Positions 1-64,000 of a DNA stretch of 64,000 nucleotides are shown in pieces. Position 1 is the stretch's first letter. Each line of letters begins with the position of its first letter. Location: positions 124,001 through 188,000 of the forward strand of contig JAVYIN010000009.1 of assembly GCA_035968315.1 (NCBI GenBank). The letters run 5' to 3'. A program made the position numbers and the translations under genes. The DNA comes from Nitrospira sp. (GTDB lineage Bacteria; Nitrospirota; Nitrospiria; Nitrospirales; Nitrospiraceae). The notes beneath the pieces are model-generated. The model had not been told where the DNA came from, did not search any database, and saw only the letters and a program-made list of their open reading frames with translations.

Positions 1-63
1 CATCCGGCACCACCAGGCTTCCAGCAAAGGCCAATCGGTGTCAGAGGCTGAAGACGTCGTCAT
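1..63 (-). CDS. possible 5' end of an unidentified gene (truncated by window edge)
   Basis: An ATG at 63 opens a reverse-strand frame that stays open to the window edge (21 codons, beginning MTTSSASDTDWPLLEAWW). It would be divergent from gpmA. Only a weak purine stretch precedes the ATG. An alternative on the plus strand is the 3' tail of an upstream gene ending at the TGA at 71-73, in the frame starting at base 2. The piece is too short to assign a function or to choose between the two. Confidence 0.25.
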   Translation of the reverse strand, partial: MTTSSASDTDWPLLEAWWCRM

Positions 64-203
64 GAGCTGTTGATTTCCGCATGGAGGGACTCGCGCGACA
101 TGGTACTGCCGAGGGCAGACGAAAGCAACCGCTTGACTTGGTGAATCATTCCAGTATTCTTGGGCCAGCTTCAGCCTGTGGCATCGAGAAGAAGGAGAGA
201 CTC

Positions 204-809
204 ATGGCTCGCTTGGTCCTGCTGCGTCATGGCGAATCGCAATGGAATCTGGAAAACCGCTTTACCGGGTGGGTCGATGTGCCCCTCTCCCCCCGGGGAA
301 TTGAGGAAGCCACGAAAGCCGGTGAGAAATTACGCGGCTTCACCTTCAACCGGGCCTTCACCTCCGTCCTGACGCGGGCGAATGAAACCCTGCGGCTGGC
401 GCTGGAAGTCATCGGGCAAACCAGCATCCCCATCGAAAAAGACAAGGCGCTGAACGAGCGCATGTATGGGGAACTCCAAGGCCTCAACAAAGCGGAAACG
501 GCCAAGAAGTACGGCGAGGATCAGGTCAAGATCTGGCGGCGCAGTTATGACGTCCGCCCGCCGGGGGGGGAGAGCTTGAAGGATACGGCCGAGCGGGTCC
601 TGCCCTACTATGAAAGCAAGATTAAGCCCTTTCTCCTGAAGGACGAGACTATTCTCATCGCCGCGCACGGCAACAGCTTGCGCGCCCTGGTGATGCAGCT
701 GGAACAACTCTCCCGTGAGCAGGTACTAGAGCTGAATATTCCGACCGGCGCGCCGTTGCTCTATGAGCTCGACACGGCGGGAAAAGTGTTGTCGCACAAG
801 TATCTGTAA
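204..809 (+). CDS. gpmA: 2,3-bisphosphoglycerate-dependent phosphoglycerate mutase
   Basis: Glycolytic/gluconeogenic enzyme of the histidine phosphatase superfamily, interconverting 3- and 2-phosphoglycerate in the cytosol. The phospho-acceptor motif LRHGESQWN sits at residues 6-14, followed by the family-typical NRFTGWVDVPLS. The second catalytic histidine is in AAHGNSLRAL near the C-terminus. At 201 aa it is shorter than the E. coli enzyme (about 250 aa) but has all catalytic segments. The frame is open back to 81, but the ATG at 204 is preceded at good spacing by GGAG (194-197) and matches the family N-terminus, so the upstream part is not counted. Confidence 0.93.
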   Translation: MARLVLLRHGESQWNLENRFTGWVDVPLSPRGIEEATKAGEKLRGFTFNRAFTSVLTRANETLRLALEVIGQTSIPIEKDKALNERMYGELQGLNKAETAKKYGEDQVKIWRRSYDVRPPGGESLKDTAERVLPYYESKIKPFLLKDETILIAAHGNSLRALVMQLEQLSREQVLELNIPTGAPLLYELDTAGKVLSHKYL

Positions 810-848
810 GCGTTGCGGGTTCAGCTGGCGGTCTTTTTCAACAGCCTG

Positions 849-1325
849 TTAGCGCGTGTCGTCGAGCAAGGCCGCATATTGATCGACCGGCACATAGTCG
901 ATAAGCAGCACCAGCAGCTTTTGACGGTCGTCGGAGGACACGGCCCGCTGGTCCTCCACAATGGTCGCGGCCTCCGCGCAGAGCGCCAGCGGACTGAGCC
1001 GGTCCTCCATAAGCCGGCAATAATGGCCCAACCGGTCGTCCAGCTCGGCGCGATACTCCGCCCAGGCTCCCAGTCCGAACGTCCCCGCCGTCCACTTCGC
1101 CGTCACGGAATCAAAGAGCAATTCCCCGATGACACCCCGGTATTTCTTCAAGATGTGGGCATCGACCGCCGCAAGAATCCAGTAGAGATTCAGCGACAGG
1201 ATTTCCCGCGCGAGCTGCCGGGCTTGGGCCTCGGTGGCGTCGATGCCATACTCCTGCATCTGGTCCACGGTAACAGGCGGCGGCATCGCATGGAACAGGG
1301 CGGTGGCCGCTTCTTTCGGTGTCAT
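849..1325 (-). CDS. hypothetical protein, 158 aa
   Basis: Not recognised. A soluble, mostly helical acidic protein with no signal peptide, membrane segment or cysteine-rich motif. The ATG at 1325 is preceded by AGGAG at about 7 nt, better than the in-frame TTG at 1331. It contains long helices (for example ILSLNLYWILAAVDAHILKK) and ends 39 bp past the gpmA stop, converging on it. It is divergent from the barrel gene at 1439, with about 113 bp between the starts for two promoters. No function can be given from sequence alone. Confidence 0.7.
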   Translation of the reverse strand: MTPKEAATALFHAMPPPVTVDQMQEYGIDATEAQARQLAREILSLNLYWILAAVDAHILKKYRGVIGELLFDSVTAKWTAGTFGLGAWAEYRAELDDRLGHYCRLMEDRLSPLALCAEAATIVEDQRAVSSDDRQKLLVLLIDYVPVDQYAALLDDTR

Positions 1326-1438
1326 GGGCAATCTCCTCGTGGCCGCGATTCAGCGTCGAGAGTGCGAGGATACTGCACCGGCAATTCGACACTCAAGCGC
1401 CTTGTTCAACTCATCCGGCTGTGCTAGATTCCCGCCCC

Positions 1439-2008
1439 ATGATCAGACTCGTTAAAACCAGTTCCCAACGCTGTGGCCGCTTCCTCACCGGACTCGTGAC
1501 CGGCTTGCTTGTGCTGGCAACCCTGATTGCCCCAGCCCAGGCAGAAGACAATCGCTGGGGATTCGGCTCCGATCTCGGGCTGACCACCGGAACGGTGGAC
1601 GGCACCGTCTTCACGCTGGGCTTCAACCTCGACTACTATGTGGATCGAAACTTTTCGTTCGGACCGATGATGCAGATCAGCCCGACCGGCAATCTGTTTC
1701 AATTCGCCTTTGCCGGCGTCGGGAAATACCACGTGCGCTTAAGCAATGGCATCAACCTCGTGCCCTTTACCGGCATCGGATTGATCCACGCGGACCTTGA
1801 TCGCGGCACCGGAGCCGCCCGCATCGACCGGAACGATACCAGTTGGTATATCCCGATCGGCCTCTCCCTTGAATACCAGGTGATTCACAATATCGCCATC
1901 TCCTCCACGCTGATCGTCAATCTGCACGACATCAATCTCTCGCCCTCGCTCCCGGAGAAAGACCGGAACAGCGTGGCGCTCATGTTTGGGTTCCGCTGGG
2001 GCCCATAG
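1439..2008 (+). CDS. exported outer-membrane beta-barrel protein, 189 aa
   Basis: Starts MIRLVKTSSQRCGRF, then a hydrophobic segment (LVTGLLVLATLIAPAQA) with a plausible signal peptidase site before EDNRWGFG. The mature part has alternating polar/aromatic strands rich in Gly and Phe (LGFNLDYYVDRNFSFGPMM, NGINLVPFTGIGLI) and ends in an aromatic-containing strand (FGFRWGP). This resembles small OmpW/OmpX-like barrel domains. The frame is open upstream to 1319 but the signal peptide places the start at 1439. Substrate or role unknown; the barrel call is from pattern only. Confidence 0.75.
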   Translation: MIRLVKTSSQRCGRFLTGLVTGLLVLATLIAPAQAEDNRWGFGSDLGLTTGTVDGTVFTLGFNLDYYVDRNFSFGPMMQISPTGNLFQFAFAGVGKYHVRLSNGINLVPFTGIGLIHADLDRGTGAARIDRNDTSWYIPIGLSLEYQVIHNIAISSTLIVNLHDINLSPSLPEKDRNSVALMFGFRWGP

Positions 2009-2069
2009 CAGGCCACCGGCACAGCTCACCACTCGCACTCAGGAAAAGAATAGACGAAAGAGCCAGAGG

Positions 2070-3092
2070 CTACGCCGCCTTGGCTGGCTGCCAGCGAAGC
2101 CCGACGTTGAGGAGTTCCTGGAGCAGATCCTTGTAGCGGTAGTGGGCTTTTTCCGCGGAGTCGGCGAAATCTTCGTCATGGGCAATCTGCGGGTTGGGAT
2201 TCGCCTCCAGAACATAGACCTGGCCGGCGGCATCCATGCGCAGGTCAATCCGCGCATAGCCGCTGAGCCCAAGAGCGCGGTAGACACGCTTCGCCAGATG
2301 CTGGATTTCCTGCGCCTTCCCATCAGGAAGATTCTTCGCCTGCTCTGAACGAATCCCGTATTTCTCCTGATATTTCCGGCTCCACTTCACCCGCTGCGTG
2401 GCGATCCGCTTGGCATCCTCCGGCAGCTTGTCCATGATGAGTTCCCATACCGGCAGGACTTGCAAATGCCCGTTGCCCATCACTCCCACATAGAATTCAC
2501 GCCCCGCGATATACTGTTCGATCAAGGCTCCGGTGCCGACGCTCTGGTGAATAAACGCCACCCGTTCTTTGAGCTTGTCATCGTCTTCGACGATCGACGC
2601 TTGCGAAATCCCGAGGGACGCTTCCTCGCTGATCGATTTCACGATCAGCGGAAATTCCAAGCTCTTTGGACGCTTCAGGCTCCGGCCTTGCGGCACGACC
2701 ATGAAATCGGGATAGGGAATCCGATGGAAAGAGAGCACCTTCTTCGTCAAAGCCTTATCCCGCGCCAGCATCAGCCCGCGCGGATTGCAGCCGGTATAGG
2801 GCATGTGCAGCAGCTCCAGATACGACACGACATTCTGGTCATAAATCGCGACCCCGTCGAATTCCTCCAACAGGTTGAAGGCAATGTGCGGATGCCATTC
2901 TTCAATCGCCGTCCGAATGACACCTAAATCGCTTTTCACCCCGAGCGGCCGCACCTCATGGCCCAGCTTCCTCAGGGTCGAGACCACATCGTACTCGGTC
3001 TTCCACTCGGCCTTGGCGAGGTCCTGGCCGTTCAGGTCATCCGGCGGAACCAGATCCTCATGCATCAGAACCAGAATCCTAAGCCGTCTCAT
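2070..3092 (-). CDS. ATP-grasp ligase related to D-alanine-D-alanine ligase
   Basis: A 340-aa ATP-grasp protein. An N-terminal Rossmann-like part (RILVLMHEDLVPP, then NLLEEFDGVAIYD) precedes the Ddl-like segment MPYTGCNPRGLMLARDKALT. The nucleotide-binding core includes FPLIVKSISEEASLGIS. The metal/ADP site is YARIDLRMD followed by VLEANPNPQIA, which corresponds to the EVNTLPG region of Ddl. It is likely to form an amide bond between a carboxylate and an amine, but the substrate need not be D-Ala: the C-terminal glycine loop of true Ddl is replaced. Its ATG overlaps the stop of the upstream metallopeptidase by 4 bp, so the two are translationally coupled. Confidence 0.8.
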   Translation of the reverse strand: MRRLRILVLMHEDLVPPDDLNGQDLAKAEWKTEYDVVSTLRKLGHEVRPLGVKSDLGVIRTAIEEWHPHIAFNLLEEFDGVAIYDQNVVSYLELLHMPYTGCNPRGLMLARDKALTKKVLSFHRIPYPDFMVVPQGRSLKRPKSLEFPLIVKSISEEASLGISQASIVEDDDKLKERVAFIHQSVGTGALIEQYIAGREFYVGVMGNGHLQVLPVWELIMDKLPEDAKRIATQRVKWSRKYQEKYGIRSEQAKNLPDGKAQEIQHLAKRVYRALGLSGYARIDLRMDAAGQVYVLEANPNPQIAHDEDFADSAEKAHYRYKDLLQELLNVGLRWQPAKAA

Positions 3093-4150
3093 AGCGCCAC
3101 CCGATGCCGGCCACTGCGCAGATAGTTCATCGTGTGGACGGTCAGCAGAATGGTGAAATCCAGCTTGGCCTGTTCTTCAGGCAGCGTCAAATGCAGATTC
3201 AACTGACTGCAACGCCGGATCATATCTTCCAGCACCTGATTGATGGTGTATTGATACTCCCCGGTCCAGCTGGCCACCTTGCGCCGGACTTCGCGCCGGA
3301 AGCGGTTTAAGAAGGTCACCGCACTGAGCTTCCCGGCATGGGCCGGCGCGTCTGAAAATAGCCGCTTCAGGTCAGGGTCATAAAACGACGACCGCGCCAC
3401 GCCATAGTGATTGCGCTTGTGCTCATAATGCTCGCGCAGCGTCGTTTTCAAGCTGGGCAGCGGATCGATCTCTTCTCGTGTCACAACCTTAGGTGACACT
3501 CCAGCCAGTTCCTGCATCAACGCATCCACATACCTCAGTTTTTTGAGCACTGGCCAGCCGCGGTACCGGTCTTCCCAAAGGGAGTCGGGTGTCAGCCAGA
3601 CTGCGAACGTTTCCGCAAAATCTTCATCGGGATGGCTTTGTGCATACCAGACATCAAGATGACGGACAAAGCTCCGGCTATAGGGCCTGGGCGTATAATA
3701 TTTGGGATAGGCCTGAGACGATTTGCCGAAAATGGCTTGTCTGGTACGGCGGCGGCGGATGCCGTAGGCGTTCTCGATCGCGTGGCCGGCCTCATGGCGC
3801 AGAATGCGGAGACACCACTCCGGCGTTCCCCCTTCCACTTCAAGCATCTGGGCCAGCTCCAGTTTCGCCAGCCGGGGATGCACCAAATAGAACGGAATGG
3901 CGATGCCGGGAATCCCGTCAGGCGTAAACCATTCGTTCGACAGCCAGTAGTGGGGACGGAACAGCAGTTTGCGATTGTCGAGTTCTCGGTCCAGCTCGGC
4001 AATCGGTCCCTCAAGAAAGCTCCCCTTGATGTCCAGATTGAGCTGGGACATCGGCAAGTCGAGCAACTGGTCGTCAGACCAATCAGCCCACTCAGGATCG
4101 AGCTGGCCGGATGGCTGGTGTTTGATAATGTCAGACAGTAATCGCTGCAT
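3089..4150 (-). CDS. putative zinc-dependent metallopeptidase (HExxH, gluzincin-like)
   Basis: A 353-aa protein with the zinc motif RHEAGHAIENAYG in the middle and a downstream acidic segment, DEDFAETFAVWL, whose glutamate is well placed as the third zinc ligand. There is no signal peptide, so it is probably cytosolic. The C-terminal third is basic and helical (DLKRLFSDAPAHAGKLSAV, FRREVRRKVASW). It forms a two-gene unit with the ATP-grasp gene through a 4-bp overlap. The family is not one I can name with certainty; metallopeptidase is inferred from the motif. A role cutting what the ligase makes, or a substrate they share, is a guess from the coupling. Confidence 0.75.
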   Translation of the reverse strand: MQRLLSDIIKHQPSGQLDPEWADWSDDQLLDLPMSQLNLDIKGSFLEGPIAELDRELDNRKLLFRPHYWLSNEWFTPDGIPGIAIPFYLVHPRLAKLELAQMLEVEGGTPEWCLRILRHEAGHAIENAYGIRRRRTRQAIFGKSSQAYPKYYTPRPYSRSFVRHLDVWYAQSHPDEDFAETFAVWLTPDSLWEDRYRGWPVLKKLRYVDALMQELAGVSPKVVTREEIDPLPSLKTTLREHYEHKRNHYGVARSSFYDPDLKRLFSDAPAHAGKLSAVTFLNRFRREVRRKVASWTGEYQYTINQVLEDMIRRCSQLNLHLTLPEEQAKLDFTILLTVHTMNYLRSGRHRVAL

Positions 4151-4389
4151 CGGATAATCGCTTACTCTCTTGTCGTCATGTTCAACCTATTTCTTAAGAA
4201 ACTATAGCAGCAGCCGGGGAATTTTCAGGCCTCCGATGGCGCAGATGTCTGCCTTGTCATGAAAAGAGGACAAGTTTGTCACAGACAGTTCAAGAATGAA
4301 CCGCGCGAGAGTTCGCTGATCGCTCTCGATCCACAGTCTCGCGAGCAATCCATCGACAGGTATGCGACCGAGCGGGTACAATCGCCGCC

Positions 4390-5262
4390 ATGCAACCAAT
4401 TCCCTTGCAGGCTTCGCCGTCCGCCAAGCTGGACGACGAAACAGAAAAGCTTCAGACTCGGCTCTGCCGCCTGGTCGGGCAAGCCATTGCCGACTACCGC
4501 CTGATCGAGGAGGGCGACAAGGTCATGGTTTGCCTCTCTGGCGGGAAGGACAGTTATGGCCTGCTCGATATCCTGCTTCTGCTCCAGCAGCGCGCCCCGA
4601 TTCACTTCGACCTCGTGGCAGTGAATCTGGACCAGAAACAACCGGGCTTTCCTGCGCATGTGCTGCCCGACTATCTGACCAGCCGCGGCATCCCGTTTCA
4701 TATTGAGACCCGCGATACCTATTCGATCGTGAAACGCCTGATTCCCGAAGGCCAGACCACCTGTTCACTCTGCTCACGGCTCCGACGCGGCCATCTCTAC
4801 CGCATCGCCACGGACCTGGGCGCGACCAAAATTGCGCTTGGCCACCACCGCGACGACATTAACGAAACGCTCTTTTTGAATCTGTTCTTCACCGGCAAAC
4901 TGAAAGCCATGCCGCCGAAGCTCCGCTCAAAGGATGGGCGCCATCTCGTGATCCGGCCGTTGGCCTATGTGAAGGAAACGGATCTGGCACGGTATGCCGG
5001 TCTGCGCTCGTTCCCCATCATTCCCTGCGACCTCTGCGGCTCACAGGAAGACCTCAAGCGAAAAGAGGTAAAGACCTGGCTCCGACAGTGGGAGACACGG
5101 GCACCCGGCAGCTCGGACAGCGTGGCCGCCGCCATTGCCAATGTGGCGCCCTCTCTGTTGATGGATCAGCGCCTCTTTGATTTTCAGCACCTGCAGGCCT
5201 CTCCTGAACATGCCGGAGAGGGAGATGCCTGGCTGGACGCCGATCACCCCGCGCCACAATAG
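4390..5262 (+). CDS. ttcA: tRNA 2-thiocytidine(32) synthetase TtcA
   Basis: A 290-aa PP-loop ATPase that thiolates C32 of certain tRNAs, using ATP to adenylate the base and an Fe-S cluster to pass on sulfur. The PP-loop is [14 protein letters not shown]. The cluster cysteines are in [14 protein letters not shown] and [13 protein letters not shown]. The adenosine-binding [17 protein letters not shown] is characteristic of TtcA. The start [17 protein letters not shown] gives the usual family length. A plausible sulfur consumer in a genome with the cys operon farther along this window. Confidence 0.92.
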
Positions 5263-5319
5263 TCTGCGACCTCCCGGTCGAATTCACGAGCCCCAGGTCA
5301 CCGACGCCAGAGATGGCCC

Positions 5320-5754
5320 ATGCGCGATTCGCCCCTCTCAGATGATGCGAACCGAACAACACCCTCCTGGTGGCCGATCGGGATTACGATACTCGCCATC
5401 CTTGTGGTTCCGCTTGCGCTCTACTCACTCGCGCCGTCAGGCCCGCTTCGTGAGGGGGACACGATTTTCTCCGATGGCCAGCAGCACGTCGTTCAGGCGC
5501 TCCGGCCGCCGTCACTCACGGCCGCCCACGAGACCACCTGTCTCCTCGATCCTGGCGCTCCGCTGATTATCGTGCAGCGTCCGAGCGATCGCCAGGATGG
5601 GACCATTCTCGCTCTGGTGCAAGGAAACCCTGCCAGTGCGTGGCCCTTCTGCCTCCCCCAGACCGAAGTCGTTCTGAAACCGCATCAGATTGTTCAAAAA
5701 ACCGAACCGCTTGAAGAGATACGGAAGAGGCTGGCCGGATTGATGGGACGATGA
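5320..5754 (+). CDS. hypothetical membrane-anchored protein, 144 aa
   Basis: Unrecognised. A short polar N-terminus is followed by one hydrophobic helix (WWPIGITILAILVVPLALYS) and a polar domain that should lie outside the membrane. That domain has two cysteines (ETTCLLDPG and WPFCLPQ) which could form a disulfide. The gene lies 57 bp after ttcA on the same strand and ends in a charged helix. No good ribosome binding site is visible, so the start is uncertain. Confidence 0.6.
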   Translation: MRDSPLSDDANRTTPSWWPIGITILAILVVPLALYSLAPSGPLREGDTIFSDGQQHVVQALRPPSLTAAHETTCLLDPGAPLIIVQRPSDRQDGTILALVQGNPASAWPFCLPQTEVVLKPHQIVQKTEPLEEIRKRLAGLMGR

Positions 5755-5771
5755 CGAGAAGGCCGGATCGA

Positions 5772-6317
5772 CTAGGACTTCAATTGTGTCGCAAACTGCT
5801 TTCTGAATTTCGCCACTTTGGGCCCCACCACAAATTGACAGTAGCCCTGAAACGGGTTTCTAGCGAAATACTCTTGATGATACCGCTCCGCCTCATACCA
5901 CGTGGACGCCGGCACAATCTCCGTCACCAGCGGATTGGCAAATAGGCCCGCCTGCGTAACCTGGGCCTTCACCGCTTCCGCCTCCTGTTGCTGTTCAAGA
6001 GAATGAAAGAAGATGGCTGAACGGTATTGCGTCCCCTCATCATTGCCTTGGCGATTCAGCGTCGTGGGGTCATGAATCGCAAAGAAGATCTCCAGCAATT
6101 GGCGGTATGTCACGACCTTGGGATCATAGGTGACACGGACCGCCTCGGCATGCCCCGTCCGTCCATCACAAACGGCGTCGTAGGATGGATGCTCGACCGA
6201 CCCGCCGATATAACCGGATTCGACCGAGAGCACCCCCTTCACCTGATCATACACCGCCTCCAGACACCAGAAGCAGCCGCCGGCAAGGGTTGCGATTTCA
6301 GTGATGGCATTGACCAA
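5772..6317 (-). CDS. msrA: peptide methionine sulfoxide reductase MsrA
   Basis: Repairs methionine-S-sulfoxide in proteins and free Met. The catalytic motif GGCFWCLEAVYDQVKGV is at the N-terminus, followed by YIGGSVEHPSYDAVC and GHAEAVRVTYDP, both family signatures. The C-terminus has YHQEYFARNPFQGYC. I take the TTG at 6317 as start because AAGGAGG lies 9 nt upstream and the product begins with the short tail seen in many MsrA proteins. An ATG at 6383 in frame would add 22 residues without homology. Cytosolic, about 181 aa. Confidence 0.93.
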   Translation of the reverse strand: MVNAITEIATLAGGCFWCLEAVYDQVKGVLSVESGYIGGSVEHPSYDAVCDGRTGHAEAVRVTYDPKVVTYRQLLEIFFAIHDPTTLNRQGNDEGTQYRSAIFFHSLEQQQEAEAVKAQVTQAGLFANPLVTEIVPASTWYEAERYHQEYFARNPFQGYCQFVVGPKVAKFRKQFATQLKS

Positions 6318-6395
6318 GACCTGTTGCCTCCTTGCATTGGTTGACTCTCGATGACCGGTCCCACATCCGTCACGGGCAGGCATGCCCCCGTCGGT

Positions 6396-6557
6396 CTATT
6401 CCTCTTCCTCTTCTTCGATATCTTCAATGCCCTCGTAGCTCATTTCAGGGAATGACGCGGTAGCCTTTTCACAAGCCGTTTCGATCATTTCCTCTGCATC
6501 TTCCGCTGAATCGGCATTGACCAAAAATTTCACCGTAATGGCATAGCGTTGCTCCAC
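6396..6557 (-). CDS. small acidic protein, 53 aa, GTG start
   Basis: A GTG at 6557 preceded by AAAGGAG opens a 53-codon frame: VEQRYAITVKFLVNADSAED, a helix AEEMIETACEKATA, and an acidic tail EDIEEEEE. The alternating strand-helix pattern suggests a small alpha/beta fold. The gene sits between msrA and the PilZ gene on the same strand. No family recognised. Coding is supported by the ribosome binding site, the amphipathic pattern and the position, not by homology. Confidence 0.6.
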   Translation of the reverse strand: MEQRYAITVKFLVNADSAEDAEEMIETACEKATASFPEMSYEGIEDIEEEEEE

Positions 6558-6605
6558 TGCAGACTCCTTTCACACATCGTTGGGATATAGTACCGCGGGA
6601 AGTGT

Positions 6606-6767
6606 TCACTTGATTTGAACGCTGGCTTCCACTTTCGACTGCGCGGGGCTACTTTGAAACACCGAGAGTCGCGCTGTCAATCGGTAGTCCCCCTCAAAGA
6701 TCTGATCGCGTCCATATTCAGTTGACGAATGGCGTCGCGCCAGGCTGTCCTTTGGCGCCTGAATCAT
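6606..6767 (-). CDS. possible small protein, 53 aa
   Basis: An ATG at 6767 opens a 53-codon frame (MIQAPKDSLARRH, ending ARLSVFQSSPAQSKVEASVQIK). The end looks like paired beta strands. Only a weak purine stretch (AGAGG) precedes the start at short spacing. It lies in line with the acidic small gene and msrA. It could also be noncoding spacer or the remnant of a larger gene. Confidence 0.3.
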   Translation of the reverse strand: MIQAPKDSLARRHSSTEYGRDQIFEGDYRLTARLSVFQSSPAQSKVEASVQIK

Positions 6768-6827
6768 GGGCCTCTAGTGTCACGAGCACGGATTTAGGGG
6801 GAGACCGAGAGAGGGGCGGGAGGATGA

Positions 6828-7220
6828 TTATTCTTCTTCGAGTCTTTCGAGCAGCTGCTTGAGCTTCGTTTTCTCCTCCGGACGCATGCGGGTAAAGGCC
6901 AGGCCAAACGTCTTACCTTCGACCCATCGAACCGTCGCCTCATCAATGCGCAGAGGCCAATCGAGATCCGGAATATGGAGCCGGCATTCAAACTTGGCCC
7001 CTTGCATCGCACCGGTCTCACTTTCGATCTTGCAGCCCCCGATCGAAAGATCGAGGGTCCGCCCCTGTCCCTCCTGTTGATCCTTTGAGAACGTGCTTCT
7101 GAATTGGGTCGTAAATCGGGGCTGCACCCTCCGCTCTTCGGACGGAGCGGATACAGGGCTCTCCGCTTGAGCCTCTGCTTTCAAGAACGTTGCGAGTTTC
7201 TTCAGTGCAGGAGCAGCCAT
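6828..7220 (-). CDS. PilZ domain protein, 130 aa
   Basis: A single PilZ domain after an approximately 35-residue charged leader. The c-di-GMP-binding pattern is visible as RRVQPRF (RxxxR-like) followed by LDLSIGGCKIES (the D/NxSxxG motif). The C-terminal strand and helix are WVEGKTFGLAFTRMRPEEK. Probably a cytosolic c-di-GMP receptor; a GGDEF response regulator is encoded later in this window (61439). The ATG at 7220 with GAGGGA just upstream is chosen over a TTG at 7232. Partner unknown. Confidence 0.85.
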   Translation of the reverse strand: MAAPALKKLATFLKAEAQAESPVSAPSEERRVQPRFTTQFRSTFSKDQQEGQGRTLDLSIGGCKIESETGAMQGAKFECRLHIPDLDWPLRIDEATVRWVEGKTFGLAFTRMRPEEKTKLKQLLERLEEE

Positions 7221-7262
7221 ATCTTCCCTCAATCAGATCGGAAATGGTGAAACACGAGGGCG

Positions 7263-7297
7263 TCCGGCTCCCTCTTGCGCCGCTCGGGGGAGCCGGA
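7263..7297. terminator. inverted repeat after pal
   Basis: Arms TCCGGCTCCC and GGGAGCCGGA, 10 bp and perfect, flank a 15-nt loop between the pal stop codon and the PilZ start. It has no clear T-run, so it may act as a weak terminator or a transcript-stabilising hairpin. Confidence 0.45.
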
Positions 7298-7319
7298 TGT
7301 CGCACAAGCGTCTCACTGG

Positions 7320-8006
7320 CTATTGCGTGACGGTCAACAGCATGTGTCCGCGCCGATTCTGCTGATAGCAGGATTCCGCGTGATCGAAACAGAACGGTCG
7401 CTCCTTTCCGAATGACACAATCGCCACCTGCTTCGGACTGACCCCGGTCTCCAACAGATAGGTCTGTGCGGCTTTGGCCCGTTTATCTCCGAGGACTATG
7501 TTGTAATCCGTCGTGCCACGCTCATCGCAATGTCCCTCGATTTTCAGCACGGCCCCGGGATGGTCCTTGAGCCAGCCGGCATCCCGATTGAGCGCATCCA
7601 TCCCCGCATCGGAGACATTCCATTGATCGTAGCCAAAATACACATCTTGCAGGCCGGCTTCGATAGCCGCCTTTTCTTCTTTGGTCAGTTCAGCCCGGCG
7701 CCTCGCATTGAAATCAGACGGAGACAAGGACGCCCTATACCCGCCCTGCGAGAGACGCTCCTCAGAGGGGTTCTGCGAAAATCCGCTCAACTCTCCGTTT
7801 GAATTTCCCTGTCCCACGCCGGGGAAGTTCGGATTGACCCCTTGGCCATTCCAATTATTCGCATCAGTCCGAGCTGACGATCCGGTCGTCGAGTCCGCTG
7901 CCGCATCTCCGTTGGACTGCAACGATTTCAAGCTGCATCCCTGACTGACCATCATGGCCAAACCCATGACGACGACTCCGCTTGCGTACATGATTCTTCT
8001 ACTCAT
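7320..8006 (-). CDS. pal: peptidoglycan-associated lipoprotein, OmpA-like (Pal family)
   Basis: A 228-aa lipoprotein. The signal is MSRRIMYASGVVVMGLAMMVSQGC, with cysteine at the lipidation site. A low-complexity Ser/Asn/Gly linker follows to about residue 120. The OmpA/Pal domain has VYFGYDQWNVSDAGMDAL, IEGHCDERGTTDYNIVLGDKRA and KQVAIVSFGKERPFC, with the diaminopimelate-binding D and R residues. It would tie the outer membrane to peptidoglycan. No tolB lies next to it, but a CpoB/YbgF-like gene is present at 62629. The start follows GGGGAGAG; the longer frame to 8102 has no signal peptide. Confidence 0.85.
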   Translation of the reverse strand: MSRRIMYASGVVVMGLAMMVSQGCSLKSLQSNGDAAADSTTGSSARTDANNWNGQGVNPNFPGVGQGNSNGELSGFSQNPSEERLSQGGYRASLSPSDFNARRRAELTKEEKAAIEAGLQDVYFGYDQWNVSDAGMDALNRDAGWLKDHPGAVLKIEGHCDERGTTDYNIVLGDKRAKAAQTYLLETGVSPKQVAIVSFGKERPFCFDHAESCYQQNRRGHMLLTVTQ

Positions 8007-8366
8007 GGCGCTCTCCCCTATGTATTGACCTTCCGGCCACTTTGCTGTCGCTTCCCTCACCCACACGCGAACGAACGTTCGCGTGAACACAGGTGGCCGC
8101 ATCCATGCAACGCGACAGGCCCCAACATATTGACTGATTTAACTATAGCAGGAGGTACGAAATTGGCTCGAAATCTGATGAAATTTTACACCAGAATAAA
8201 TTAGCGATGTAAAATCAATGCCTTACGATCGCGTATCGGTTGAAATCGCCTGCTAAACAAGCAGGCAGAGCCATGATGAGCAGAAGATTATTCGAGAGGG
8301 AAACCACACAACGGACCTCGACGGTCGTTGGTAAAAAACCTTCGAAATGTGACGGACCGGCCATTC
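8007..8366. other. 360-bp intergenic region upstream of pal
   Basis: No convincing gene. The AT-rich middle (about 8130-8220) probably carries the pal promoter on the reverse strand. An inverted repeat is described separately. A 116-aa reverse frame at 8215-8565 has no ribosome binding site and poor composition, and is taken as chance. Confidence 0.5.
8183..8215. promoter_or_regulatory. inverted repeat ATTTTACA / TGTAAAAT
   Basis: Two perfect 8-bp arms separated by 17 bp, about 180-210 bp upstream of the pal start. The spacing is also close to that of -35 and -10 elements, so the arms may partly be promoter boxes (TTTACA and TAAAAT on the reverse strand). An operator is possible but unproven. 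Confidence 0.35.
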
Positions 8367-8510
8367 CTAATAGCCGTGTCCTTTTCGTTCCGACCAACGG
8401 ACAGGACGCATGACCGTTCCCAGCCCCGCCACTGCGCAAATAAACGCGAGCATGGCAAGACCGACAACGAGAAAGAACCCGGCTCTCACATCGTGAAGTA
8501 CAGGGATCAT
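8367..8510 (-). CDS. single-helix membrane microprotein, 47 aa
   Basis: An ATG at 8510 preceded by GGAGGAATC opens a 47-codon frame. Residues MIPVLHDVRAG lead into one transmembrane helix (FFLVVGLAMLAFICAVAGLG), then a basic tail (MRPVRWSERKGHGY). The strong ribosome binding site and membrane pattern make it a likely gene. Positive-inside reasoning puts the C-terminus in the cytosol. Such proteins are often accessory subunits of membrane complexes, but no partner is adjacent. Confidence 0.65.
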   Translation of the reverse strand: MIPVLHDVRAGFFLVVGLAMLAFICAVAGLGTVMRPVRWSERKGHGY

Positions 8511-8792
8511 GATTCCTCCTCTTCACTGGCCCATTTAAAACCGACCAGGCCCAGACATCTCTCACAAGTCAATTTTAGCGAATTTGCCTTGCGACTGTCA
8601 CTCTTTCGGCATAATCAATTCGTGAGACAAGCTTGACCTTTTTTTATTCTATGACAAGAACAAAGCAAACGCCATGCTGCTTTTGCGGGGGGAGAGGGGG
8701 GGGAAATTGCCGGGAGAATGGGGGTTACAAGCGACTTATCGACGTTATTGATCGTTCTACGGATCAACTCTTCACGGCATGAGGAAACCGAG

Positions 8793-8869
8793 TGGTGCGC
8801 CCGGAGGGACTTGAACCCCCAACCCTCGGATCCGAAGTCCGATGCTCTATCCAATTGAGCTACGGGCGC
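8793..8869 (-). tRNA. tRNA-Arg (anticodon TCG)
   Basis: A complete cloverleaf on the reverse strand with an encoded CCA end. The acceptor stem is GCGCCCG paired with CGGGCGC. The anticodon stem TCGGA/TCCGA closes loop CTTCGGA, giving anticodon TCG. The T arm contains GTTCAAGTC. 77 nt. It reads Arg codon CGA and, by wobble, other CGN codons. No integrase or duplicated 3' end was seen nearby. Confidence 0.95.
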
Positions 8870-8935
8870 ACGAGAGGTATTTCAAACACTTCGCGCAAGG
8901 CCATGTCAAGGAAACCCCGCGCCAACCCGGTCGGA

Positions 8936-9436
8936 CTAGAGGCAGGATTGAATGGCATCGACAATCTGCCCAATGGAACGTCCGTCGGTGGGCACGATGT
9001 GATCCGCGGCCGCCTGATATTTGGGCGTCCGCTCGGCCAGGACTTCCTGAATTTCTTCGACGAAGGACTTGGTTCCCGTCAGCGAGGGCCGCTGGGTATC
9101 TCCGCCGATGCGCATCGCAATCGTCCCGACGGAAGCGGTCAGCCAGAACAGCGTCCCGGTCTTCTTGAGACTCTCCACATTCTGAGGTCTGAGAATTGCG
9201 CCGCCGCCTGTGTCAATCACCAATCCCTCTCGCGCGGCGAGTTCCTGGCACACCGTGGATTCGAGGTCGCGGAAATAATCCCAGCCATGCTTCGCGACAA
9301 TCTCCGGGATCGTCTGTCCGGCGCGCCGCACAATTTCGGCATCGGTGGATACCACCGTTCGGCCGAGCCGCCCGGCCAGAACTTTGCCGACCGTGCTTTT
9401 CCCGGTTCCACGATAACCGATCAAGACGATGTTCAT
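8936..9436 (-). CDS. aroK: shikimate kinase
   Basis: A 166-aa P-loop kinase phosphorylating shikimate in the chorismate pathway. The Walker A motif is GYRGTGKSTVGK near the N-terminus, followed by STDAEIVRRAG (the shikimate/Mg-binding aspartate), FRDLESTVC and VIDTGGGAIL (substrate-binding GGG). A lid region, MRIGGDTQRPSL, contains the expected arginines. The ATG at 9436 overlaps the aroE stop by 4 bp, giving a translationally coupled aroE-aroK pair. The frame open to 9496 is inside aroE and is not used. Confidence 0.95.
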   Translation of the reverse strand: MNIVLIGYRGTGKSTVGKVLAGRLGRTVVSTDAEIVRRAGQTIPEIVAKHGWDYFRDLESTVCQELAAREGLVIDTGGGAILRPQNVESLKKTGTLFWLTASVGTIAMRIGGDTQRPSLTGTKSFVEEIQEVLAERTPKYQAAADHIVPTDGRSIGQIVDAIQSCL

Positions 9437-10287
9437 TGGAAACGCGACTCCAGGACCGCGCGCATCACGTCGGCCGGCGCCGGCTGATTCGTCCACAATT
9501 CAAATTGCGCCACGGCCTGATGGAGGAACATTTCGAGGCCGGGAATCGTCACACAGCCCGCCCGCTTCGCATCTTTGAGCAAGCGAGTTTCGCGTGGATT
9601 GTACACAATATCCATGACCGCCAGCCCGGAGTGGAGCAACGCCGGAGGCACACAGCTCGCCTCCACGTTGGGAGACATGCCGATGGGCGTGCAGTGGATG
9701 AGCACCTGTGCACCGGCAAGCTCACGCGCCAGCGAGGCGTCGTCCAACAACGCCTCGTGCACCGCCAACGGCGTTTTCGCACGCAGATCCGCCGCCAATG
9801 CCGACCGTTCCTTGTCATCCACACCCAGCAGGGACAGTCCGGCCACTCCAGGCTCCGCTGCCAAGGCAAAGGCGATCGCCCGCGCAGCCCCTCCGGATCC
9901 GAGCATGAGGATTCGCTTGCCGTTCAGCGAGCCGGCCCCCTCGCGCAGCGCGCGCAACGCGCCGGTCGCATCCGTGTTGTAGCCGGTCAGCTTCCCGTTC
10001 TCCGCCACGATCGTGTTGATGGCGCCGATATGCCGGGCGGTCGGCTCGACCTCGTCCAAAAACGGAATCGCCGCCACCTTGTGCGGAATCGTCACGCTCG
10101 CCCCGCGAAAGCTCCCTAAGGCGCGCAACCCCTTGATCGCATCGCCGATGGCTTCCACACGGAAGGCGAGATAGACAAAGTTCAGCCCAAGTTTTTGGAA
10201 GGCCGCATTGTGGATGGCCGGAGAAAGAGAATGCTCGACCGGATTACCAATCACTCCGCAGAATCGAGTATGCGCGTCAATGTCCAT
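9433..10287 (-). CDS. aroE: shikimate 5-dehydrogenase
   Basis: A 284-aa NADPH-dependent reductase converting 3-dehydroshikimate to shikimate. The N-terminal substrate domain has FCGVIGNPVEHSLSPAIHN and VTIPHKVAAIPFLDE with the catalytic lysine. NTDATGALRAL follows, then the nucleotide-binding LMLGSGGAARAIAFAL. The C-terminus GLEMFLHQAVAQFELW is typical. Full length. It sits with aroK and complements the aro genes at 28.9-34.4 kb. Confidence 0.95.
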   Translation of the reverse strand: MDIDAHTRFCGVIGNPVEHSLSPAIHNAAFQKLGLNFVYLAFRVEAIGDAIKGLRALGSFRGASVTIPHKVAAIPFLDEVEPTARHIGAINTIVAENGKLTGYNTDATGALRALREGAGSLNGKRILMLGSGGAARAIAFALAAEPGVAGLSLLGVDDKERSALAADLRAKTPLAVHEALLDDASLARELAGAQVLIHCTPIGMSPNVEASCVPPALLHSGLAVMDIVYNPRETRLLKDAKRAGCVTIPGLEMFLHQAVAQFELWTNQPAPADVMRAVLESRFQ

Positions 10288-10325
10288 GCGTCGTATTCAC
10301 CGTCACGCCGAAAAGATAAACTGGC

Positions 10326-11081
10326 TCACCAGACTGTCATGCCGCCATCGATCGGGAACGTGCCGCCGGTGACCCAAGCCGCTTCGTCGGAAGCCAGGTA
10401 CAACACCATGCCCGCTACTTCCTCCGGTTGCCCCGGACGCCTGATCGGGTAATGGCTGAGAATCGGATCAAGCTGTTCGGGATTGCTCATCAACGGCGCC
10501 GCCATCGGCGTGGCCACCAGCCCAGGATTGACCACATTGCAGCGGATCCCGTCCTTCGCATAATCGATAGCAATCGAGCGCGTGAGCGCGTCAAGCGCCC
10601 CTTTCGAGGCGGCATAGGCCGGGAGCAAGGGAATTCCCACCAGGCTGGCAATGGAGGAAATATTCACGATCGACCCTTTCCCCTGCGCCAGCATCGTGGG
10701 GACCACGGCCCGCGTCATGCGGAACACGCCCGTCACATTGACATCGATCACGCGCGCCCAGGTCTCGTCATCGGTTTCGTGGAGGCGTTGGCCAAAGGCG
10801 CCGATGCCAGCGTTATTGATGAGGATGTCGATCCGCTTGAATTGCCGAAGAGCCTGCTCCACAACCGCCCGAGCGTGCGACTCATCTGTCACCGAGCCCG
10901 CAACGGCAAGCACGGTGCCCTGAGCCGTTCGGATGTCTGCCGCGACGCGGTCCAGTTCGTCTTGCCGCCGGCCGGTAATCACGACCGACGCGCCCTCACG
11001 GGCAAAGCGCTTCGCCACCGCTTCCCCGATCCCGGCGTTGCCGCCAGTAATCAGAGCCACTTTCCCAGCCAGACGGCTCAT
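10326..11081 (-). CDS. SDR family NAD(P)-dependent oxidoreductase
   Basis: A 251-aa classical short-chain dehydrogenase. The nucleotide-binding motif GKVALITGGNAGIGEAVAKR is at the N-terminus, with DILINNAGIGAFG next. The catalytic Ser is in IVNISSIASLVG and the YxxxK motif in YAASKGALDALT. The conserved C-terminus is EVAGMVLYLASDEAAWVTGG...IDGG. It resembles FabG and glucose dehydrogenase-like enzymes; the substrate cannot be told. Its ATG overlaps the trmI stop by 4 bp, so the two are co-translated. Confidence 0.88.
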   Translation of the reverse strand: MSRLAGKVALITGGNAGIGEAVAKRFAREGASVVITGRRQDELDRVAADIRTAQGTVLAVAGSVTDESHARAVVEQALRQFKRIDILINNAGIGAFGQRLHETDDETWARVIDVNVTGVFRMTRAVVPTMLAQGKGSIVNISSIASLVGIPLLPAYAASKGALDALTRSIAIDYAKDGIRCNVVNPGLVATPMAAPLMSNPEQLDPILSHYPIRRPGQPEEVAGMVLYLASDEAAWVTGGTFPIDGGMTVW

Positions 11082-11956
11082 TGCGGCGGCTCCTCCGGCT
11101 CATCGCCAACAGCCTCTTCGGCCATGGCCTCAGCCGCTCGCTCACGCTCACGCCCGAGGCTTAACAGCCCCGGCTCAACTTTTCTCGCGACGGTGAGAAA
11201 TCCCGAATGCGCCACCATCCGATGATCCGGGCGCACACTGCGGCCTTGTATCGACCAGGTCCGAATCAACGATTCGAAGGTCTCGATCATGCCGAAGACC
11301 GTTGCCTGCTCCAGCGCCTGGACCGTCTGCATGACTTGTGGCACCGTCGGCACGAAGCTCAAATAAATCCCCCCGGATCGCAGCGCCTTCGCCGCATGAG
11401 GCACGACCTGCCAGGGCTCAGGCAAGTCGAGCACCACTCGATCGAACGGCACGCCATCCTCTAAGAGATCGATCCCTTCATACGCACTCTTCTGAAAGGA
11501 TTGCAGTGTCGGCATCGGCCCCATATAGCGGTCGATATTGGTGCGGGCCGTTTTCGCAAAGTCTTCCCGCTTCTCATAGGTCACCACGAGACCCTGCGGC
11601 CCCACCGCTCGTAGGAGCGCCATGGTGAGCGCCCCGGACCCCGTTCCGGCTTCAAAGACGCGCGCACCCGGGTAGACATCCGCCCACATGGGAATCAGCG
11701 CCAAATCTTTGGGATATAACACCTGCGCGCCACGCGGCATCTTCAGCACATACTCGCCAAACGTGGGCCGCAGCGCGAGCATCTGCCTCCCGCCCGACAA
11801 CGTCACAATCGTCCCGTCAGGGCGGCCGATCATGTCGTCATGGGGGATCTTCTGCCCGCTGAAGTGATAGGTATCCCCAGCTTTTAAGGTCAGGGCATAC
11901 TGACGCCCTTTCTTATCGACGAGGTGAATGCGTTCACCGCTTTTCAGTTGCGACAT
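11078..11956 (-). CDS. trmI: tRNA (adenine(58)-N1)-methyltransferase TrmI
   Basis: A 292-aa class I SAM methyltransferase making m1A58 in the tRNA T loop. An N-terminal beta domain (GERIHLVDKKGRQYALTLKAG) precedes the SAM-binding core. Motif I is ARVFEAGTGSGALTMALLRA. Motif IV is DRVVLDLPEPWQVVPHAAKAL, typical of TrmI/Gcd14. A charged, Glu-rich C-terminal tail (ERERAAEAMAEEAVGDEPEE) extends past the fold. Cytosolic, acts as a tetramer in characterised members. Confidence 0.93.
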   Translation of the reverse strand: MSQLKSGERIHLVDKKGRQYALTLKAGDTYHFSGQKIPHDDMIGRPDGTIVTLSGGRQMLALRPTFGEYVLKMPRGAQVLYPKDLALIPMWADVYPGARVFEAGTGSGALTMALLRAVGPQGLVVTYEKREDFAKTARTNIDRYMGPMPTLQSFQKSAYEGIDLLEDGVPFDRVVLDLPEPWQVVPHAAKALRSGGIYLSFVPTVPQVMQTVQALEQATVFGMIETFESLIRTWSIQGRSVRPDHRMVAHSGFLTVARKVEPGLLSLGRERERAAEAMAEEAVGDEPEEPPQ

Positions 11957-12337
11957 GGGGCGGCATTCTAGGTGGTTCGTTCCACCGTTTGCAACCGAGA
12001 CCCAATCCTACGCGTGACGAAAAACTGATCGGCCACACCGCTGATCGTCTGCCTGACGTAGACCGCTGAACCATTCTTGCCGCCGGCATTCAGGCTGGTG
12101 TGGCAATTCAGCTTCTCCTGAGTGCTCCGACATACAGAGCCGCCGCACTCTTCTGGAGCCGAGACCTCCTCTTTCTCATTAAGCCTCCCTAATCTTCCAG
12201 CAATATCCTTGATATTGATCATCCTCGTTCTTATCTCCAATCCAGCATCGGTCTTGCTACGTAGAGAAACGCAACCGGTCGATGATGACAACGAATCTTC
12301 TTGGTCCCAAGCTGCTCTAACAGGAGTGGAGGGTGTG

Positions 12338-13627
12338 ATGAGAAACCAGGACGCAAGGGGTGATGCAATGGAACACAACGATCTTCGGTCGACGGACAAC
12401 GGCGAAGGCACCAATACCGTGATGGCGGATGTGGATACTGACGACTCCGAGGCCAGCGACGTGCTGGAGGTGATCGGACGGGAGGCCGAGCCGGACATCT
12501 CGCCGGCGGCGAAAGCTCCTGGCGTCTTGCGCACGAGCCAGGGTGCCAGTCCCTTCCTGCTGGAATCGCTCTATTTCCGTTCGTTCGGAGCACATGCCCT
12601 TCTGACACGCGATGAAGAAATCGCGCTGGCCAAACTTGTGGATGAGGGCACACGCCGCATTCGTACAGCCTTGCGCCACACACTCAAAGTCTTGGCCCAA
12701 TCCAAACGCACACCGGTGCTGGAGGAGTCCATCAGCGCGCTTCAGCTAGGGCGCCAATTGAGCGGCTATTCGGCCACCGCCCTGGACCATGCCGAGCAAA
12801 CCCTCACGAATCTTCTCACCCCAGCGACGCGAGAGGCGAAGCTCGCCGCCACAACCGCGAAACAGATCAACGCATTGCTCGATGAACTCCGGGCCGCCCG
12901 CCTGGTGTTGGAGAAAGGGAAAGACGAACTCGTGCGCTGCAACCTCCGCCTCGTCGTCGATGTCGCCAAACGCTATACGGGACGAGGGCTGACACTCCTG
13001 GATCTCGTGCAGGAAGGCAATATCGGCTTGATGAAAGCCGCCGAACGCTACCAATATCGCAAAGGCTTCAAATTCAGCACCTACGCCACCTGGTGGATCA
13101 GGCAGGGGATTACGCGAGCACTGGCTGATCAATCGCGCACGATTCGCATTCCCGTTCACCAGACCGAAGCCTCGAGCAGGATTCTTCGCATCACACGCCG
13201 TCTCGGCCAACAGTTCGGCCGCCCGGCACGCCTCGAAGAAATCGCCGATGTGCTCCGCATGAGACCGGAACGGCTGCATGAAACTTTACAGGCCTTTCAG
13301 GAGCCAGTGGCGCTCGAACGTCCGATCGGCGACGGCGACACGGAATTCGGCGAAATGATTCCCGACCAGCAAACAGCGCCGCCTGATGCCCATGTGCATC
13401 AGGCGGAGTTAACCCAGCAACTGGACCGCATTCTTGGCACACTGACCCCGCGGGAGCAGACCGTGATCCGCCTCCGGTTCGGCATCGGGCACGATGAGCC
13501 CTGCACGCTGGAACAGGTGGGACAAAGCCTGTCCGTCACCCGTGAGCGGATCCGGCAAATCGAGGCCAAAGCGCTCAAAAAACTGAAGACCCCGCAGATC
13601 AAAGAAATGTTTGCCGCAATCAAGTAG
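12338..13627 (+). CDS. sigma-70 family RNA polymerase sigma factor (RpoD/RpoS-like)
   Basis: A 429-aa sigma factor. An acidic N-terminal leader of roughly 75 residues precedes region 1.2 (LTRDEEIALAKLVDEG). Regions 2.1-2.4 are clear: RCNLRLVVDVAKRYTGRGLT, DLVQEGNIGLMKAAERYQY and FSTYATWWIRQGITRAL. Region 3 contains IRIPVHQTE. Region 4 has LTPREQTVIRLRFGIG and the helix-turn-helix VTRERIRQIEAKALKKLK. No typical region 1.1 is visible, so it may be an alternative group 2 factor instead of the housekeeping one. The ATG at 12338 is chosen for the GGAGGG just upstream; the frame is open to 12122. Confidence 0.85.
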   Translation: MRNQDARGDAMEHNDLRSTDNGEGTNTVMADVDTDDSEASDVLEVIGREAEPDISPAAKAPGVLRTSQGASPFLLESLYFRSFGAHALLTRDEEIALAKLVDEGTRRIRTALRHTLKVLAQSKRTPVLEESISALQLGRQLSGYSATALDHAEQTLTNLLTPATREAKLAATTAKQINALLDELRAARLVLEKGKDELVRCNLRLVVDVAKRYTGRGLTLLDLVQEGNIGLMKAAERYQYRKGFKFSTYATWWIRQGITRALADQSRTIRIPVHQTEASSRILRITRRLGQQFGRPARLEEIADVLRMRPERLHETLQAFQEPVALERPIGDGDTEFGEMIPDQQTAPPDAHVHQAELTQQLDRILGTLTPREQTVIRLRFGIGHDEPCTLEQVGQSLSVTRERIRQIEAKALKKLKTPQIKEMFAAIK

Positions 13628-13649
13628 CCCGCCTTCGCTTCTCCACTCG

Positions 13650-13675
13650 GGAGCGCGGGGACTGCCCCGCGCTCC
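13650..13675. terminator. hairpin terminator after sigma factor gene
   Basis: A perfect 11-bp GC-rich stem (GGAGCGCGGGG / CCCCGCGCTCC) with a 4-nt loop, 23 bp after the stop codon. The tract that follows is only moderately T-rich. Confidence 0.65.
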
Positions 13676-13759
13676 ACATCCGGCTTTCCCCTCCCCTTCA
13701 GGTATGAGAGAATAGGCGCGCCGCCGGGATCGTCCATCCCGACATATAAAGGCTCAACG

Positions 13760-14806
13760 ATGCCATCCGCTTTCACCATGACCGACCGCCGCAGCCGCTC
13801 CACTCTGAGGCTCTGCCTGAGCGTCTGCCTGCTCACCCTCGCCTATACCGGGTTCGCATCGGCTGATGAGAAAACTCTCTCAATTCCCGCCGTGGTGGCG
13901 AAGGTCCGGCCATCGGTGGTGACGATCCTGACGCGGGGCATGCCTGCCGTGCCTTCTCAGCACGGGACTCAATCAGGGTCCGGTTCAGGCATTATTATCG
14001 ACCCCACCGGCTATGTGCTGACAAACAACCACCTCGTCGAAGGGGTCAAGAGCCTGGTGGTGGGATTGCCGACCGGACGGCTCACGCCCGGCCGCGTCGT
14101 CGCGCGGGATTTCTTATTGGATCTGGCGTTGGTGAAAATTAATGCGCAAGACCTCGTGCCTGCCACGCTCAAACAGACCGCCTCTTTGGAGATCGGCGAA
14201 ACCGTCGTGGCGATCGGCAATCCTCTCGCGCTGAAAGGCGGGTCCACCGTGACCGTCGGCGTCGTGAGCGCGCTGGATCGATCGGTCCTGACCCCGAACG
14301 GGGAAACCCTCTACGATCTGATCCAGACCGATGCCGCCATCAATCCCGGAAACAGCGGCGGTCCGCTGGTCGATCTCGCGGGAGAGGTCGTCGGCATCAA
14401 TGTCGCCATCGCTCCATCAGCCCAGGCCATCAGTTACGCCATTGCACTCGAAGCGGTCTACCCTCACATCCACACCATGATGATGCAGGGCTCCGTCAGC
14501 CGGCCTGATTTCGGGTTTACGCCGGTAACCGTGACGCCCAGTATCGCGGCCAGCTTCGGATTGGATGCCGAACGCGGCATTCTTGCGCTGAACGTGGACC
14601 CGTCAAAACTGGCCGGCACGGCCGGTTTGCAGACGGGTGATGTGATCACCGCGCTCGATCAACACCAGCTCTACAACATGGGCGACTTCTGGCACAGTGT
14701 CATGCGGGAAGGCGACCAGCCAGCGATTCAATTCACCATCCAGGGGCACGGTGGGCAGACGCTGCTGACAGTTCCTCGTCCGCCTGGGCAGAAGGTCTCC
14801 CCGTGA
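13760..14806 (+). CDS. HtrA/DegP-like serine protease with PDZ domain
   Basis: A 348-aa exported trypsin-fold protease. The signal sequence (LRLCLSVCLLTLAYTGFASA) is cleaved before DEKTL. Catalytic residues can be read: His in LTNNHLVEG, Asp in LLDLALVKI, Ser in INPGNSGGPLVDL. One C-terminal PDZ domain (ERGILALNVDPSKLAGTAGL through LLTVPRPPG). With a single PDZ it resembles DegS/HtrA2-type proteins more than two-PDZ DegP. Probably periplasmic quality control. The stop overlaps the lipB GTG start by 4 bp. Confidence 0.88.
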   Translation: MPSAFTMTDRRSRSTLRLCLSVCLLTLAYTGFASADEKTLSIPAVVAKVRPSVVTILTRGMPAVPSQHGTQSGSGSGIIIDPTGYVLTNNHLVEGVKSLVVGLPTGRLTPGRVVARDFLLDLALVKINAQDLVPATLKQTASLEIGETVVAIGNPLALKGGSTVTVGVVSALDRSVLTPNGETLYDLIQTDAAINPGNSGGPLVDLAGEVVGINVAIAPSAQAISYAIALEAVYPHIHTMMMQGSVSRPDFGFTPVTVTPSIAASFGLDAERGILALNVDPSKLAGTAGLQTGDVITALDQHQLYNMGDFWHSVMREGDQPAIQFTIQGHGGQTLLTVPRPPGQKVSP

Positions 14807-15558
14807 TTCCCACAATGACGACGTCAGAACGTGTGCGGCGCGGTTCTGCGAGAGAAGGAGCACAGGTGAGGGAGGCAGAGCTGCGCCTTCTGCACGCACC
14901 GATTTCCTATGCCGCCGCATGGGACCTGCAAACGCGCCTGCATCACGAGCGAGTGGCAGATACACGGCACGACACGGTGCTGATTCTTGAACACCTGCCG
15001 GTCTATACGTTGGGACGCAGCACGACGCCTTCCGACTGGGGCGGCGATCCTGTCCTCTTGCAGGCGGAAGGCGCGCATGTCCAGCATGTGAATCGAGGCG
15101 GGTCTGTCACCTATCATGGCCCGGGGCAAGTCATCGTCTACCCTATTCTTCGATTAACGGACTACGCCAGAGGCGTGAAGCAGTATGTCCGGCAATTGGA
15201 GGACGTCATCATCCACTGTCTGCGAGCCTATGGGATTGAGGGCCAGCGAAGGGACAAGACGCCGGGCGTATGGATCACGGCTCCTCATGAAGCCAAGATC
15301 GCCTCGATCGGCATTCGCGTGGAACATGGGGTGACGATGCACGGCATCGCGCTCAATGTGCAGATGGATCTCTCTCCCTTTGATCGCATTACCCCCTGCG
15401 GATTGACCAACTGCCGCATCACGTCCATGGCGGAAGTCCTCGGGCGGATGGTGTCCGTCGCAGACGTGAAACGCGATCTCGCCGGTCGATTGAGTTCGCT
15501 GCTGGGCATCACCTGGCTTCCGCCCTCTCTCAACACTGAACCCTCACAGGCGCAATGA
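14803..15558 (+). CDS. lipB: octanoyltransferase LipB
   Basis: Transfers octanoate from acyl carrier protein to lipoyl domains in lipoate synthesis. 251 aa. Family motifs: DTVLILEHLPVYTLGRS, then VNRGGSVTYHGPGQVIVYPI (the RGG-x-tYHGpGQ signature) and KIASIGIRVEHGVTMHGIAL with the catalytic lysine region. The cysteine nucleophile is in FDRITPCGLTNCRITSM. It starts at a GTG within the htrA stop, so it is translationally coupled; a possible later start is the ATG four codons downstream. No lipA is next to it. Confidence 0.93.
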   Translation: MIPTMTTSERVRRGSAREGAQVREAELRLLHAPISYAAAWDLQTRLHHERVADTRHDTVLILEHLPVYTLGRSTTPSDWGGDPVLLQAEGAHVQHVNRGGSVTYHGPGQVIVYPILRLTDYARGVKQYVRQLEDVIIHCLRAYGIEGQRRDKTPGVWITAPHEAKIASIGIRVEHGVTMHGIALNVQMDLSPFDRITPCGLTNCRITSMAEVLGRMVSVADVKRDLAGRLSSLLGITWLPPSLNTEPSQAQ

Positions 15559-15565
15559 GGCCAAC

Positions 15566-16822
15566 ATGAAAGAACTGGATACCCACACCTACCGGCTGGC
15601 CGTGGCCCAATTCGATCAAGCCGCCGAATCCATGGAGCTGGATGGGAACCTGCGGGAACGATTGAAGCTGCCCCAGCGATCCCTGATCGTCAGTGTGCCC
15701 GTGCGCATGGACGATGGCCGCGTCGAGGTCTTCACCGGTTATCGCGTCCAGCACGACTCGTCTCGCGGTCCGTCCAAGGGCGGCATCCGCTATCATCCCG
15801 ACGTCAACCTGGGCGAAGTCGCCGCGCTGGCCATGTGGATGACGTGGAAGTGTGCCTTGGCCGGATTGCCCTATGGAGGCGCAAAGGGCGGGGTCACGGT
15901 CGCTCCCAAGCAGCTCTCGCGCGCTGAACTGCAGCGGCTGACGCGGCGCTACGCGGCGGAGATTTTCCCGCTCATTGGGCCGGATCAGGATGTCCCGGCC
16001 CCGGATGTCGGCACTGATGCACAAACGATGGCCTGGATCATGGACACCTATAGCCAGCAGGTCGGATACGCCGTTCCCGGTGTCGTCACGGGAAAGCCGG
16101 TCTCGATCGGCGGGAGTCTCGGTCGGGAAGAAGCCACGGGACGCGGAGTCGTCTACGTCACCTTGGAAGCGCTCCGGCACCTGAATCTGACGATCGGAAA
16201 CTCGACCGTGGCCGTTCAGGGATTCGGCAATGTGGGATCGCATACCGCGCGCATCATGCACGAGCAAGGGGCACGGGTGATCGCGGTGAGTGATGTCAAC
16301 GGCGGAATCCATAATGCCCGCGGGCTCGATATTCCCGAACTCCTCGACCGCTATAAAGCCAAGGGCCAATCGCTACGAGAGACCAAGATGGGAGACTGGA
16401 TCAGTAACGAGGAGCTCCTCCGGCTGGATTGTACGGTGCTGGTTCCAGCGGCCCTGTCCGAACAGATTACCGAACAGAATGCGGCGTCCCTGCGTTGCCG
16501 GATTCTGGCCGAAGGCGCCAACGGTCCGACCACACTGGAAGCCGACCGGATTCTGGAAGACAAGGGGATCTTCATCATCCCGGACATCCTGGCCAACTCT
16601 GGAGGAGTGATCGTGTCCTACTTCGAATGGGTGCAAGACCTCCAGCGGTTCTTCTGGAGCGAGACGGATATTCGCAATCGCCTGCAAGAAATCATCACGT
16701 CGGCGTTTCACCGGACCCATCAGTTTGCCACCGAGCGGCGTGTCTCCATGCGCATGGCGGCCCTCATGAGCGGAATCGACAAGGTCGCCCAGGCCCACCT
16801 CCAACGGGGCTTGTATCCGTGA
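15566..16822 (+). CDS. gdhA: glutamate dehydrogenase (Glu/Leu/Phe/Val dehydrogenase family)
   Basis: A 418-aa hexameric-type dehydrogenase for oxidative deamination of glutamate or ammonium assimilation. The substrate domain has GGIRYHPDVNLGEVAALAMW and LPYGGAKGGVTV with the catalytic lysine. VPAPDVGTDAQTMAWIMD follows. The dinucleotide fold has VAVQGFGNVGSHTARIM. The end FIIPDILANSGGVIVSYFEW is family-typical. Cofactor preference cannot be decided here. Seven bases separate it from lipB. Confidence 0.92.
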   Translation: MKELDTHTYRLAVAQFDQAAESMELDGNLRERLKLPQRSLIVSVPVRMDDGRVEVFTGYRVQHDSSRGPSKGGIRYHPDVNLGEVAALAMWMTWKCALAGLPYGGAKGGVTVAPKQLSRAELQRLTRRYAAEIFPLIGPDQDVPAPDVGTDAQTMAWIMDTYSQQVGYAVPGVVTGKPVSIGGSLGREEATGRGVVYVTLEALRHLNLTIGNSTVAVQGFGNVGSHTARIMHEQGARVIAVSDVNGGIHNARGLDIPELLDRYKAKGQSLRETKMGDWISNEELLRLDCTVLVPAALSEQITEQNAASLRCRILAEGANGPTTLEADRILEDKGIFIIPDILANSGGVIVSYFEWVQDLQRFFWSETDIRNRLQEIITSAFHRTHQFATERRVSMRMAALMSGIDKVAQAHLQRGLYP

Positions 16823-16862
16823 CTCCTCCATCCCCCCGCCATTCCAGGCCCTTCGTGACGGC

Positions 16863-17252
16863 ATGAACCACTATGTCCTGGCAGCCATTGCCGGAATCTG
16901 GCTGGCCGATGGGCTTTCCCTCCTGATCGCACCGCGCTTCGTGATTGAACGGGTGAGGGAAGCCCTCCAGATGAATCCCTCTCTCCGATTCTGGCAGCTC
17001 CTGTCTGCCGCGGCAGGAATCGCCTTACTGCTGGGCACACGCGAATTCCCCTACCAACCGCTTTGGACGCTCACCGCAACGGTCATGATGATCAAGGGAG
17101 CGTTTCTCGCCTGGGGCTCGCCGGCATGGCGATCACTCGTGATCGAGTGGTGCGTGCGGCGTGAGGATGTGGACTATCGATTCGTGGGAATCGGGCTCTG
17201 CACGCTTGCCGTGCTCCTCCTCCATGCGCTAGGGTGGCTGGGACACGAGTAG
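16863..17252 (+). CDS. hypothetical four-helix membrane protein, 129 aa
   Basis: Four hydrophobic stretches of membrane length can be read: YVLAAIAGIWLADGLSLLIA, LLSAAAGIALLLG, LWTLTATVMMIKGAFLAW and VGIGLCTLAVLLLHALGWLG. Short charged loops separate them. Not recognised. It follows gdhA by 40 bp and may be co-transcribed; the next small gene begins 24 bp later. Confidence 0.7.
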   Translation: MNHYVLAAIAGIWLADGLSLLIAPRFVIERVREALQMNPSLRFWQLLSAAAGIALLLGTREFPYQPLWTLTATVMMIKGAFLAWGSPAWRSLVIEWCVRREDVDYRFVGIGLCTLAVLLLHALGWLGHE

Positions 17253-17275
17253 GCCACAGCATTCGGGAGACCGTT

Positions 17276-17572
17276 ATGAATCGTTCCACCATCGCCACGG
17301 CCTGGGAAACTCATTGCGGGGAAGGCTGGCCTCACTTTGCCAGTCCGAACGAAGGGCAGTTGATGACCCTCGATACCGTGATTAGCGGCTGCGTGGTGTT
17401 TTTTCTGGACAGCCCGGAGGGGCTGGATGCCCAACGTATCGCAATCGTGAAAGATTGCCTGGCTGATTTGGATGATTTGACCGGAGAGCTCGACGCAGAC
17501 TGCCGCCCCTACTTTCTCCGGCTTCGGCGACTCGGTGAGCTCCTGATCGCCACCGTACCCATATCGTCATAA
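17276..17572 (+). CDS. hypothetical protein, 98 aa
   Basis: A small acidic cytosolic protein beginning MNRSTIATAWETHCGEG. It has a helix DAQRIAIVKDCLADLDDLTG and a terminal helix YFLRLRRLGELLIATVPI. The frame is open to 17234 but that part overlaps the upstream gene, so the ATG at 17276 is used. No family recognised. The end of the gene is marked by a strong hairpin. Confidence 0.6.
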   Translation: MNRSTIATAWETHCGEGWPHFASPNEGQLMTLDTVISGCVVFFLDSPEGLDAQRIAIVKDCLADLDDLTGELDADCRPYFLRLRRLGELLIATVPISS

Positions 17573-17582
17573 ATCGAACCCT

Positions 17583-17615
17583 GGCAGCCGGGTGCCTTTG
17601 GGACACCCGGCTGCC
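17583..17615. terminator. bidirectional hairpin terminator
   Basis: A perfect 12-bp stem, GGCAGCCGGGTG / CACCCGGCTGCC, with a 9-nt loop. It lies between two convergent genes (98-aa protein and truncated hemoglobin) and could stop transcription from both sides. Confidence 0.75.
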
Positions 17616-17629
17616 GAATCCGCTCTTGG

Positions 17630-18076
17630 CTATTCGACAATATCCTTTTTCAACGGGCCCAAGATCCCCAGGAGCTCGCTCTTTTCCTGAGCCGGCACCT
17701 TAAACTTATCCAGCGCAGCAACCAAGTCTCCCACCAGCGCAGAAAAATCCGCGTCGGTGATCTTCATCCCGGCATGCAGCGGCTTCATCGCCCGGCCCGT
17801 GTACGTGCAGGGACCGCCTGTCGCCATGCACACCTGATCGACGATATGCCCCTTCATTTTGGGAATATCTGTGGTGGCAAACCGGCCATTGATCCGCGTG
17901 TCATTCGCGACATTGGCCACGAACTGATCCACGACAGCGGTAATAGCTGGTTTCCCACCGAGGCGGTCATAGAGCGATTTGCCGGGCGGCGCCGTCTCTA
18001 CCCCGGAACAACCGGTCATCATCAGGGCCAATCCAATACCTGCGAGAACTAGGGTCTGCCGAATACCGTGGTACAT
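17630..18076 (-). CDS. group I truncated hemoglobin, predicted lipoprotein
   Basis: A 148-aa protein with a lipoprotein signal ([15 protein letters not shown], cysteine at lipidation site) followed by a 2-on-2 globin. Globin marks: [20 protein letters not shown], the GGP turn in [13 protein letters not shown], and the proximal histidine in [15 protein letters not shown]. The usual B10 tyrosine after the phenylalanine in helix B appears to be valine (DQFVANV). It is thus likely a membrane-anchored periplasmic heme protein, perhaps for NO or O2 chemistry. A LysR gene is divergent. The ATG at 18076 is chosen by the signal peptide. Confidence 0.87.
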
Positions 18077-18242
18077 CGCGAGCCTCCCGGATAAAGATGA
18101 TAAATGATCATCGTGGCGCCCTGCCCGCTTCGTCCACACTGTTCAGCCCACAGCGAGCAGCCACGATTGATCCGTTTCGTTGACAAGGCACTATAGGACA
18201 GCTATCATCATTCGTAAAATATATAGTTTTCATACCATCCAT

Positions 18243-18259
18243 AGCTATAGACTATAGCT
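18243..18259. promoter_or_regulatory. perfect palindrome, candidate LysR operator
   Basis: AGCTATAG-A-CTATAGCT, 8-bp arms around one base, 19 bp before the LysR start codon in the divergent intergenic region with the hemoglobin gene. It contains T-N11-A-like spacing, as in LysR-family sites. Further CTATAG half-sites occur near 18190. Confidence 0.6.
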
Positions 18260-18278
18260 TTTGACCGGGACGCCAATT

Positions 18279-19217
18279 ATGGAACTTCGCCAGCTTCGGT
18301 ATTTTCTGGCCGTGGCCGCCACGCAAAACTTCACGCGCGCGGCCGAAACCGTTCACGTGTCACAGCCGTCGCTCTCCATCCAGATCGCTGCGCTCGAAGA
18401 GGAATTGGGCACAAAACTGTTCGACCGTCTGGGCCGCAAAGTAGCCTTGACACAAGCCGGTGAGCTGTTTCGCGAGCATGCCGGACGCGTGCTCCGCGAA
18501 TTGGAACAGGCGGTTCAAGTCGTTCAGGAGCTTCAAGGCGCGCAGCGGGGACGCTTGGTCGTCGGCACCGTCGCAACCGTCAATTCCTACTTGATCCCCC
18601 CGCTGGTCTCTCGTTTCAAACAGCGCTTTCCGGGCATCCACTTGCAAGTGCACGCACAGCCTTCAACCGAGATCGTCGCCGGGCTCCTCGCCAATCGTCT
18701 CGATGTCGGCATCTGCCTGCTTCCGGTGACGCATGACCGGCTGACCGTCGTTCCTCTCTTCGATGAACGGCTCGTCCTCGTCGCGCCGGCGAATGCACCA
18801 CTGAAAAAATCCCGCCTCCACATGCGCGACCTGGCCGGACTCCCGCTGGTCCTCATGCCTGTGGATTATTGTCTGCGAAAGATGGTGGAAGCAGAATGTG
18901 CCGAGGCCAGGATTCAGCCCCAAGTGGTCCTGGAAATGACCTCGCCGGAAGGGATTCTTCAAGCCGTGGCAGGCGGAGCCGGGTTCACGATCCTGCCGGA
19001 GCTGTATGTCCGCATGCGCCCGCCGGGGCTTTCACTTCGCACCATTGATCTGTACGATCCGGTCCCCCACCATTCCGTCGGACTGGTATTCCCGTCAGAC
19101 CGGTACCAGAATCTGGCGGCCAAGGAATTCGGCAATCTCTGCCGAGACGCCATGAAATTGATTCTGGACATGAGCACCCCGGCGGCCGGCAATCGCCGGG
19201 CCGGCACAGGAGCCTGA
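18279..19217 (+). CDS. LysR family transcriptional regulator
   Basis: A 312-aa LTTR. The winged helix-turn-helix is at the N-terminus (MELRQLRYFLAVAATQNFTR, HVSQPSLSIQIAALEEELG). The effector domain (residues about 90-300) contains GRLVVGTVATVNSYLIPPL and FDERLVLVAPANAPL. It is similar in build to CynR/OxyR-like members; the inducer is unknown. The divergent hemoglobin gene and the palindrome just upstream make autoregulation and control of the globin plausible. The ATG at 18279 is preferred over 18261 because MELRQLRYF is the family start. Confidence 0.88.
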   Translation: MELRQLRYFLAVAATQNFTRAAETVHVSQPSLSIQIAALEEELGTKLFDRLGRKVALTQAGELFREHAGRVLRELEQAVQVVQELQGAQRGRLVVGTVATVNSYLIPPLVSRFKQRFPGIHLQVHAQPSTEIVAGLLANRLDVGICLLPVTHDRLTVVPLFDERLVLVAPANAPLKKSRLHMRDLAGLPLVLMPVDYCLRKMVEAECAEARIQPQVVLEMTSPEGILQAVAGGAGFTILPELYVRMRPPGLSLRTIDLYDPVPHHSVGLVFPSDRYQNLAAKEFGNLCRDAMKLILDMSTPAAGNRRAGTGA

Positions 19218-19354
19218 CAACCGCCGCTCCCCATTTCTTGCAAGTTCGCCACCCCTTGGATAAAATGATCGGCATGCGCTGATCCCGCCAACGCATCTGT
19301 AGATCTCAACGCACAACAACATTCATTTTTAAGCTCGACGTGAAGGAGGATTCG

Positions 19355-19888
19355 ATGAGGGTGAAATACGGGTTAATCGCGCTAGCCTGGGCACTCGTCG
19401 CGCTCCTCACGAGCCTCCCCGCTTCTCTGCACGCTGAACCCTATGAGTTAAGCAAGCATGACGTCATGGATCCGAAAAATATCTCCGGCGATTCCATCTC
19501 CCTGTTCGGCGTCAAGCTGGGGGATTCTGAGGCCAAAGCACTGGATATGCTGGTGAACGAGAAGATCTCCGGGATCAAGGCCGAACAGGAAGCAACGTTC
19601 ATTTTCCTGATCGACCAACGCAAGCCCACCGGCCCGATGGCCGGCGTGCGGATACAGGACGGGAAAGTGGACCTCATGTTTATCAATAACCGGTTTTCAC
19701 ACAAGACACGGGGCCTCTTCCGCAACGTCCTCAATTGTGAAAGCCCCGAAGAAATCCGGAAAATTTTAGGCAAAGAAGAATACGGCGATGAGAATGTCAT
19801 GGGCGCCGTCATGGCCTACGACAAGCAAGGCTTTCAGGTCAATTACCTCGGCAAGGACATCAACATCGAATTTTCTCTCCCACACTGA
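19355..19888 (+). CDS. hypothetical exported protein, 177 aa
   Basis: The start MRVKYGLIALAWALVALLTS follows GAAGGAGGA at good spacing. A signal peptide is likely cleaved after SLHA. The mature part is a soluble alpha/beta protein (SLFGVKLGDSEAKALDML, VDLMFINNRFSHKTRGLF, GFQVNYLGKDINIEFSL). The pattern recalls the repeated gly-asp segments of small periplasmic proteins, but I cannot assign a family. Monocistronic, with a hairpin after the stop. Confidence 0.7.
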   Translation: MRVKYGLIALAWALVALLTSLPASLHAEPYELSKHDVMDPKNISGDSISLFGVKLGDSEAKALDMLVNEKISGIKAEQEATFIFLIDQRKPTGPMAGVRIQDGKVDLMFINNRFSHKTRGLFRNVLNCESPEEIRKILGKEEYGDENVMGAVMAYDKQGFQVNYLGKDINIEFSLPH

Positions 19889-19955
19889 CGGTCCTTCGAG
19901 AACCATCTCCGGCCTTCACTGGCCGTTGCCACAATCCAGACAATCGGCCATCCAC

Positions 19956-19988
19956 CCGGTGAGGCAGCTGCGAATGCAGCCTCACCGG
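19956..19988. terminator. hairpin between convergent genes
   Basis: Arms CCGGTGAGGC and GCCTCACCGG, 10 bp and perfect, with a 13-nt loop. It lies between the exported 177-aa gene and the D,D-carboxypeptidase gene, and has no T-run. It may serve either gene. Confidence 0.55.
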
Positions 19989-20133
19989 ATTACGCGTATG
20001 GCGCACGCCATTTCATCTTCCACATACAGAATCGCACGGGAAGGTCCACAGCCCCTAACCCAGGGCGGCGCGGAACACGGCATCAATCGTGGGAGCACAC
20101 TGCCTGGCCTGACAGGACGAAAAGCGGCGGGAG

Positions 20134-21018
20134 TTATTGGACTTCTGTGGCCTTGAGTCCGTAATCGATCAGACTCTTGGCGGTATTCCAGCGGCGGTTG
20201 GAATTCAGGATAACGAGCAGCAAGTCGCTGCCGTTTTGCGACACCTTGGCAATAAGACAACGGCCGGCCTTGGAGGTAAATCCGGTCTTGACCCCCTCCA
20301 CCCCGGGAATGCGGCCGAGCAGCCGGTTGGTATTGTGCAACACGTACGTCTGATGTCCGCTCACCGGAGTAATGATTTCCCGTTCCTCGCGGACTAATCC
20401 CCGAAAGATGGGGTTCTGCAACGCGATCTCGCTGAGCTTGGCCAGATCCTCCGCCGTGGAGTAATGTTCGGGCCCGTCAAAGCCACACCCGTTGCTGAAA
20501 TGCGTATTGGCAAGACCCAGCGCCGCGGCCTTGGCATTCATCAGCGCGACGAACTGCTCTTCGTCGCCTCCGACATGTTCGACAGCGGCCAGACAGGCAT
20601 CATTGGCCGACACGATGAGCATGGCCTTCAGCAAGTCTTCCAGTCTGAAGACCTCTCCCGCTCGCACACGCAAATGCGTCTTCGGAGCACGGGCCGCATT
20701 GGGACTTATGGTCGCCAGATCGTCCAGTTTGCCTTTTTCCAGAATAACCAGTGCCGACATGATCTTGGTGAGGCTGGCCGGCGAAAGCCGGCGAAGTGAA
20801 TCGTGCTCGTAGAGCACACGCCCTGACCGCATTTCCTTGAGAAGGATACTGTGTGCCGGAGCGATTCTCCAGGGAAGGTGATGCGTCACCGACGTCACGG
20901 GGCGGACATGCGGCTTGGGCTTGGCCGTGTATTCGGCTCGGACCGGCGGCGACGTTCCAACCAGCGTGGAGACGACGATCGAACACACCATGGATGCCAT
21001 ATAGACCGTTCGCTTCAT
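20134..21018 (-). CDS. D-alanyl-D-alanine carboxypeptidase (PBP5/DacF family)
   Basis: A 294-aa penicillin-binding serine peptidase that trims the terminal D-Ala of peptidoglycan side chains. Signal peptide MKRTVYMASMVCSIVVSTLV with cleavage near VRAEYT. Active-site motifs: SxxK in SPASLTKIMS, SxN in IVSANDACLA, KTG in GVKTGFTSKAG. It lacks the long C-terminal domain and amphipathic anchor of E. coli PBP5, so it is a short soluble or loosely bound form. The ATG at 21018 follows AGGAG. Confidence 0.92.
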   Translation of the reverse strand: MKRTVYMASMVCSIVVSTLVGTSPPVRAEYTAKPKPHVRPVTSVTHHLPWRIAPAHSILLKEMRSGRVLYEHDSLRRLSPASLTKIMSALVILEKGKLDDLATISPNAARAPKTHLRVRAGEVFRLEDLLKAMLIVSANDACLAAVEHVGGDEEQFVALMNAKAAALGLANTHFSNGCGFDGPEHYSTAEDLAKLSEIALQNPIFRGLVREEREIITPVSGHQTYVLHNTNRLLGRIPGVEGVKTGFTSKAGRCLIAKVSQNGSDLLLVILNSNRRWNTAKSLIDYGLKATEVQ

Positions 21019-21076
21019 GCTGGCAGGGCTCCTTAATCCGTCGCGGGCTCGCATGTGTGCGGGGCTCGCCGTCACA

Positions 21077-21265
21077 CTATAAGGTGTAGGACTCTCGAAC
21101 TTTTCTTCCCCGCACACCGCTATCGATCACTTTGTGAAAAAATCTGAGCACATCCGCGAGATCGATCCAGAACCCGCAGTTCAGGCACCGGGCGTAGAGT
21201 CGTTTGTTCATGAGGGTGTAATGCCGTTCCACCATCATGAAGCCTTTGCATTTGAGGCACTGCAT
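21077..21265 (-). CDS. zinc-ribbon microprotein, 62 aa
   Basis: Contains two CxxC knuckles (MQCLKCKGF and ARCLNCGFW) separated by about 20 residues of strand (VERHYTLMNKRLY), the usual build of a zinc ribbon. A helix follows (DLADVLRFFHKVID) and a basic tail. No family name known to me. It may bind nucleic acid or a protein partner. It ends inside the spacer upstream of the carboxypeptidase gene on the same strand. Confidence 0.7.
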   Translation of the reverse strand: MQCLKCKGFMMVERHYTLMNKRLYARCLNCGFWIDLADVLRFFHKVIDSGVRGRKVRESYTL

Positions 21266-21284
21266 GCCGTCCCTGTCTCACTCA

Positions 21285-21494
21285 CTACTGACGCAATCGA
21301 TTCATGACGAGGGCCAAACATCCGGCCAGCAAACCGCCGCCGAGAATCGTGGTCCCAAACGACACCAGCGCCGTCGCGCCGGCGACAGGTTGCGTTCCCT
21401 CCAGCAAATCCCGAATACCGCCCTGCACCATAAGCACAGCAAGGGTCATGATCGCACCCATCGCAAACCACCAGCTAAATATTCTCAGGGGCAT
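21285..21494 (-). CDS. two-helix membrane microprotein, 69 aa
   Basis: MPLRIFSWWFAMGAIMTLAV is a first transmembrane helix with a short basic start. A hairpin loop (RDLLEGTQPVAG) and a second helix (TTILGGGLLAGCLALVM) end in NRLRQ. An upstream in-frame ATG at 21503 would add three residues. It precedes the zinc-ribbon gene by 19 bp. Unrecognised. Confidence 0.55.
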   Translation of the reverse strand: MPLRIFSWWFAMGAIMTLAVLMVQGGIRDLLEGTQPVAGATALVSFGTTILGGGLLAGCLALVMNRLRQ

Positions 21495-21599
21495 GGGGGC
21501 CACACAGACAGGAAAATGGCGTGTAATCGCGCTTCTCGGCCACTGTAGCCGAGGGTCTCCACCCTGTCAAGAAGAGGAGCATTCCCCGTCCCCCTCTCG

Positions 21600-22781
21600 C
21601 TACGGCGTACCGGCCGAGACGGCGGAAACACTCGTTTTCAATCCACGATGAAGAAAAATCGAGACGGTGCCATCACCATTGTCCGCCGTCACCAGTCCCG
21701 GCTCTTCGACCTGCTTGGACGTCACCCAGAACAACGCCACCGCGAAAGGACCGGCCTTGGTGCGATAGTTTCTCGGCGGATAGTTAAACGTCCCATCACC
21801 CTTGCCAAAGAGGATCGACAGATCATTCGACTGGAGATTCGCGATGGCCACATCCAACACATGGTCTCCGTTAAAATCCCGCGTTATGCCTGAAATGGGC
21901 CCGGCATCGGCGCCGGAGTCTTGTCCCGGCTGAAAGGTAGCGTTGCCATTTCCGAGAAAGGTCGTAAAGCTGTCGCGCTCGCCATTGATCACGAGTAGAT
22001 CGCGGCGGTGATCATTGTTAAAGTCGGCAAAACTGACGCCCAGCGGACGCTTCCCGGTTGGATAGTCTTTGGGGTCGAGAAACGTGCCATCGCCCTTTCC
22101 AATCCAAATCGACACGGCGTTGGACATCGGCCCTCCGTTTGTCACCACCATATCGACCTTCCCGTCTCCGTTGAGGTCGGCCAGTGCGACGGATGTCGGC
22201 GTGTCGCCATACTGGTATTGCGCGCCGTGCGTAAATTCCGGCGTTCCCGTTCCGAGGAAGATCTTGATCTTGTCGTTCCGTAATGCCACGACCACATCCG
22301 GATTGCCATCTCCATTGAGGTCGTCTGTCGCCAAGGCCACGGGCGTCCGATGGACGGGATAATGCGGCCCATCTTCAAACTTCCCGTTCCCCCGGCCAAT
22401 TAACAGGGCAATTTCATCACCGCCCGAGCAAGCCAATACGACATCTGAATGGGCGTCACGGTTGAAATCCCCCAGCACGAGAGCCCGCGGCTCTTGACAG
22501 ACTTTCACTTGCAGTTGCTCTTGGAAACTTCCGTCGCCGTTCCCCAGTAAGATCGACAGCGTATTGCTGGAGATGTTCGTCGTCACTAAATCAGTATTGG
22601 CATCGTGATTGAGATCCGCCGTCGTGATCGTGGTCGGATTTTTCCCGACCTTATAACTGGCGTAGTAATAAAACAGATCGGGAGGTGTGTAGGGATCAGC
22701 TTTGGAACAAGAGAGACCGGCCATTGCCAGAAAGCAAATCAGCAGCACGATTGACCGCACACGACTCTGAGGAGGCTGCAT
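21600..22781 (-). CDS. FG-GAP/VCBS-repeat lipoprotein, predicted beta-propeller
   Basis: A 393-aa exported protein. The signal (SIVLLICFLAMAGLSC) ends at a lipidation cysteine. The rest is about seven repeats of roughly 48 residues, each with a calcium-loop core such as ADLNGDGKVDMVVTN and a following strand such as SIWIGKGDGTF. Seven copies suggest one closed beta-propeller, as in integrin alpha-like bacterial proteins. The last repeat is degenerate (EEPGLVTADNGDGTVSIFL). Likely on the outer membrane or in the periplasm; ligand unknown. Confidence 0.85.
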   Translation of the reverse strand: MQPPQSRVRSIVLLICFLAMAGLSCSKADPYTPPDLFYYYASYKVGKNPTTITTADLNHDANTDLVTTNISSNTLSILLGNGDGSFQEQLQVKVCQEPRALVLGDFNRDAHSDVVLACSGGDEIALLIGRGNGKFEDGPHYPVHRTPVALATDDLNGDGNPDVVVALRNDKIKIFLGTGTPEFTHGAQYQYGDTPTSVALADLNGDGKVDMVVTNGGPMSNAVSIWIGKGDGTFLDPKDYPTGKRPLGVSFADFNNDHRRDLLVINGERDSFTTFLGNGNATFQPGQDSGADAGPISGITRDFNGDHVLDVAIANLQSNDLSILFGKGDGTFNYPPRNYRTKAGPFAVALFWVTSKQVEEPGLVTADNGDGTVSIFLHRGLKTSVSAVSAGTP

Positions 22782-23019
22782 GATGGTGCCTTCGTTGATC
22801 GCCGTCTCTTGTACTCGAAGTAGGCCAATAGACCTATGAGCATGGCTCGATTGGTCTCAGCATGCCATACAACTGGCCCGCCGCGGAGTATACAGACCCC
22901 GTCTTTCTCCTGGCAATCAAGAGATTAGGTCTTTTGACAAACCCTGTCATCCGCCGAAAGAACCTTGTCGTGCTGGAGGGAAGTGCGCTAGAATGCGCTC
23001 TCAATTTGAGGAGGATCCA

Positions 23020-23340
23020 ATGAGCAATCGTGTGAAGATCGACCTGACGATGTACGGCATCGCCGAGGTCTTGAACTGGTGCCATACTCGCAACAAGGGC
23101 CGCATCCCCGGAGTCGATACAGAAGGATTCCAGAAGATGAAGGCCCTGCTCGAGGAAAAGCCGCAATCGGCCGACTACTTTACGCTCGACCAATTTTGGA
23201 AAAAGAATGTCACGCTCGATCTGACGGAAGAGGAAGTGGCGCTCATCGACCGCTGCCTCTACGACATTCCCAACTTCGATAACGAGCCGCTGCCACAAAT
23301 TCGGCACAAGTTCTGGCCGAAACCCGTCGCGGCCCACTAA
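23020..23340 (+). CDS. hypothetical protein, 106 aa
   Basis: Start MSNRVKIDLTMYGIAEVLNW follows GAGGAGG. A compact soluble protein with a helix-rich second half (DLTEEEVALIDRCLYDI) and an aromatic, Pro-rich C-terminus (IRHKFWPKPVAAH). One cysteine in WCHTR and one in RCLYD. No family recognised. Monocistronic, with a hairpin right after the stop codon. Confidence 0.7.
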   Translation: MSNRVKIDLTMYGIAEVLNWCHTRNKGRIPGVDTEGFQKMKALLEEKPQSADYFTLDQFWKKNVTLDLTEEEVALIDRCLYDIPNFDNEPLPQIRHKFWPKPVAAH

Positions 23341-23346
23341 GGCGAT

Positions 23347-23374
23347 CCCCGGAATTGCGCGGGCGATTCCGGGG
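23347..23374. terminator. hairpin after the 106-aa gene
   Basis: A perfect 9-bp stem, CCCCGGAAT / ATTCCGGGG, with a 10-nt loop, starting 6 bp after the stop. No T-run. It lies between convergent genes. Confidence 0.55.
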
Positions 23375-23479
23375 CATAGGCCACCCCCTCCTACACACGA
23401 CACAGCGAATCATCCTCCGCATGCGGAGAGGCGTCCTCATGTCCAGGATCTATCGCGAAGAGGATGAGCGAAGAGAGCC

Positions 23480-24481
23480 CTAGAGCGTCCCTTCGCCCTT
23501 GAGATACTTGCGAAACCGTCCCATCAGATCAGCCCCGAGCGTGCCGCCCTCAGGCTTCTTGGTATTGGGATCGGCAAAATGGGTGCGGATTTCTTCCAGG
23601 CGCTTTTCCGCCTGATCGTTCCCTTGCAGACGCTTGGTTTTCGTGAGGGCCGTATCGAACGCATCGAACGTCAACTCATTGTACCCGAACGAACGAATCC
23701 GCTTGACCGCCTTCATCATGGCTTGATTGCGAAAGGTGGTGAGATGATCGGAGTCGATCTCGGCCAAGCCGAGCTTTCTGGCGCGCCGTTCGGCGGCTTT
23801 CCTGATGCCGCTTCGGACAAAATCCGGCGAGGTTTGCAGCCGCTTCCACGCCTCGTCCGACCAGGCCACCCGCTGTTGCGGCGCATCCCATAACTGCCGG
23901 ACATTCTCTTCGTCAATGCGGGTGAACCCCCTCTCCCTGGCGGCTTCTTCGGTGTCGTGCCGGATCATATCGCTGACAAATTCCAGCGCGATCGGGGGAG
24001 AGTCTTTGATCTTCCGCTGGAGCAACGCCAACGCCCCTTCGCTCCACTCCAATGGCGGCAGGTCTCGTTCCCGCAGATCCCCCATCGACTCGACACGATC
24101 GAGGAGATCGATATTGACCTCCATATGCCCGCCTTCACGCGCCAATTCTTCGGCAATCTGCTTGATCATCCCGCGCATGAAATCCGGCACCGCGTCGAGA
24201 CGCGCCTTGGCGGCGGCCGTCCAGGGCAGCTGGCCCTTTTCCATCGCATCGGCGGCGGAGGCCATCCCCTCCTCACCGCCCATCCGGCCCATCATCTGCC
24301 CCTTGAACTGGTCCAGCTTGACCTCATCGATCTCGTCGTACCCCAGTTCCCGGGCCTTTTTCTCGGCCAAACGGCGCACCATGCCCCGCAAGAAAATGGG
24401 CGCGCGTTCCATCCGCTTGAGCGCGCCGTCGGTCCAGCGAATCTCCGTGGTGGCTGACTCGGATGCATCGGGGGATGACAT
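23480..24481 (-). CDS. protein with four tandem PCP_red-like domains
   Basis: A 333-aa soluble protein made of four repeats of about 45-60 residues. Each begins with a tryptophan strand and a small helix: IRWTDGALKRMERAP, LPWTAAAKARLDAVP, LEWSEGALALLQRKI and VAWSDEAWKRLQTSP. Each continues with a hydrophobic helix and a Glu/Arg-rich helix (for example RGMVRRLAEKKARELG). This is the pattern of the small domain at the C-terminus of light-independent protochlorophyllide reductase ChlB/BchB. No bacteriochlorophyll gene is present. It follows the IHF-like gene by 18 bp and ends a long operon. The role in a non-phototroph is unknown. Confidence 0.8.
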   Translation of the reverse strand: MSSPDASESATTEIRWTDGALKRMERAPIFLRGMVRRLAEKKARELGYDEIDEVKLDQFKGQMMGRMGGEEGMASAADAMEKGQLPWTAAAKARLDAVPDFMRGMIKQIAEELAREGGHMEVNIDLLDRVESMGDLRERDLPPLEWSEGALALLQRKIKDSPPIALEFVSDMIRHDTEEAARERGFTRIDEENVRQLWDAPQQRVAWSDEAWKRLQTSPDFVRSGIRKAAERRARKLGLAEIDSDHLTTFRNQAMMKAVKRIRSFGYNELTFDAFDTALTKTKRLQGNDQAEKRLEEIRTHFADPNTKKPEGGTLGADLMGRFRKYLKGEGTL

Positions 24482-24499
24482 GGGAGGACTCCTTCTGCC

Positions 24500-24781
24500 T
24501 TATTGCTGATTCAACAGCTCTTTGAGTTCTTTGCCCGCTTTAAAAAACGGCACGCGTTTGGCAGGCACCGCCACCGTCGCGCCGGTCTTGGGGTTGCGCC
24601 CCTCTTTCATGCGCCTCGCGCGGAGCCGGAAGCTGCCGAATCCGCGGATCTCGGTCTTGTCGCCATTCTTCAGCGAATCCCGGATACAGTCGAAAATGGT
24701 ATTCACCACCACCTCGGCCTGCCGCTTCGTCAGCGTCGTCACCTTCTCGGAAATCTGCTCGATGATTTGCGCCTTCGTCAT
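24500..24781 (-). CDS. HU/IHF family DNA-binding protein
   Basis: A 93-aa DNA-bending protein. The N-terminal helices MTKAQIIEQISEKVTTLTKR are followed by the family core DKTEIRGFGSFRLRAR. The DNA-intercalating arm has GRNPKTGATVAVPAKRVPFF with the conserved proline, and the C-terminus is KAGKELKEL. It is closer to integration host factor beta/HU-type subunits than to the second HU gene at 48806. Its position just after rpsA-sppA echoes the rpsA-ihfB order of many bacteria. Confidence 0.92.
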   Translation of the reverse strand: MTKAQIIEQISEKVTTLTKRQAEVVVNTIFDCIRDSLKNGDKTEIRGFGSFRLRARRMKEGRNPKTGATVAVPAKRVPFFKAGKELKELLNQQ

Positions 24782-24842
24782 GTCCGATCCCCTTTCGCAC
24801 CGTTGATGGACGAATGCCCCCGCGCGTCGCCGCGCCCCGATA

Positions 24843-25739
24843 CTAATAGGCCATCAGATACTTGAGACTCACCCCGGAATGAAAATCCAGCTTGGGTAAC
24901 ATAGCCGACAGTCTGGACTCCAGCAACTCGCGGATCGAAAACCGGTGCCGGGGCTCCACCACTTTCGGCTCCCCCTCGATGCCCGCCACATCGGCCGCGA
25001 GCTGAATGGCATCGTCCAAATTGCCGAGTTCATCGACCAGCTTGGCCTCTTTCGCCTGGCGGCCCGTGAAAATCCGCCCGTCCGCGAGCGCCTGGACGTC
25101 GCTGATCTCGAGTGCACGGCCCTCGGCCACCGCCTCGATGAATTGCTTGTGCACATCGTCCATCACGTTCTGCAGCAAGCCGTGCTCTTCGTCCGTCATT
25201 TTCCTGAGCGGAGACCCGACATCCTTGTATTTGCCGCTCTTGACGACGACCCCTTCGACGCCGATCTTCTGGAGCAGCCCTTCGATATTAGCCGTCTCCA
25301 TAATCACCCCAATACTGCCGGTCAGCGTCCCGGGATTGGCCACGATCCGATCTGTCCCCGCCGCGATGTAATACCCGCCCGAGGCGGCGACGCTCCCCAT
25401 CGACGTAATGACCGCCTTGCTGCTTTTATTGCGCACCCGCCGCACCGCATCGTAAATTTCCTGCGACGGTACGACTCCGCCGCCAGGGCTGTCGATGCGC
25501 AACACGATCGCCTTGACCGTCGGGTTTTCGCTGAACCGCTTCAACTCGTCGATCGTCACCTGCGAATCCATGATCACCCCCTCGACACGAATCAGGGCAA
25601 TCCGGTCTTCGCCGGAAAAATCAACGTCGGGGAAAAAGATATTGATCAAGAGCAACAACCCCAAGCCGGCGCCCGCGACCTTCAAGAAGGTACGGAACGG
25701 GCGCCGTTTGGAACTGGGCTCTACGCGTTCATCGGCCAT
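24843..25739 (-). CDS. sppA: signal peptide peptidase SppA (S49 family)
   Basis: A 298-aa short-form SppA. One N-terminal anchor (LKVAGAGLGLLLLINIFFPD) is followed by the S49 domain. The catalytic serine lies in SMGSVAASGGYYIAAGTDRI and the general-base lysine in RAIFTGRQAKEAKLVDEL-type sequence near the C-terminus (GRQAKEAKLVDELG). RIDSPGGGVVPSQEIYD is a family signature. It degrades remnant signal peptides in the cytoplasmic membrane. It lies between rpsA and the IHF-like gene in the same operon. Confidence 0.92.
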   Translation of the reverse strand: MADERVEPSSKRRPFRTFLKVAGAGLGLLLLINIFFPDVDFSGEDRIALIRVEGVIMDSQVTIDELKRFSENPTVKAIVLRIDSPGGGVVPSQEIYDAVRRVRNKSSKAVITSMGSVAASGGYYIAAGTDRIVANPGTLTGSIGVIMETANIEGLLQKIGVEGVVVKSGKYKDVGSPLRKMTDEEHGLLQNVMDDVHKQFIEAVAEGRALEISDVQALADGRIFTGRQAKEAKLVDELGNLDDAIQLAADVAGIEGEPKVVEPRHRFSIRELLESRLSAMLPKLDFHSGVSLKYLMAY

Positions 25740-25781
25740 AGTGCCTCATACGAAGAACGTATACACTCCACGTCTCCGCGA

Positions 25782-27491
25782 TTAGTCGTCCGACTGGGAC
25801 TTCTTCCGGCTCTGCTTGGCAGCCCGTCCGAGGCTCTGATCCAAGCCGCCCTGGGAGGCATGGTACTCGTCCACCTGCCGGCGATCGGCATCCGACTGAT
25901 GCTCCCGCAAGCTGAGCGCGATTTTCCGCTCTTCGCGATCGACCTTGATGATCTTGGCCGTCACGTCATCCTGCAATTTATACTTTTCTTCCAGCTTCGC
26001 CGCGCCTTCGAGCGCCGCCTCGCTGACATGGATCAACCCTTCGACCCCGCCTTCGAGCTCGATGAAGATTCCGAAATCGGCGATCTTGCTGACCTTGCCG
26101 GTCACCGAATCGCCCACATGGTAGCGGGCCGGAATCTCATCATCCCAGGGATCGCGGGACAGCTGCTTATACCCCAAGGACAACCGTTCCTTTTCCTTAT
26201 CGATGCGCAACACCACCGCGTCCACCTTTTGCGCCTTCTTGAACAGCTCGGACGGGTGCTTGATGTGCTTCGTCCAGGACATGTCGGAAATATGGATCAA
26301 TCCGTCGATGCCCTCTTCCAAGCCGATAAACGCGCCGAAATCGGTCAGGCTCTTCACCTTGCCCTCGATCTTGGTGCCGACCGGATACTTGCTCTCGATC
26401 ATGTCCCAGGGATTGGGGGCCGTCTGCTTCATCCCCAACGAAATCTTCCGGCTGCCCGGATCGACATTCAACACCGCCGCCTCGACCTGATCGCCCACCG
26501 CGACGACACGCGACGGATGCCGCACTTCGTGGGTCCAGGACATTTCAGAGACGTGCACCAGCCCTTCGACACCCGGTTCGAGCTCGATAAAGGCGCCGTA
26601 GTCCGTGAGGCTCACCACGCGGCCGCGCACGCGGGTGCCGATCGGATACTTGCCCGCCACGTTGGTCCAGGGATCCGCGCTCTTCTGCTTCAAGCCCAGC
26701 GAAATACGGCCGGTCTCCCGGTCGTACTTCAACACGGTAACTTCGACGCGATCGCCCACCGTGAACATTTCCGAAGGATGGCCCACGCGTCCCCACGACA
26801 TGTCGGTGATATGGAGCAAACCGTCGATGCCGCCGAGGTCGATAAACGCCCCGTAGTCGGTGATGTTCTTGACCATGCCCTGAATCAGCTGCCCTTCCTT
26901 CAGGTTGGCCAGCGTCGTCTGCCGCTTCTTGTCGCGGGTCTCTTCGAGCAAGACCCGGCGCGAGACCACGACGTTGCCGCGGCGGTGATTGATCTTGATG
27001 ATCTTCAGAGGGAACGTCTTGCCGACGAGGCCGTCCAAATCCCGGACGGGATGGAGATCGATCTGCGAACCGGGCAAGAACGCCTTCACGCCGATATCGA
27101 CCATCATGCCGCCCTTGATGCGCGAAATGATTTTTCCGTCGATGCTCTTTTCATCCTTGAAGAGCTTCTCCAGCTCTTCCCAGATCTTCATCTTGTCCGC
27201 TTTTTCTTTGGACAAGACGAGATTGCCGTCCGCGTCTTCACATTCTTCGATGTAGACTTGGAGCGCATCTCCAACCTTGATGTTCTGGAGATCCTCGGGC
27301 GAGAACTGATCGCTGGGGATCATGCCCTCGGACTTGTAGCCGATATCGACCACCACCTTGTCTTTTGTCAGCGCGACCACGCGGCCTTCGGTAATCGTGC
27401 CTTCTTCAAGATTCTTGAAGGTCTCTTCATAGAGGGCGGCCAAGGCCGCGCGATCCAACTGTGCGTCACTCCCTGTCGATGCGGTACTCAT
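25782..27491 (-). CDS. rpsA: 30S ribosomal protein S1
   Basis: A 569-aa S1 with six S1 RNA-binding repeats. Repeat signatures can be read as GRVVALTKDKVVVDIGYKSE, GKIISRIKGGMMVDIGVKAF, GMVKNITDYGAFIDLGGIDG, GRVVSLTDYGAFIELEPGVE, GKVKSLTDFGAFIGLEEGID and GKVSKIADFGIFIELEGGVE. Conserved linkers such as ISLGLKQ follow. It brings mRNA to the ribosome. The location downstream of cmk and plsC follows the common cmk-rpsA gene order. The C-terminal 30 residues are charged and disordered-looking. Confidence 0.96.
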   Translation of the reverse strand: MSTASTGSDAQLDRAALAALYEETFKNLEEGTITEGRVVALTKDKVVVDIGYKSEGMIPSDQFSPEDLQNIKVGDALQVYIEECEDADGNLVLSKEKADKMKIWEELEKLFKDEKSIDGKIISRIKGGMMVDIGVKAFLPGSQIDLHPVRDLDGLVGKTFPLKIIKINHRRGNVVVSRRVLLEETRDKKRQTTLANLKEGQLIQGMVKNITDYGAFIDLGGIDGLLHITDMSWGRVGHPSEMFTVGDRVEVTVLKYDRETGRISLGLKQKSADPWTNVAGKYPIGTRVRGRVVSLTDYGAFIELEPGVEGLVHVSEMSWTHEVRHPSRVVAVGDQVEAAVLNVDPGSRKISLGMKQTAPNPWDMIESKYPVGTKIEGKVKSLTDFGAFIGLEEGIDGLIHISDMSWTKHIKHPSELFKKAQKVDAVVLRIDKEKERLSLGYKQLSRDPWDDEIPARYHVGDSVTGKVSKIADFGIFIELEGGVEGLIHVSEAALEGAAKLEEKYKLQDDVTAKIIKVDREERKIALSLREHQSDADRRQVDEYHASQGGLDQSLGRAAKQSRKKSQSDD

Positions 27492-27545
27492 AGCGAGTCC
27501 TAATCCTCCGGCTTGCGCCGGGTGCTGATGGTGAAGAAACCGCGC

Positions 27546-28244
27546 TCACTCAGCGTTGCGAGCGTCGGCAGCCGGCCGCTCCGGTACCACGGGATCGCCC
27601 TCGTGTCCCACCATCGGAGGTGGCACATTTCCGAGAGCGGCGATCTGTGTGATTACCGTGCGGCTGACCAGTTGATAAAACCGTTTTGCGTCTCCCTTAT
27701 CGTGCTCTTTGGGATGCCCCTTTTCAAATGTCAGGGGAGCCCCCAGCTTGACCGTCACAGGCCGAAAGCGCAGCCACTTGGCCCCCGTCGGCAACACATC
27801 GAACGTCCCCTTGAGATAGGCCGGCACTACGGGGCACCCGGTCTGCGAGACGATAATCCCGATCCCGGCCTTCGGCTGCCTGAGATGGCCGTCCAGCGTC
27901 CGGCCCCCCTCGGGGAAAATCACCACCACCTTGCCAGCCTGAATCAGGCTGATCGCCTTCCCGAAGGCCTCTCGATCCAACCGTCCCAGCCGGAGCGGGA
28001 TCCAGCCCAACGCCTGCAACAGCTGATTCAGCACCGGAACGGGAAACAGATCGCTGCGCCCCAGATACCAGGCCCGCCGTGTCATCCCGCATCCTAACAA
28101 CGGGATATCCACATAGCTGGCGTGGTTGGCGGCAACCAGCACCCCGCCGGTCTTCGGCAACTCGCCTTCGACCCGATACCGAAACAAGACCCGCGCCACC
28201 GACCTGACCAGGACCCAGAGGATCCCGTACAGAGCCCCGCTCAC
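27546..28244 (-). CDS. plsC: 1-acyl-sn-glycerol-3-phosphate acyltransferase
   Basis: A 232-aa PlsC-type acyltransferase making phosphatidic acid at the membrane. A hydrophobic N-terminus (LYGILWVLVRSVARVLF) is followed by the HxxxxD motif in AANHASYVDIPL and the FPEGGRT motif in VVIFPEGGRTLDG. Starts at a GTG that overlaps the cmk stop by 4 bp, so it is coupled to cmk. The C-terminus is polar and Pro-rich. Confidence 0.9.
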   Translation of the reverse strand: MSGALYGILWVLVRSVARVLFRYRVEGELPKTGGVLVAANHASYVDIPLLGCGMTRRAWYLGRSDLFPVPVLNQLLQALGWIPLRLGRLDREAFGKAISLIQAGKVVVIFPEGGRTLDGHLRQPKAGIGIIVSQTGCPVVPAYLKGTFDVLPTGAKWLRFRPVTVKLGAPLTFEKGHPKEHDKGDAKRFYQLVSRTVITQIAALGNVPPPMVGHEGDPVVPERPAADARNAE

Positions 28245-28900
28245 GATGCGGCTGCCACCACGGCCAGCATCTGCTCCACCACATCCTCGATCCGCAATGA
28301 GGAGGTATCAATCAGCCGCGCATCGGGAGCCGGCATCAACGGCGCCACGGCGCGAGTCCGATCCCGCTCATCACGTCCGGACAGATCCTGATAGGTTTTC
28401 TCCATCGGCCCGCCATGTCCCGCGGCGACCAGCTCACGATGGCGGCGCTCAGCCCGCACGGTCGCATCGGCCTCCAGAAAAAACTTCACGGGCGCGGAGG
28501 GGAAAATCCTGGTCCCGATATCCCGGCCTTCCGCCACCACCGACCCGCGCTGCCCGATTTGGCGTTGCACCGGCAACAACCATTCTCTGACTTCCGGAAT
28601 GGCCGATACCACGGACGCGGCGGCAGTGACTTCCGGCGTGCGCAATTCACCGGTCACATCCGCATCATTGACCAATACCCGCATCGACCCGTTATGAAAC
28701 AGCATCTGAACCGACAGCGTCGGAAGAGACGCAGTCACCTGCTCCCGATCGGACGGGTCGATCCCGTGACGCAGGACATGCCAGGCAATCGCCCGATACA
28801 GCGCTCCGGTATCAAGATAGAGATAACCCAGGCGGGCCGCTAACAATTTGGCCACCGTGCTCTTGCCGACTCCGGCTGGTCCATCAATAGCGATAATCAC
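28241..28900 (-). CDS. cmk: cytidylate kinase
   Basis: A 219-aa P-loop kinase phosphorylating CMP and dCMP. The Walker A motif IAIDGPAGVGKSTVAKLLAA is at the N-terminus, with YLDTGALYRAIAW next. The nucleoside-binding part has VVAEGRDIGTRIFPSAPVKF, and the lid is ATVRAERRHREL. A C-terminal LIDTSSLRIEDVVEQML is family-typical. It sits in the frequently seen aroA-cmk-rpsA order. Confidence 0.95.
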   Translation of the reverse strand: MIIAIDGPAGVGKSTVAKLLAARLGYLYLDTGALYRAIAWHVLRHGIDPSDREQVTASLPTLSVQMLFHNGSMRVLVNDADVTGELRTPEVTAAASVVSAIPEVREWLLPVQRQIGQRGSVVAEGRDIGTRIFPSAPVKFFLEADATVRAERRHRELVAAGHGGPMEKTYQDLSGRDERDRTRAVAPLMPAPDARLIDTSSLRIEDVVEQMLAVVAAAS

Positions 28901-28948
28901 ACGCGAGCCCCTTTACCGCGGTATCGAAATCCTGGTGCATTATAGTCT

Positions 28949-30271
28949 TCACGCTCCCGCCGTCAATAATGCGGCCAACGTCCGATCGAAGTTGGGGAAC
29001 GAGGTATCGACGCACCCCGTGTCCTCGATGCTGGTGGGAGTTGAAGCCGTCAACCCGCCAATGGCCAGGGACATCGCCACGCGATGATCGCCATGACTCC
29101 GGCCTTGGGTCGTGCCGGTCAGATGTCCGTTCTGCCCCGCTTGCCCCAGCCCGCGAATCACCATGCCATCGGGTTTCTCGATGATCTGCGCCCCCATGGC
29201 CCGCAGTTCGACGCTCATCGTCGCAATGCGATCACTTTCCTTCACCCGCAATTCTTCCGCGCCCGAAATCGTCGTCTCTCCCTCGGCCACCGCTGCGGCC
29301 ACGCAGAGAATCGGGAACTCGTCGATGGTTTGCGGAATCAGCTCGGGACCGACCGCCACGCCTTTCAGCGGCGCGGAGGTGACACGCAAATCCGCCACCG
29401 GCTCGCCCGCTTGATCCCGGCGGTTGAGAATCTGGATCTTGGCTCCCATGGCCGTCAACACGTCGAGCAAGCCGGTCCTCGTCGGATTCATGCCGACATT
29501 ACAAATCGTCACATCGGAGCCTGGGACAATCGTCGCCCCGACCAGGAAAAATGCCGCGGCGGAGAAATCGCCGGGAATCACAATGTCCCGTCCGGTCCAG
29601 CCCACCGACGGACGGCCTTGCAAGACCAAGGTCCCCGCCTCCTGCCGCAAGGGAATCCCGAAAAACTGAAACATCCGCTCCGTATGGTCGCGCGACAGCC
29701 GGGGCTCCCGAAATCTGGTGACCCCATCGGCAAAGAGGCCCGCAAAGAGGAGCGAGGATTTGATTTGCGCACTGGCGACCGGCGAGGTGTACTCAATCCC
29801 GTGCAAGCGCGTGCCGGTAATCGCCAACGGCGCCAATTCCCCGCCCTTGCGCCCGGCAATGATCGCCCCCATTTCCCGCAACGGCTTTACGACACGCCCC
29901 ATCGGCCGGCGGCGAATCGATTCGTCGCCCGTGAGAATCGTGAAGAAATCCTGTCCGGCCAGCAGGCCGGTCAACAGCCTCGTCCCGGTTCCTGAATTGC
30001 CGCAATCGATCGGCGCACCGGCCTCGCGCAATCCCCAGAACCCTTTTCCGTGAACCGTGAGCACGTCGGGCTGCTCATCAATCTGAATGCCCAGAGCTTG
30101 AAATGCGCGCATGGTATTCAGACAATCTTCGCCACGGCAGTAACTGGAAACCCGGCTTTCGCCTTCCGCAAGCGACGTCAAAATGATCGCGCGATGCGTG
30201 ACAGACTTATCGCCGGGCACCGTGATAGTGCCGGAGAGCGCAGCCCCTGGTGTGATCGTCAACGATGCCAT
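28949..30271 (-). CDS. aroA: 3-phosphoshikimate 1-carboxyvinyltransferase (EPSP synthase)
   Basis: A 440-aa enzyme forming EPSP from shikimate-3-phosphate and PEP. Motifs: VPGDKSVTHRAIILTSLAEG at the N-terminus, IDCGNSGTGTRLLTGLLAG, then LRVKESDRIATMSVELRAMG and DHRVAMSLAI. The second PEP-site arginine lies in ESDRIA. The ATG at 30271 gives the family length; the long upstream frame (to 30595) is antisense-free spill into tyrA and is excluded. It follows tyrA by 7 bp. Confidence 0.95.
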   Translation of the reverse strand: MASLTITPGAALSGTITVPGDKSVTHRAIILTSLAEGESRVSSYCRGEDCLNTMRAFQALGIQIDEQPDVLTVHGKGFWGLREAGAPIDCGNSGTGTRLLTGLLAGQDFFTILTGDESIRRRPMGRVVKPLREMGAIIAGRKGGELAPLAITGTRLHGIEYTSPVASAQIKSSLLFAGLFADGVTRFREPRLSRDHTERMFQFFGIPLRQEAGTLVLQGRPSVGWTGRDIVIPGDFSAAAFFLVGATIVPGSDVTICNVGMNPTRTGLLDVLTAMGAKIQILNRRDQAGEPVADLRVTSAPLKGVAVGPELIPQTIDEFPILCVAAAVAEGETTISGAEELRVKESDRIATMSVELRAMGAQIIEKPDGMVIRGLGQAGQNGHLTGTTQGRSHGDHRVAMSLAIGGLTASTPTSIEDTGCVDTSFPNFDRTLAALLTAGA

Positions 30272-30278
30272 AACCCTC

Positions 30279-31172
30279 TTATGCCGACACGGGCGGACGG
30301 GGATTGAGTTTCTCCCGTTCACCTTTTGCCCGTTCGATCGCCTTCTCAATCCCAGCTGCATCACGGGCTTGGACCAAACACTTAAACTCCTGAAGCGCCC
30401 GTTGATAGGCGTCAATGAAATGCACCACGTTGTCGCGGTTCCACAAAAAAATATCCCGCCACATTTCCGGAGAACTGGCCGCAATGCGCGTTGTATCCCG
30501 CAAGCCCCCGCCGGAATGGGCGGCCAGATCGAGGGAGGTGATTTCACGGTCACGCAAATCCGCCAATGCCGTGATGAGCGCAAAGGCCGCCACATGGGGC
30601 AGATGGCTGACCGCGCCCAGAATCTGATCGTGCAAGTGCGGATCCATCATCAACACCACAGATCCCGTCTCCTGCCACAACGCCCGCACTCGCGCCAATG
30701 CCTGCGCATCGGTCTTGGACGTGGGGGTCACAATGCAGCGGGCGCCTGTGAACAGCTGATCCGTCCCCGCCGCCACGCCGGTTTTTTCTTTCCCTGCGAT
30801 AGGATGCGCGCCGACAAAATGCACACCGGCCGGCATGCTGGCTTCCGACTGTTCGACCAGCGTCCCTTTCACACTTCCGACATCGCTCACGATAGCACCG
30901 GGCAACAAACAGCCAGCCCACTCTTTCAGATGCCGGTCGTAGGTATCCACCGGCGTCGCCAAGATCACGAGGTCCGCGTCGCGCACGCCCTCTTTCGGAT
31001 CGGCGACATAGCGATCGATAGCGCCCAGCTCGACGGCGGTCTTCAGATTCTCCACCCGCCGTCCCACGCCGACCACCTGATCGGCCAATCCCTTGCGGCG
31101 CAGGATCATGCCTAGCGACCCGCCGATGAGCCCGACCCCGATGATGGCCACCTGTTTGAAATGAACGGTCAT
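30279..31172 (-). CDS. tyrA: prephenate dehydrogenase
   Basis: A 297-aa NAD(P)-dependent enzyme converting prephenate to 4-hydroxyphenylpyruvate for tyrosine. The nucleotide motif VAIIGVGLIGGSLGMILRRK is at the N-terminus. Substrate residues are in DVGSVKGTLVEQSE and GAHPIAGKEKTGV with the catalytic histidine. HAHPIAG-like and SHLPHVAAFALITAL segments are family-typical. No ACT domain. It lies between aroF and aroA. ATG at 31172 by homology; the open frame above it overlaps aroF. Confidence 0.93.
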   Translation of the reverse strand: MTVHFKQVAIIGVGLIGGSLGMILRRKGLADQVVGVGRRVENLKTAVELGAIDRYVADPKEGVRDADLVILATPVDTYDRHLKEWAGCLLPGAIVSDVGSVKGTLVEQSEASMPAGVHFVGAHPIAGKEKTGVAAGTDQLFTGARCIVTPTSKTDAQALARVRALWQETGSVVLMMDPHLHDQILGAVSHLPHVAAFALITALADLRDREITSLDLAAHSGGGLRDTTRIAASSPEMWRDIFLWNRDNVVHFIDAYQRALQEFKCLVQARDAAGIEKAIERAKGEREKLNPRPPVSA

Positions 31173-31189
31173 AGCCAGTCCGCCGCGAC

Positions 31190-32203
31190 CTAGACTTCCC
31201 GCCCGACGGCCGTTCCAATTTTTCGCAAATCCTGCATCAGCTCCTTGAATTTCGACGGCCTGATCGATTCTTCTCCGTCGCAGAGGGCGCATTCCGGATT
31301 GGAGTGGACTTCGATCAGCAGGCCATCGGCCCCTGCCGCCACGGCCGCTTTTGACATGGGCGCCACAAGATTCCACTTGCCGGTCGCATGGCTGGGATCC
31401 ACGATCACGGGGAGATGCGACAGCTCTTTCAATGTCGGAATCGCCGCGAGATCCAGAGTGTTGCGATACTGGGTTTCAAATGTCCGAATGCCGCGTTCGC
31501 AGAGCATCACATTGCGATTGCCCCGCGACATGATGTACTCCGCCGAAAGCAGAAACTCTTTAATGGTCGCGGAAAGGCCCCGTTTGAGCAGCACCGGCTT
31601 GTCGTACGCACCGACCTCTTTCAAGAGTTCAAAGTTCTGCATATTGCGGGCACCGATCTGGATGATGTCGGCTTTTTCAAGAAAGAGCTCGATATCCCGC
31701 GTGTCGAGAATTTCGCTGACCACCGGCAAGCCCGTTTGTTTTTTCGCCTCCAGCAGGTAATCGAGGCCTTCGCGGCCGAGCCCTTGGAACGAATAGGGCG
31801 ACGTGCGCGGCTTGTAGGCGCCGCCGCGGAGGATCGATGCGCCGGACGCTTTGACCTCGTGCGCGATCCCGACCGTCAGTTCCAGCCGCTCCACGGCGCA
31901 AGGCCCCGCCATGATCACGACTTTATTGCCGCCAATCTTCACGCCGCCAACGTCGATGATCGTCCCTTCCCGCTTGAACTCCCGGCTCACCAGTTTCCAC
32001 GGCGCCAGGATCGGCAACACACTCTCGACACCGGGCAGCGCCGTCAACGGCTGGTTCTGGAGAATCCGGTCGTCGCCGATGACGCCGATGATCGTCCGCT
32101 CTTGCCCTGTGGAGAGTTGCGACTTTAGCCCTAATTCACGCAGGCGATCGATAATGCGATCGACTTCCCGTTCAGACGCCTCAGGCTTCAAGACGATAAT
32201 CAT
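31190..32203 (-). CDS. aroF: 3-deoxy-7-phosphoheptulonate synthase (type I beta)
   Basis: A 337-aa DAHP synthase, first step of aromatic synthesis. The first 70 residues (MIIVLKPEASEREVDRIIDR) are the ferredoxin-like regulatory domain found in beta-type enzymes such as the Thermotoga protein. The barrel has VVIMAGPCAVERLEL, SILRGGAYKPRTSPYSFQGL, then PVLLKRGLSATIKEFLL and MLCERGIRTFE. Metal ligands are in PVIVDPSHATGKWNLV and GLLIEVHSNPE. Likely feedback-controlled through the N-domain. Confidence 0.94.
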   Translation of the reverse strand: MIIVLKPEASEREVDRIIDRLRELGLKSQLSTGQERTIIGVIGDDRILQNQPLTALPGVESVLPILAPWKLVSREFKREGTIIDVGGVKIGGNKVVIMAGPCAVERLELTVGIAHEVKASGASILRGGAYKPRTSPYSFQGLGREGLDYLLEAKKQTGLPVVSEILDTRDIELFLEKADIIQIGARNMQNFELLKEVGAYDKPVLLKRGLSATIKEFLLSAEYIMSRGNRNVMLCERGIRTFETQYRNTLDLAAIPTLKELSHLPVIVDPSHATGKWNLVAPMSKAAVAAGADGLLIEVHSNPECALCDGEESIRPSKFKELMQDLRKIGTAVGREV

Positions 32204-32224
32204 GGTGCCCTCTCTGTCCCGCCG

Positions 32225-33304
32225 CTACGGCTGCACGACCTGTTTCAACGCGCCCAGGAATGCGTCGTTCTCATCCGGCTGCCCGATCGTCACGCGCAAC
32301 ATCGTGCCCTCAATATGCCGCACAATGACGCCTTCGCGCAGCAAGGCGTCGAACACACCCCGGCCGTCACGTTTGACATCAAAATAGAGAAAATTGGCCT
32401 GGCTGGGGATCGTCGTAAACCCGAGCCCCCGCAACCCGCGCTCCAACTGCTGCATGCCCGCGGTATTCACCGCGCGGCTCTTTGCTACATGGTCGTCATC
32501 AGCCAGCGCCGCCAGCGCCGCGCGCTGCGCGAGCGTATTGGCATTGAACGGCGGGCGAACCCGATTCAAGCAATTGGTGATCTCCGGCGTCGTCAGGCCA
32601 TAGCCAATCCGCAGTCCGGCCAATCCATAGATCTTCGAGAAGGTCCTGAGCACAATCGCGTTCCGCCCTTGCGTTACGTACTGCAGGCTATCAGGAAAAT
32701 GTGGGTCGCGCACATACTCGAAATAGGCCTCGTCAAACACGACAACCACATCCTCTGGAACCCGTGCCATGAACCGGGCGACGGAATCGGCAGATACCAT
32801 CGTCCCCGTCGGGTTATTGGGATTGCAGAGAAACACCAGCCTCGTCTTGGGGGTGATGGCCTTCGCCATGCTGTCAAGATCGTGCGTCCAGTTAACCAAT
32901 GGAACGATCACCGCCTTGCCATGGGCCGCCGTCACTTCCATCTTGTAGATGACGAATGTCTGATCGGCCATGACGGCTTCATCGCCCGGCGCAAGGAAAG
33001 TCCTGGCCAGCAACCCAAGGATTTCGTCTGAGCCATTGCCGAGAATGATGTGATCCAGGGTGAGCTTCCAGCGATCGGCCAGCGCCTGCCGCAAGCGATA
33101 TGCCCCGCCATCCGGATAGCGATGCAAACTATCATGCCCCCCGACGAGCGCAGTCAGCGCTTTCGGCGAGGGCCCCAGCGGATTTTCATTCGAGGCCAAC
33201 TTGATGACCCGTGCCAGGCCCATCTCCCGCTGCAGCTCTTCAATCGGCTTGCCCGGAACGTACGGGTTGAGCGAGGCAATGTCTGGATGAATACGAAGTG
33301 CCAT
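32225..33304 (-). CDS. hisC: histidinol-phosphate aminotransferase
   Basis: A 359-aa PLP enzyme of fold type I. Signatures: KLASNENPLGPSPKALTAL, GNGSDEILGLLARTFL, FLCNPNNPTGTMVSAD, VVFDEAYFEYV. The PLP lysine is in LRTFSKIYGLAGLRIGYG and the phosphate-binding arginine in MLRVTIGQPDEN. Placed between pheA and aroF, it may also, or mainly, act as an aromatic aminotransferase for phenylpyruvate and hydroxyphenylpyruvate; HisC-type enzymes elsewhere have this double use. Confidence 0.9.
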   Translation of the reverse strand: MALRIHPDIASLNPYVPGKPIEELQREMGLARVIKLASNENPLGPSPKALTALVGGHDSLHRYPDGGAYRLRQALADRWKLTLDHIILGNGSDEILGLLARTFLAPGDEAVMADQTFVIYKMEVTAAHGKAVIVPLVNWTHDLDSMAKAITPKTRLVFLCNPNNPTGTMVSADSVARFMARVPEDVVVVFDEAYFEYVRDPHFPDSLQYVTQGRNAIVLRTFSKIYGLAGLRIGYGLTTPEITNCLNRVRPPFNANTLAQRAALAALADDDHVAKSRAVNTAGMQQLERGLRGLGFTTIPSQANFLYFDVKRDGRGVFDALLREGVIVRHIEGTMLRVTIGQPDENDAFLGALKQVVQP

Positions 33305-33308
33305 AGGC

Positions 33309-34385
33309 CTAACTGTGTGCTGGATAGGAGCCCAAGATCTTCATAAAGAGACAGCGGCTTTTGATTTCTTCAATAGCCCGGCTTACGCGCTCTTCTTCCA
33401 TGTGGCCCTCCACATCGACGAAGAAAATATACTCCCACGCTTTGCGTCGGGACGGCCGCGACTCGATCTTCGTCATGCTGATCCCATGCGAGGCAAAGGG
33501 CCTGAGCAAGTCATACAGTGCGCCAACTTTATCCTTGATCGAGAGCATCAACGACGTCTTGTCTTTCCCGGTGCGCTGTGGTGGCTTTTGAGACAGGACG
33601 AGGAACCGGGTGAAATTGTTCATGTTGTCTTCGATGCGAGCCTTGATGACTTTCAAGCCATAGAGCTGGGCCGCCAGTTCCGAAGCAATGGCAGCAATGG
33701 TGCCATCCTCCTGACACATTTCCGCCGCGCGGGCTGTGCTCGCGACTTCCGACACGGATACATGCGGCATGTGGGTTTCAAGCCAGTTGCGGCATTGCGC
33801 GATCGCCTGCGGATGCGAACAGATCTTCTTGACCTCTTCAGCCACCCCGGTCTTCGACATCAGATGATGAGAAACTTCCTGCAAGACTTCCCCGTAAATG
33901 ACGAGGTTCGAGTCAACGAACATGTCGAGCGTATGGTTCACCACACCCTCCGTCGTGTTCTCGATCGGGACGACGCCAAAATTCGCACGGCCTCGCTCCA
34001 CCTCGTTGAACACTTCCTTGATGCTGTGGACCGGGATGTATTGCGCCGATGATCCGAATTTTTGCATGCAGGCCATGTGCGTGAAGGTCGCGCGGGGGCC
34101 CAGATAGGCGACCTTCTGCGGGCCTTCCAGCGAGAGCGAGGCGGACATGATTTCCCGATACACGGGACGGATGGCTTCAGAGGGAAATGGGCCGGTATTC
34201 TGACCGACCAATCGCTCGATGATCGCGGCTTCGCGGGCCGGGGTATGGAGGTTGGCGTCCGCGTCCTGCGCTTTTTTGATACGACCGATTTCAATGACAC
34301 TCTTCGACCGCTCGTTGAGCAGACGAAGAATCTCATCGTCGATACGATCAATCTCTTTCCGATAGTCGGAAAGGTCACCAGGCAT
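33309..34385 (-). CDS. pheA: bifunctional chorismate mutase / prephenate dehydratase
   Basis: A 358-aa P-protein. Chorismate mutase AroQ domain at residues about 1-85 (YRKEIDRIDDEILRLLNERS). Prephenate dehydratase follows with VAYLGPRATFTHMACMQKFG and FGVVPIENTTEGVVNHTLD. The ACT domain at the end has DKVGALYDLLRPFASHGI and KIESRPSRRKAWEYIFFVD, the phenylalanine-binding ESRP motif. It heads the long reverse-strand run. Its 5' region (34386-34673) shows no leader peptide rich in Phe. Confidence 0.95.
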   Translation of the reverse strand: MPGDLSDYRKEIDRIDDEILRLLNERSKSVIEIGRIKKAQDADANLHTPAREAAIIERLVGQNTGPFPSEAIRPVYREIMSASLSLEGPQKVAYLGPRATFTHMACMQKFGSSAQYIPVHSIKEVFNEVERGRANFGVVPIENTTEGVVNHTLDMFVDSNLVIYGEVLQEVSHHLMSKTGVAEEVKKICSHPQAIAQCRNWLETHMPHVSVSEVASTARAAEMCQEDGTIAAIASELAAQLYGLKVIKARIEDNMNNFTRFLVLSQKPPQRTGKDKTSLMLSIKDKVGALYDLLRPFASHGISMTKIESRPSRRKAWEYIFFVDVEGHMEEERVSRAIEEIKSRCLFMKILGSYPAHS

Positions 34386-34673
34386 GAACGAACCCCCTCC
34401 ACTCGTGCCCCATGAGTTGGACGACCGTCCAGAGGCAGGACGAGTGCGAGCAAGCAGTGAATGATACAGGAACCGAACCGGCTATTGCAAGAAGACTCCC
34501 TGGTCTTTCAAGAACTTGCGTCTTCTCACTGTAATCACTTCATCCAGCACTCTCACGACAAGTCGGCTGATTGGCACGGAACGATGTGATGGATATGAAT
34601 GGAAGAGGATCAAGAACACGAGTCCGTCTTGGAGGCCCCTATCGCAAACCGCCCAGTACAGAACGTCCGGTCG

Positions 34674-35678
34674 CTAGAACAGCTGCCTTGTCGGCTTGTT
34701 GAAATGCTCGAGGGCCGCTTTGGTGACTTGGCGGCCTCGCCCGGTGCGGTCGAGATAGCCGGCTTGGATCAGATAGGGCTCATGCACATCTTCGAGGGTG
34801 CTGCGATCTTCCTGCACCGCCGCCGCCAACGATTCCACTCCCACCGGCCCTCCGCCGAACTTCTCGATGATCGTGAGGAGAATTTTGCGATCCATCTCAT
34901 CAAACCCGGCTGAATCCACACCGAGCCAGGCCAAGGCCTGATGGGCGACCGTTTGCGTGATCCGGCCCTCGGCTTTCACCTGGGCAAAGTCGCGGACCCG
35001 TTTGATCAGCCGATTGACGATGCGGGGCGTGCCTCGGGCGCGGCAGGCGATTTCATGGGCGCCTTCGGGGTCGATAGGAATATTGAGCAGCCCGGCGGAC
35101 CGCATGACAATCACTTGCAGCTCCTCCGGCGAATAGAACTCCAGCCGATAGACCAATCCAAACCGATCCCGCAACGGCGACGTGAGAGCCCCGGCTTTGG
35201 TCGTGGCCCCGACCAGGGTAAAACGGGGGAGGTCGAGTTTTACGGTTCTGGCGGCAGGCCCCTGCCCCACGACGAGGTCGAGTTGAAAATCCTCCATCGC
35301 GGGATAGAGCGCCTCTTCAACCGAGGCTGGCAACCGATGGATTTCGTCGATAAACAGCACGTCATGCTCTTGCAGATTGGTGAGGATTGCCGCGAGATCG
35401 CCCGCATGCGCCAGCACCAGTCCGGAAGTGGCCCGCAAGGTTCCGCCCATTTCACGGGCAATAATATGGGCGATGGTGGTTTTCCCCAGCCCTGGGGGAC
35501 CATAGAAAATCGTATGGTCGAGGGTTTCGCCTCGCTGCGTGGCGGCGTCGATGCAGACCCGCAGCGATTCTTTCATGCGCGCCTGGCCGATGTATTCGTC
35601 GAGCGTCTGCGGACGCAGCGTCTGTTCGAGGCTGCGTTCGTCATCGGTCAACTGGGCGTTCACGATCCGGTCGCTCAT
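34674..35678 (-). CDS. ruvB: Holliday junction DNA helicase RuvB
   Basis: A 334-aa AAA+ motor driving branch migration with RuvA. Motifs: [20 protein letters not shown], Walker [18 protein letters not shown], Walker [21 protein letters not shown], sensor [20 protein letters not shown]. The C-terminal winged helix contains [20 protein letters not shown]. Full length. Separated from ruvA by one small gene. Confidence 0.96.
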
Positions 35679-35702
35679 GGTTTCTCGTCGCGCGGCGGCG
35701 GG

Positions 35703-36188
35703 CTATTTCTTTTCCGCCGGTGGAATGTACTGATATTTCGGAGGAGGCGGCAACGCGCCCTGGCCCGGCGTCGCCGTGCTGCCACAATCAGGCGGACAGA
35801 TTTTCCCGCCCGCTGTGGCATCGGGAAAACCCGACTCCATCCGCTCCAGCTGGCATTGTGAGAGACGACCGCCATCCTGAGTCCCGCAACGGGCTGGAAC
35901 GGACGAACTGCCGACCTCCCGATATCCCTCAGGGCACGATCCGCACACCGGTAACATATTCGCGCCGAGCGGCACACATTGCACCAATGTCGGATCCCCG
36001 TCTTTACAAATGGCTGGAGCCTCGGTGACTCCCGTCATGGCATAGCCCTCGGGGCATTTCCCGCAGGTCTTGCGAATGCTTTTTGGCTCGGCCGACGCGT
36101 CATCTGCCAATACAAGATGCGGCGAGAACATGAGCCACGCGCCGAACATGAACAAGACGGTGCCCGTGCGCCACGATGTCACGATCAT
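35703..36188 (-). CDS. exported cysteine-rich protein between ruvA and ruvB
   Basis: A 161-aa protein with signal peptide (TVLFMFGAWLMFSPHLVLA, cleaved before DDASAE). The mature part has two similar Cys-rich units: RKTCGKCPEGYAMTG and VCGSCPEGYREVG, each followed by further single Cys (AICKDGD..VQC and ARCGTQD..SQC). A final CPPDCGS and a Pro/Lys-rich tail follow. Cysteines are even in number and likely form disulfides in the periplasm. Unrelated in role to its recombination neighbours as far as can be seen. Unrecognised family. Confidence 0.75.
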   Translation of the reverse strand: MIVTSWRTGTVLFMFGAWLMFSPHLVLADDASAEPKSIRKTCGKCPEGYAMTGVTEAPAICKDGDPTLVQCVPLGANMLPVCGSCPEGYREVGSSSVPARCGTQDGGRLSQCQLERMESGFPDATAGGKICPPDCGSTATPGQGALPPPPKYQYIPPAEKK

Positions 36189-36191
36189 GCA

Positions 36192-36800
36192 TTACCCCCT
36201 TGCTAGATCTTTCAAGGTCTCACGGATCAGCTCCTGCAAGCTGTGCGATTCCACGCTCGATTTCCGCACCCGCTTCAACGCGTCTTTGGCATCCTGAGCC
36301 CGGTATCCGAGATTCGTCAATGCAGAGAGGGCATCGTCAAATGTAGGATCTTGACCGGCAGGCACAACCTCGGAGGCGGCCGCCAAGGCGGGGTGCAGCT
36401 TCAACGCTTTGTCTTTGAGCTCCAGCACAATCCGGCCCGCAGTTTTTTTCCCGACCCCCGGCACGGTTTCCAGCTTGTCGACGTCCCCTGATTGAATCGC
36501 TGAGACAAGATCGGCCACAGGAAGCGCTGAAAGGATGCCCAAGGCCGACTTCGGACCGATCCCGGATACGCTTGTCAGCAGGACGAAGGCGTCTTTTTCC
36601 TGTTGCGTGACAAACCCGAACAACTGGATGGCATCCTCACGGACATGCGTGTGGATGCTCAGCGAGACGGTCTGATTGAGATCGGGCAGGTTATAAAAGG
36701 TGCTGAGAGGAACGAAGACTTCGTAGCCGACTCCCTGGACATCAAGGGCCAGGTGCGTCGGCGCCTTAAAGGCCAGTCGGCCTGTCAATAAGGCGATCAT
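36192..36800 (-). CDS. ruvA: Holliday junction branch migration protein RuvA
   Basis: A 202-aa junction-binding protein. N-terminal OB fold (MIALLTGRLAFKAPTHLALD, GVGYEVFVPLSTFYNL), two helix-hairpin-helix motifs (LLTSVSGIGPKSALGIL and LETVPGVGKKTAGRIVLEL), and a C-terminal RuvB-binding three-helix domain (DDALSALTNLGYRAQDAKDAL). Four bases separate it from the cysteine-rich gene. Confidence 0.95.
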   Translation of the reverse strand: MIALLTGRLAFKAPTHLALDVQGVGYEVFVPLSTFYNLPDLNQTVSLSIHTHVREDAIQLFGFVTQQEKDAFVLLTSVSGIGPKSALGILSALPVADLVSAIQSGDVDKLETVPGVGKKTAGRIVLELKDKALKLHPALAAASEVVPAGQDPTFDDALSALTNLGYRAQDAKDALKRVRKSSVESHSLQELIRETLKDLARG

Positions 36801-36839
36801 GTGTCGATCGTGGGGACTCCTGAATCTGGTGGACGGCCG

Positions 36840-37598
36840 TTATCCTGCTACTGCTGCCGCGATCTTTTCCATTATCTCGTCGGAAATGTCGAAGTTCGCG
36901 TGAACCTTTTGCACATCGTCATGTTCGTCCATGACTTCCATCAGCCGGAGCATTTGCTCGGCATCTTTCTCTTCCAGATGGACCGTGTTCTGCGGAATAT
37001 AGGTGATTTCCGCCGATGACGACTCGATCTTGGCATCGGTCAGCGCTTTCTTGACGGCTTCAAAATCGTGCGAATCGGTGATCACTTCAAAGTTCTTTTC
37101 ACCGACTTTCACATCTTCGGCCCCCGCATCAAGCGCCAGGGTCAGAAGGGTGTCCTCATCCACCTTGCCCTTCTCGATCGTAATCAGACCCTTCTTGTGG
37201 AATTGCCAGGCCACCGCCCCCGCTTCGGCCATGTTCCCATGATTCTTGGTAAAGAGGCTGCGAATCTCGGCTACGGTCCGGTTCCGGTTGTCACTGGTGA
37301 TTTCCAAAAAGACGGCTGTGCCGCCGGGCCCATAGCCTTCGAGCGCGAATTCTTCATAGGTCACGCCGGGAAGCTCTCCCGTGCCGCGCTGGATGGCCTT
37401 CTTCATCGTATCGCCCGGCATATTGGCTTCTTTAGCCTTGGCAATGGCCAGCCGCAGGCGAGGATTCCCGTCGGGGTCGCCGCCGGAGCGGGAAGCAATG
37501 GTCAGCTCTCGAATAATGCGCGTGAAAATCTTTCCGCGCTTGGCGTCTTGCGCGCCTTTGTGCCGCTTAATCGTCGCCCAATGACTATGGCCACCCAT
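36840..37598 (-). CDS. YebC/PmpR family protein
   Basis: A 252-aa protein of the YebC family. Signature start GGHSHWATIKRHKGAQDAKR and RIIRELTIASRSGGDP, then PGDTMKKAIQRGTGELPG and a conserved C-terminus DEHDDVQKVHANFDI. Members act on transcription (PmpR) or in translation of difficult sequences. The yebC-ruvA-ruvB order is common; ruvC, usual between them, is missing here. Confidence 0.93.
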   Translation of the reverse strand: MGGHSHWATIKRHKGAQDAKRGKIFTRIIRELTIASRSGGDPDGNPRLRLAIAKAKEANMPGDTMKKAIQRGTGELPGVTYEEFALEGYGPGGTAVFLEITSDNRNRTVAEIRSLFTKNHGNMAEAGAVAWQFHKKGLITIEKGKVDEDTLLTLALDAGAEDVKVGEKNFEVITDSHDFEAVKKALTDAKIESSSAEITYIPQNTVHLEEKDAEQMLRLMEVMDEHDDVQKVHANFDISDEIMEKIAAAVAG

Positions 37599-37734
37599 AT
37601 GAACTCCTCCTCTAAGTCAGCGACAATCTGGCTGATTAGAGCTCATCCTACTGCCTCAATCGCCGCAATGCGTTAGACCTAGCATAGGGCTTTCTAGGGT
37701 GTCAATCGGCGCGGCAAGGCGGAGAAGACTGAGA

Positions 37735-38487
37735 CTATTCGGAGTACAACAGGAGCTGCAGGCCGATCGCGAGTATGAATACCGCCCAGACAATTTCCCC
37801 TCTAGCGCGCGACCAGCTGAGGATTGAATCCAACCAGACAGAAACCAGCTTAGTCGAACCGGCCGAGATGGCCAACGTTCCCATGATTGCATGATCCAGC
37901 GCAATCTTCTGCGCGGACGGATGGGCTCCATGCGAATGGGCAAACAACATCAGCCCTCCGAGAATGGCAAAGGCAGGCAGTGGGGCCATCCATCCGGCAT
38001 GCACGACACGGTCGAGCCGTCGAAAGACCTCAATGAGCCCGACGGTCAATGACAACATCCCATACAGTTTATGCTGGAGAATTTCAGGGTCGTCTCCCCA
38101 AAATGTTTGCGCAAACGTCATAGGGCCGACCGGCCACGCCTGGTGATCGCTCCACACCAAGAGAAACACCCCCATCAGAATAAGTGCCCCGGGCAGCAGC
38201 ATACGCGCCCAGTTACCCGACGAAATCCGAAGGGCCGGTACCAATTCAGAAAGGCCGATCAGCAGGACAAAAAATCCCGCCAGATGATGGTTAAATTCCG
38301 AATAGGCGATACCTTCTTTTGATCCCTCCCAGCCATCGGAGGAAGAAGCCGAATCATGACCGTGGTGGGGTGCGGACTCACCAGTGACGTCCGGCGTCGG
38401 CTCATGATCTTGAGCGCCCAGCGGCGCCACGCACAGCAGGACAAACGCAGCCATGCATGACAGGCCACGCAGCCAAAGGGAGGCCAT
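37735..38487 (-). CDS. multi-pass membrane protein with His-rich periplasmic segment
   Basis: About 250 aa. Signal or first helix MASLWLRGLSCMAAFVLLC, then a His/Asp/Ser-rich stretch (APHHGHDSASSSD) and about six membrane helices (HLAGFFVLLIGLSELVPAL, LLPGALILMGVFLLVW, FAILGGLMLFAHSHG, IVWAVFILAIGLQLLL). The scattered His (HHGHD, HSHGAH) hint at copper or other metal handling. The reading frame continues to 38583, but that part carries the terminator of the upstream gene, so I start at 38487. Function unknown. Confidence 0.65.
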   Translation of the reverse strand: MASLWLRGLSCMAAFVLLCVAPLGAQDHEPTPDVTGESAPHHGHDSASSSDGWEGSKEGIAYSEFNHHLAGFFVLLIGLSELVPALRISSGNWARMLLPGALILMGVFLLVWSDHQAWPVGPMTFAQTFWGDDPEILQHKLYGMLSLTVGLIEVFRRLDRVVHAGWMAPLPAFAILGGLMLFAHSHGAHPSAQKIALDHAIMGTLAISAGSTKLVSVWLDSILSWSRARGEIVWAVFILAIGLQLLLYSE

Positions 38488-38527
38488 CCTCTGTTGCCGG
38501 AATCGCCGAAAGAATGCGTATAAAGGA

Positions 38528-38557
38528 AAGGCCCATCCGGACTGCCGGATGGGCCTT
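38528..38557 (-). terminator. intrinsic terminator of the zinc-ribbon/PCP_red gene
   Basis: A perfect 13-bp stem, AAGGCCCATCCGG / CCGGATGGGCCTT, with a 4-nt loop. On the reverse strand it is followed by TTTCCTTTAT. It begins 34 bp after the stop of the gene at 38591. Confidence 0.85.
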
Positions 38558-38590
38558 GGCAAGGCTTGGTCTCTATCGCCCATATTGTTT

Positions 38591-39346
38591 TTACATAAAC
38601 TTCATGAACTTGTCTTTGGTCTCGTCCATCACTTGGGCCGTAATCGTAGCCAAGCCACGCTCTTTAGCCACCCGTTCGATTTCCTTTCGGGCCATCGGCC
38701 GGATGAAATCGGGGATGTTGTCCAACCGCTGTTCCGCCTCGCGAGACCAGGTCATCCCGTTGGGCGAATCGTTCTTGGAGTCATCCATGACCTGGAGCGT
38801 GATGGACGTGAATCCGTTCTTCCTGGCATAGGCTTCGACGCTGCTCTGCACCATCGGCTTCACAAAGGCCGGCAACCGGTCGAGCTTTTCTTTCGCGTCG
38901 GCGGTCCAGGTAAACTCCGACGAGGCTGGAGCGGCCGCGCCTGGCTTGCCGCCGGTCGTCAGCCCCATTTCCGCAACCATGGCGGAGAAGGGACAGCCGC
39001 CGCTGGCTTTCTCGCCCGGCTTGGCAGCCGTCGGAGCGGCCGCTGAAGCTACCGGCTGCCCCCCTTGAATCTTCTCGTTCAGATAGGCGCCCATCTGCCC
39101 GGCACCGGCCAAAGCTTCATCCTTGAGTGTTCCTCTGGTCATCTCGAAGGGTTCGGCGGCAACCGTCCGCCCGCCCAACTTCACACCCAGCGAACTGACC
39201 ATTTGCGTTTCGCCCGGATTGGTTACCATGGAAAACTTGGCATTGCAGGACGGGCAGCCGAAAAAGACGCCAAGGGAGCCTTCACCGGGCTTCTCGACCT
39301 TTTCAAAATTCATATAGGTTTCACAGTTCAAACAGACAAATTTCAT
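38591..39346 (-). CDS. zinc-ribbon protein with two PCP_red-like domains
   Basis: A 251-aa soluble protein. N-terminal zinc ribbon: KFVCLNCETYMNF and FFGCPSCNAKF, four cysteines. A linker rich in Ala/Pro (QPVASAAAPTAAKPGEKA) and a further Cys in GGCPFSAMV follow. The C-terminal half has two PCP_red-like repeats: FTWTADAKEKLDRLP and MTWSREAEQRLDNIP, each with a helix of AxKNGF/KERGLATIT type. It shares this domain with the four-copy protein at 23480. Upstream of it lies an Mrp-type Fe-S carrier gene on the same strand, 25 bp away, a likely operon. Confidence 0.8.
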   Translation of the reverse strand: MKFVCLNCETYMNFEKVEKPGEGSLGVFFGCPSCNAKFSMVTNPGETQMVSSLGVKLGGRTVAAEPFEMTRGTLKDEALAGAGQMGAYLNEKIQGGQPVASAAAPTAAKPGEKASGGCPFSAMVAEMGLTTGGKPGAAAPASSEFTWTADAKEKLDRLPAFVKPMVQSSVEAYARKNGFTSITLQVMDDSKNDSPNGMTWSREAEQRLDNIPDFIRPMARKEIERVAKERGLATITAQVMDETKDKFMKFM

Positions 39347-39371
39347 AGTAACTCCTCCCGCATCCCTCTCA

Positions 39372-40292
39372 TTACAGCTTATCCGCTAACACCTTCTTGT
39401 AATCGAGCAAGGTGCGGATACGACCGGCGATTTCTTGATACCGTTGAATGGTCGGATAGGTTTCGTCGAGCAGCGGCTGGCCCTTGTCAAACGTGCGGGC
39501 GAGTTTCCGATCGAACGGAACCCTCCCGAGGAGCGGAAGGTCGAGCGCCTCGCACATCGCTTCGGTATTGCCTTCAAACAGCTCGTTGACTTCACCACAG
39601 GACGGACAGCGGTACTCGCTCATATTTTCGACGATGCCGAGGACCTTGATCCCCATGTCACGGGCATACGTCACCGATTTCTGCACCACGTCGGACGCCA
39701 CTTCCGACGGCGTCGTCACGACAATCGCCCCAGCCAAGTCCGGGATAAATCCCGCAATCACCGGCGGCTTATCCGCGGCGGCGCCAGGAGGCAGGTCGGC
39801 CAGCAGGTAATCCAGCTCGCCCCAGATCACGTCGGCGAGAAACTCCCGGATAACATTCATTTCCATCAGCCCGAGCCAGACCGGACTGACGTCCATTGGC
39901 CCCTTCCACCGGACCGGCGACGCGTCGCCGAGAAAGAAGTCCATCGACGCCACTTTCAAGCCCAGCGGACCAACGGGAGGAATAGCTCCGGCAGGCGTCA
40001 TGGTCAGGGTTTGGCCGTGCAGGCCCAGCATGCGAGGCACACAGGGACCGTTCAAATCCACATCGAGCAGTCCGACCCTGCCTCCCTGGCGGGCAAAGGC
40101 CAGGGCCAGGTTGACGGTCGTCATACTCTTGCCAACGCCGCCCTTCCCGCTCATCACGGCGATCTTGTATTTAATGCCCGCCATACGGGCATGCACCTGC
40201 TTGGTTTGCTCGGTAATCTGCTGAACGACCTTGGCGTCGTCCGAATATTTGAGCTTGCCGAGGATGGCTTTGAGGTCCTTTTCAGGAGCCAT
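39372..40292 (-). CDS. Mrp/NBP35 family ATP-binding iron-sulfur carrier
   Basis: A 306-aa P-loop NTPase of the Mrp/ApbC group. Walker A with deviant lysine: VMSGKGGVGKSMTTVNLALA. VGLLDVDLNGPCVPRMLGLH and LDYLLADLPPGAAADKPPVI follow. A C-terminal CPSCGEVNELFEG gives the CxxC that bridges a 4Fe-4S cluster in the homodimer. The usual N-terminal MIP18-like domain of Mrp is replaced by about 35 residues. It moves Fe-S clusters to target proteins. Co-transcribed with the zinc-ribbon/PCP_red gene. Confidence 0.9.
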   Translation of the reverse strand: MAPEKDLKAILGKLKYSDDAKVVQQITEQTKQVHARMAGIKYKIAVMSGKGGVGKSMTTVNLALAFARQGGRVGLLDVDLNGPCVPRMLGLHGQTLTMTPAGAIPPVGPLGLKVASMDFFLGDASPVRWKGPMDVSPVWLGLMEMNVIREFLADVIWGELDYLLADLPPGAAADKPPVIAGFIPDLAGAIVVTTPSEVASDVVQKSVTYARDMGIKVLGIVENMSEYRCPSCGEVNELFEGNTEAMCEALDLPLLGRVPFDRKLARTFDKGQPLLDETYPTIQRYQEIAGRIRTLLDYKKVLADKL

Positions 40293-40429
40293 AATACGTC
40301 CTTTTTGTGCAGGCTAAACCGATGAAACGGTACCGTAACACAGCGGTTTCTGGGGAGTCAAACCAAGCAAAAGAGGGGGGTCCAGGAGGAACAGGAACCG
40401 ACGGCTCCTCTCTCCCGGAGACTCCCTGA

Positions 40430-42280
40430 CTAAATCGAGTATTGGAAGGTCGGCTTGGCGCCGATCGCCTGAGCCAGCACTCCCCGCTTCTTGAGCTCGT
40501 CCATAATTTGTTTCGTGGCCGCATCGAAATCGGTCGGTCCGCTCAAAACGATGTCGGTGTTCGGTGGCGGCTCTTCGTTCGTTTTGGTCATGTGAACGGC
40601 AATCACGGGAGCCGGGTGAACCAGCGTTCTGATCGCTTGGGCCGCATCTTTATATGCAAGACCGAACGGATTGGTGGTCGACACCACGATCAACCCGGTG
40701 TCGATCAAGAGACGGGCCACCTCGCCGTAGCGCCGTGCCATCTCGTCGGTCTGCCCACGCTCTTCCTCGGACAGGTCGGCATCGAGCCCGCGCCGTAGAT
40801 TTTCCCCGTCGAGCAAGTAGGCGTGGCGCCCATCCGCGACCAGCCGCGTTTCCAGCTTTTTGGCGAGGAAGGATTTCCCCGTATGCCGCCCTCCGGTAAA
40901 CAGCACAATCGCGGGGCGGTGGCCATACTGCTGCGCACGATCTTCCACGCCGACCTCGCCCTTCACCCAGGCAAAGTCTCTGCGGCGGGCCTCTTCACGG
41001 AGCGATTCCTGATCGTCATGCACCAGCTCCGTCACAATACCGCCGCCGGCAATGTCATACTCGTCAACCAAGACAAACCGGCCGGTGGCTTCAAACGAGG
41101 CGGAGAGATCAAACGCCACCGGCGCCTTCGTGCGCAAGGTGAGCTCTGCCACCTGGTTCTTATTGACGGTCGCGCTCCCTTGCTGTTGGGCCAAGTCCAT
41201 CGTATCGATGATGCGGTGGATCGCCGAGACTTCGCAGTCCACCTCTTTGGTCGCCACGCGCAATTGATACTTCCGGCCCCGTTCCAGCGGACGCTTCCCC
41301 AGCCAAAACACATTCGCGCGGAACGCGGTGGACACCAGCGGCAGCGTCTCCTGATGCGTAGCCACTTCTCCACGCTCCACAAAGATCTGCTCATCGAGCG
41401 TAATCCCGACCGATTGCCCGGCGTGCGACTCCGTGAGAGGCGGATCGACATTGAAGGCTTCTATGGAACTGATATTGGCGCGCTTGTTCGAGGGAGAAAA
41501 CACGAGATGGTCGCCAACCCTCAAGGTGCCGGCCGTAATACGGCCCGTGATGATCCGTCGGGCATCGAACTTATAGACGTCTTGCACCGGCAGCCGCAGC
41601 GGCTGCTGCGACCGTGGCGGCTCTTTCTTGAAAAGGCTCAATGTGTCCAGCACCGTCGGGCCGGTGTACCAAGGCATCTTGTCGCTGCGATTGGCGATGT
41701 TGTCGCCCATCTTGGCGCTGACCGGGATGATCCGCTCCGGCACCGCCTTGAACTGCCCGAGAAACTCCCGGTACTCTTTTTCGATCCCGTCAAAGACATC
41801 CTGCCGATACCCGACGAGATCCATCTTATTGACGACCACGGCGAACTGGCGCACGCCGAGCAAGGAGAGCAGATACCCGTGCTTCTTCGACTGCTCCTTC
41901 ACTCCCTCAAGGGCATCGATCAAGAGCAGCGCCGCTTCCGCCCGCGCCGCTCCGGAGATCATGTTCTTGAGAAACTCTTTATGGCCCGGGGCATCGATGA
42001 TGATGTACTGGCGCCCCTTCCAGATGAAGAACGTCCGCGCGGTATCGATTGTAATGCCTTGTTCCTGCTCTTCAAGGAAGGCATCAAACAAAAAGGCGTA
42101 CTCAAATTCCTTGCCTTGCTGGCGGCAGATGGCCTGCACCTTCTCCAATTTGCCGTCGGGCAATGAGCCGGTGTCGGCATAGAGCCGGCCCAACAGCGTG
42201 GACTTGCCATGATCGACATGCCCGACAATGACGATGTTTAGATTTTCAGATGGCTTCGAGGGAACATTTTCTAAACTCAT
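40430..42280 (-). CDS. cysN: sulfate adenylyltransferase large subunit fused to an APS-kinase-like domain
   Basis: A 616-aa protein. GTPase part at residues about 10-230: [45 protein letters not shown] and [10 protein letters not shown]. Beta-barrel domains follow to about 440. With CysD it makes APS from sulfate and ATP. The C-terminal 165 residues resemble APS kinase: [19 protein letters not shown] keeps a P-loop and [15 protein letters not shown] the substrate motif, but the usual GLSGAGKST is changed and the KGLYKKAR segment is missing. The stop of this gene ends the cys operon. Confidence 0.9.
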
Positions 42281-42282
42281 GG

Positions 42283-43080
42283 CTACATGTACCCGTCCTT
42301 CCGCAGTAACTCCATCCCGCGCCCTTCGTCCTGCGCGCGGCCTGACCGCTCAGCCACCGTCGTGCGGCGCAATTCGTCGATGATGTCGTCCACCGTCTTC
42401 GCCGTCGACTTGATCGGGGTCGTGCAGGGAGCACAGCCGAGGCTGCGATAGCGCGTCCCGTCGCCCTTGTCGAGATACAAGTCGATGAACGGAATGTTCT
42501 CGTACTTGATGTATTCCCAGATGTTGATCTCGGTCCAATCCAGCAACGGATGGATGCGGATATGCGTGCCGGGTGGGAACGAGGTCTTGTACTGATCCCA
42601 GAGCTCCGGCGGCTGATCGCGGAAATCCCAGTCGCCATGCTTGTCGCGTGGCGAGAAATACCGTTCTTTCGCCCGCGTCCCTTCTTCGTCGGCCCGCACC
42701 CCGAGGATGATCCCGGTATAGCCCTTCTGTTCGATCAGCTGCTTCAACCCGTTCGTCTTGAGCGCCGTGCAGCAGGCCACCCGTCCCATCGACGGGTTCA
42801 TTCCCGCCGCCAAGGCTTCCTTGTTTTGCCCGACGACCAGATCCAGCCGCCACTCACGCGCCAGCCGGTCGCGATATTCGATCATGGCGGGAATTTTGTA
42901 GCTCGTGTCGACATGCAGCAAGGGGAAGGGCACATGCCCGAAAAACGCCTTGCGCGCGAGCCAGAGCAGGACCGTGGAATCCTTGCCCATCGACCAGAGC
43001 ATCCCCAGATTGTCGAAATGTTTGTAGGCTTCTCGAAGAATGTAGACGCTTTGATCTTCCAATTGCCGAAGATGTTTCAC
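42283..43080 (-). CDS. cysD: sulfate adenylyltransferase small subunit
   Basis: A 265-aa PP-loop ATP pyrophosphatase, partner of CysN. The PP-loop sits in [23 protein letters not shown]/sulfate residues are in [20 protein letters not shown] and [18 protein letters not shown]. The C-terminus has [20 protein letters not shown] and [20 protein letters not shown], typical of CysD. It starts at a GTG (43080) after a GGG-containing region; no ATG fits. Two bases separate it from cysN. Confidence 0.93.
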
Positions 43081-43099
43081 GACTGCCGACCCTTTCCGT

Positions 43100-44152
43100 T
43101 TATGCCCGCTTGCCTGCCGCAAGCGGCGCCTGCACCAGCTCATCCAGCTTGCGCGCCGCCGCGCCGCCTTCGAGGGCCGCGCGGGCGATCGGCAAGCAAG
43201 CCGGCAGCGACGTCCCCTTTCCGGCGGCATAGAGCAGCATCGCCGCGTTCATGAGCACCCAATCTTTTTGTCCACCCGGCACCTGATTCTGAATCAACCG
43301 CCGCAAAAGATCCGCTTCCTTGTCCCGCTGATCCGGCGGGAACCCGGCCATCTCGCGGGAGGTACAGAGGCCCATGCCGAAATCCTTCGGGGTAATGCCC
43401 AGCGGGGTGATGCGCTCATCACGCAATTCCAGCACCCGGGTCGCCGCGGCGCCGGACAATTCCGGATCTCCCTCGACCCCGCGGATCACGAATCCGCGCG
43501 GACAGGCCAGCATGCGGAGCACCTCGGCGGTCTTTTCGAAATGCGGCGGATGGGACAATCCGACCACTTGCGCGGACGCGCGTCCCGGATTGAGCAGCCG
43601 CGCGATGGGATGAAACATATTGCGCACGCCCAATTCCTGACGCATTTCCAAAAACCGGTAGATCGGCGGATGGTAGAGGCCAATGTCGAGATAGGCGAAG
43701 CCCTTCTTCGTCAATTCCTCCGCCGCCACTTTGGGCTCCAGATCGATAGGGACGCCCATGGCTTTCAACACCCCGGCGCTCCCGGGACGGCCGGGGATGC
43801 CATCGTAGCCATGCATCAACACCGCCGCCCCGCTGGCTGTCGCGACAATGGCCGCCGCAATGAGCGCGTGAAACGTATCCTGTTTGCCGGCATAGGTCGG
43901 CACATCCACCAACGCCAACGACTTCGGAATCGACAGAGGCGGCACATATTGGCGCGCGGTCGCGGTAAACGCCGCCAGCTCCGTGACCGACTCCATTTTG
44001 AACCGCATGGCAATCAGAAAAGCCCCGACCTGAGCCGGAGTCACCCCGCCCTCGATGAGAAGCTTCATGGCCTGTTTGGATTCGTCCCACGTCAGATCCT
44101 TCGAAACCTTGGGGCCTTGAGCAATTTTTGCGAGATAGTCTTGAATTGGCAT
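43100..44152 (-). CDS. TrpD2-like protein (anthranilate phosphoribosyltransferase fold, YbiB-type)
   Basis: A 350-aa protein of the nucleoside/anthranilate phosphoribosyltransferase fold. An N-terminal helical domain ([40 protein letters not shown]) is followed by the alpha/beta domain. Where TrpD has the GTGGD pyrophosphate motif, this protein reads [34 protein letters not shown] matches the second TrpD motif loosely. It therefore is unlikely to make phosphoribosyl-anthranilate. It is embedded between cysH and cysD, one base from cysH. A link to sulfate assimilation is inferred from position only. Confidence 0.82.
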
Positions 44153-44153
44153 A

Positions 44154-44870
44154 TTACGTTTTGTGTAGTCCGCACTCCGTTTTTGTAAAATTCTTCCACC
44201 GGCCGGCACGCGGATCTTCACCCGGCGCCACAGGCGCCGTGCAATACGTACATCCGATGCTGGGATAATTCTGATCGTGCAAGGGATTGTACGGCACTTC
44301 ATAGACCTTGATGTACGTCCAGACCTCGGCCCAGGTCCAGCGAGCCAAGGGATTCACCTTCACCAATTGAAATTTGCTGTCCCACTCGATCACCGCCGCA
44401 TTCGCCCTTGTCGGGGATTGATCCCGACGGATGCCGGTGATCCAGGCATCGAAGCCTTTGAGCACGCGCGTGAGCGGCTCCACTTTCCGCAACTGGCAAC
44501 AGCGATCCGGCTCTGTGGACCAGAGCGCCTGGCCATATTGCGCCGCCTGCTGCTCCGGCGTCAGCAGCGACTTCACCTGAATCACCTGCTCGGGCTTGAG
44601 CCCATACCGTTCAACGATCCGGTCCCGCGTCGCATAGGTTTCAGGAAAGAGAAAATCCGTATCCAAGTAGAACAGCGGGATCGATGGATCGATGCGATGC
44701 ACCATATCGACCAGCACCACATCCTCTGCGCCAAAACTGCAGGCCACAACGATCTTCGGCGCAAACCGCTTGACCGCTTCCGCCAACAGGTCTTGCGGCT
44801 GCCGGGACTCGAACGCGTCGCTCACGCGTTTCAATTCCGCAATCATCTCCGGACTTCCAAGCCTAGTCAT
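44154..44870 (-). CDS. cysH: adenylyl-sulfate (APS) reductase
   Basis: A 238-aa PP-loop reductase turning APS into sulfite. The PP-loop-like site is VACSFGAEDVVLVDMV. Two cysteine pairs, DRCCQLRKVEPL and GCTYCTAPVAPGEDPRAGRW, are those that bind the 4Fe-4S cluster in APS-type enzymes, as opposed to cluster-free PAPS reductases. The C-terminal ECGLHKT carries the catalytic cysteine. It lies 18 bp after the sulfite reductase gene. The APS specificity means no PAPS is needed. Confidence 0.94.
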   Translation of the reverse strand: MTRLGSPEMIAELKRVSDAFESRQPQDLLAEAVKRFAPKIVVACSFGAEDVVLVDMVHRIDPSIPLFYLDTDFLFPETYATRDRIVERYGLKPEQVIQVKSLLTPEQQAAQYGQALWSTEPDRCCQLRKVEPLTRVLKGFDAWITGIRRDQSPTRANAAVIEWDSKFQLVKVNPLARWTWAEVWTYIKVYEVPYNPLHDQNYPSIGCTYCTAPVAPGEDPRAGRWKNFTKTECGLHKT

Positions 44871-44888
44871 CGTGTTCCCGTCATTTCC

Positions 44889-47396
44889 TCAGCCTTCAAC
44901 CTTTTCGACCAATACACGGTAATGGGCGGCCTCCGGCTCCAGCGCTTCCTGCAGCAATACCTTGTGCCCATCGTTTTTCAGACTCATTGGCACGTTCTTG
45001 ATCGGTTCACCCGCATCCAGCCACACTTCCAGCTTCTCACCGGCGTCCATCATTTCGAGCTTCAGCTTCGTCTTCACGTAGTTCAACGGACAGGCCACCC
45101 CACGGAGGTCATAGACCGGCGCGCCGGTAGGCACGGAAGCCACGGGTGCGACGGCAGCCTGCACAGGAGCCGCGGGCACAACCGTCTCCTTCTGAGAATC
45201 CGGCGCTTCTGTCACTGGCGCAAGCTTCAAATCTTTCCCCATCTGCTCGGTCGCGGCCCGGCAGGCCTCGACAAATCCCTTGGCAAATTCCATCTTGGCC
45301 AGAGCAGATTGCGCCGTCGTATCCTTGGGGCCTAAATCTCCAACCTGCTTCCCCAGACTCCGATAGATGGCCGGCACCACGCCTTTGGCGGCCAGCCGTT
45401 GCTCGAACTCCAGGAAGATTTCCGAGTCCGTCGAGGGATCCAGGCCTTCGGTCACCAACATGGCCTTCGCCGCCGCCAACACCGCCCGATAGGATTTATT
45501 GACCGACACGGAATATTGATGCTTTTCGACCAGTATTTTGGCCTGATACAGTTCCTGATCCGCTTCGAGGATCCCGTTCTCGATCATTTCCAGCGCACCG
45601 CCTGCGCACTCGCCAGGCCCTAAATCCTCCAAGATGAATTCCGACTCCCCCTCCCAGTCATAGTAAAAGGTGGGATCGTCTTGAAAGGCTGGGACGATGG
45701 TGTAGGGAATCAGTTCATCCTTCAGCTTGATCTTCCCCGCTCGCGCAATGAAAGCGGACAGATTTTCGTTCGGGAGCCGGTCACGCCGATACACCGTGAC
45801 GAGGTGCGACAGCGCCGCCGGAACGGCTTTCGCCGGCAGCTTGACGGTCATCTGTCCGATCTTGGGCGTGCCATCGACCTGGCCGCCAAGATGCAATTCA
45901 TAATGCGGCGCAACATGGTCGCCCAGCCGTTTCCCGACCCCATGGAGTCCAATGGTCGAGATATGGTGCTGCGCACAGGAATTGTGGCAGCCGCTAATCT
46001 TAATGCTGACATCCGACAGGTCTTCAGGTACGCGGCCCGCCGGAAACACTTCGCCCAAGGCGCGCGCAAGCCCCTTGGATGAGGTAATGCCCAGGCCACA
46101 GGTATCGGTGCCGGGGCAGGCAATGATGTCTTCGACGAGCTCGGCGCCCGGATCGGACAAGCCCTGCGCGGCAAGGTCCATATACAGTGATTCAATCTGC
46201 GTCTCAGGAATCCACCGGATCACCATATTCTGATTGATCGTGGTGCGGATATTCCCATTGGCGTAGCGATCGGCAAGATCCGCAACGCAGAGCATTTGCT
46301 CCGACGTCAGGTCTCCCATAAAGAGCTTGATCGCCGCCGTGACATAACCAGACTGCCGTTGCTTGACCACGTTCGTGCGCTTCCACATCTGAAACGGCGT
46401 CTCATGCCCAATGCCATTGGCATGACCATTCCCGTTTGCCGTGGCAGGCCCGGATCCGTTGCGAGTCGGCATGATCAAAGGCGTCGGCTCATCGGCATAG
46501 GAAAGCAGTTTGATCGGCTCGTGCGACGGCTTCTTATAGCCCATCGATTCATAGGCCGCTTCCCAGCGCCGCTTGAACTCGTCGAAGCCGAGCTTCTCGA
46601 TCACGAATTTCATACGGGCTTTATTGCGATTCTTCCGGTTCCCCAGCGTGTCGAATACCTTAATGACCGCTTCGATGCTCGGGAGCAGTTCTTCCATCGG
46701 AGTAAATTCCCGCAGGACTTGCGCCATCCGGGGAGCTGATCCCAACCCGCCGCCCGCCACCATGCGGAAACCGATCACACCATCGGCCCGCTTGGCCGCG
46801 AGCAAGCCCACATCGTGAATCGGCGTGAGCGCGCAATCCTGCTTGCATCCAGACAAGGCGATTTTGAATTTCCTCGGCAGACTTTGATTCAGCGGATTGC
46901 GGAGCAGATGGTATGCGACAGTTTTGGCATAAGGCGTCACGTCGAACACCTCCCCCTGGCACACCCCGGCCAGATGGCAGGCCGTGACGTTTCTCACGGT
47001 GTTCGCGCAGGCTTCGCGGGTGGTCAGGCCCACTTCGGCAAGGCTGCGCATGATCGTGGGAACGTCCTTCAATTCGACAAAGTGCATCTGAATGTCCTGG
47101 CGCGTGGTCACATGACCGACCCCGGTCGCATAGCGGTCCGCCAGTTCGGCAACCCGCCGCAATTGATTCGCGGAGATTCCGCCGAAGGGGATCTTGATCC
47201 GGACCATCTGCACACCGGGCTGTCGCTGACCGTATATCCCGTACTGCAGCCGGAATGGCTTGAAGAGATCATTAGAGACCTCGCCGGCCAAGGTCTTCAT
47301 CGCCTCGTTCTCAAACGTTTCGATTTCTTCGAGAATGGCCGCCGGAATTGGAATCGTCTTAATCTCCGGCACGATCAATTGTTCCTGAGGGCTCAT
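44889..47396 (-). CDS. sulfite reductase (siroheme, 4Fe-4S) with C-terminal TusA domain
   Basis: An 835-aa fusion. Residues about 1-570 are a ferredoxin-type nitrite/sulfite reductase: RVAELADRYATGVGHVTTRQ, the second-half cluster site CPGTDTCGLGI with SGCHNSCAQHH. The first half also has ACHLAGVCQGE and SGCKQDCALTP. A helical linker (EMIENGILEADQELYQAKI, about 600-740) leads to a TusA-like domain (YDLRGVACPLNYVKTKLKLE) with its conserved cysteine at about 775. With APS reductase and ATP sulfurylase next door it should be the assimilatory sulfite reductase. The start MSPQEQLIVPEIK at 47396 fits the family; the upstream open frame does not. Confidence 0.9.
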   Translation of the reverse strand: MSPQEQLIVPEIKTIPIPAAILEEIETFENEAMKTLAGEVSNDLFKPFRLQYGIYGQRQPGVQMVRIKIPFGGISANQLRRVAELADRYATGVGHVTTRQDIQMHFVELKDVPTIMRSLAEVGLTTREACANTVRNVTACHLAGVCQGEVFDVTPYAKTVAYHLLRNPLNQSLPRKFKIALSGCKQDCALTPIHDVGLLAAKRADGVIGFRMVAGGGLGSAPRMAQVLREFTPMEELLPSIEAVIKVFDTLGNRKNRNKARMKFVIEKLGFDEFKRRWEAAYESMGYKKPSHEPIKLLSYADEPTPLIMPTRNGSGPATANGNGHANGIGHETPFQMWKRTNVVKQRQSGYVTAAIKLFMGDLTSEQMLCVADLADRYANGNIRTTINQNMVIRWIPETQIESLYMDLAAQGLSDPGAELVEDIIACPGTDTCGLGITSSKGLARALGEVFPAGRVPEDLSDVSIKISGCHNSCAQHHISTIGLHGVGKRLGDHVAPHYELHLGGQVDGTPKIGQMTVKLPAKAVPAALSHLVTVYRRDRLPNENLSAFIARAGKIKLKDELIPYTIVPAFQDDPTFYYDWEGESEFILEDLGPGECAGGALEMIENGILEADQELYQAKILVEKHQYSVSVNKSYRAVLAAAKAMLVTEGLDPSTDSEIFLEFEQRLAAKGVVPAIYRSLGKQVGDLGPKDTTAQSALAKMEFAKGFVEACRAATEQMGKDLKLAPVTEAPDSQKETVVPAAPVQAAVAPVASVPTGAPVYDLRGVACPLNYVKTKLKLEMMDAGEKLEVWLDAGEPIKNVPMSLKNDGHKVLLQEALEPEAAHYRVLVEKVEG

Positions 47397-47472
47397 GGCG
47401 ATGTGCTCCCTATCTGTGGCTGCCCCATTCCCTGCCGGAACATTGGGCAACCTGCATAGAATCCATTGGTGA

Positions 47473-47922
47473 CTAAATGTGGTACATCGGGTTTTGCTGC
47501 TGATCGAGTGCCCGTTGCCGCTCAACCAGTTGCTCTACCGTAATCGCTTCCAGCACCGCACGTTCCGCCTGCTCCACTTGCTCCCAGACCTGTCCGAGCA
47601 ATAGATGCTGCCGGCTCTCCCGTTTTTGCGGAACATGTCCGTCGAGCCCCCCTCCATGGAGTACCGGCCCGTCGAGCGCTTCAAGAATGTCGGCCACGGA
47701 CAACTCGGCAGGATTTTTTAATAACAGGTACCCGCCCTGCGCGCCGCGAATGCTGTCCACAAGACCGGCCTTTTTCATCGCGTGCAGAACCTGCTCAAGA
47801 AATCGGACGGGAATCGATTGCCGTTTTGCAATCGACCGCGCCTGAATCGGCTCACTGCTCCCGTTCATAGCCAGGTCAACAGCTGCCAAAATTCCGTAGG
47901 TTGTGCGATGCGAGACCCTCAT
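47473..47922 (-). CDS. Rrf2 family transcriptional regulator
   Basis: A 149-aa winged-helix regulator. MRVSHRTTYGILAAVDLAMN, RSIAKRQSIPVRFLEQVLHA and RGAQGGYLLLKNPAELSVAD are the family pattern. It has no cysteine, so unlike IscR or NsrR it cannot hold an Fe-S cluster. Cysteine-free members such as CymR of Bacillus control sulfur metabolism with a protein partner. Placed just upstream of the sulfite reductase gene in the same direction, it likely controls the cys operon and may be part of it. Confidence 0.9.
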   Translation of the reverse strand: MRVSHRTTYGILAAVDLAMNGSSEPIQARSIAKRQSIPVRFLEQVLHAMKKAGLVDSIRGAQGGYLLLKNPAELSVADILEALDGPVLHGGGLDGHVPQKRESRQHLLLGQVWEQVEQAERAVLEAITVEQLVERQRALDQQQNPMYHI

Positions 47923-48131
47923 TCTTGAATATTCCGATGGGAATTAAGACTCATACATATACCGCTCGATTCTTGATCCTGTCAAGGCTCGCGCAGCGGC
48001 CATGCAGCCAGGTCGGCAAGATTATGTCCGCGACGAAAGGACCGATACGGCGAGCCCTCGCAGGACATGGTGGATTTGACATCCCTGGAGCGCTGGGCAA
48101 TAATCGCGCTCTCTTCTTCGCGTGGTGCCGC

Positions 48132-48722
48132 ATGTCTGTCCCTTTATCCGCCTTTTCACTCCTGTTGCTGACAACAGATCCTGACGTCCAGGCACAATTC
48201 ACCTTGGCGTTTCCCCTGGCCACAATCACCATCAGTTCGGATGGCCAATCACTCCCCGCCAACCCTCCAAACCCTCCCTTCGATGCCGTGGTAATAGAGC
48301 TTTCTGCCGATCAGAGTCACACCATGACACTCCCGGCCTGTGTCGACCCAGCGAAAACCTTGGTGATTGCCGGTTCCCATGCCGTGCTCAGCCAAACATC
48401 GAAGCTGTTCCAACAGATGAACCGGTCGAACGAGGCAATGCCCATTGGGAAAAGCCGCGATCTCTCGCTGGAAGATTATCTCGACTTAAAAATGGGGGAT
48501 TTCGTCAGGGGAATGCGCAACGGCGCAGCGAAGAACCTCCACCCCATGCTAATTTCCGCGATGGAGCGGCCGCTTATTTCTTCCGCGCTCCGCGAAACAC
48601 AAGGCAATCAAATTCAAGCCGCCGAACTCTTGGGCCTCAATCGAAACACCTTGAGAAAAAAGATCACCGACTTGCATATTCCCTTGAAGCGCAAGCGAGC
48701 CAAGGCTGTGCACAACACCTAG
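48132..48722 (+). CDS. Fis-type DNA-binding regulator with degenerate receiver-like N-domain
   Basis: About 196 aa. The first 90 residues (SAFSLLLLTTDPDVQAQFTL, DAVVIELSADQSHTMTLPAC, KTLVIAGSHAVLSQT) have the alternating strand-helix look of a response receiver but without the acidic pocket. A linker follows, then a Fis helix-turn-helix: ISSALRETQGNQIQAAELLG and NRNTLRKKITDLHIPLKRKR. The C-terminal domain is like that of sigma-54 activators or Fis. The start is uncertain: 48132 by the fold, with ATG at 48024 in frame as an alternative. Confidence 0.7.
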   Translation: MSVPLSAFSLLLLTTDPDVQAQFTLAFPLATITISSDGQSLPANPPNPPFDAVVIELSADQSHTMTLPACVDPAKTLVIAGSHAVLSQTSKLFQQMNRSNEAMPIGKSRDLSLEDYLDLKMGDFVRGMRNGAAKNLHPMLISAMERPLISSALRETQGNQIQAAELLGLNRNTLRKKITDLHIPLKRKRAKAVHNT

Positions 48723-48805
48723 CGCGGATGTTTGGGAATCACTAGAGGGGGTGGGCGTGAGATCACTCTGCGCCCCACATTCATTCTCACACAAGGAGGG
48801 GACTG

Positions 48806-49078
48806 ATGACCAAGGAAGAAATCATTGCGAAGATGGCCGCCTCTGCGGGAATCACCAAAGTTGCGGCGGGAACGGCGCTGGAAGCCTTTACCGGAGCCGT
48901 TACCTCATCCCTCAAAAAGGGCAAGCGCGTCTCGCTCGTCAACTTTGGCACCTTCACGATCTCCAAGAGAAAGGCTCGAATGGGTCGAAACCCAAGAACC
49001 GGCGAATCTCTCAAGATTCCCGCTGCAAAGGTGCCCAAATTCTCTGCTGGCAAAGAACTGCGCTCCGCGGTCAAGTAA
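48806..49078 (+). CDS. HU family DNA-binding protein
   Basis: A 90-aa histone-like protein. MTKEEIIAKMAASAGITKVA is the helical dimer part, KKGKRVSLVNFGTFTISKRK the core, and GRNPRTGESLKIPAAKVPKF the DNA-binding arm with conserved proline. A strong ribosome binding site (AAGGAGGGG) precedes it. It differs from the IHF-like protein at 24500 and follows the Fis-type gene by about 80 bp. Confidence 0.93.
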   Translation: MTKEEIIAKMAASAGITKVAAGTALEAFTGAVTSSLKKGKRVSLVNFGTFTISKRKARMGRNPRTGESLKIPAAKVPKFSAGKELRSAVK

Positions 49079-49163
49079 TCTACCGGGACCGTTCTGACGG
49101 CTCAATAGGGGAAACGGCCCCGTTCTGATGATCGGAACGGAGTTGCCTACTCTTTTGCTTTTC

Positions 49164-49190
49164 TTGACACTATAGGCAAGCCTATATTAG
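49164..49190 (+). promoter_or_regulatory. promoter for tRNA-Val/thrS region with internal palindrome
   Basis: TTGACA at 49164-49169 is a consensus -35 box. TATTAG at 49185-49190 is a fair -10 at 15-bp spacing. Between them lies a perfect palindrome, TATAGGC-AA-GCCTATA (49171-49186), which could be an operator. Confidence 0.55.
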
Positions 49191-49208
49191 CATGCGCACC
49201 CGGACTAT

Positions 49209-49283
49209 GGGCGCGTAGCTCAGGGGGAGAGCGCTACCTTGACACGGTAGAGGTCGACGGTTCAAGACCGTCCGCGCCTACCA
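49209..49283 (+). tRNA. tRNA-Val (anticodon GAC)
   Basis: A complete cloverleaf, 75 nt with encoded CCA. The acceptor GGGCGCG pairs with CGCGCCT (terminal G-U). The anticodon stem CTACC/GGTAG closes loop TTGACAC, anticodon GAC. The T arm is GACGG TTCAAGA CCGTC. The gene lies 77 bp before the thrS start and may share its promoter. Confidence 0.95.
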
Positions 49284-49360
49284 TTTCGGCTGAGGGCATC
49301 CGCTTGCCTTTCGGTGGCGGAGTGCCTTTGTTATTTTTTGGGATCGGGCAAATCATCCAC

Positions 49361-51295
49361 GTGATCACTGTAACGTTACGAGACGGAAAGAGCCAGGCGG
49401 TCGAACAAGGACACACCGTTGGCACCGCGCTGAAGGCCTGCGGCGTGAAGGTCGGTACTGACGTCCTTGCCGCCAAAGTTAACGGAAAGGTAGTCGATCT
49501 GTCTTGTCCGCTGACTGGCGATGCGACAGTTGAACCGATTACCTTTGCCAGTGACGAAGGCCGCGAGGTCTACCGCCATAGCAGCACCCATATCATGGCG
49601 CAAGCCGTTAAAGAAGTCTTCCCCACGGCCCAAATGACGATTGGCCCGGCGCTTGAAGACGGCTTCTTCTACGATTTCGCCTTCGACCGCCCCTTTACAC
49701 CGGAAGACTTGGAAAAGATCGAAGAGCGCGCGCGGGACATCATCAAGCGGAACCTGCCGGTCACACGGACCGAATTTTCGAAGCAGGAGGCCATCGACTT
49801 TTTCCAATCGCGCGGTGAAGGCTATAAAGTTGAATTGATCCAGGGCTTCCCGGATGGCGAGCCGATCTCCGCTTACAGCCAAGGGGAATTTGTTGATCTC
49901 TGCCGGGGTCCGCACCTCCCGGCTACCGGCCATGTCGGCGCGTTTAAGCTCCTCACGACGGCCGGCGCCTACTGGCGTGGAGACGAACGCAACCCGATGT
50001 TGCAGCGGATCTATGGCACCTCCTTCCCCACGCAAAAAGAACTCGATGCCCATCTCGCCAGGCTGGAAGAAATCAAACGGCGCGACCACCGCAAAGTCGG
50101 CAAAGAACTGGACCTCATCACGATCCAGGACGAAATCGGCCCTGGACTGGTTTTGTGGCACCCGAAGGGGGCCTTGGTCCGGCTGCTGATTGAAAACTTC
50201 TGGCGCGAGCAGCACCTCAAAGACGGATATGAGCTGGTCTACTCTCCTCATGTCGCACGGCTCGATCTCTGGAAAACCAGCGGCCATGTCGATTACTACA
50301 AGGACAACATGTTCGCCCCCATGAAGCTGGAGGGCAGCGAGTACCAGCTCAAGCCGATGAATTGCCCGTACCATATTATGATTTACAAGTCGCACCTGCG
50401 GAGCTATCGGGATCTCCCCATCCGGTATGGGGAACTCGGCACCGTCTACCGGTATGAACGGACCGGCGTGCTCCATGGCCTGCTGCGCGTGCGCGGATTT
50501 ACTCAGGACGACGCCCACCTGTTCTGCCGTCCGGATCAGATCCAGGACGAAGTCAGCCGCGTTATCGACTTCACTTTCTTCATCTTGAAGACCTTCGGCT
50601 TTGCCGAATTTGAAATTTTCCTCTCGACCAGGCCGAAGGAATCCGTCGGATCGGACGAAAACTGGACGCTGGCGACCGATTCGCTGGAGGCCGCACTGAA
50701 GTCGCGCAACCTCAATTTCCACGTGGACGAAGGCGGCGGGGCATTTTACGGCCCGAAAATCGATATCAAAATCAAGGACGCCCTCGGACGCTCCTGGCAA
50801 TGCTCCACGATCCAAGTGGACTTCAACAACCCGGAACGATTCGACCTGAGCTATATCGGTGAAGACGGAAAGTCCCATCAGCCCATCATGATCCATCGGG
50901 CATTGATGGGGTCGATCGAGCGGTTCTTTGGAATCCTGGTGGAGCATTACGGCGGCGCGTTCCCCTCCTGGCTCGCCCCGGTCCAGGCCGTGGTCATTGC
51001 AATCACCGAGAGCCAGCGCGAGTATGTCACCTCCTTCGTAGCGCAGTTAAAAGCCGCGGGCTTTCGGGCCGAAGCGGACCTGCGCAATGAAAAGATCGGC
51101 TTTAAAATCCGTGAGGCCGAAAAGGCCAAGATTCCGTTCATGCTGGTGGCAGGCGACCGCGAAGTGCAGAGCGGCACCCTTTCTGTCAGAGGGCGGAGCG
51201 GGGCCAATCTCGGCAATATGACAGGGGCTGCGGTGATCGAGATGCTCAGAAATGATGTCACTCGCGTGCAGCCCGACCTTCAACCTACACACTAA
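49361..51295 (+). CDS. thrS: threonyl-tRNA synthetase
   Basis: A 644-aa class II synthetase. N-terminal TGS domain (TVTLRDGKSQAVEQGHTVGT), then the editing/SAD domain with RHSSTHIMAQAVKEVFP and FVDLCRGPHLPATGHV. The catalytic core has zinc ligands in MNCPYHIMIYKSH and the motif RVRGFTQDDAHLFC. Anticodon domain at the end (PVQAVVIAITESQREY, GTLSVRGRSG). The GTG at 49361 matches the usual start of the TGS domain; the open frame from 49304 overlaps the tRNA 3' flank. It heads thrS-infC-rpmI-rplT. Confidence 0.95.
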   Translation: MITVTLRDGKSQAVEQGHTVGTALKACGVKVGTDVLAAKVNGKVVDLSCPLTGDATVEPITFASDEGREVYRHSSTHIMAQAVKEVFPTAQMTIGPALEDGFFYDFAFDRPFTPEDLEKIEERARDIIKRNLPVTRTEFSKQEAIDFFQSRGEGYKVELIQGFPDGEPISAYSQGEFVDLCRGPHLPATGHVGAFKLLTTAGAYWRGDERNPMLQRIYGTSFPTQKELDAHLARLEEIKRRDHRKVGKELDLITIQDEIGPGLVLWHPKGALVRLLIENFWREQHLKDGYELVYSPHVARLDLWKTSGHVDYYKDNMFAPMKLEGSEYQLKPMNCPYHIMIYKSHLRSYRDLPIRYGELGTVYRYERTGVLHGLLRVRGFTQDDAHLFCRPDQIQDEVSRVIDFTFFILKTFGFAEFEIFLSTRPKESVGSDENWTLATDSLEAALKSRNLNFHVDEGGGAFYGPKIDIKIKDALGRSWQCSTIQVDFNNPERFDLSYIGEDGKSHQPIMIHRALMGSIERFFGILVEHYGGAFPSWLAPVQAVVIAITESQREYVTSFVAQLKAAGFRAEADLRNEKIGFKIREAEKAKIPFMLVAGDREVQSGTLSVRGRSGANLGNMTGAAVIEMLRNDVTRVQPDLQPTH

Positions 51296-51305
51296 GAGGT
51301 GGATT

Positions 51306-51815
51306 ATCGTTCCCAAACTGCGCGTAAACCGTGAAATCCGAGTTCGAGAAGTTCGGGTGATTGGCCCGGAAGGAGAGCAGCTCGGCATTCTCCCGACCGC
51401 GGATGCATTCCGGCAGGCACAAGAAGGGGGCTACGATCTCGTCGAGGTCGCCCCGACTTCAGCGCCACCGGTCTGCCGGATCATGGACTATGGCAAATAC
51501 AAGTACGAGCTCAGCAAGAAAGATCACCAGAGCCGTCGCCATCAGAAGTCCACGCAGGTAAAGGAAATCAAGCTCCGCCCACGGACCGATAAGCACGACT
51601 TGGAGATTAAGATCCGTCAGATCAAGGAATTCCTGGCCGATGGGAACAAGACCAAAGTGACCCTGACCTATCGCGGACGCGAAATGGCCAACCAGGAAAT
51701 GGGCCGCACCGTGATGAATTCCGTGATCGCCGAATTAACGGAAACCGGCACGATTGAATATGCCCCGCGCATGGAAGGCCGCAGCCTTATCATGATCGTG
51801 GCTCCGAAGAATTAA
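51306..51815 (+). CDS. infC: translation initiation factor IF-3 (non-ATG start)
   Basis: IF-3 binds the 30S subunit and selects the initiator tRNA and start codon. Sequence [40 protein letters not shown]-like ([20 protein letters not shown]), then [20 protein letters not shown] and [19 protein letters not shown]. No ATG or GTG fits just before KLRVN. The codons present are ATT (51303), ATC (51306) and GTT, behind AGAGG at 51295-51299. ATC has the best spacing; ATT is the E. coli-type infC start. A longer ATG start at 51252 would overlap thrS. Confidence 0.9.
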
Positions 51816-51855
51816 CCGCACAGAACCGTTGCCATTAACCAAGAGGACGCAGCTC

Positions 51856-52065
51856 ATGAAAGCCAAAGCTCAAAAAGCCAAGACACACAAAGGTGCCAGC
51901 AAGCGATTCAAGCGGACAGGCACAGGGAAATTGGTTCGGAAGAGCGCCGGAAAGCGCCATTTATTGACACATAAGAAGAGCGACCAAAAGCGCCGGCTAA
52001 GCGGAAACAAGGCGGTGGATCAGACGGCAACCTTGTCTTTGAACCGCATCTTGCCGTATAACTAA
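51856..52065 (+). CDS. rpmI: 50S ribosomal protein L35
   Basis: A 69-aa basic ribosomal protein. [20 protein letters not shown] and [20 protein letters not shown] match L35, ending RILPYN. The ATG at 51856 lies after AAGAGGAC; a frame open from 51829 is weaker. It sits in the standard infC-rpmI-rplT order. IF-3-linked operons are often autoregulated by L20, but no site was sought here in detail. Confidence 0.95.
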
Positions 52066-52106
52066 CGTCCTGAAAGCGTGCCTCACGAGTAAAAGGAGAC
52101 GGAATC

Positions 52107-52475
52107 ATGCCTCGCGCAAAAGGTGGATTTAAAACTAGACAGCGGAGAAAGAAGCGGATCAAGCTGGCATCGGGCCAGTACGGCGGAAAGAGCCGGCTGT
52201 TCCGCTCGGCGACAGAGAGTGTAGACAAGGGGCTCGTCTACGCGTACACGGGCCGCAAGAATCGGAAGCGGGACTTCCGGCAGTTGTGGATTGCGCGCAT
52301 CAGCGCCGCAGTCCGCGCACAGGGCCTTACCTATGGCCGGTTTATCAATGCGCTCAAGAAGGCGAATATCTTGCTGGACCGCAAAGTCCTCTCGGACATG
52401 GCCATCAAGGACGCCGCTGGGTTTGAGAAGTTGGTCGGCCTCGCCAAGCAGCATCTGACCCCTGTCGCGGCCTAA
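52107..52475 (+). CDS. rplT: 50S ribosomal protein L20
   Basis: A 122-aa ribosomal assembly protein. [20 protein letters not shown] is the basic N-terminal tail, followed by [20 protein letters not shown] and [20 protein letters not shown]. Full length. Ribosome binding site AAAGGAG. The last gene of the thrS operon; a hairpin follows. Confidence 0.96.
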
Positions 52476-52522
52476 TCTCGCCACGGCATAGACTTCGTCA
52501 TCAGCCTGCCAGATTTTCGTAT

Positions 52523-52549
52523 GGGAGGGCGACGCATCGTCGCTCTCCC
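52523..52549. terminator. hairpin between rplT and pheT
   Basis: A 12-bp stem (GGGAGGGCGACG / CGTCGCTCTCCC, one G-T pair) with 3-nt loop CAT. It lies in the 73-bp space between convergent rplT and pheT and touches the pheT stop. Probably bidirectional. Confidence 0.7.
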
Positions 52550-54270
52550 TATGAGGCCAGCCCTGCCAATTGGGAGAGATTCACTTCGAACGCGACGACA
52601 GGCACGGCGATCTGCCAGCGCTCCAGAACTTCTGGATGGACTTCGCCGATCACGCCCAGCGGCTTCCCCGCAACGACGATCCGGCCGGCACGTCCTTCCA
52701 GGAATGAGGGATGTTGGACCGGCTCCAGGCTGTAGTCTTTTCCGACGTAGTAAAACAAGACATCGAGGCACGAGTGAAGCTCTGAGAAATGGGCGCCCGC
52801 ATGGGCGATGACGGAACCGAGCACCACCTCTGTGCGCGATCCCAGTTCGTGCGTGCTGTCGGGAATCGCCACTTCACCGGCTTCGAACAGGCGATGCGGA
52901 TAGAAGGCCCGGCTTGATGCGGCTTCGACGCGCAACAGCGACGGCAACATCCACTGGCGCAGGCAGGAGAAGGTCAAGGCCATCGCATTGTCGACTTCGA
53001 CCATCCGCCCCCAGTCTGTCCCATCCAGGCGCATCGCGCCACGATAGTTGTCCGGCGACCCCAGAATGTTGGAAATGATCTCCTGAAACCCCAGCCCGAC
53101 CATTAATTCCCGCGCCCGGTCTGACGTCTGCTCGATGCGCGACAATCCGCCGACGGTAAACTGCGCCGGCATGACCGGAACAAATTCCCCATAGCCCCTG
53201 CTGACCGCCACATCTTCAACGACGTCCATCGCGTGCATCAGGTCTTGCCGATAGGGCGGCAACTTTGCCTTGACCGTGCCCTTTCCGGCCGAAACATCAT
53301 ACCCATACACTTCCAGGGCTTGCTTCACGGTTTTGACGCCGAGTTCCTGGCCCAGCGCCTGTTCGATCGTCTTCAGCTGAATCGTCCGGGGCTTGCCCAA
53401 ATCTTGCGGCGTGACAACACGCTTCCCCAGCGGCGTGCTCTTCGGATACTGCACTTCGATCGGCTCGATGGCCGCGCCACGATCGGCGAGGTTGGCGGCG
53501 AAGATGTTCAACGTGAGCACGACCATCGGCAAATCTGTCCCCGTCACCTCCACAAACAACTCATCGTCGCCCACCCGTACTTCGCCGACTTCCCGGCTAT
53601 TGATGATCGGCGGGAACGACAGCGGCTGGTGCGTCGCGTCACGCAGAAGAGGCAGCCGACTTTGCCCCGCCAGAATATGCCCATGCTCCAATCCTTTGGG
53701 ATGGACCATGAGGATTTCCGACAAGGTCATCACCGTCTCCATGCCCAGCGGCGTGAACCGTGCCTCGTCCGGCTTGACCAATTCGTAGGTCACGGGAAAC
53801 TGGATTTTCGACAGCTGATAAATCCCGATCGAAACCGTCTTTCGCTTATGCCCAAAAATATCCGCAAGCTTTTCTTGCGTCTGAATCAACTGGGCCAGCC
53901 CTTCTTCCGTCACCCGATAGCCCTTGGCCGTGCAGGCGGCCACATAGGGGCGAACCTGTTCCAAGCCTGGCCCGACGATGAGCCGCTGCGAGGACTTCGG
54001 CTTTTTGCCGAAAAAGGCATAGGGCTTGAGCTTGCCCTGTTGCTTGATGCGGATCTGCCGCGCGATCCCTTCGCAGCACCAGAGATCAGGCCGGTTGCTG
54101 TCTTGCAGCTCAACCCGCAGCTCGCCGGTCTCGGCATTGTGCCCCTTGAGTTCGCCCTTCACGAGCATGAGCCACTCTTCCACCTGTTCGATGGACACCG
54201 AGCGCTTCGCACGGCCGGTGGAGGCCAGGAGCGACTCGAAATCGTCTTTATAAATAGAAATCGTGGGCAT
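52549..54270 (-). CDS. pheT: phenylalanyl-tRNA synthetase beta subunit, archaeal/eukaryotic type
   Basis: A 573-aa PheT. N-terminus MPTISIYKDDFESLLASTGR with LQDSNRPDLWCCEGIARQIR, the signature of the short archaeal-type beta subunit. B3/B4 region includes VVLTLNIFAANLADRGAAIE, and B5 is YPKSTPLGKRVVTPQDL with LPPYRQDLMHAMDVVEDVAV. It lacks the N-terminal tRNA-binding EMAP-like domain and the C-terminal B8 domain of bacterial PheT (about 800 aa). Eight bases separate it from pheS. This form is reported for spirochetes among bacteria; here it is convergent to rplT, the usual site of bacterial pheST. Confidence 0.9.
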   Translation of the reverse strand: MPTISIYKDDFESLLASTGRAKRSVSIEQVEEWLMLVKGELKGHNAETGELRVELQDSNRPDLWCCEGIARQIRIKQQGKLKPYAFFGKKPKSSQRLIVGPGLEQVRPYVAACTAKGYRVTEEGLAQLIQTQEKLADIFGHKRKTVSIGIYQLSKIQFPVTYELVKPDEARFTPLGMETVMTLSEILMVHPKGLEHGHILAGQSRLPLLRDATHQPLSFPPIINSREVGEVRVGDDELFVEVTGTDLPMVVLTLNIFAANLADRGAAIEPIEVQYPKSTPLGKRVVTPQDLGKPRTIQLKTIEQALGQELGVKTVKQALEVYGYDVSAGKGTVKAKLPPYRQDLMHAMDVVEDVAVSRGYGEFVPVMPAQFTVGGLSRIEQTSDRARELMVGLGFQEIISNILGSPDNYRGAMRLDGTDWGRMVEVDNAMALTFSCLRQWMLPSLLRVEAASSRAFYPHRLFEAGEVAIPDSTHELGSRTEVVLGSVIAHAGAHFSELHSCLDVLFYYVGKDYSLEPVQHPSFLEGRAGRIVVAGKPLGVIGEVHPEVLERWQIAVPVVAFEVNLSQLAGLAS

Positions 54271-54278
54271 GGTCGCAG

Positions 54279-55844
54279 CTAAAAGATTCCCCGCGTCGTG
54301 CGGATCAAGTCCAAATTATCGGTGAACAGCTCACGGATATCGTGAATGCCGAGCGCCACCATGGCCATCCGGTCCAGCCCAAGCCCCCAGGCAATCACCG
54401 GGACATTCACCCCTAATGGCAAGGTGACCTCCGGGCGAAACAGCCCGGCCCCGCCGAGTTCCATCCACCCTAAGCGCGGATGGCGCACGTGCATTTCCAC
54501 CGACGGTTCGGTGAACGGGAAATAGGCCGGCAGAAACTTTACTTCCTTTGCCTGGGCCACTTCCCGTGCGAAGAGATTCAGCAGGCCTAAGAGCGTGCGG
54601 AAATTGATGTCTTCGCCCAGCACAATGCCCTCGACCTGAAAAAAATCGGTGGCGTGCGTCGCATCGACCTGATCGTAGCGGAAACAGCGTGCGATGGAGA
54701 AATACTTCCCCGGCACAGCCGGAACCGACGCCAGCGTCCTGGCCGAGACTGCCGTGCCCTGGCTGCGGAGCACCAGCCGCTTGGCCCGTTCGCCATTGAA
54801 GGCGTACTTCCATCCCGTGGAGCCGGTCTTGCCGCCATTCTCGTGGGCCTTCGTCACCTGCGTCAGGAACGGCTCGTCGATTTTCGTGGCATGGGTGGGA
54901 TCTTTCACAAAATAGACGTCGTGAATGTCCCGCGCCGGGTGAAACTGCGGCATGAAGAGCGCGTCCATATTCCAAAACTCTGTTTCGACCAGCGACCCGC
55001 GCATTTCCTGAAAACCCATGCTCACGAGTTTTGTCTTCACGGTGTCGAGAAACTCGCGATAGGGATGTTTCTTTCCTGTGCCGATTCGTGGCGCCCGCAG
55101 GCTGATCGTGTATTTGCGGAACCGCTTGCCTCGCCAACTGCCGTCCTTCAACAATTCCGGCGTGAGCTGGGAGACTTCTTCCGCGACGCCTTCGCGCAGA
55201 AGGTGCTCCGCTGCGGTTGCCCCATTGGGTGAGAGCGTGAACGATCGCGTGACACGGTCATCCACGCGGAACGGTTCTTTGGCATTGCCGCGCTTCACGG
55301 CATAATCTTCGATGATCTGGCGATGTGGTTCCGAGAAGCTCGTCAAGTCTCTGGCAGACTCGTGGACTTCCTTAAGCAAGGTGCGAATCGCCTCAATGGT
55401 CGGACTGGAACGTCCGGTCGCTTCGATACAGCCGCCCTGGACAATCAGCAGCACGCCTTCCTTTTTCAGGCGGCCGACGGCCTTGCTGACATCGGAGGGA
55501 TCCAACCCGTCCTGCGCCTGCAAGTCGGGGATCGTCAGCCGCTTGCCCGTGCTGGCGACTTCTCGCGCGGCCGCGAACACCCGCTCGATCGGGGAAGCGG
55601 TGGCAAAATATTGCTCGCCGAGTTTCGTCAGCGACACCACCGGCGTGACCGTCTCGGCATGCACCATGAGCAGCGACTTGGCCAGCAACCACTCGATGGC
55701 CATGCTCAGCTGGGAGGGCTCCAATTCGGCTGCGGCGGCCAGCTGCTCGGTTCCCAGCACCGATCCGAACGGGCGCGCGCCAAAGGCCGTGAGGACTTTG
55801 ATTTCGAGGGGGTGCAGGCTGTCGATGAGTCCGGAAATATCCAC
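54279..55844 (-). CDS. pheS: phenylalanyl-tRNA synthetase alpha subunit, archaeal/eukaryotic type
   Basis: A 522-aa alpha subunit, longer than bacterial PheS (about 340). The first 230 residues carry winged-helix-like domains (LHPLEIKVLTAFGARPFGSV, LTIPDLQAQDGLDPSDVSKA), typical of archaeal/eukaryotic PheS. The class II core has MDALFMPQFHPARDIHDVYF, YFSIARCFRYDQVDATHATD, YFPFTEPSVEMHVRHP and AWGLGLDRMAMVALGIHDIR. A GTG at 55844 (VDISGLIDSLHP) is the best start; upstream sequence overlaps rpe. Ten bases separate it from rpe. Confidence 0.9.
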   Translation of the reverse strand: MDISGLIDSLHPLEIKVLTAFGARPFGSVLGTEQLAAAAELEPSQLSMAIEWLLAKSLLMVHAETVTPVVSLTKLGEQYFATASPIERVFAAAREVASTGKRLTIPDLQAQDGLDPSDVSKAVGRLKKEGVLLIVQGGCIEATGRSSPTIEAIRTLLKEVHESARDLTSFSEPHRQIIEDYAVKRGNAKEPFRVDDRVTRSFTLSPNGATAAEHLLREGVAEEVSQLTPELLKDGSWRGKRFRKYTISLRAPRIGTGKKHPYREFLDTVKTKLVSMGFQEMRGSLVETEFWNMDALFMPQFHPARDIHDVYFVKDPTHATKIDEPFLTQVTKAHENGGKTGSTGWKYAFNGERAKRLVLRSQGTAVSARTLASVPAVPGKYFSIARCFRYDQVDATHATDFFQVEGIVLGEDINFRTLLGLLNLFAREVAQAKEVKFLPAYFPFTEPSVEMHVRHPRLGWMELGGAGLFRPEVTLPLGVNVPVIAWGLGLDRMAMVALGIHDIRELFTDNLDLIRTTRGIF

Positions 55845-55854
55845 CCTGAATGGC

Positions 55855-56556
55855 CTATCGATGGAGTGCGGCGTGCGCCATGGTTGAGGAAGCCGGCTGA
55901 CCGGCTGACCGTAATGCGGCAATAGTCCCGGCATAGTCCCGGCTGGAGAAAATGGCCGACCCGGCGACGAGCACATCGGCCCCGGCCGCCAATACCTGAG
56001 CGGCATTGTCGACTTTTACGCCGCCATCCACTTCGAGCAACGCCGGGCTGTGGAGACGATCCAGCATCTCGCGGACGGCGGTAATCTTCTGCAGCGCGGA
56101 TGGAATAAACTTCTGCCCGCCGAATCCGGGGTTCACCGACATGATCAGCACCAGATCAACCTCAGGCAAAATTTCTTGCAGCAAACTGACCGGCGTTGCG
56201 GGATTCAGCGTGACCCCGGCCTTCGCACCTCGTTCTTTGATCAACTGAATCGTGCGATGCAGATGGGGACAGGCCTCCACGTGCACCGTGACGTAGTCCG
56301 CCCCGGCCGCAACAAATTCTGGAATGAACGCATCGGCGTTGGTAATCATCAGATGCACGTCGAGCGGCAGCTTGGCGACTTTCTTAATCGATTCAACCAC
56401 CGGCGGCCCGATGGTGAGATTCGGCACAAAATGGCCATCCATAACATCAATGTGCAGGAGATCCGCGCCGCCCCGTTCAACCGCGGCGATTTCATCGGCA
56501 AGCCGGACGAAATCCGCGGCAAGGATAGAGGGGGCAATCTGCACTCGATTACTCAT
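55855..56556 (-). CDS. rpe: ribulose-phosphate 3-epimerase
   Basis: A 233-aa TIM-barrel enzyme of the pentose phosphate pathway. Motifs: IAPSILAADFVRLADEIAAV, LLHIDVMDGHFVPNLTIGPP with metal residues, YVTVHVEACPHLHRTIQLIK, LIMSVNPGFGGQKFIPSALQ and LEVDGGVKVDNAAQVLAAGA. The ATG at 56556 overlaps the rsmB stop by 8 bp. Confidence 0.95.
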   Translation of the reverse strand: MSNRVQIAPSILAADFVRLADEIAAVERGGADLLHIDVMDGHFVPNLTIGPPVVESIKKVAKLPLDVHLMITNADAFIPEFVAAGADYVTVHVEACPHLHRTIQLIKERGAKAGVTLNPATPVSLLQEILPEVDLVLIMSVNPGFGGQKFIPSALQKITAVREMLDRLHSPALLEVDGGVKVDNAAQVLAAGADVLVAGSAIFSSRDYAGTIAALRSAGQPASSTMAHAALHR

Positions 56557-57973
56557 GCTCGGCCTTTCGCAACCTGGCGGCGTAAAATCCGTCCATCCCG
56601 GCCTCGTTTCCCAAGGTAGACAACGCCCCCTGAGCGGTAACGAAGGGAAGGGCGTCGGCAGGGAGCCACGGCGCCACAGATTCGCGCATACACGCTGAAT
56701 GATCCCGGCAGAAACGGTCGATCACCTCTTCCGTCTCTTCCGGTTCAGTTGAGCAGGTACTATAGACCAGCACCCCGCCGGGCCGCAAGACAGAGGCCGC
56801 CTGCTCGAGGATCTCGCGTTGCAACACCTGATGTCTTGCAAACATGCCGGTGTCTTTGCTCCATTTCGCGTCAGGATGCCGGCGGAGCACGCCGATCCCG
56901 CTGCACGGCGCATCCACGAGAATGCGATCGAATATCCCCAGCGAGCCTGCCCGTTGCCCCCCGGGTCCTGGTGATGCCAGCGCACCGATATGCCGCGCAT
57001 CTCCTACGAGCGGAGTCACGATCGTTGCCCCAAGCCTGTGGCAATTCTCGGCCAACAGTTTCAGGCGCGCGGGCTGCCGGTCCAAGGCCACCACTTCGCC
57101 TCGGTTCGCCATCAGATCGGCAAGATGTGTGGCTTTGCCTCCCGGCGCCGCACAGGCATCAAGGATCCGTTCGCCCGGCTGCGGATCAAGCACGAGTGGA
57201 ATGAGTTGCGCCGCTTCATCCTCGACATAAAACCACCCCTCGCGAAACCCAGGGAGCGCCGTCACGGACTGCCCTCCCTCCACAACAATTCCAGCGGGGC
57301 TGACAATGGTCGGCCGCGACCCGATGCCGGCTTTTCCCAACTGTTCAAGAAAAGCCTCCCGTGTCGTTTTCTGTCGATTCACACGCAGCGTAAGAGCAGG
57401 AACGGTACTCACGGTCTTGCAGGCCGCTTCAGCCCCCTCATACCCGAGTCGGTTCACCCATCGCTCACACAACCAGAGCGGCACGGCATAGCAAAGCGAC
57501 AAAGCCTGGGCGGGATCCTGACCAAGATCCGGCAAGGGCGGTTCAGAAGAGCGCATCAGCGCACGTAATACCGCGTTCACCAACCCTCCCCAATCACGCC
57601 CGAGTTTGGCCGCATGAGACTTCGCCAAGTTCACCGATTCATTGACCGCTGCGGATTCCGGCACCCGATCCATATAGAGCAGCTGATACGCGCCCATCCG
57701 CAGCACGACTTGAATGACCAGTGGAAGACGCGCCAGCGGCTTGCTCAGCACAGGCGCCAATCGCCAATCAAGGGTTTCCTGCCGCCGCAAAACTCCATAG
57801 ATCAATTCCATTGCGAATGCCCGATCGCGGGGCTCTCCCGCCTCACCGGTCCACATCCGATCAAGGATCTCATCGATCGCATCACCGGACTTCTGGAAGG
57901 CCAGCAGCACCGACAAGGCCCGGTGCCGGGCGAAGATGGCGGATTTTCTCTGAGCAGGTTGGATCGATGACAT
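56549..57973 (-). CDS. rsmB: 16S rRNA (cytosine(967)-C5)-methyltransferase
   Basis: A 474-aa m5C methyltransferase. The N-terminal NusB-like domain (RALSVLLAFQKSGDAIDEIL, LVNAVLRALMRSSE) is followed by the SAM domain with ILDACAAPGGKATHLADLMA. The nucleophile cysteine lies in VYSTCSTEPEETEEVI and the second in ILVDAPCSGIGVLRRHPDAK. Full length. It shares the operon with fmt (35 bp upstream) and rpe, an order seen in many bacteria. Confidence 0.94.
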   Translation of the reverse strand: MSSIQPAQRKSAIFARHRALSVLLAFQKSGDAIDEILDRMWTGEAGEPRDRAFAMELIYGVLRRQETLDWRLAPVLSKPLARLPLVIQVVLRMGAYQLLYMDRVPESAAVNESVNLAKSHAAKLGRDWGGLVNAVLRALMRSSEPPLPDLGQDPAQALSLCYAVPLWLCERWVNRLGYEGAEAACKTVSTVPALTLRVNRQKTTREAFLEQLGKAGIGSRPTIVSPAGIVVEGGQSVTALPGFREGWFYVEDEAAQLIPLVLDPQPGERILDACAAPGGKATHLADLMANRGEVVALDRQPARLKLLAENCHRLGATIVTPLVGDARHIGALASPGPGGQRAGSLGIFDRILVDAPCSGIGVLRRHPDAKWSKDTGMFARHQVLQREILEQAASVLRPGGVLVYSTCSTEPEETEEVIDRFCRDHSACMRESVAPWLPADALPFVTAQGALSTLGNEAGMDGFYAARLRKAEHE

Positions 57974-58008
57974 AGCTGTTACATCCGGCGGGAATGCACT
58001 ACGCGGAC

Positions 58009-58980
58009 TTAGAGCCTCGCCGCCTCGCGATCGTTCGGCAGGGAAGGTCCGGCATCGAAGCGCTGCCCTGCGGCAACGTGATGACCGGCAAGAAACTGTG
58101 CCACAGTGAGCCGCTTGCTGTTCGCCGGTTGAACCTCTGTCACTTCAAGAACGCCCTCGCCAGTCGCAACCTGAATCACCTGTTTGGTCACCCCGACGAT
58201 CGTACCCGGCGCCCCCTGCTTATCCATTGCCCGATGTGAGGCCTTCCAAATCATCCAGCGTTCACCATCGAGAAATGTGTAGGCTCCCGGCCAGGGTGAT
58301 AGTCCTCTCACGCGATTGGACAGTTGGCTGGCGCTCATCGTCCAATCGATCAGGCCATCTTCCTTCTTCAAAATCGGCGCCATGGTCGCCCGTGAATGGT
58401 CCTGAGGAAGAGGTGTAATCGTGCCGGCCTTGAGCTGTCTGATCGTTTCGACCAGCAACCGCCCCCCAATGGCCGCCAGTCTCGGAGCTATCGTTCCCGC
58501 AGTGTCGTCGGGATCGATCGCCAGGCTTTCTTGCAGCAGCATCGCCCCGGTATCCATCCCTTCGTCCATCAACATCGTCGTAATACCAGTTTCGCGTTCG
58601 CCATTGATCACCGCCCATTGCACCGGCGCAGCCCCCCGATATTTCGGAAGCAGCGACCCATGCACATTCACGCAACCCATGGGGGGCAACGTGAGCACTG
58701 AGCCGGGCAAGATTCTGCCGAAGGCGGTCACGGCAATGAGGTCGGGTTTCCAGGCCGCCAAGGCCTCGAGAAATTCTGGCGCTTTGATTTTAAGCGGCTG
58801 CAGTAACGGAAGATGTTCCCGCTGCGCGATTACTTTGATCGGTGACGGCGTCAGTACTTGGCCGCGCCCCTTCGGCCGATCCGGCTGCGTGACGATCCCC
58901 ACCACCTGGTCGTCCGATGCGAGCAGCGCTTCGAGCGAGGGAACGGCAAATTCAGGAGTGCCCATGAAGACAATACGCAT
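58009..58980 (-). CDS. fmt: methionyl-tRNA formyltransferase
   Basis: A 323-aa enzyme formylating Met on the initiator tRNA with 10-formyl-THF. Motifs: MRIVFMGTPEFAVPSLEALL, VNVHGSLLPKYRGAAPVQWA with catalytic Asn/His, and GITTMLMDEGMDTGAMLLQE. The C-terminal OB-like domain includes NRVRGLSPWPGAYTF. Full length. The initiator tRNA gene lies just upstream, divergent, 87 bp from its start. Confidence 0.95.
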   Translation of the reverse strand: MRIVFMGTPEFAVPSLEALLASDDQVVGIVTQPDRPKGRGQVLTPSPIKVIAQREHLPLLQPLKIKAPEFLEALAAWKPDLIAVTAFGRILPGSVLTLPPMGCVNVHGSLLPKYRGAAPVQWAVINGERETGITTMLMDEGMDTGAMLLQESLAIDPDDTAGTIAPRLAAIGGRLLVETIRQLKAGTITPLPQDHSRATMAPILKKEDGLIDWTMSASQLSNRVRGLSPWPGAYTFLDGERWMIWKASHRAMDKQGAPGTIVGVTKQVIQVATGEGVLEVTEVQPANSKRLTVAQFLAGHHVAAGQRFDAGPSLPNDREAARL

Positions 58981-59067
58981 GCTATCGCTTTAGCACTGCC
59001 CTCGCGCGAATGCAACGGTGGCGCTGGTTCGCTTGACTTGCCGTCTAACCGTTTGTTACTCTCCCTC

Positions 59068-59144
<77 letters not shown>

Positions 59145-59376
59145 ATCAGTTCACCCCTATTCTTTTCCTAGCTCATATGCGAAATATCCGGCAGGTGACG
59201 TAACGGCATAATCAGCCGTTTGTGCTACTACCTCCTTCGGATCCGCCCCGAACTCTTGATACCTACGTGGCAACAATTAATTTCGGCTTTCAGAAGATTT
59301 CTCAGTCTAAAGGCATCGAAGAATAGTCAGTTCGACGGGTCAAATCGAACTCGCCTCGTTGGGTCTACAACTTGAA

Positions 59377-59410
59377 GAGCGGGCCCCACCCTTGCGAATG
59401 GGGCTCGCTC
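59377..59410 (-). terminator. hairpin after the exported coiled-coil gene
   Basis: A 12-bp stem (GAGCGGGCCCCA / TGGGGCTCGCTC, one G-T pair) with 10-nt loop, 24 bp past the stop on the reverse strand. No long T-run follows. The rest of 59145-59376 shows no gene. Confidence 0.55.
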
Positions 59411-59434
59411 CGCCTTACTGCTCAGGTGAGGAAC

Positions 59435-60139
59435 TTAGAAGCCGGCAGAACCACTAGTCGTACCGCCCTGGCAACGAAGATAGAGCTGGAAAAATCCCTG
59501 CCGGTCGCTAAACGCCGCGTTGGAATGTGATCCAACAACAAACCCCGTCGTAAGGGACGGGTATGCCACCTGATTGATAGTGACATAGGCGCTGGAACTA
59601 TAGCCGACATTTGACACGACATAACCGGATGGGCAGCTCATCGCATAGGAGACGGATTGCCCGAACGACACCGTCTGCACCGGCCCTATTTTAGTAACGA
59701 ATTTCCCCGTGCCCGTACCGGACGAAGAGTCTTCCTGACAGATCACGGATCCATCGGGATTGATTTGCCTGATCGAGCTACCGCTGGGGCAGGAACCGGT
59801 AATCAGTCCCTGCTTGGCATTCAAGGCGTTCTGTAGAAAGTTGAGTTGCGTCTGGACCATGTCGATTTGGGCTTGAACCGTTGATAACTGCTCTTGCAGT
59901 GTAGAAACATTGGTAACTGAGGAGGCGATCTGCGCCTGTAACTGCTGGGCCAACTGTTGCAACTCCGTAAGCTGCTGCGTGAACGTGTTCATTTCCGATT
60001 GGAGATCCGCAATGTATTGGGTTAAGGCCTGAAAAGGCCGCCCATTGGCCCCTGGAAATGCTTGCTTGCTCGCAGCATAGAGCGGTGGGGATGAAACCAG
60101 AATGGCAGCAAGAAACGATACTGTGACCTTTATCCACAT
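59435..60139 (-). CDS. exported coiled-coil protein, 234 aa
   Basis: MWIKVTVSFLAAILVSSPPL is a signal peptide cleaved near YAASKQ. GGAGG precedes the ATG. Residues about 40-110 form a heptad-rich helix dense in Gln and Leu (LQQLAQQLQAQI, LSTVQAQIDMVQTQLNFLQN), likely an oligomerising coiled coil. The C-terminal part is beta-rich, with cysteines in SGSCPSGSSIRQ, VICQED, MSCPSGYVVSNVG and YLRCQGG. It looks like a periplasmic or surface protein; no family recognised. A possible decayed relative lies upstream. Confidence 0.75.
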   Translation of the reverse strand: MWIKVTVSFLAAILVSSPPLYAASKQAFPGANGRPFQALTQYIADLQSEMNTFTQQLTELQQLAQQLQAQIASSVTNVSTLQEQLSTVQAQIDMVQTQLNFLQNALNAKQGLITGSCPSGSSIRQINPDGSVICQEDSSSGTGTGKFVTKIGPVQTVSFGQSVSYAMSCPSGYVVSNVGYSSSAYVTINQVAYPSLTTGFVVGSHSNAAFSDRQGFFQLYLRCQGGTTSGSAGF

Positions 60140-60566
60140 GGTAAGTACCTCCAGTATGGGACAACGGCTACCCATGCCGAGTAGTTGGACCTGAGTGGAG
60201 CAAGTCCAATGCCCTCACCCCCGCAGCTCTTGATAGGAATGTCGGATAATGTTCGTTGAGGTAACGCGCTGATAATCCGACCTATTCCCTGCATCAATCC
60301 TGTGGTTCGTGACGAGACAGGCGATTCTGTCGCACCCCCACTGTACGCAAATTTTCTCCCGCCAAGACATCTCTGGCCAGATCGCCAGACCGCAGCCACA
60401 TACTGACGTAGAAAGACCAAAAAGACCCGCCGGTCATTGAACGAATCACACACAAACAGCCACATACGGCCATCCATGCCTGATCAGAAATGCGCAAGTT
60501 ACTTTGTCAAACTCCGCCCTTGTTGTAGCATCAAGCCACCGTCACTGAGTCGGAAGGAGTCGGCTG
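60140..60566. other. 427-bp region with possible decayed gene tail
   Basis: No intact gene is supported. On the reverse strand at about 60390-60470 a short stretch reads LFVCDSFNDRRVFLVFLRQ, which resembles FVVGSHSNAAFSDRQGFF plus YLR of the neighbouring exported protein, but the surrounding frame is poor. This may be the remnant of a related gene, or chance. Confidence 0.3.
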
Positions 60567-60764
60567 ATGCACTTCGTTCGAATCGGAAACCGCGCGCTGA
60601 ATCTGGACAGTATTACCCACTGCGAGGTGCAGGTCTGGCACGATGCCATGTCGGTAAAAATCTATCTGACCGGCATGGCGAACAATACGCCGGTGGTCCT
60701 CAACGAAGAAGAAGCGAAGGAGTTCTGGAAGTACATCGAATATGTGGCGGAAAAACCCGTCTAG
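60567..60764 (+). CDS. hypothetical protein, 65 aa
   Basis: Start MHFVRIGNRALNLDSITHCE after GGAAGGAG. Alternating strands (RALNLDSITHCEVQVWHD, SVKIYLTGMANNTPVVL) and a C-terminal helix (NEEEAKEFWKYIEYVAEK) suggest a small beta-sheet plus helix fold. A DUF-like small protein; no name known to me. Good coding signal for its size. Confidence 0.7.
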   Translation: MHFVRIGNRALNLDSITHCEVQVWHDAMSVKIYLTGMANNTPVVLNEEEAKEFWKYIEYVAEKPV

Positions 60765-60883
60765 GTGGTTTTCGCCCTCAGGCCCCGTTGCCCTTGATTC
60801 CCATCCAGTCCTTCCTACAGAAGCACCTTTGCAATCCCCGTCACATGCGCTACACTTCCCCTCAGAAGGGGAGGGCATTCTTT

Positions 60884-61231
60884 ATGACACGAACCGTCTC
60901 TGCCACCCACATTGGCATGCTCATGATGTGGCTATCGCTGGCGGCCGGCTGCGCCGACGAATACGTCGCCTATCATAAAGTCACCGGCGAGCCTCTCATC
61001 CTGACACGCCGGGCCTATACACAGGAGGCCTGTCTCAAACAGATCCAGCAAGACTCCGATGAACTCGGCGTGACGTTGCGATATGTGCATATGAAGGGAT
61101 CGCTGTTCGGGCAATCGCTCTTGTGGCCATTTGAGCCGGGCTACGCCTGCGAAGCCGCCATTGGCCCGCCAGATATTCGCCGGGGCATTTATCCGCGCGA
61201 AGAAGGGCGCGTGCTGTCACAGTTACAATAA
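60884..61231 (+). CDS. small lipoprotein, 115 aa
   Basis: MTRTVSATHIGMLMMWLSLA is a lipoprotein signal ending at a cysteine (LAAGC). The mature part (ADEYVAYHKVTGEPLILTRR, AYTQEACLKQIQQDSDELG) is compact with two more cysteines. The frame upstream to 60437 lacks a signal and is not used. Function unknown. Confidence 0.7.
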   Translation: MTRTVSATHIGMLMMWLSLAAGCADEYVAYHKVTGEPLILTRRAYTQEACLKQIQQDSDELGVTLRYVHMKGSLFGQSLLWPFEPGYACEAAIGPPDIRRGIYPREEGRVLSQLQ

Positions 61232-61438
61232 CCGACGCTCTTCATCTTCCCCGCCTGAAATATGGTGCCGCGCACTGGATCTCTCGCAGTTCTCCTCCCC
61301 CCATCGAAATATCGAGAAATCCTTGTATGCCCAACATGTTGCGTTATACTCACACCCATGGACTCCTGACCGAATTGCCATCGCAGGAGTCGAGTTTTTC
61401 AAGATCTGAAATAGCCACGACTGAGGACGTGACGCTCA

Positions 61439-62377
61439 ATGATCAAGTTATTGTTGGTCGAAGATGACAATGTCGATGCGCACCTCACCCAGGATATTCT
61501 GGCTGAGTGGAGCATTGAGCAATTCGACATCACGCACGTGACCAGGCTCAGCGAGGCCTTTGATTGCCTTGGGCGCAGTCACTACGATGCCATACTGCTG
61601 GATCTCTCATTGCCTGACGCCTACGGAATCCCGACCCTGAAACAAGTTCAAGCCACCAGTCCGACGATTCCGATCATCGTGCTGAGCACGGTCAACGATC
61701 AAACGCTGTCCATCCAAGCGGTCCAGCAAGGCGCGCAGGATTATCTGGTCAAAGGCCAGGGCCACCCCGATCTGCTCGCCCGCTCCATCCGGTATGCCAT
61801 CGAACGCAAGCGCGCGGAAGAGCGAATGACCTACCTGGCGCAATACGATCAATTGACCGGCTTGGTCAATCGAACCCTGTTTCGCGACCGGCTGATTCAA
61901 GCCATGGCCCGCAGCAAGCGCCTCCAGCGCCCGCTGGGCCTCATGCTGCTCGACCTCGACCGGTTCAAATCGGTGAACGATACGATGGGGCACAGCGTGG
62001 GCGATCTCCTCCTCAAATTGGTGGCGGATCGGCTGCGAACCTGCGTGCGGGAGATCGACACGGTCGCGCGAATGGGCGGCGACGAATTCACGATCATTCT
62101 GGAAGGCTGTGCGTCCGAAGAGGACATGGCCGTCGTGGCGCAGCGGATAACGGATGCGATTGCGGAGCCGTTCGATCTCGGCCATCATCATGCGTCAATC
62201 GGTGTCAGCATCGGCATCACCGTCTACCCGTCCGACGACCACGATGTGGACGACCTCTTAAAACATGCCGACGCCGCGATGTACCAGGCCAAACAAAAAG
62301 GCGGCTGCTCGTTTCATTTCCACGTTCATACTCCCACGACACCGGCCACCGGCCACGCCATTCGCCGCACGGCATAA
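61439..62377 (+). CDS. response regulator with GGDEF diguanylate cyclase domain
   Basis: A 312-aa two-domain protein. Receiver at residues 1-120: IKLLLVEDDNVDAHLTQDIL, phospho-acceptor in YDAILLDLSLPDAYGIPT, then VLSTVND and DYLVKG. Cyclase at about 135-305: LAQYDQLTGLVNRTLFRDRL, LMLLDLDRFKSVNDTMGHSV and the active site ARMGGDEFTIIL. An inhibitory RxxD site (REID) lies five residues before GGDEF. It would make c-di-GMP when phosphorylated. No histidine kinase is adjacent. PilZ protein at 6828 is one possible target. Confidence 0.92.
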   Translation: MIKLLLVEDDNVDAHLTQDILAEWSIEQFDITHVTRLSEAFDCLGRSHYDAILLDLSLPDAYGIPTLKQVQATSPTIPIIVLSTVNDQTLSIQAVQQGAQDYLVKGQGHPDLLARSIRYAIERKRAEERMTYLAQYDQLTGLVNRTLFRDRLIQAMARSKRLQRPLGLMLLDLDRFKSVNDTMGHSVGDLLLKLVADRLRTCVREIDTVARMGGDEFTIILEGCASEEDMAVVAQRITDAIAEPFDLGHHHASIGVSIGITVYPSDDHDVDDLLKHADAAMYQAKQKGGCSFHFHVHTPTTPATGHAIRRTA

Positions 62378-62628
62378 CTCTGTCCTGTGCCCGGTGACGC
62401 GGCAAAAACATCACAGGTGTCTCGATCTTGCCGTACAAATCTGTCGCTGAGAACCGCTTATACCAGAACGGCTCCAGATCTCTGCCGTTTCACAGTCGGA
62501 AACGTTCCGTTTCTCGCCGTTTGAGATGCCTCTTCACAGCCGCCTAATGGCACAACGATTGCGATACTCATCTCATCATGTTCCGCACGAATCTTGTCCG
62601 GCTGACTCGTTTGTTACTGAGGGGGACT

Positions 62629-63126
62629 ATGAAGAAACTGAACACCATCGGATTGATCCTCGCCGCCACACTGCTTCTCTCCGCAACTCCATCTCTGGCC
62701 ACCCCTGGCCAGCTCCAAGACACATCGCGCCGGCTCTACGACCGGGTAATGGAAGAGTTCAAGCATCGCGATTATGAGGCGGCGCTGGCCGGATTCCGAT
62801 TTTTCATCGAAGTCCACAGCCACTCCGCCCTCGCCGCAAATGCGCAATACTGGATGGGGGAATGCCAATACCGGATGGGCCGCTACAAAGATGCGCTCAC
62901 ATCTTTCTATAATGTGGTGTCCTACTATCCGCTCAGCCAGAAACTCGCCGCCTCGACTCTGAAAATCGGCCAGACCTATTCGAAATTAGGGGATCAGGAC
63001 AAAGCCCGTACGATGTATGAGCGTGTGGTGGATCAATACCCGGATAGCGCGGAAGCCGAACTCGCGCGAAAGGCCCTCGACACATCCATCGCCAAAATAG
63101 ATCCGGCCCCTCATCCGGCCGAGTAA
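62629..63126 (+). CDS. exported TPR protein, CpoB/YbgF-like
   Basis: A 165-aa periplasmic protein. Signal MKKLNTIGLILAATLLLSAT, cleaved near SLA. TPR-type helix pairs follow: LYDRVMEEFKHRDYEAALAG, AANAQYWMGECQYRMGRYKD and STLKIGQTYSKLGDQDKART. This matches the C-terminal domain of CpoB, which coordinates the Tol system and peptidoglycan synthesis. No tol gene is adjacent; the N-terminal coiled coil of E. coli CpoB is missing. Confidence 0.8.
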   Translation: MKKLNTIGLILAATLLLSATPSLATPGQLQDTSRRLYDRVMEEFKHRDYEAALAGFRFFIEVHSHSALAANAQYWMGECQYRMGRYKDALTSFYNVVSYYPLSQKLAASTLKIGQTYSKLGDQDKARTMYERVVDQYPDSAEAELARKALDTSIAKIDPAPHPAE

Positions 63127-63166
63127 GCTCCGATGCGTGAATTTCTCGTCACGATCCGGCGATCCT

Positions 63167-63682
63167 TCATGCGTCCTCAGGATCAAGCCCGAACAACGAG
63201 GTCAGCGCCGGCACCGTATAGGCCTGCTTCGATCGCAATGTGACCAGCTTGATGCCGGCTGCATCGAGAATCTCTTTGACGATCCGCTGACGGTCGGCCT
63301 CCGGGCCACGGCGTGTTCCATCCTCGACCTGGACCACCTGCGCCACCTGCCTCGTGCCGGGATGAACCAGCACAAAATCGACCGGTTTGAGGGCAATCTC
63401 ACGAAAAATCTGTGTCCGCTCCTTCCCTACCGCATCGACCGTGACGAACGCCCACAGAGGAACCTGGGAAAAGACCAGATAATAGTCCTGCACCGCGAGG
63501 CGCATCAGGTTATAGAGCACCACCTCCTGCTCCGTCAGCAACGGAGCCGGGGCCAGCGTGACACCGGCGGGAAGGACTGGGGCTGGAGCTTTTGCGGGAG
63601 CCGGAGATGGGTCCCGCTGCCAAAACACCAGCAGCAATACACCCGCCGCTACCACCCCGATGAGAATTGCGTCCAACGTCAT
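63167..63682 (-). CDS. membrane-anchored DUF2726-like protein, 171 aa
   Basis: One N-terminal helix (LDAILIGVVAAGVLLLVFW), a Pro/Ala-rich linker (PAPAKAPAPVLPAG), then a nuclease-like alpha/beta domain: PLWAFVTVDAV, DFVLVHPGTRQVAQVVQVED. The DFVLVHP...VVQVED order resembles the PD-(D/E)xK-like DUF2726 core. A catalytic lysine is not clear. Function unknown. It lies just before the anmK stop on the same strand. Confidence 0.65.
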   Translation of the reverse strand: MTLDAILIGVVAAGVLLLVFWQRDPSPAPAKAPAPVLPAGVTLAPAPLLTEQEVVLYNLMRLAVQDYYLVFSQVPLWAFVTVDAVGKERTQIFREIALKPVDFVLVHPGTRQVAQVVQVEDGTRRGPEADRQRIVKEILDAAGIKLVTLRSKQAYTVPALTSLFGLDPEDA

Positions 63683-63691
63683 GGGTTTCGT

Positions 63692-64000
63692 CTATGCGGA
63701 CATGCGGCGATTCAACCGGCGGAGCCATCCTAGCCCACTGGGCACAATACAGCCCAACAGGGCCGGATGTGTCGCGCCGGTCACCGCCGGAACATTGCCG
63801 TACTGTTCCATGATGGTCTGATAGCCAAGTATCCCAAACGCCACCGCTTCCAAAGCCTTGCTATCCCACCCCAAGGCATCGAATGTCGTGACTGGAGCGG
63901 GAGAGAAGACGTCCGACAGATGCGCCATAATCGCGCGGTTGCGCACACCGCCACCGCCGACCACGACTTCGTCGATTCCACCGCCGTCAATCCATCGTCG
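63692..64000 (-). CDS. anmK: anhydro-N-acetylmuramic acid kinase, C-terminal part (truncated by window edge)
   Basis: The last 102 codons of AnmK, open to the window end. VVGGGGVRNRAIMAHLSDVF, then WDSKALEAVAFGILGYQTIM and NVPAVTGATHPALLGCIVPS match the C-terminus of the family. It phosphorylates 1,6-anhydroMurNAc from peptidoglycan turnover. The N-terminal half lies outside the window. Confidence 0.88.
   Translation of the reverse strand, partial: RRWIDGGGIDEVVVGGGGVRNRAIMAHLSDVFSPAPVTTFDALGWDSKALEAVAFGILGYQTIMEQYGNVPAVTGATHPALLGCIVPSGLGWLRRLNRRMSA

Follow-up and report, generated by a model that had tools for sequence, protein, structure and literature searches.

An archaeal/eukaryotic-type phenylalanyl-tRNA synthetase, probably acquired by replacement at the rplT locus, is the only PheRS of a Nitrospira genome

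The pheS-pheT pair of the Nitrospira genome investigated here encodes the cell's only phenylalanyl-tRNA synthetase (PheRS), and both of its subunits are of the archaeal/eukaryotic type by profile, domain content, predicted fold, and the trees of both subunits. We consider it probable (roughly 85%) that this sole PheRS goes back to an archaeal/eukaryotic-type pheST that was transferred into an early ancestor, was fixed at rplT, and displaced the bacterial pheST. The pair resides in a 64,000-nucleotide stretch of contig JAVYIN010000009.1 (hereafter, the window), where rsmB, rpe, and pheS-pheT follow one another on the minus strand (Table 1). The GTG start of pheS comes immediately after the stop of rpe, a gene named tentatively from its sequence, and 8 bp separate pheS from pheT. 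As the initial annotation had stated, the pair is convergent to thrS-infC-rpmI-rplT, which the open reading frame (ORF) positions bear out; a simple scan listed no terminator in the gap between rplT and pheT.

Table 1. Features of the pheS-pheT region, with positions in the window
Gene	Position	Strand	Description	Basis
pheS	54279-55844	-	archaeal/eukaryotic-type PheRS alpha, 521 aa, GTG start	NF003210, PF01409, AlphaFold2, PDB fold match
pheT	52549-54270	-	archaeal-type PheRS beta, 573 aa	TIGR00471, AlphaFold2, 2cxi match, editing-site residues
rpe	55855-56556	-	ribulose-phosphate 3-epimerase, directly 5' of pheS	ORF, tblastn synteny
thrS	49355-51295	+	opens the convergent thrS-infC-rpmI-rplT cluster; start only approximate	ORF, synteny
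infC	51252-51815	+	start uncertain	ORF, synteny
rpmI	51829-52065	+		ORF, synteny
rplT	52107-52475	+	3' end is the site of pheS-pheT in bacterial-type relatives	ORF, synteny

Against curated profiles, PheT scored 449 bits with TIGR00471 (pheT_arch), well above its cut-off of 283, and 106 bits with TIGR00472 (pheT_bact), below its cut-off of 403. PheS scored 564 bits with NF003210, compared with 350 for the generic TIGR00468, and its PF01409 match reached 281 bits. Since such curated profiles name the gene correctly, the archaeal-type label is already present in database annotation. PheT keeps the B3/B4 editing region. In a Pfam search, it contained B5 and a catalytic-like domain, and neither tRNA_bind (B2) nor FDX-ACB (B8, PF03147) was found; the controls, namely E. 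coli PheT and a bacterial-type PheT from Nitrospirota family f10, contained both. Archaeal/eukaryotic PheRS is defined by three DNA-binding-like domains on the alpha subunit and a beta subunit without B8 (PMC3275996), and the predicted models and domain content of PheS and PheT fit this published description. The initial annotation had taken a 573-aa PheT without the N-terminal tRNA-binding domain as an archaeal trait. While the length and the absence of B2 were borne out by the ORF and by Pfam, this absence is not diagnostic by itself, because bacterial-type PheT proteins of Nitrospirota often lack B2 too: most of them (families f11, f14, and f17-f29) match TIGR00472 mainly from about position 156, in frames of ∼680-735 aa, and the one that was Pfam-checked (L167, G046, f21; 8684-10744) contained B3_4 and FDX-ACB without B2 (PF01588). 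The whole TIGR00472 profile was matched by PheT of f10, f13, and G130. The diagnostic marks are instead the loss of B8 at the PheT C-terminus and the position in the trees.

An AlphaFold2 model of PheT (mean pLDDT, 85.7) matched the P. horikoshii fragment 2cxi over its N-terminal half with a TM score of 0.95 and an rmsd of 1.7 Å, and this half is 40% identical to P. horikoshii PheT. When the whole PheT chain was used for structure comparison, eukaryotic cytosolic PheRS beta was matched ahead of any bacterial PheRS beta. The overall pTM of the PheS model was only 0.42, with a block of residues 1-220 at a pLDDT of mostly 85-93, over which repeated helix-helix-helix-hairpin modules are predicted. 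These helical-hairpin modules agree with the winged-helix-like N-domains first read from the sequence for a protein of ∼522 aa (521 aa from the GTG), and they occupy approximately residues 10-220, ahead of the class II catalytic domain. The best PDB fold match of PheS was human cytosolic PheRS alpha (3l4g, E = 1.5e-26), with a full-length match to 3l4g_C extending over 522 columns.

PheT retains Leu202, Ser211, and Thr236 (P. horikoshii numbering), which we take to be editing-site positions of P. horikoshii PheRS, and it differs from that enzyme at the editing-site Asp234, which is Glu both here and in the human protein. Asn217 (in the same numbering), which replaces the bacterial His in the editing site (PMC3275996), is conserved in 22 of 22 archaeal-type PheT sequences from Nitrospirota. 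With these editing-site residues kept, PheT would be expected to edit Tyr-tRNA-Phe. By analogy with the family, the enzyme is predicted to be an (alpha-beta)2 tetramer, in which (i) alpha would activate Phe and charge tRNA-Phe, (ii) the B3/B4 region of beta would hydrolyze Tyr-tRNA-Phe, and (iii) the winged-helix-like modules at the N-terminus of alpha would help to bind the tRNA, taking over from the B2 and B8 domains of the bacterial enzyme. Further, human cytosolic PheRS cannot hydrolyze m-Tyr-tRNA-Phe (PMC3275996), from which one would predict weaker m-Tyr clearance in bacteria with an archaeal-type PheRS than in those with the bacterial enzyme. In another archaeal-type PheT (L159, G026; 8221-10209), a 675-aa frame with gaps in the profile match near positions 308-315 and 497-498 suggests in-frame insertions.

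The subunit trees comprised Nitrospirota of both types, a few other bacteria, and two to three eukaryotes, with a 348-residue P. horikoshii fragment as the sole archaeal row, in the PheT tree. In both trees, the split between archaeal/eukaryotic and bacterial PheRS received 100/100 support, and the window PheS and PheT each fell on the archaeal/eukaryotic side, outside the bacterial clade; the type assigned in the initial annotation is thus upheld by phylogeny, on few archaeal and eukaryotic rows. Moreover, all archaeal-type sequences of Nitrospirota formed one clade, with 99/95 support for PheS (against eukaryotes) and 100/98 for PheT (against eukaryotes and Pyrococcus). The Nitrospira enzyme shares with archaeal/eukaryotic cytosolic PheRS (P. 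horikoshii 2cxi and human 3l4g) its domain content, the editing-site Asn, the helical modules at the N-terminus of alpha, and the fold, but it acts in a bacterial cell on a tRNA-Phe without G20. With bacterial (Thermus/E. coli-type) PheRS it shares the reaction and the neighborhood 3' of rplT, whereas it differs in lacking B2 and B8 in PheT, in the other fold of ∼220 N-terminal residues of PheS, and in the side on which its subunits fall in both trees.

Among 148 Nitrospirota genomes, 84 contained an archaeal-type PheT and 59 a bacterial-type PheT by the TIGR00471 and TIGR00472 cut-offs, none contained both, and the remaining five yielded PheT fragments or nothing. PheRS type divides the phylum by family. 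The archaeal type was present in every tested genome of the same genus, family, order, and class as the window, as well as elsewhere in the phylum in families f8, f9, f12, f15, and f16. Because all tested relatives up to the class share it, the archaeal-type PheRS is a lineage-wide trait and not a feature of one genome, and its replacement of the bacterial form is ancient. PheRS is universal and essential and is a frequent choice of phylogenetic marker, so trees built on it will be misled by a phylum in which both types occur; conversely, the swap can help, as a derived character, to classify the families of Nitrospirota.

The window belongs to a Nitrospira genome of 3.11 Mb in 11 contigs (99.97% complete) with exactly one PheS and one PheT. 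A profile search of this whole genome found no second PheRS and no bacterial pheST, in line with the initial proposal that the archaeal-type pair is not an extra copy. Two candidates from this search were rejected: a second PF01409 match was HisRS, and a second TIGR00472 match, in a 725-aa frame that is presumably MetRS, was confined to the region of the profile for the tRNA-binding domain. The 80 best public matches of PheT were all from Nitrospira or other Nitrospirota, with identities of up to 98% and Nitrospira as the closest. No PheT-type matches were found in viral contigs, and a search of plasmids and phages for archaeal-type PheRS returned bacterial-type matches only. Contamination or misassembly of this one genome as the source of the archaeal-type PheRS is already refuted, and we give it practically no weight: dozens of independently assembled Nitrospira genomes contain the same gene, among them the complete chromosome of N. 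moscoviensis (L040), and its gene neighborhood is the same in the relatives examined.

The gene order in E. coli is rplT-pheM-pheS-pheT, and in bacterial-type Nitrospirota a tblastn synteny analysis placed pheS-pheT co-directionally after rplT in 15 of 19 loci (13 families). Among archaeal-type loci, the pair lies 3' of rplT on the opposite strand in 13 of 22, including the window, and in seven of 12 families (f1, f2, f3, f7, f9, f15, and f16), either as a direct neighbor or within ∼3.5 kb. In f5, f6, f8, and f12 the archaeal pair is located away from rplT, and in f4 the contig ends there; the rpe-pheS neighborhood is kept in f1, f2, f4, f5, f8, and f15. The replacement in place that was first proposed is supported by these loci, since the archaeal pair sits, reversed, at the position directly 3' of rplT that pheST occupies in E. 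coli and in bacterial-type Nitrospirota. The reversed orientation relative to bacterial pheST indicates that this was not a clean allelic exchange, and the best reading is a replacement at the rplT locus with the orientation reversed. The convergent arrangement is unusual, and its presence in families as distant as f1 and f16 speaks for a single event. In the simplest sequence of steps, an archaeal-type pheST would have been transferred horizontally, probably once, into an early member of the lineage that gave rise to Nitrospiria and its allied families in Nitrospirota; the pair would have been fixed just 3' of rplT in reversed orientation, and the bacterial pheST would then have been deleted. 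In f10 (L165, G013) and f13 (L180, G006), a full-length bacterial pheT is located away from rplT, unlike in other bacterial-type families, possibly through a separate bacterial replacement or a relocation.

The number of acquisitions was further examined with an RpoB tree of the same genomes, from which G006 was left out. Its best topology needs two label changes, with f12 falling among the bacterial-type families at weak support, which would fit more than one acquisition within Nitrospirota, with f12, and perhaps the divergent f16, being separate from the Nitrospiria lineage. The rplT context is also missing in f12, and f16 PheT is only ∼40% identical to window PheT. However, both subunit trees place f12 inside a single archaeal-type clade, albeit with minimal archaeal sampling; a single clade of archaeal-type genomes is not rejected on RpoB (p-AU = 0.245); and f16 has the same convergent rplT context. 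We therefore regard multiple acquisition as unlikely, although deserving of some weight. The RpoB of f16 (L255 from G010 and L256 from G019) lies in an open frame of ∼1,725 aa whose two profile matches are several hundred residues apart, suggesting that it contains a large insertion.

A patchy distribution in the phylum could also arise by vertical retention, with both PheRS types present early and sorted by differential loss. This is very improbable, given that the two types do not occur together in any of the 148 genomes and that the bacterial pheST of Nitrospirota lies at a conserved operon site that it shares with E. coli pheST, which suggests that bacterial pheST after rplT is the older state in bacteria. 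A different question concerns the donor, which may have been another bacterium, such as a spirochaete or a member of another phylum with archaeal-type PheRS, rather than an archaeon directly, or Nitrospirota may have been the donor to others. The similar subunit sizes of the archaeal-type PheRS in Spirochaetaceae (alpha, 513-528 aa; beta, 514-573 aa; PMC3191353) speak for such a route, which we judge to be about as doubtful as multiple acquisition.

Spirochaetaceae, namely Borrelia, Treponema, and Spirochaeta, are an established case of bacteria with an archaeal PheRS (Andam and Gogarten 2011, PMC3191353); the initial remark that this type is known from spirochetes was right, but it holds for that family alone (PMC3191353). 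As in Nitrospirota, both subunits in Spirochaetaceae are archaeal-type with the same sizes, they mark a clade, and they replaced the bacterial PheRS, which is still found in sister families. The present case differs in its phylum, in the tie of the replacement to the locus downstream of rplT, and in the examination of tRNA-Phe. It is a second solid example of a gene swap already known from spirochaetes; among open-licence literature, we found no paper that links Nitrospira or Leptospirillum with archaeal PheRS, which is weak evidence of absence.

The Phe identity elements G34, A35, A36, and A73 are used throughout, while position 20 is G in yeast and Aeropyrum pernix, and E. coli has U20/U59 (PMC9976931). 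Cross-reaction between the PheRS-tRNA pairs of bacteria and those of archaea and eukaryotes is reported not to occur (PMC3275996). In the tRNA-Phe of 22 archaeal-type Nitrospirota genomes, position 20 was U in 18 and C in four, and G20 was found in none; it was U in all 15 bacterial-type genomes compared, so that C20 was seen only with an archaeal PheRS. Because the tRNA-Phe stayed bacterial-like, the enzyme must accept a tRNA-Phe without G20. The pairing of an archaeal-type PheRS with a tRNA of bacterial appearance in one bacterium thus offers a natural test of the way in which the barrier to cross-reaction is overcome. Somewhat short of even odds, we would place a fuller reading, in which one ancient replacement in place, separate from that in spirochaetes, brought an archaeal PheRS to the greater part of one side of Nitrospirota, it was the enzyme and not the tRNA that adapted, to a bacterial tRNA-Phe without G20, position 20 was relaxed, and the anticodon stem was rebuilt in f1 and f2. 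This stem reads CAGCC/GGCTG in the tRNA-Phe of f1 and f2 (L279-L286) and GAGGC/GCCTC or GAGGA/TCCTC in other Nitrospirota families; in a small and phylogenetically clustered sample, this altered stem and C20 may reflect a relaxed or shifted constraint.
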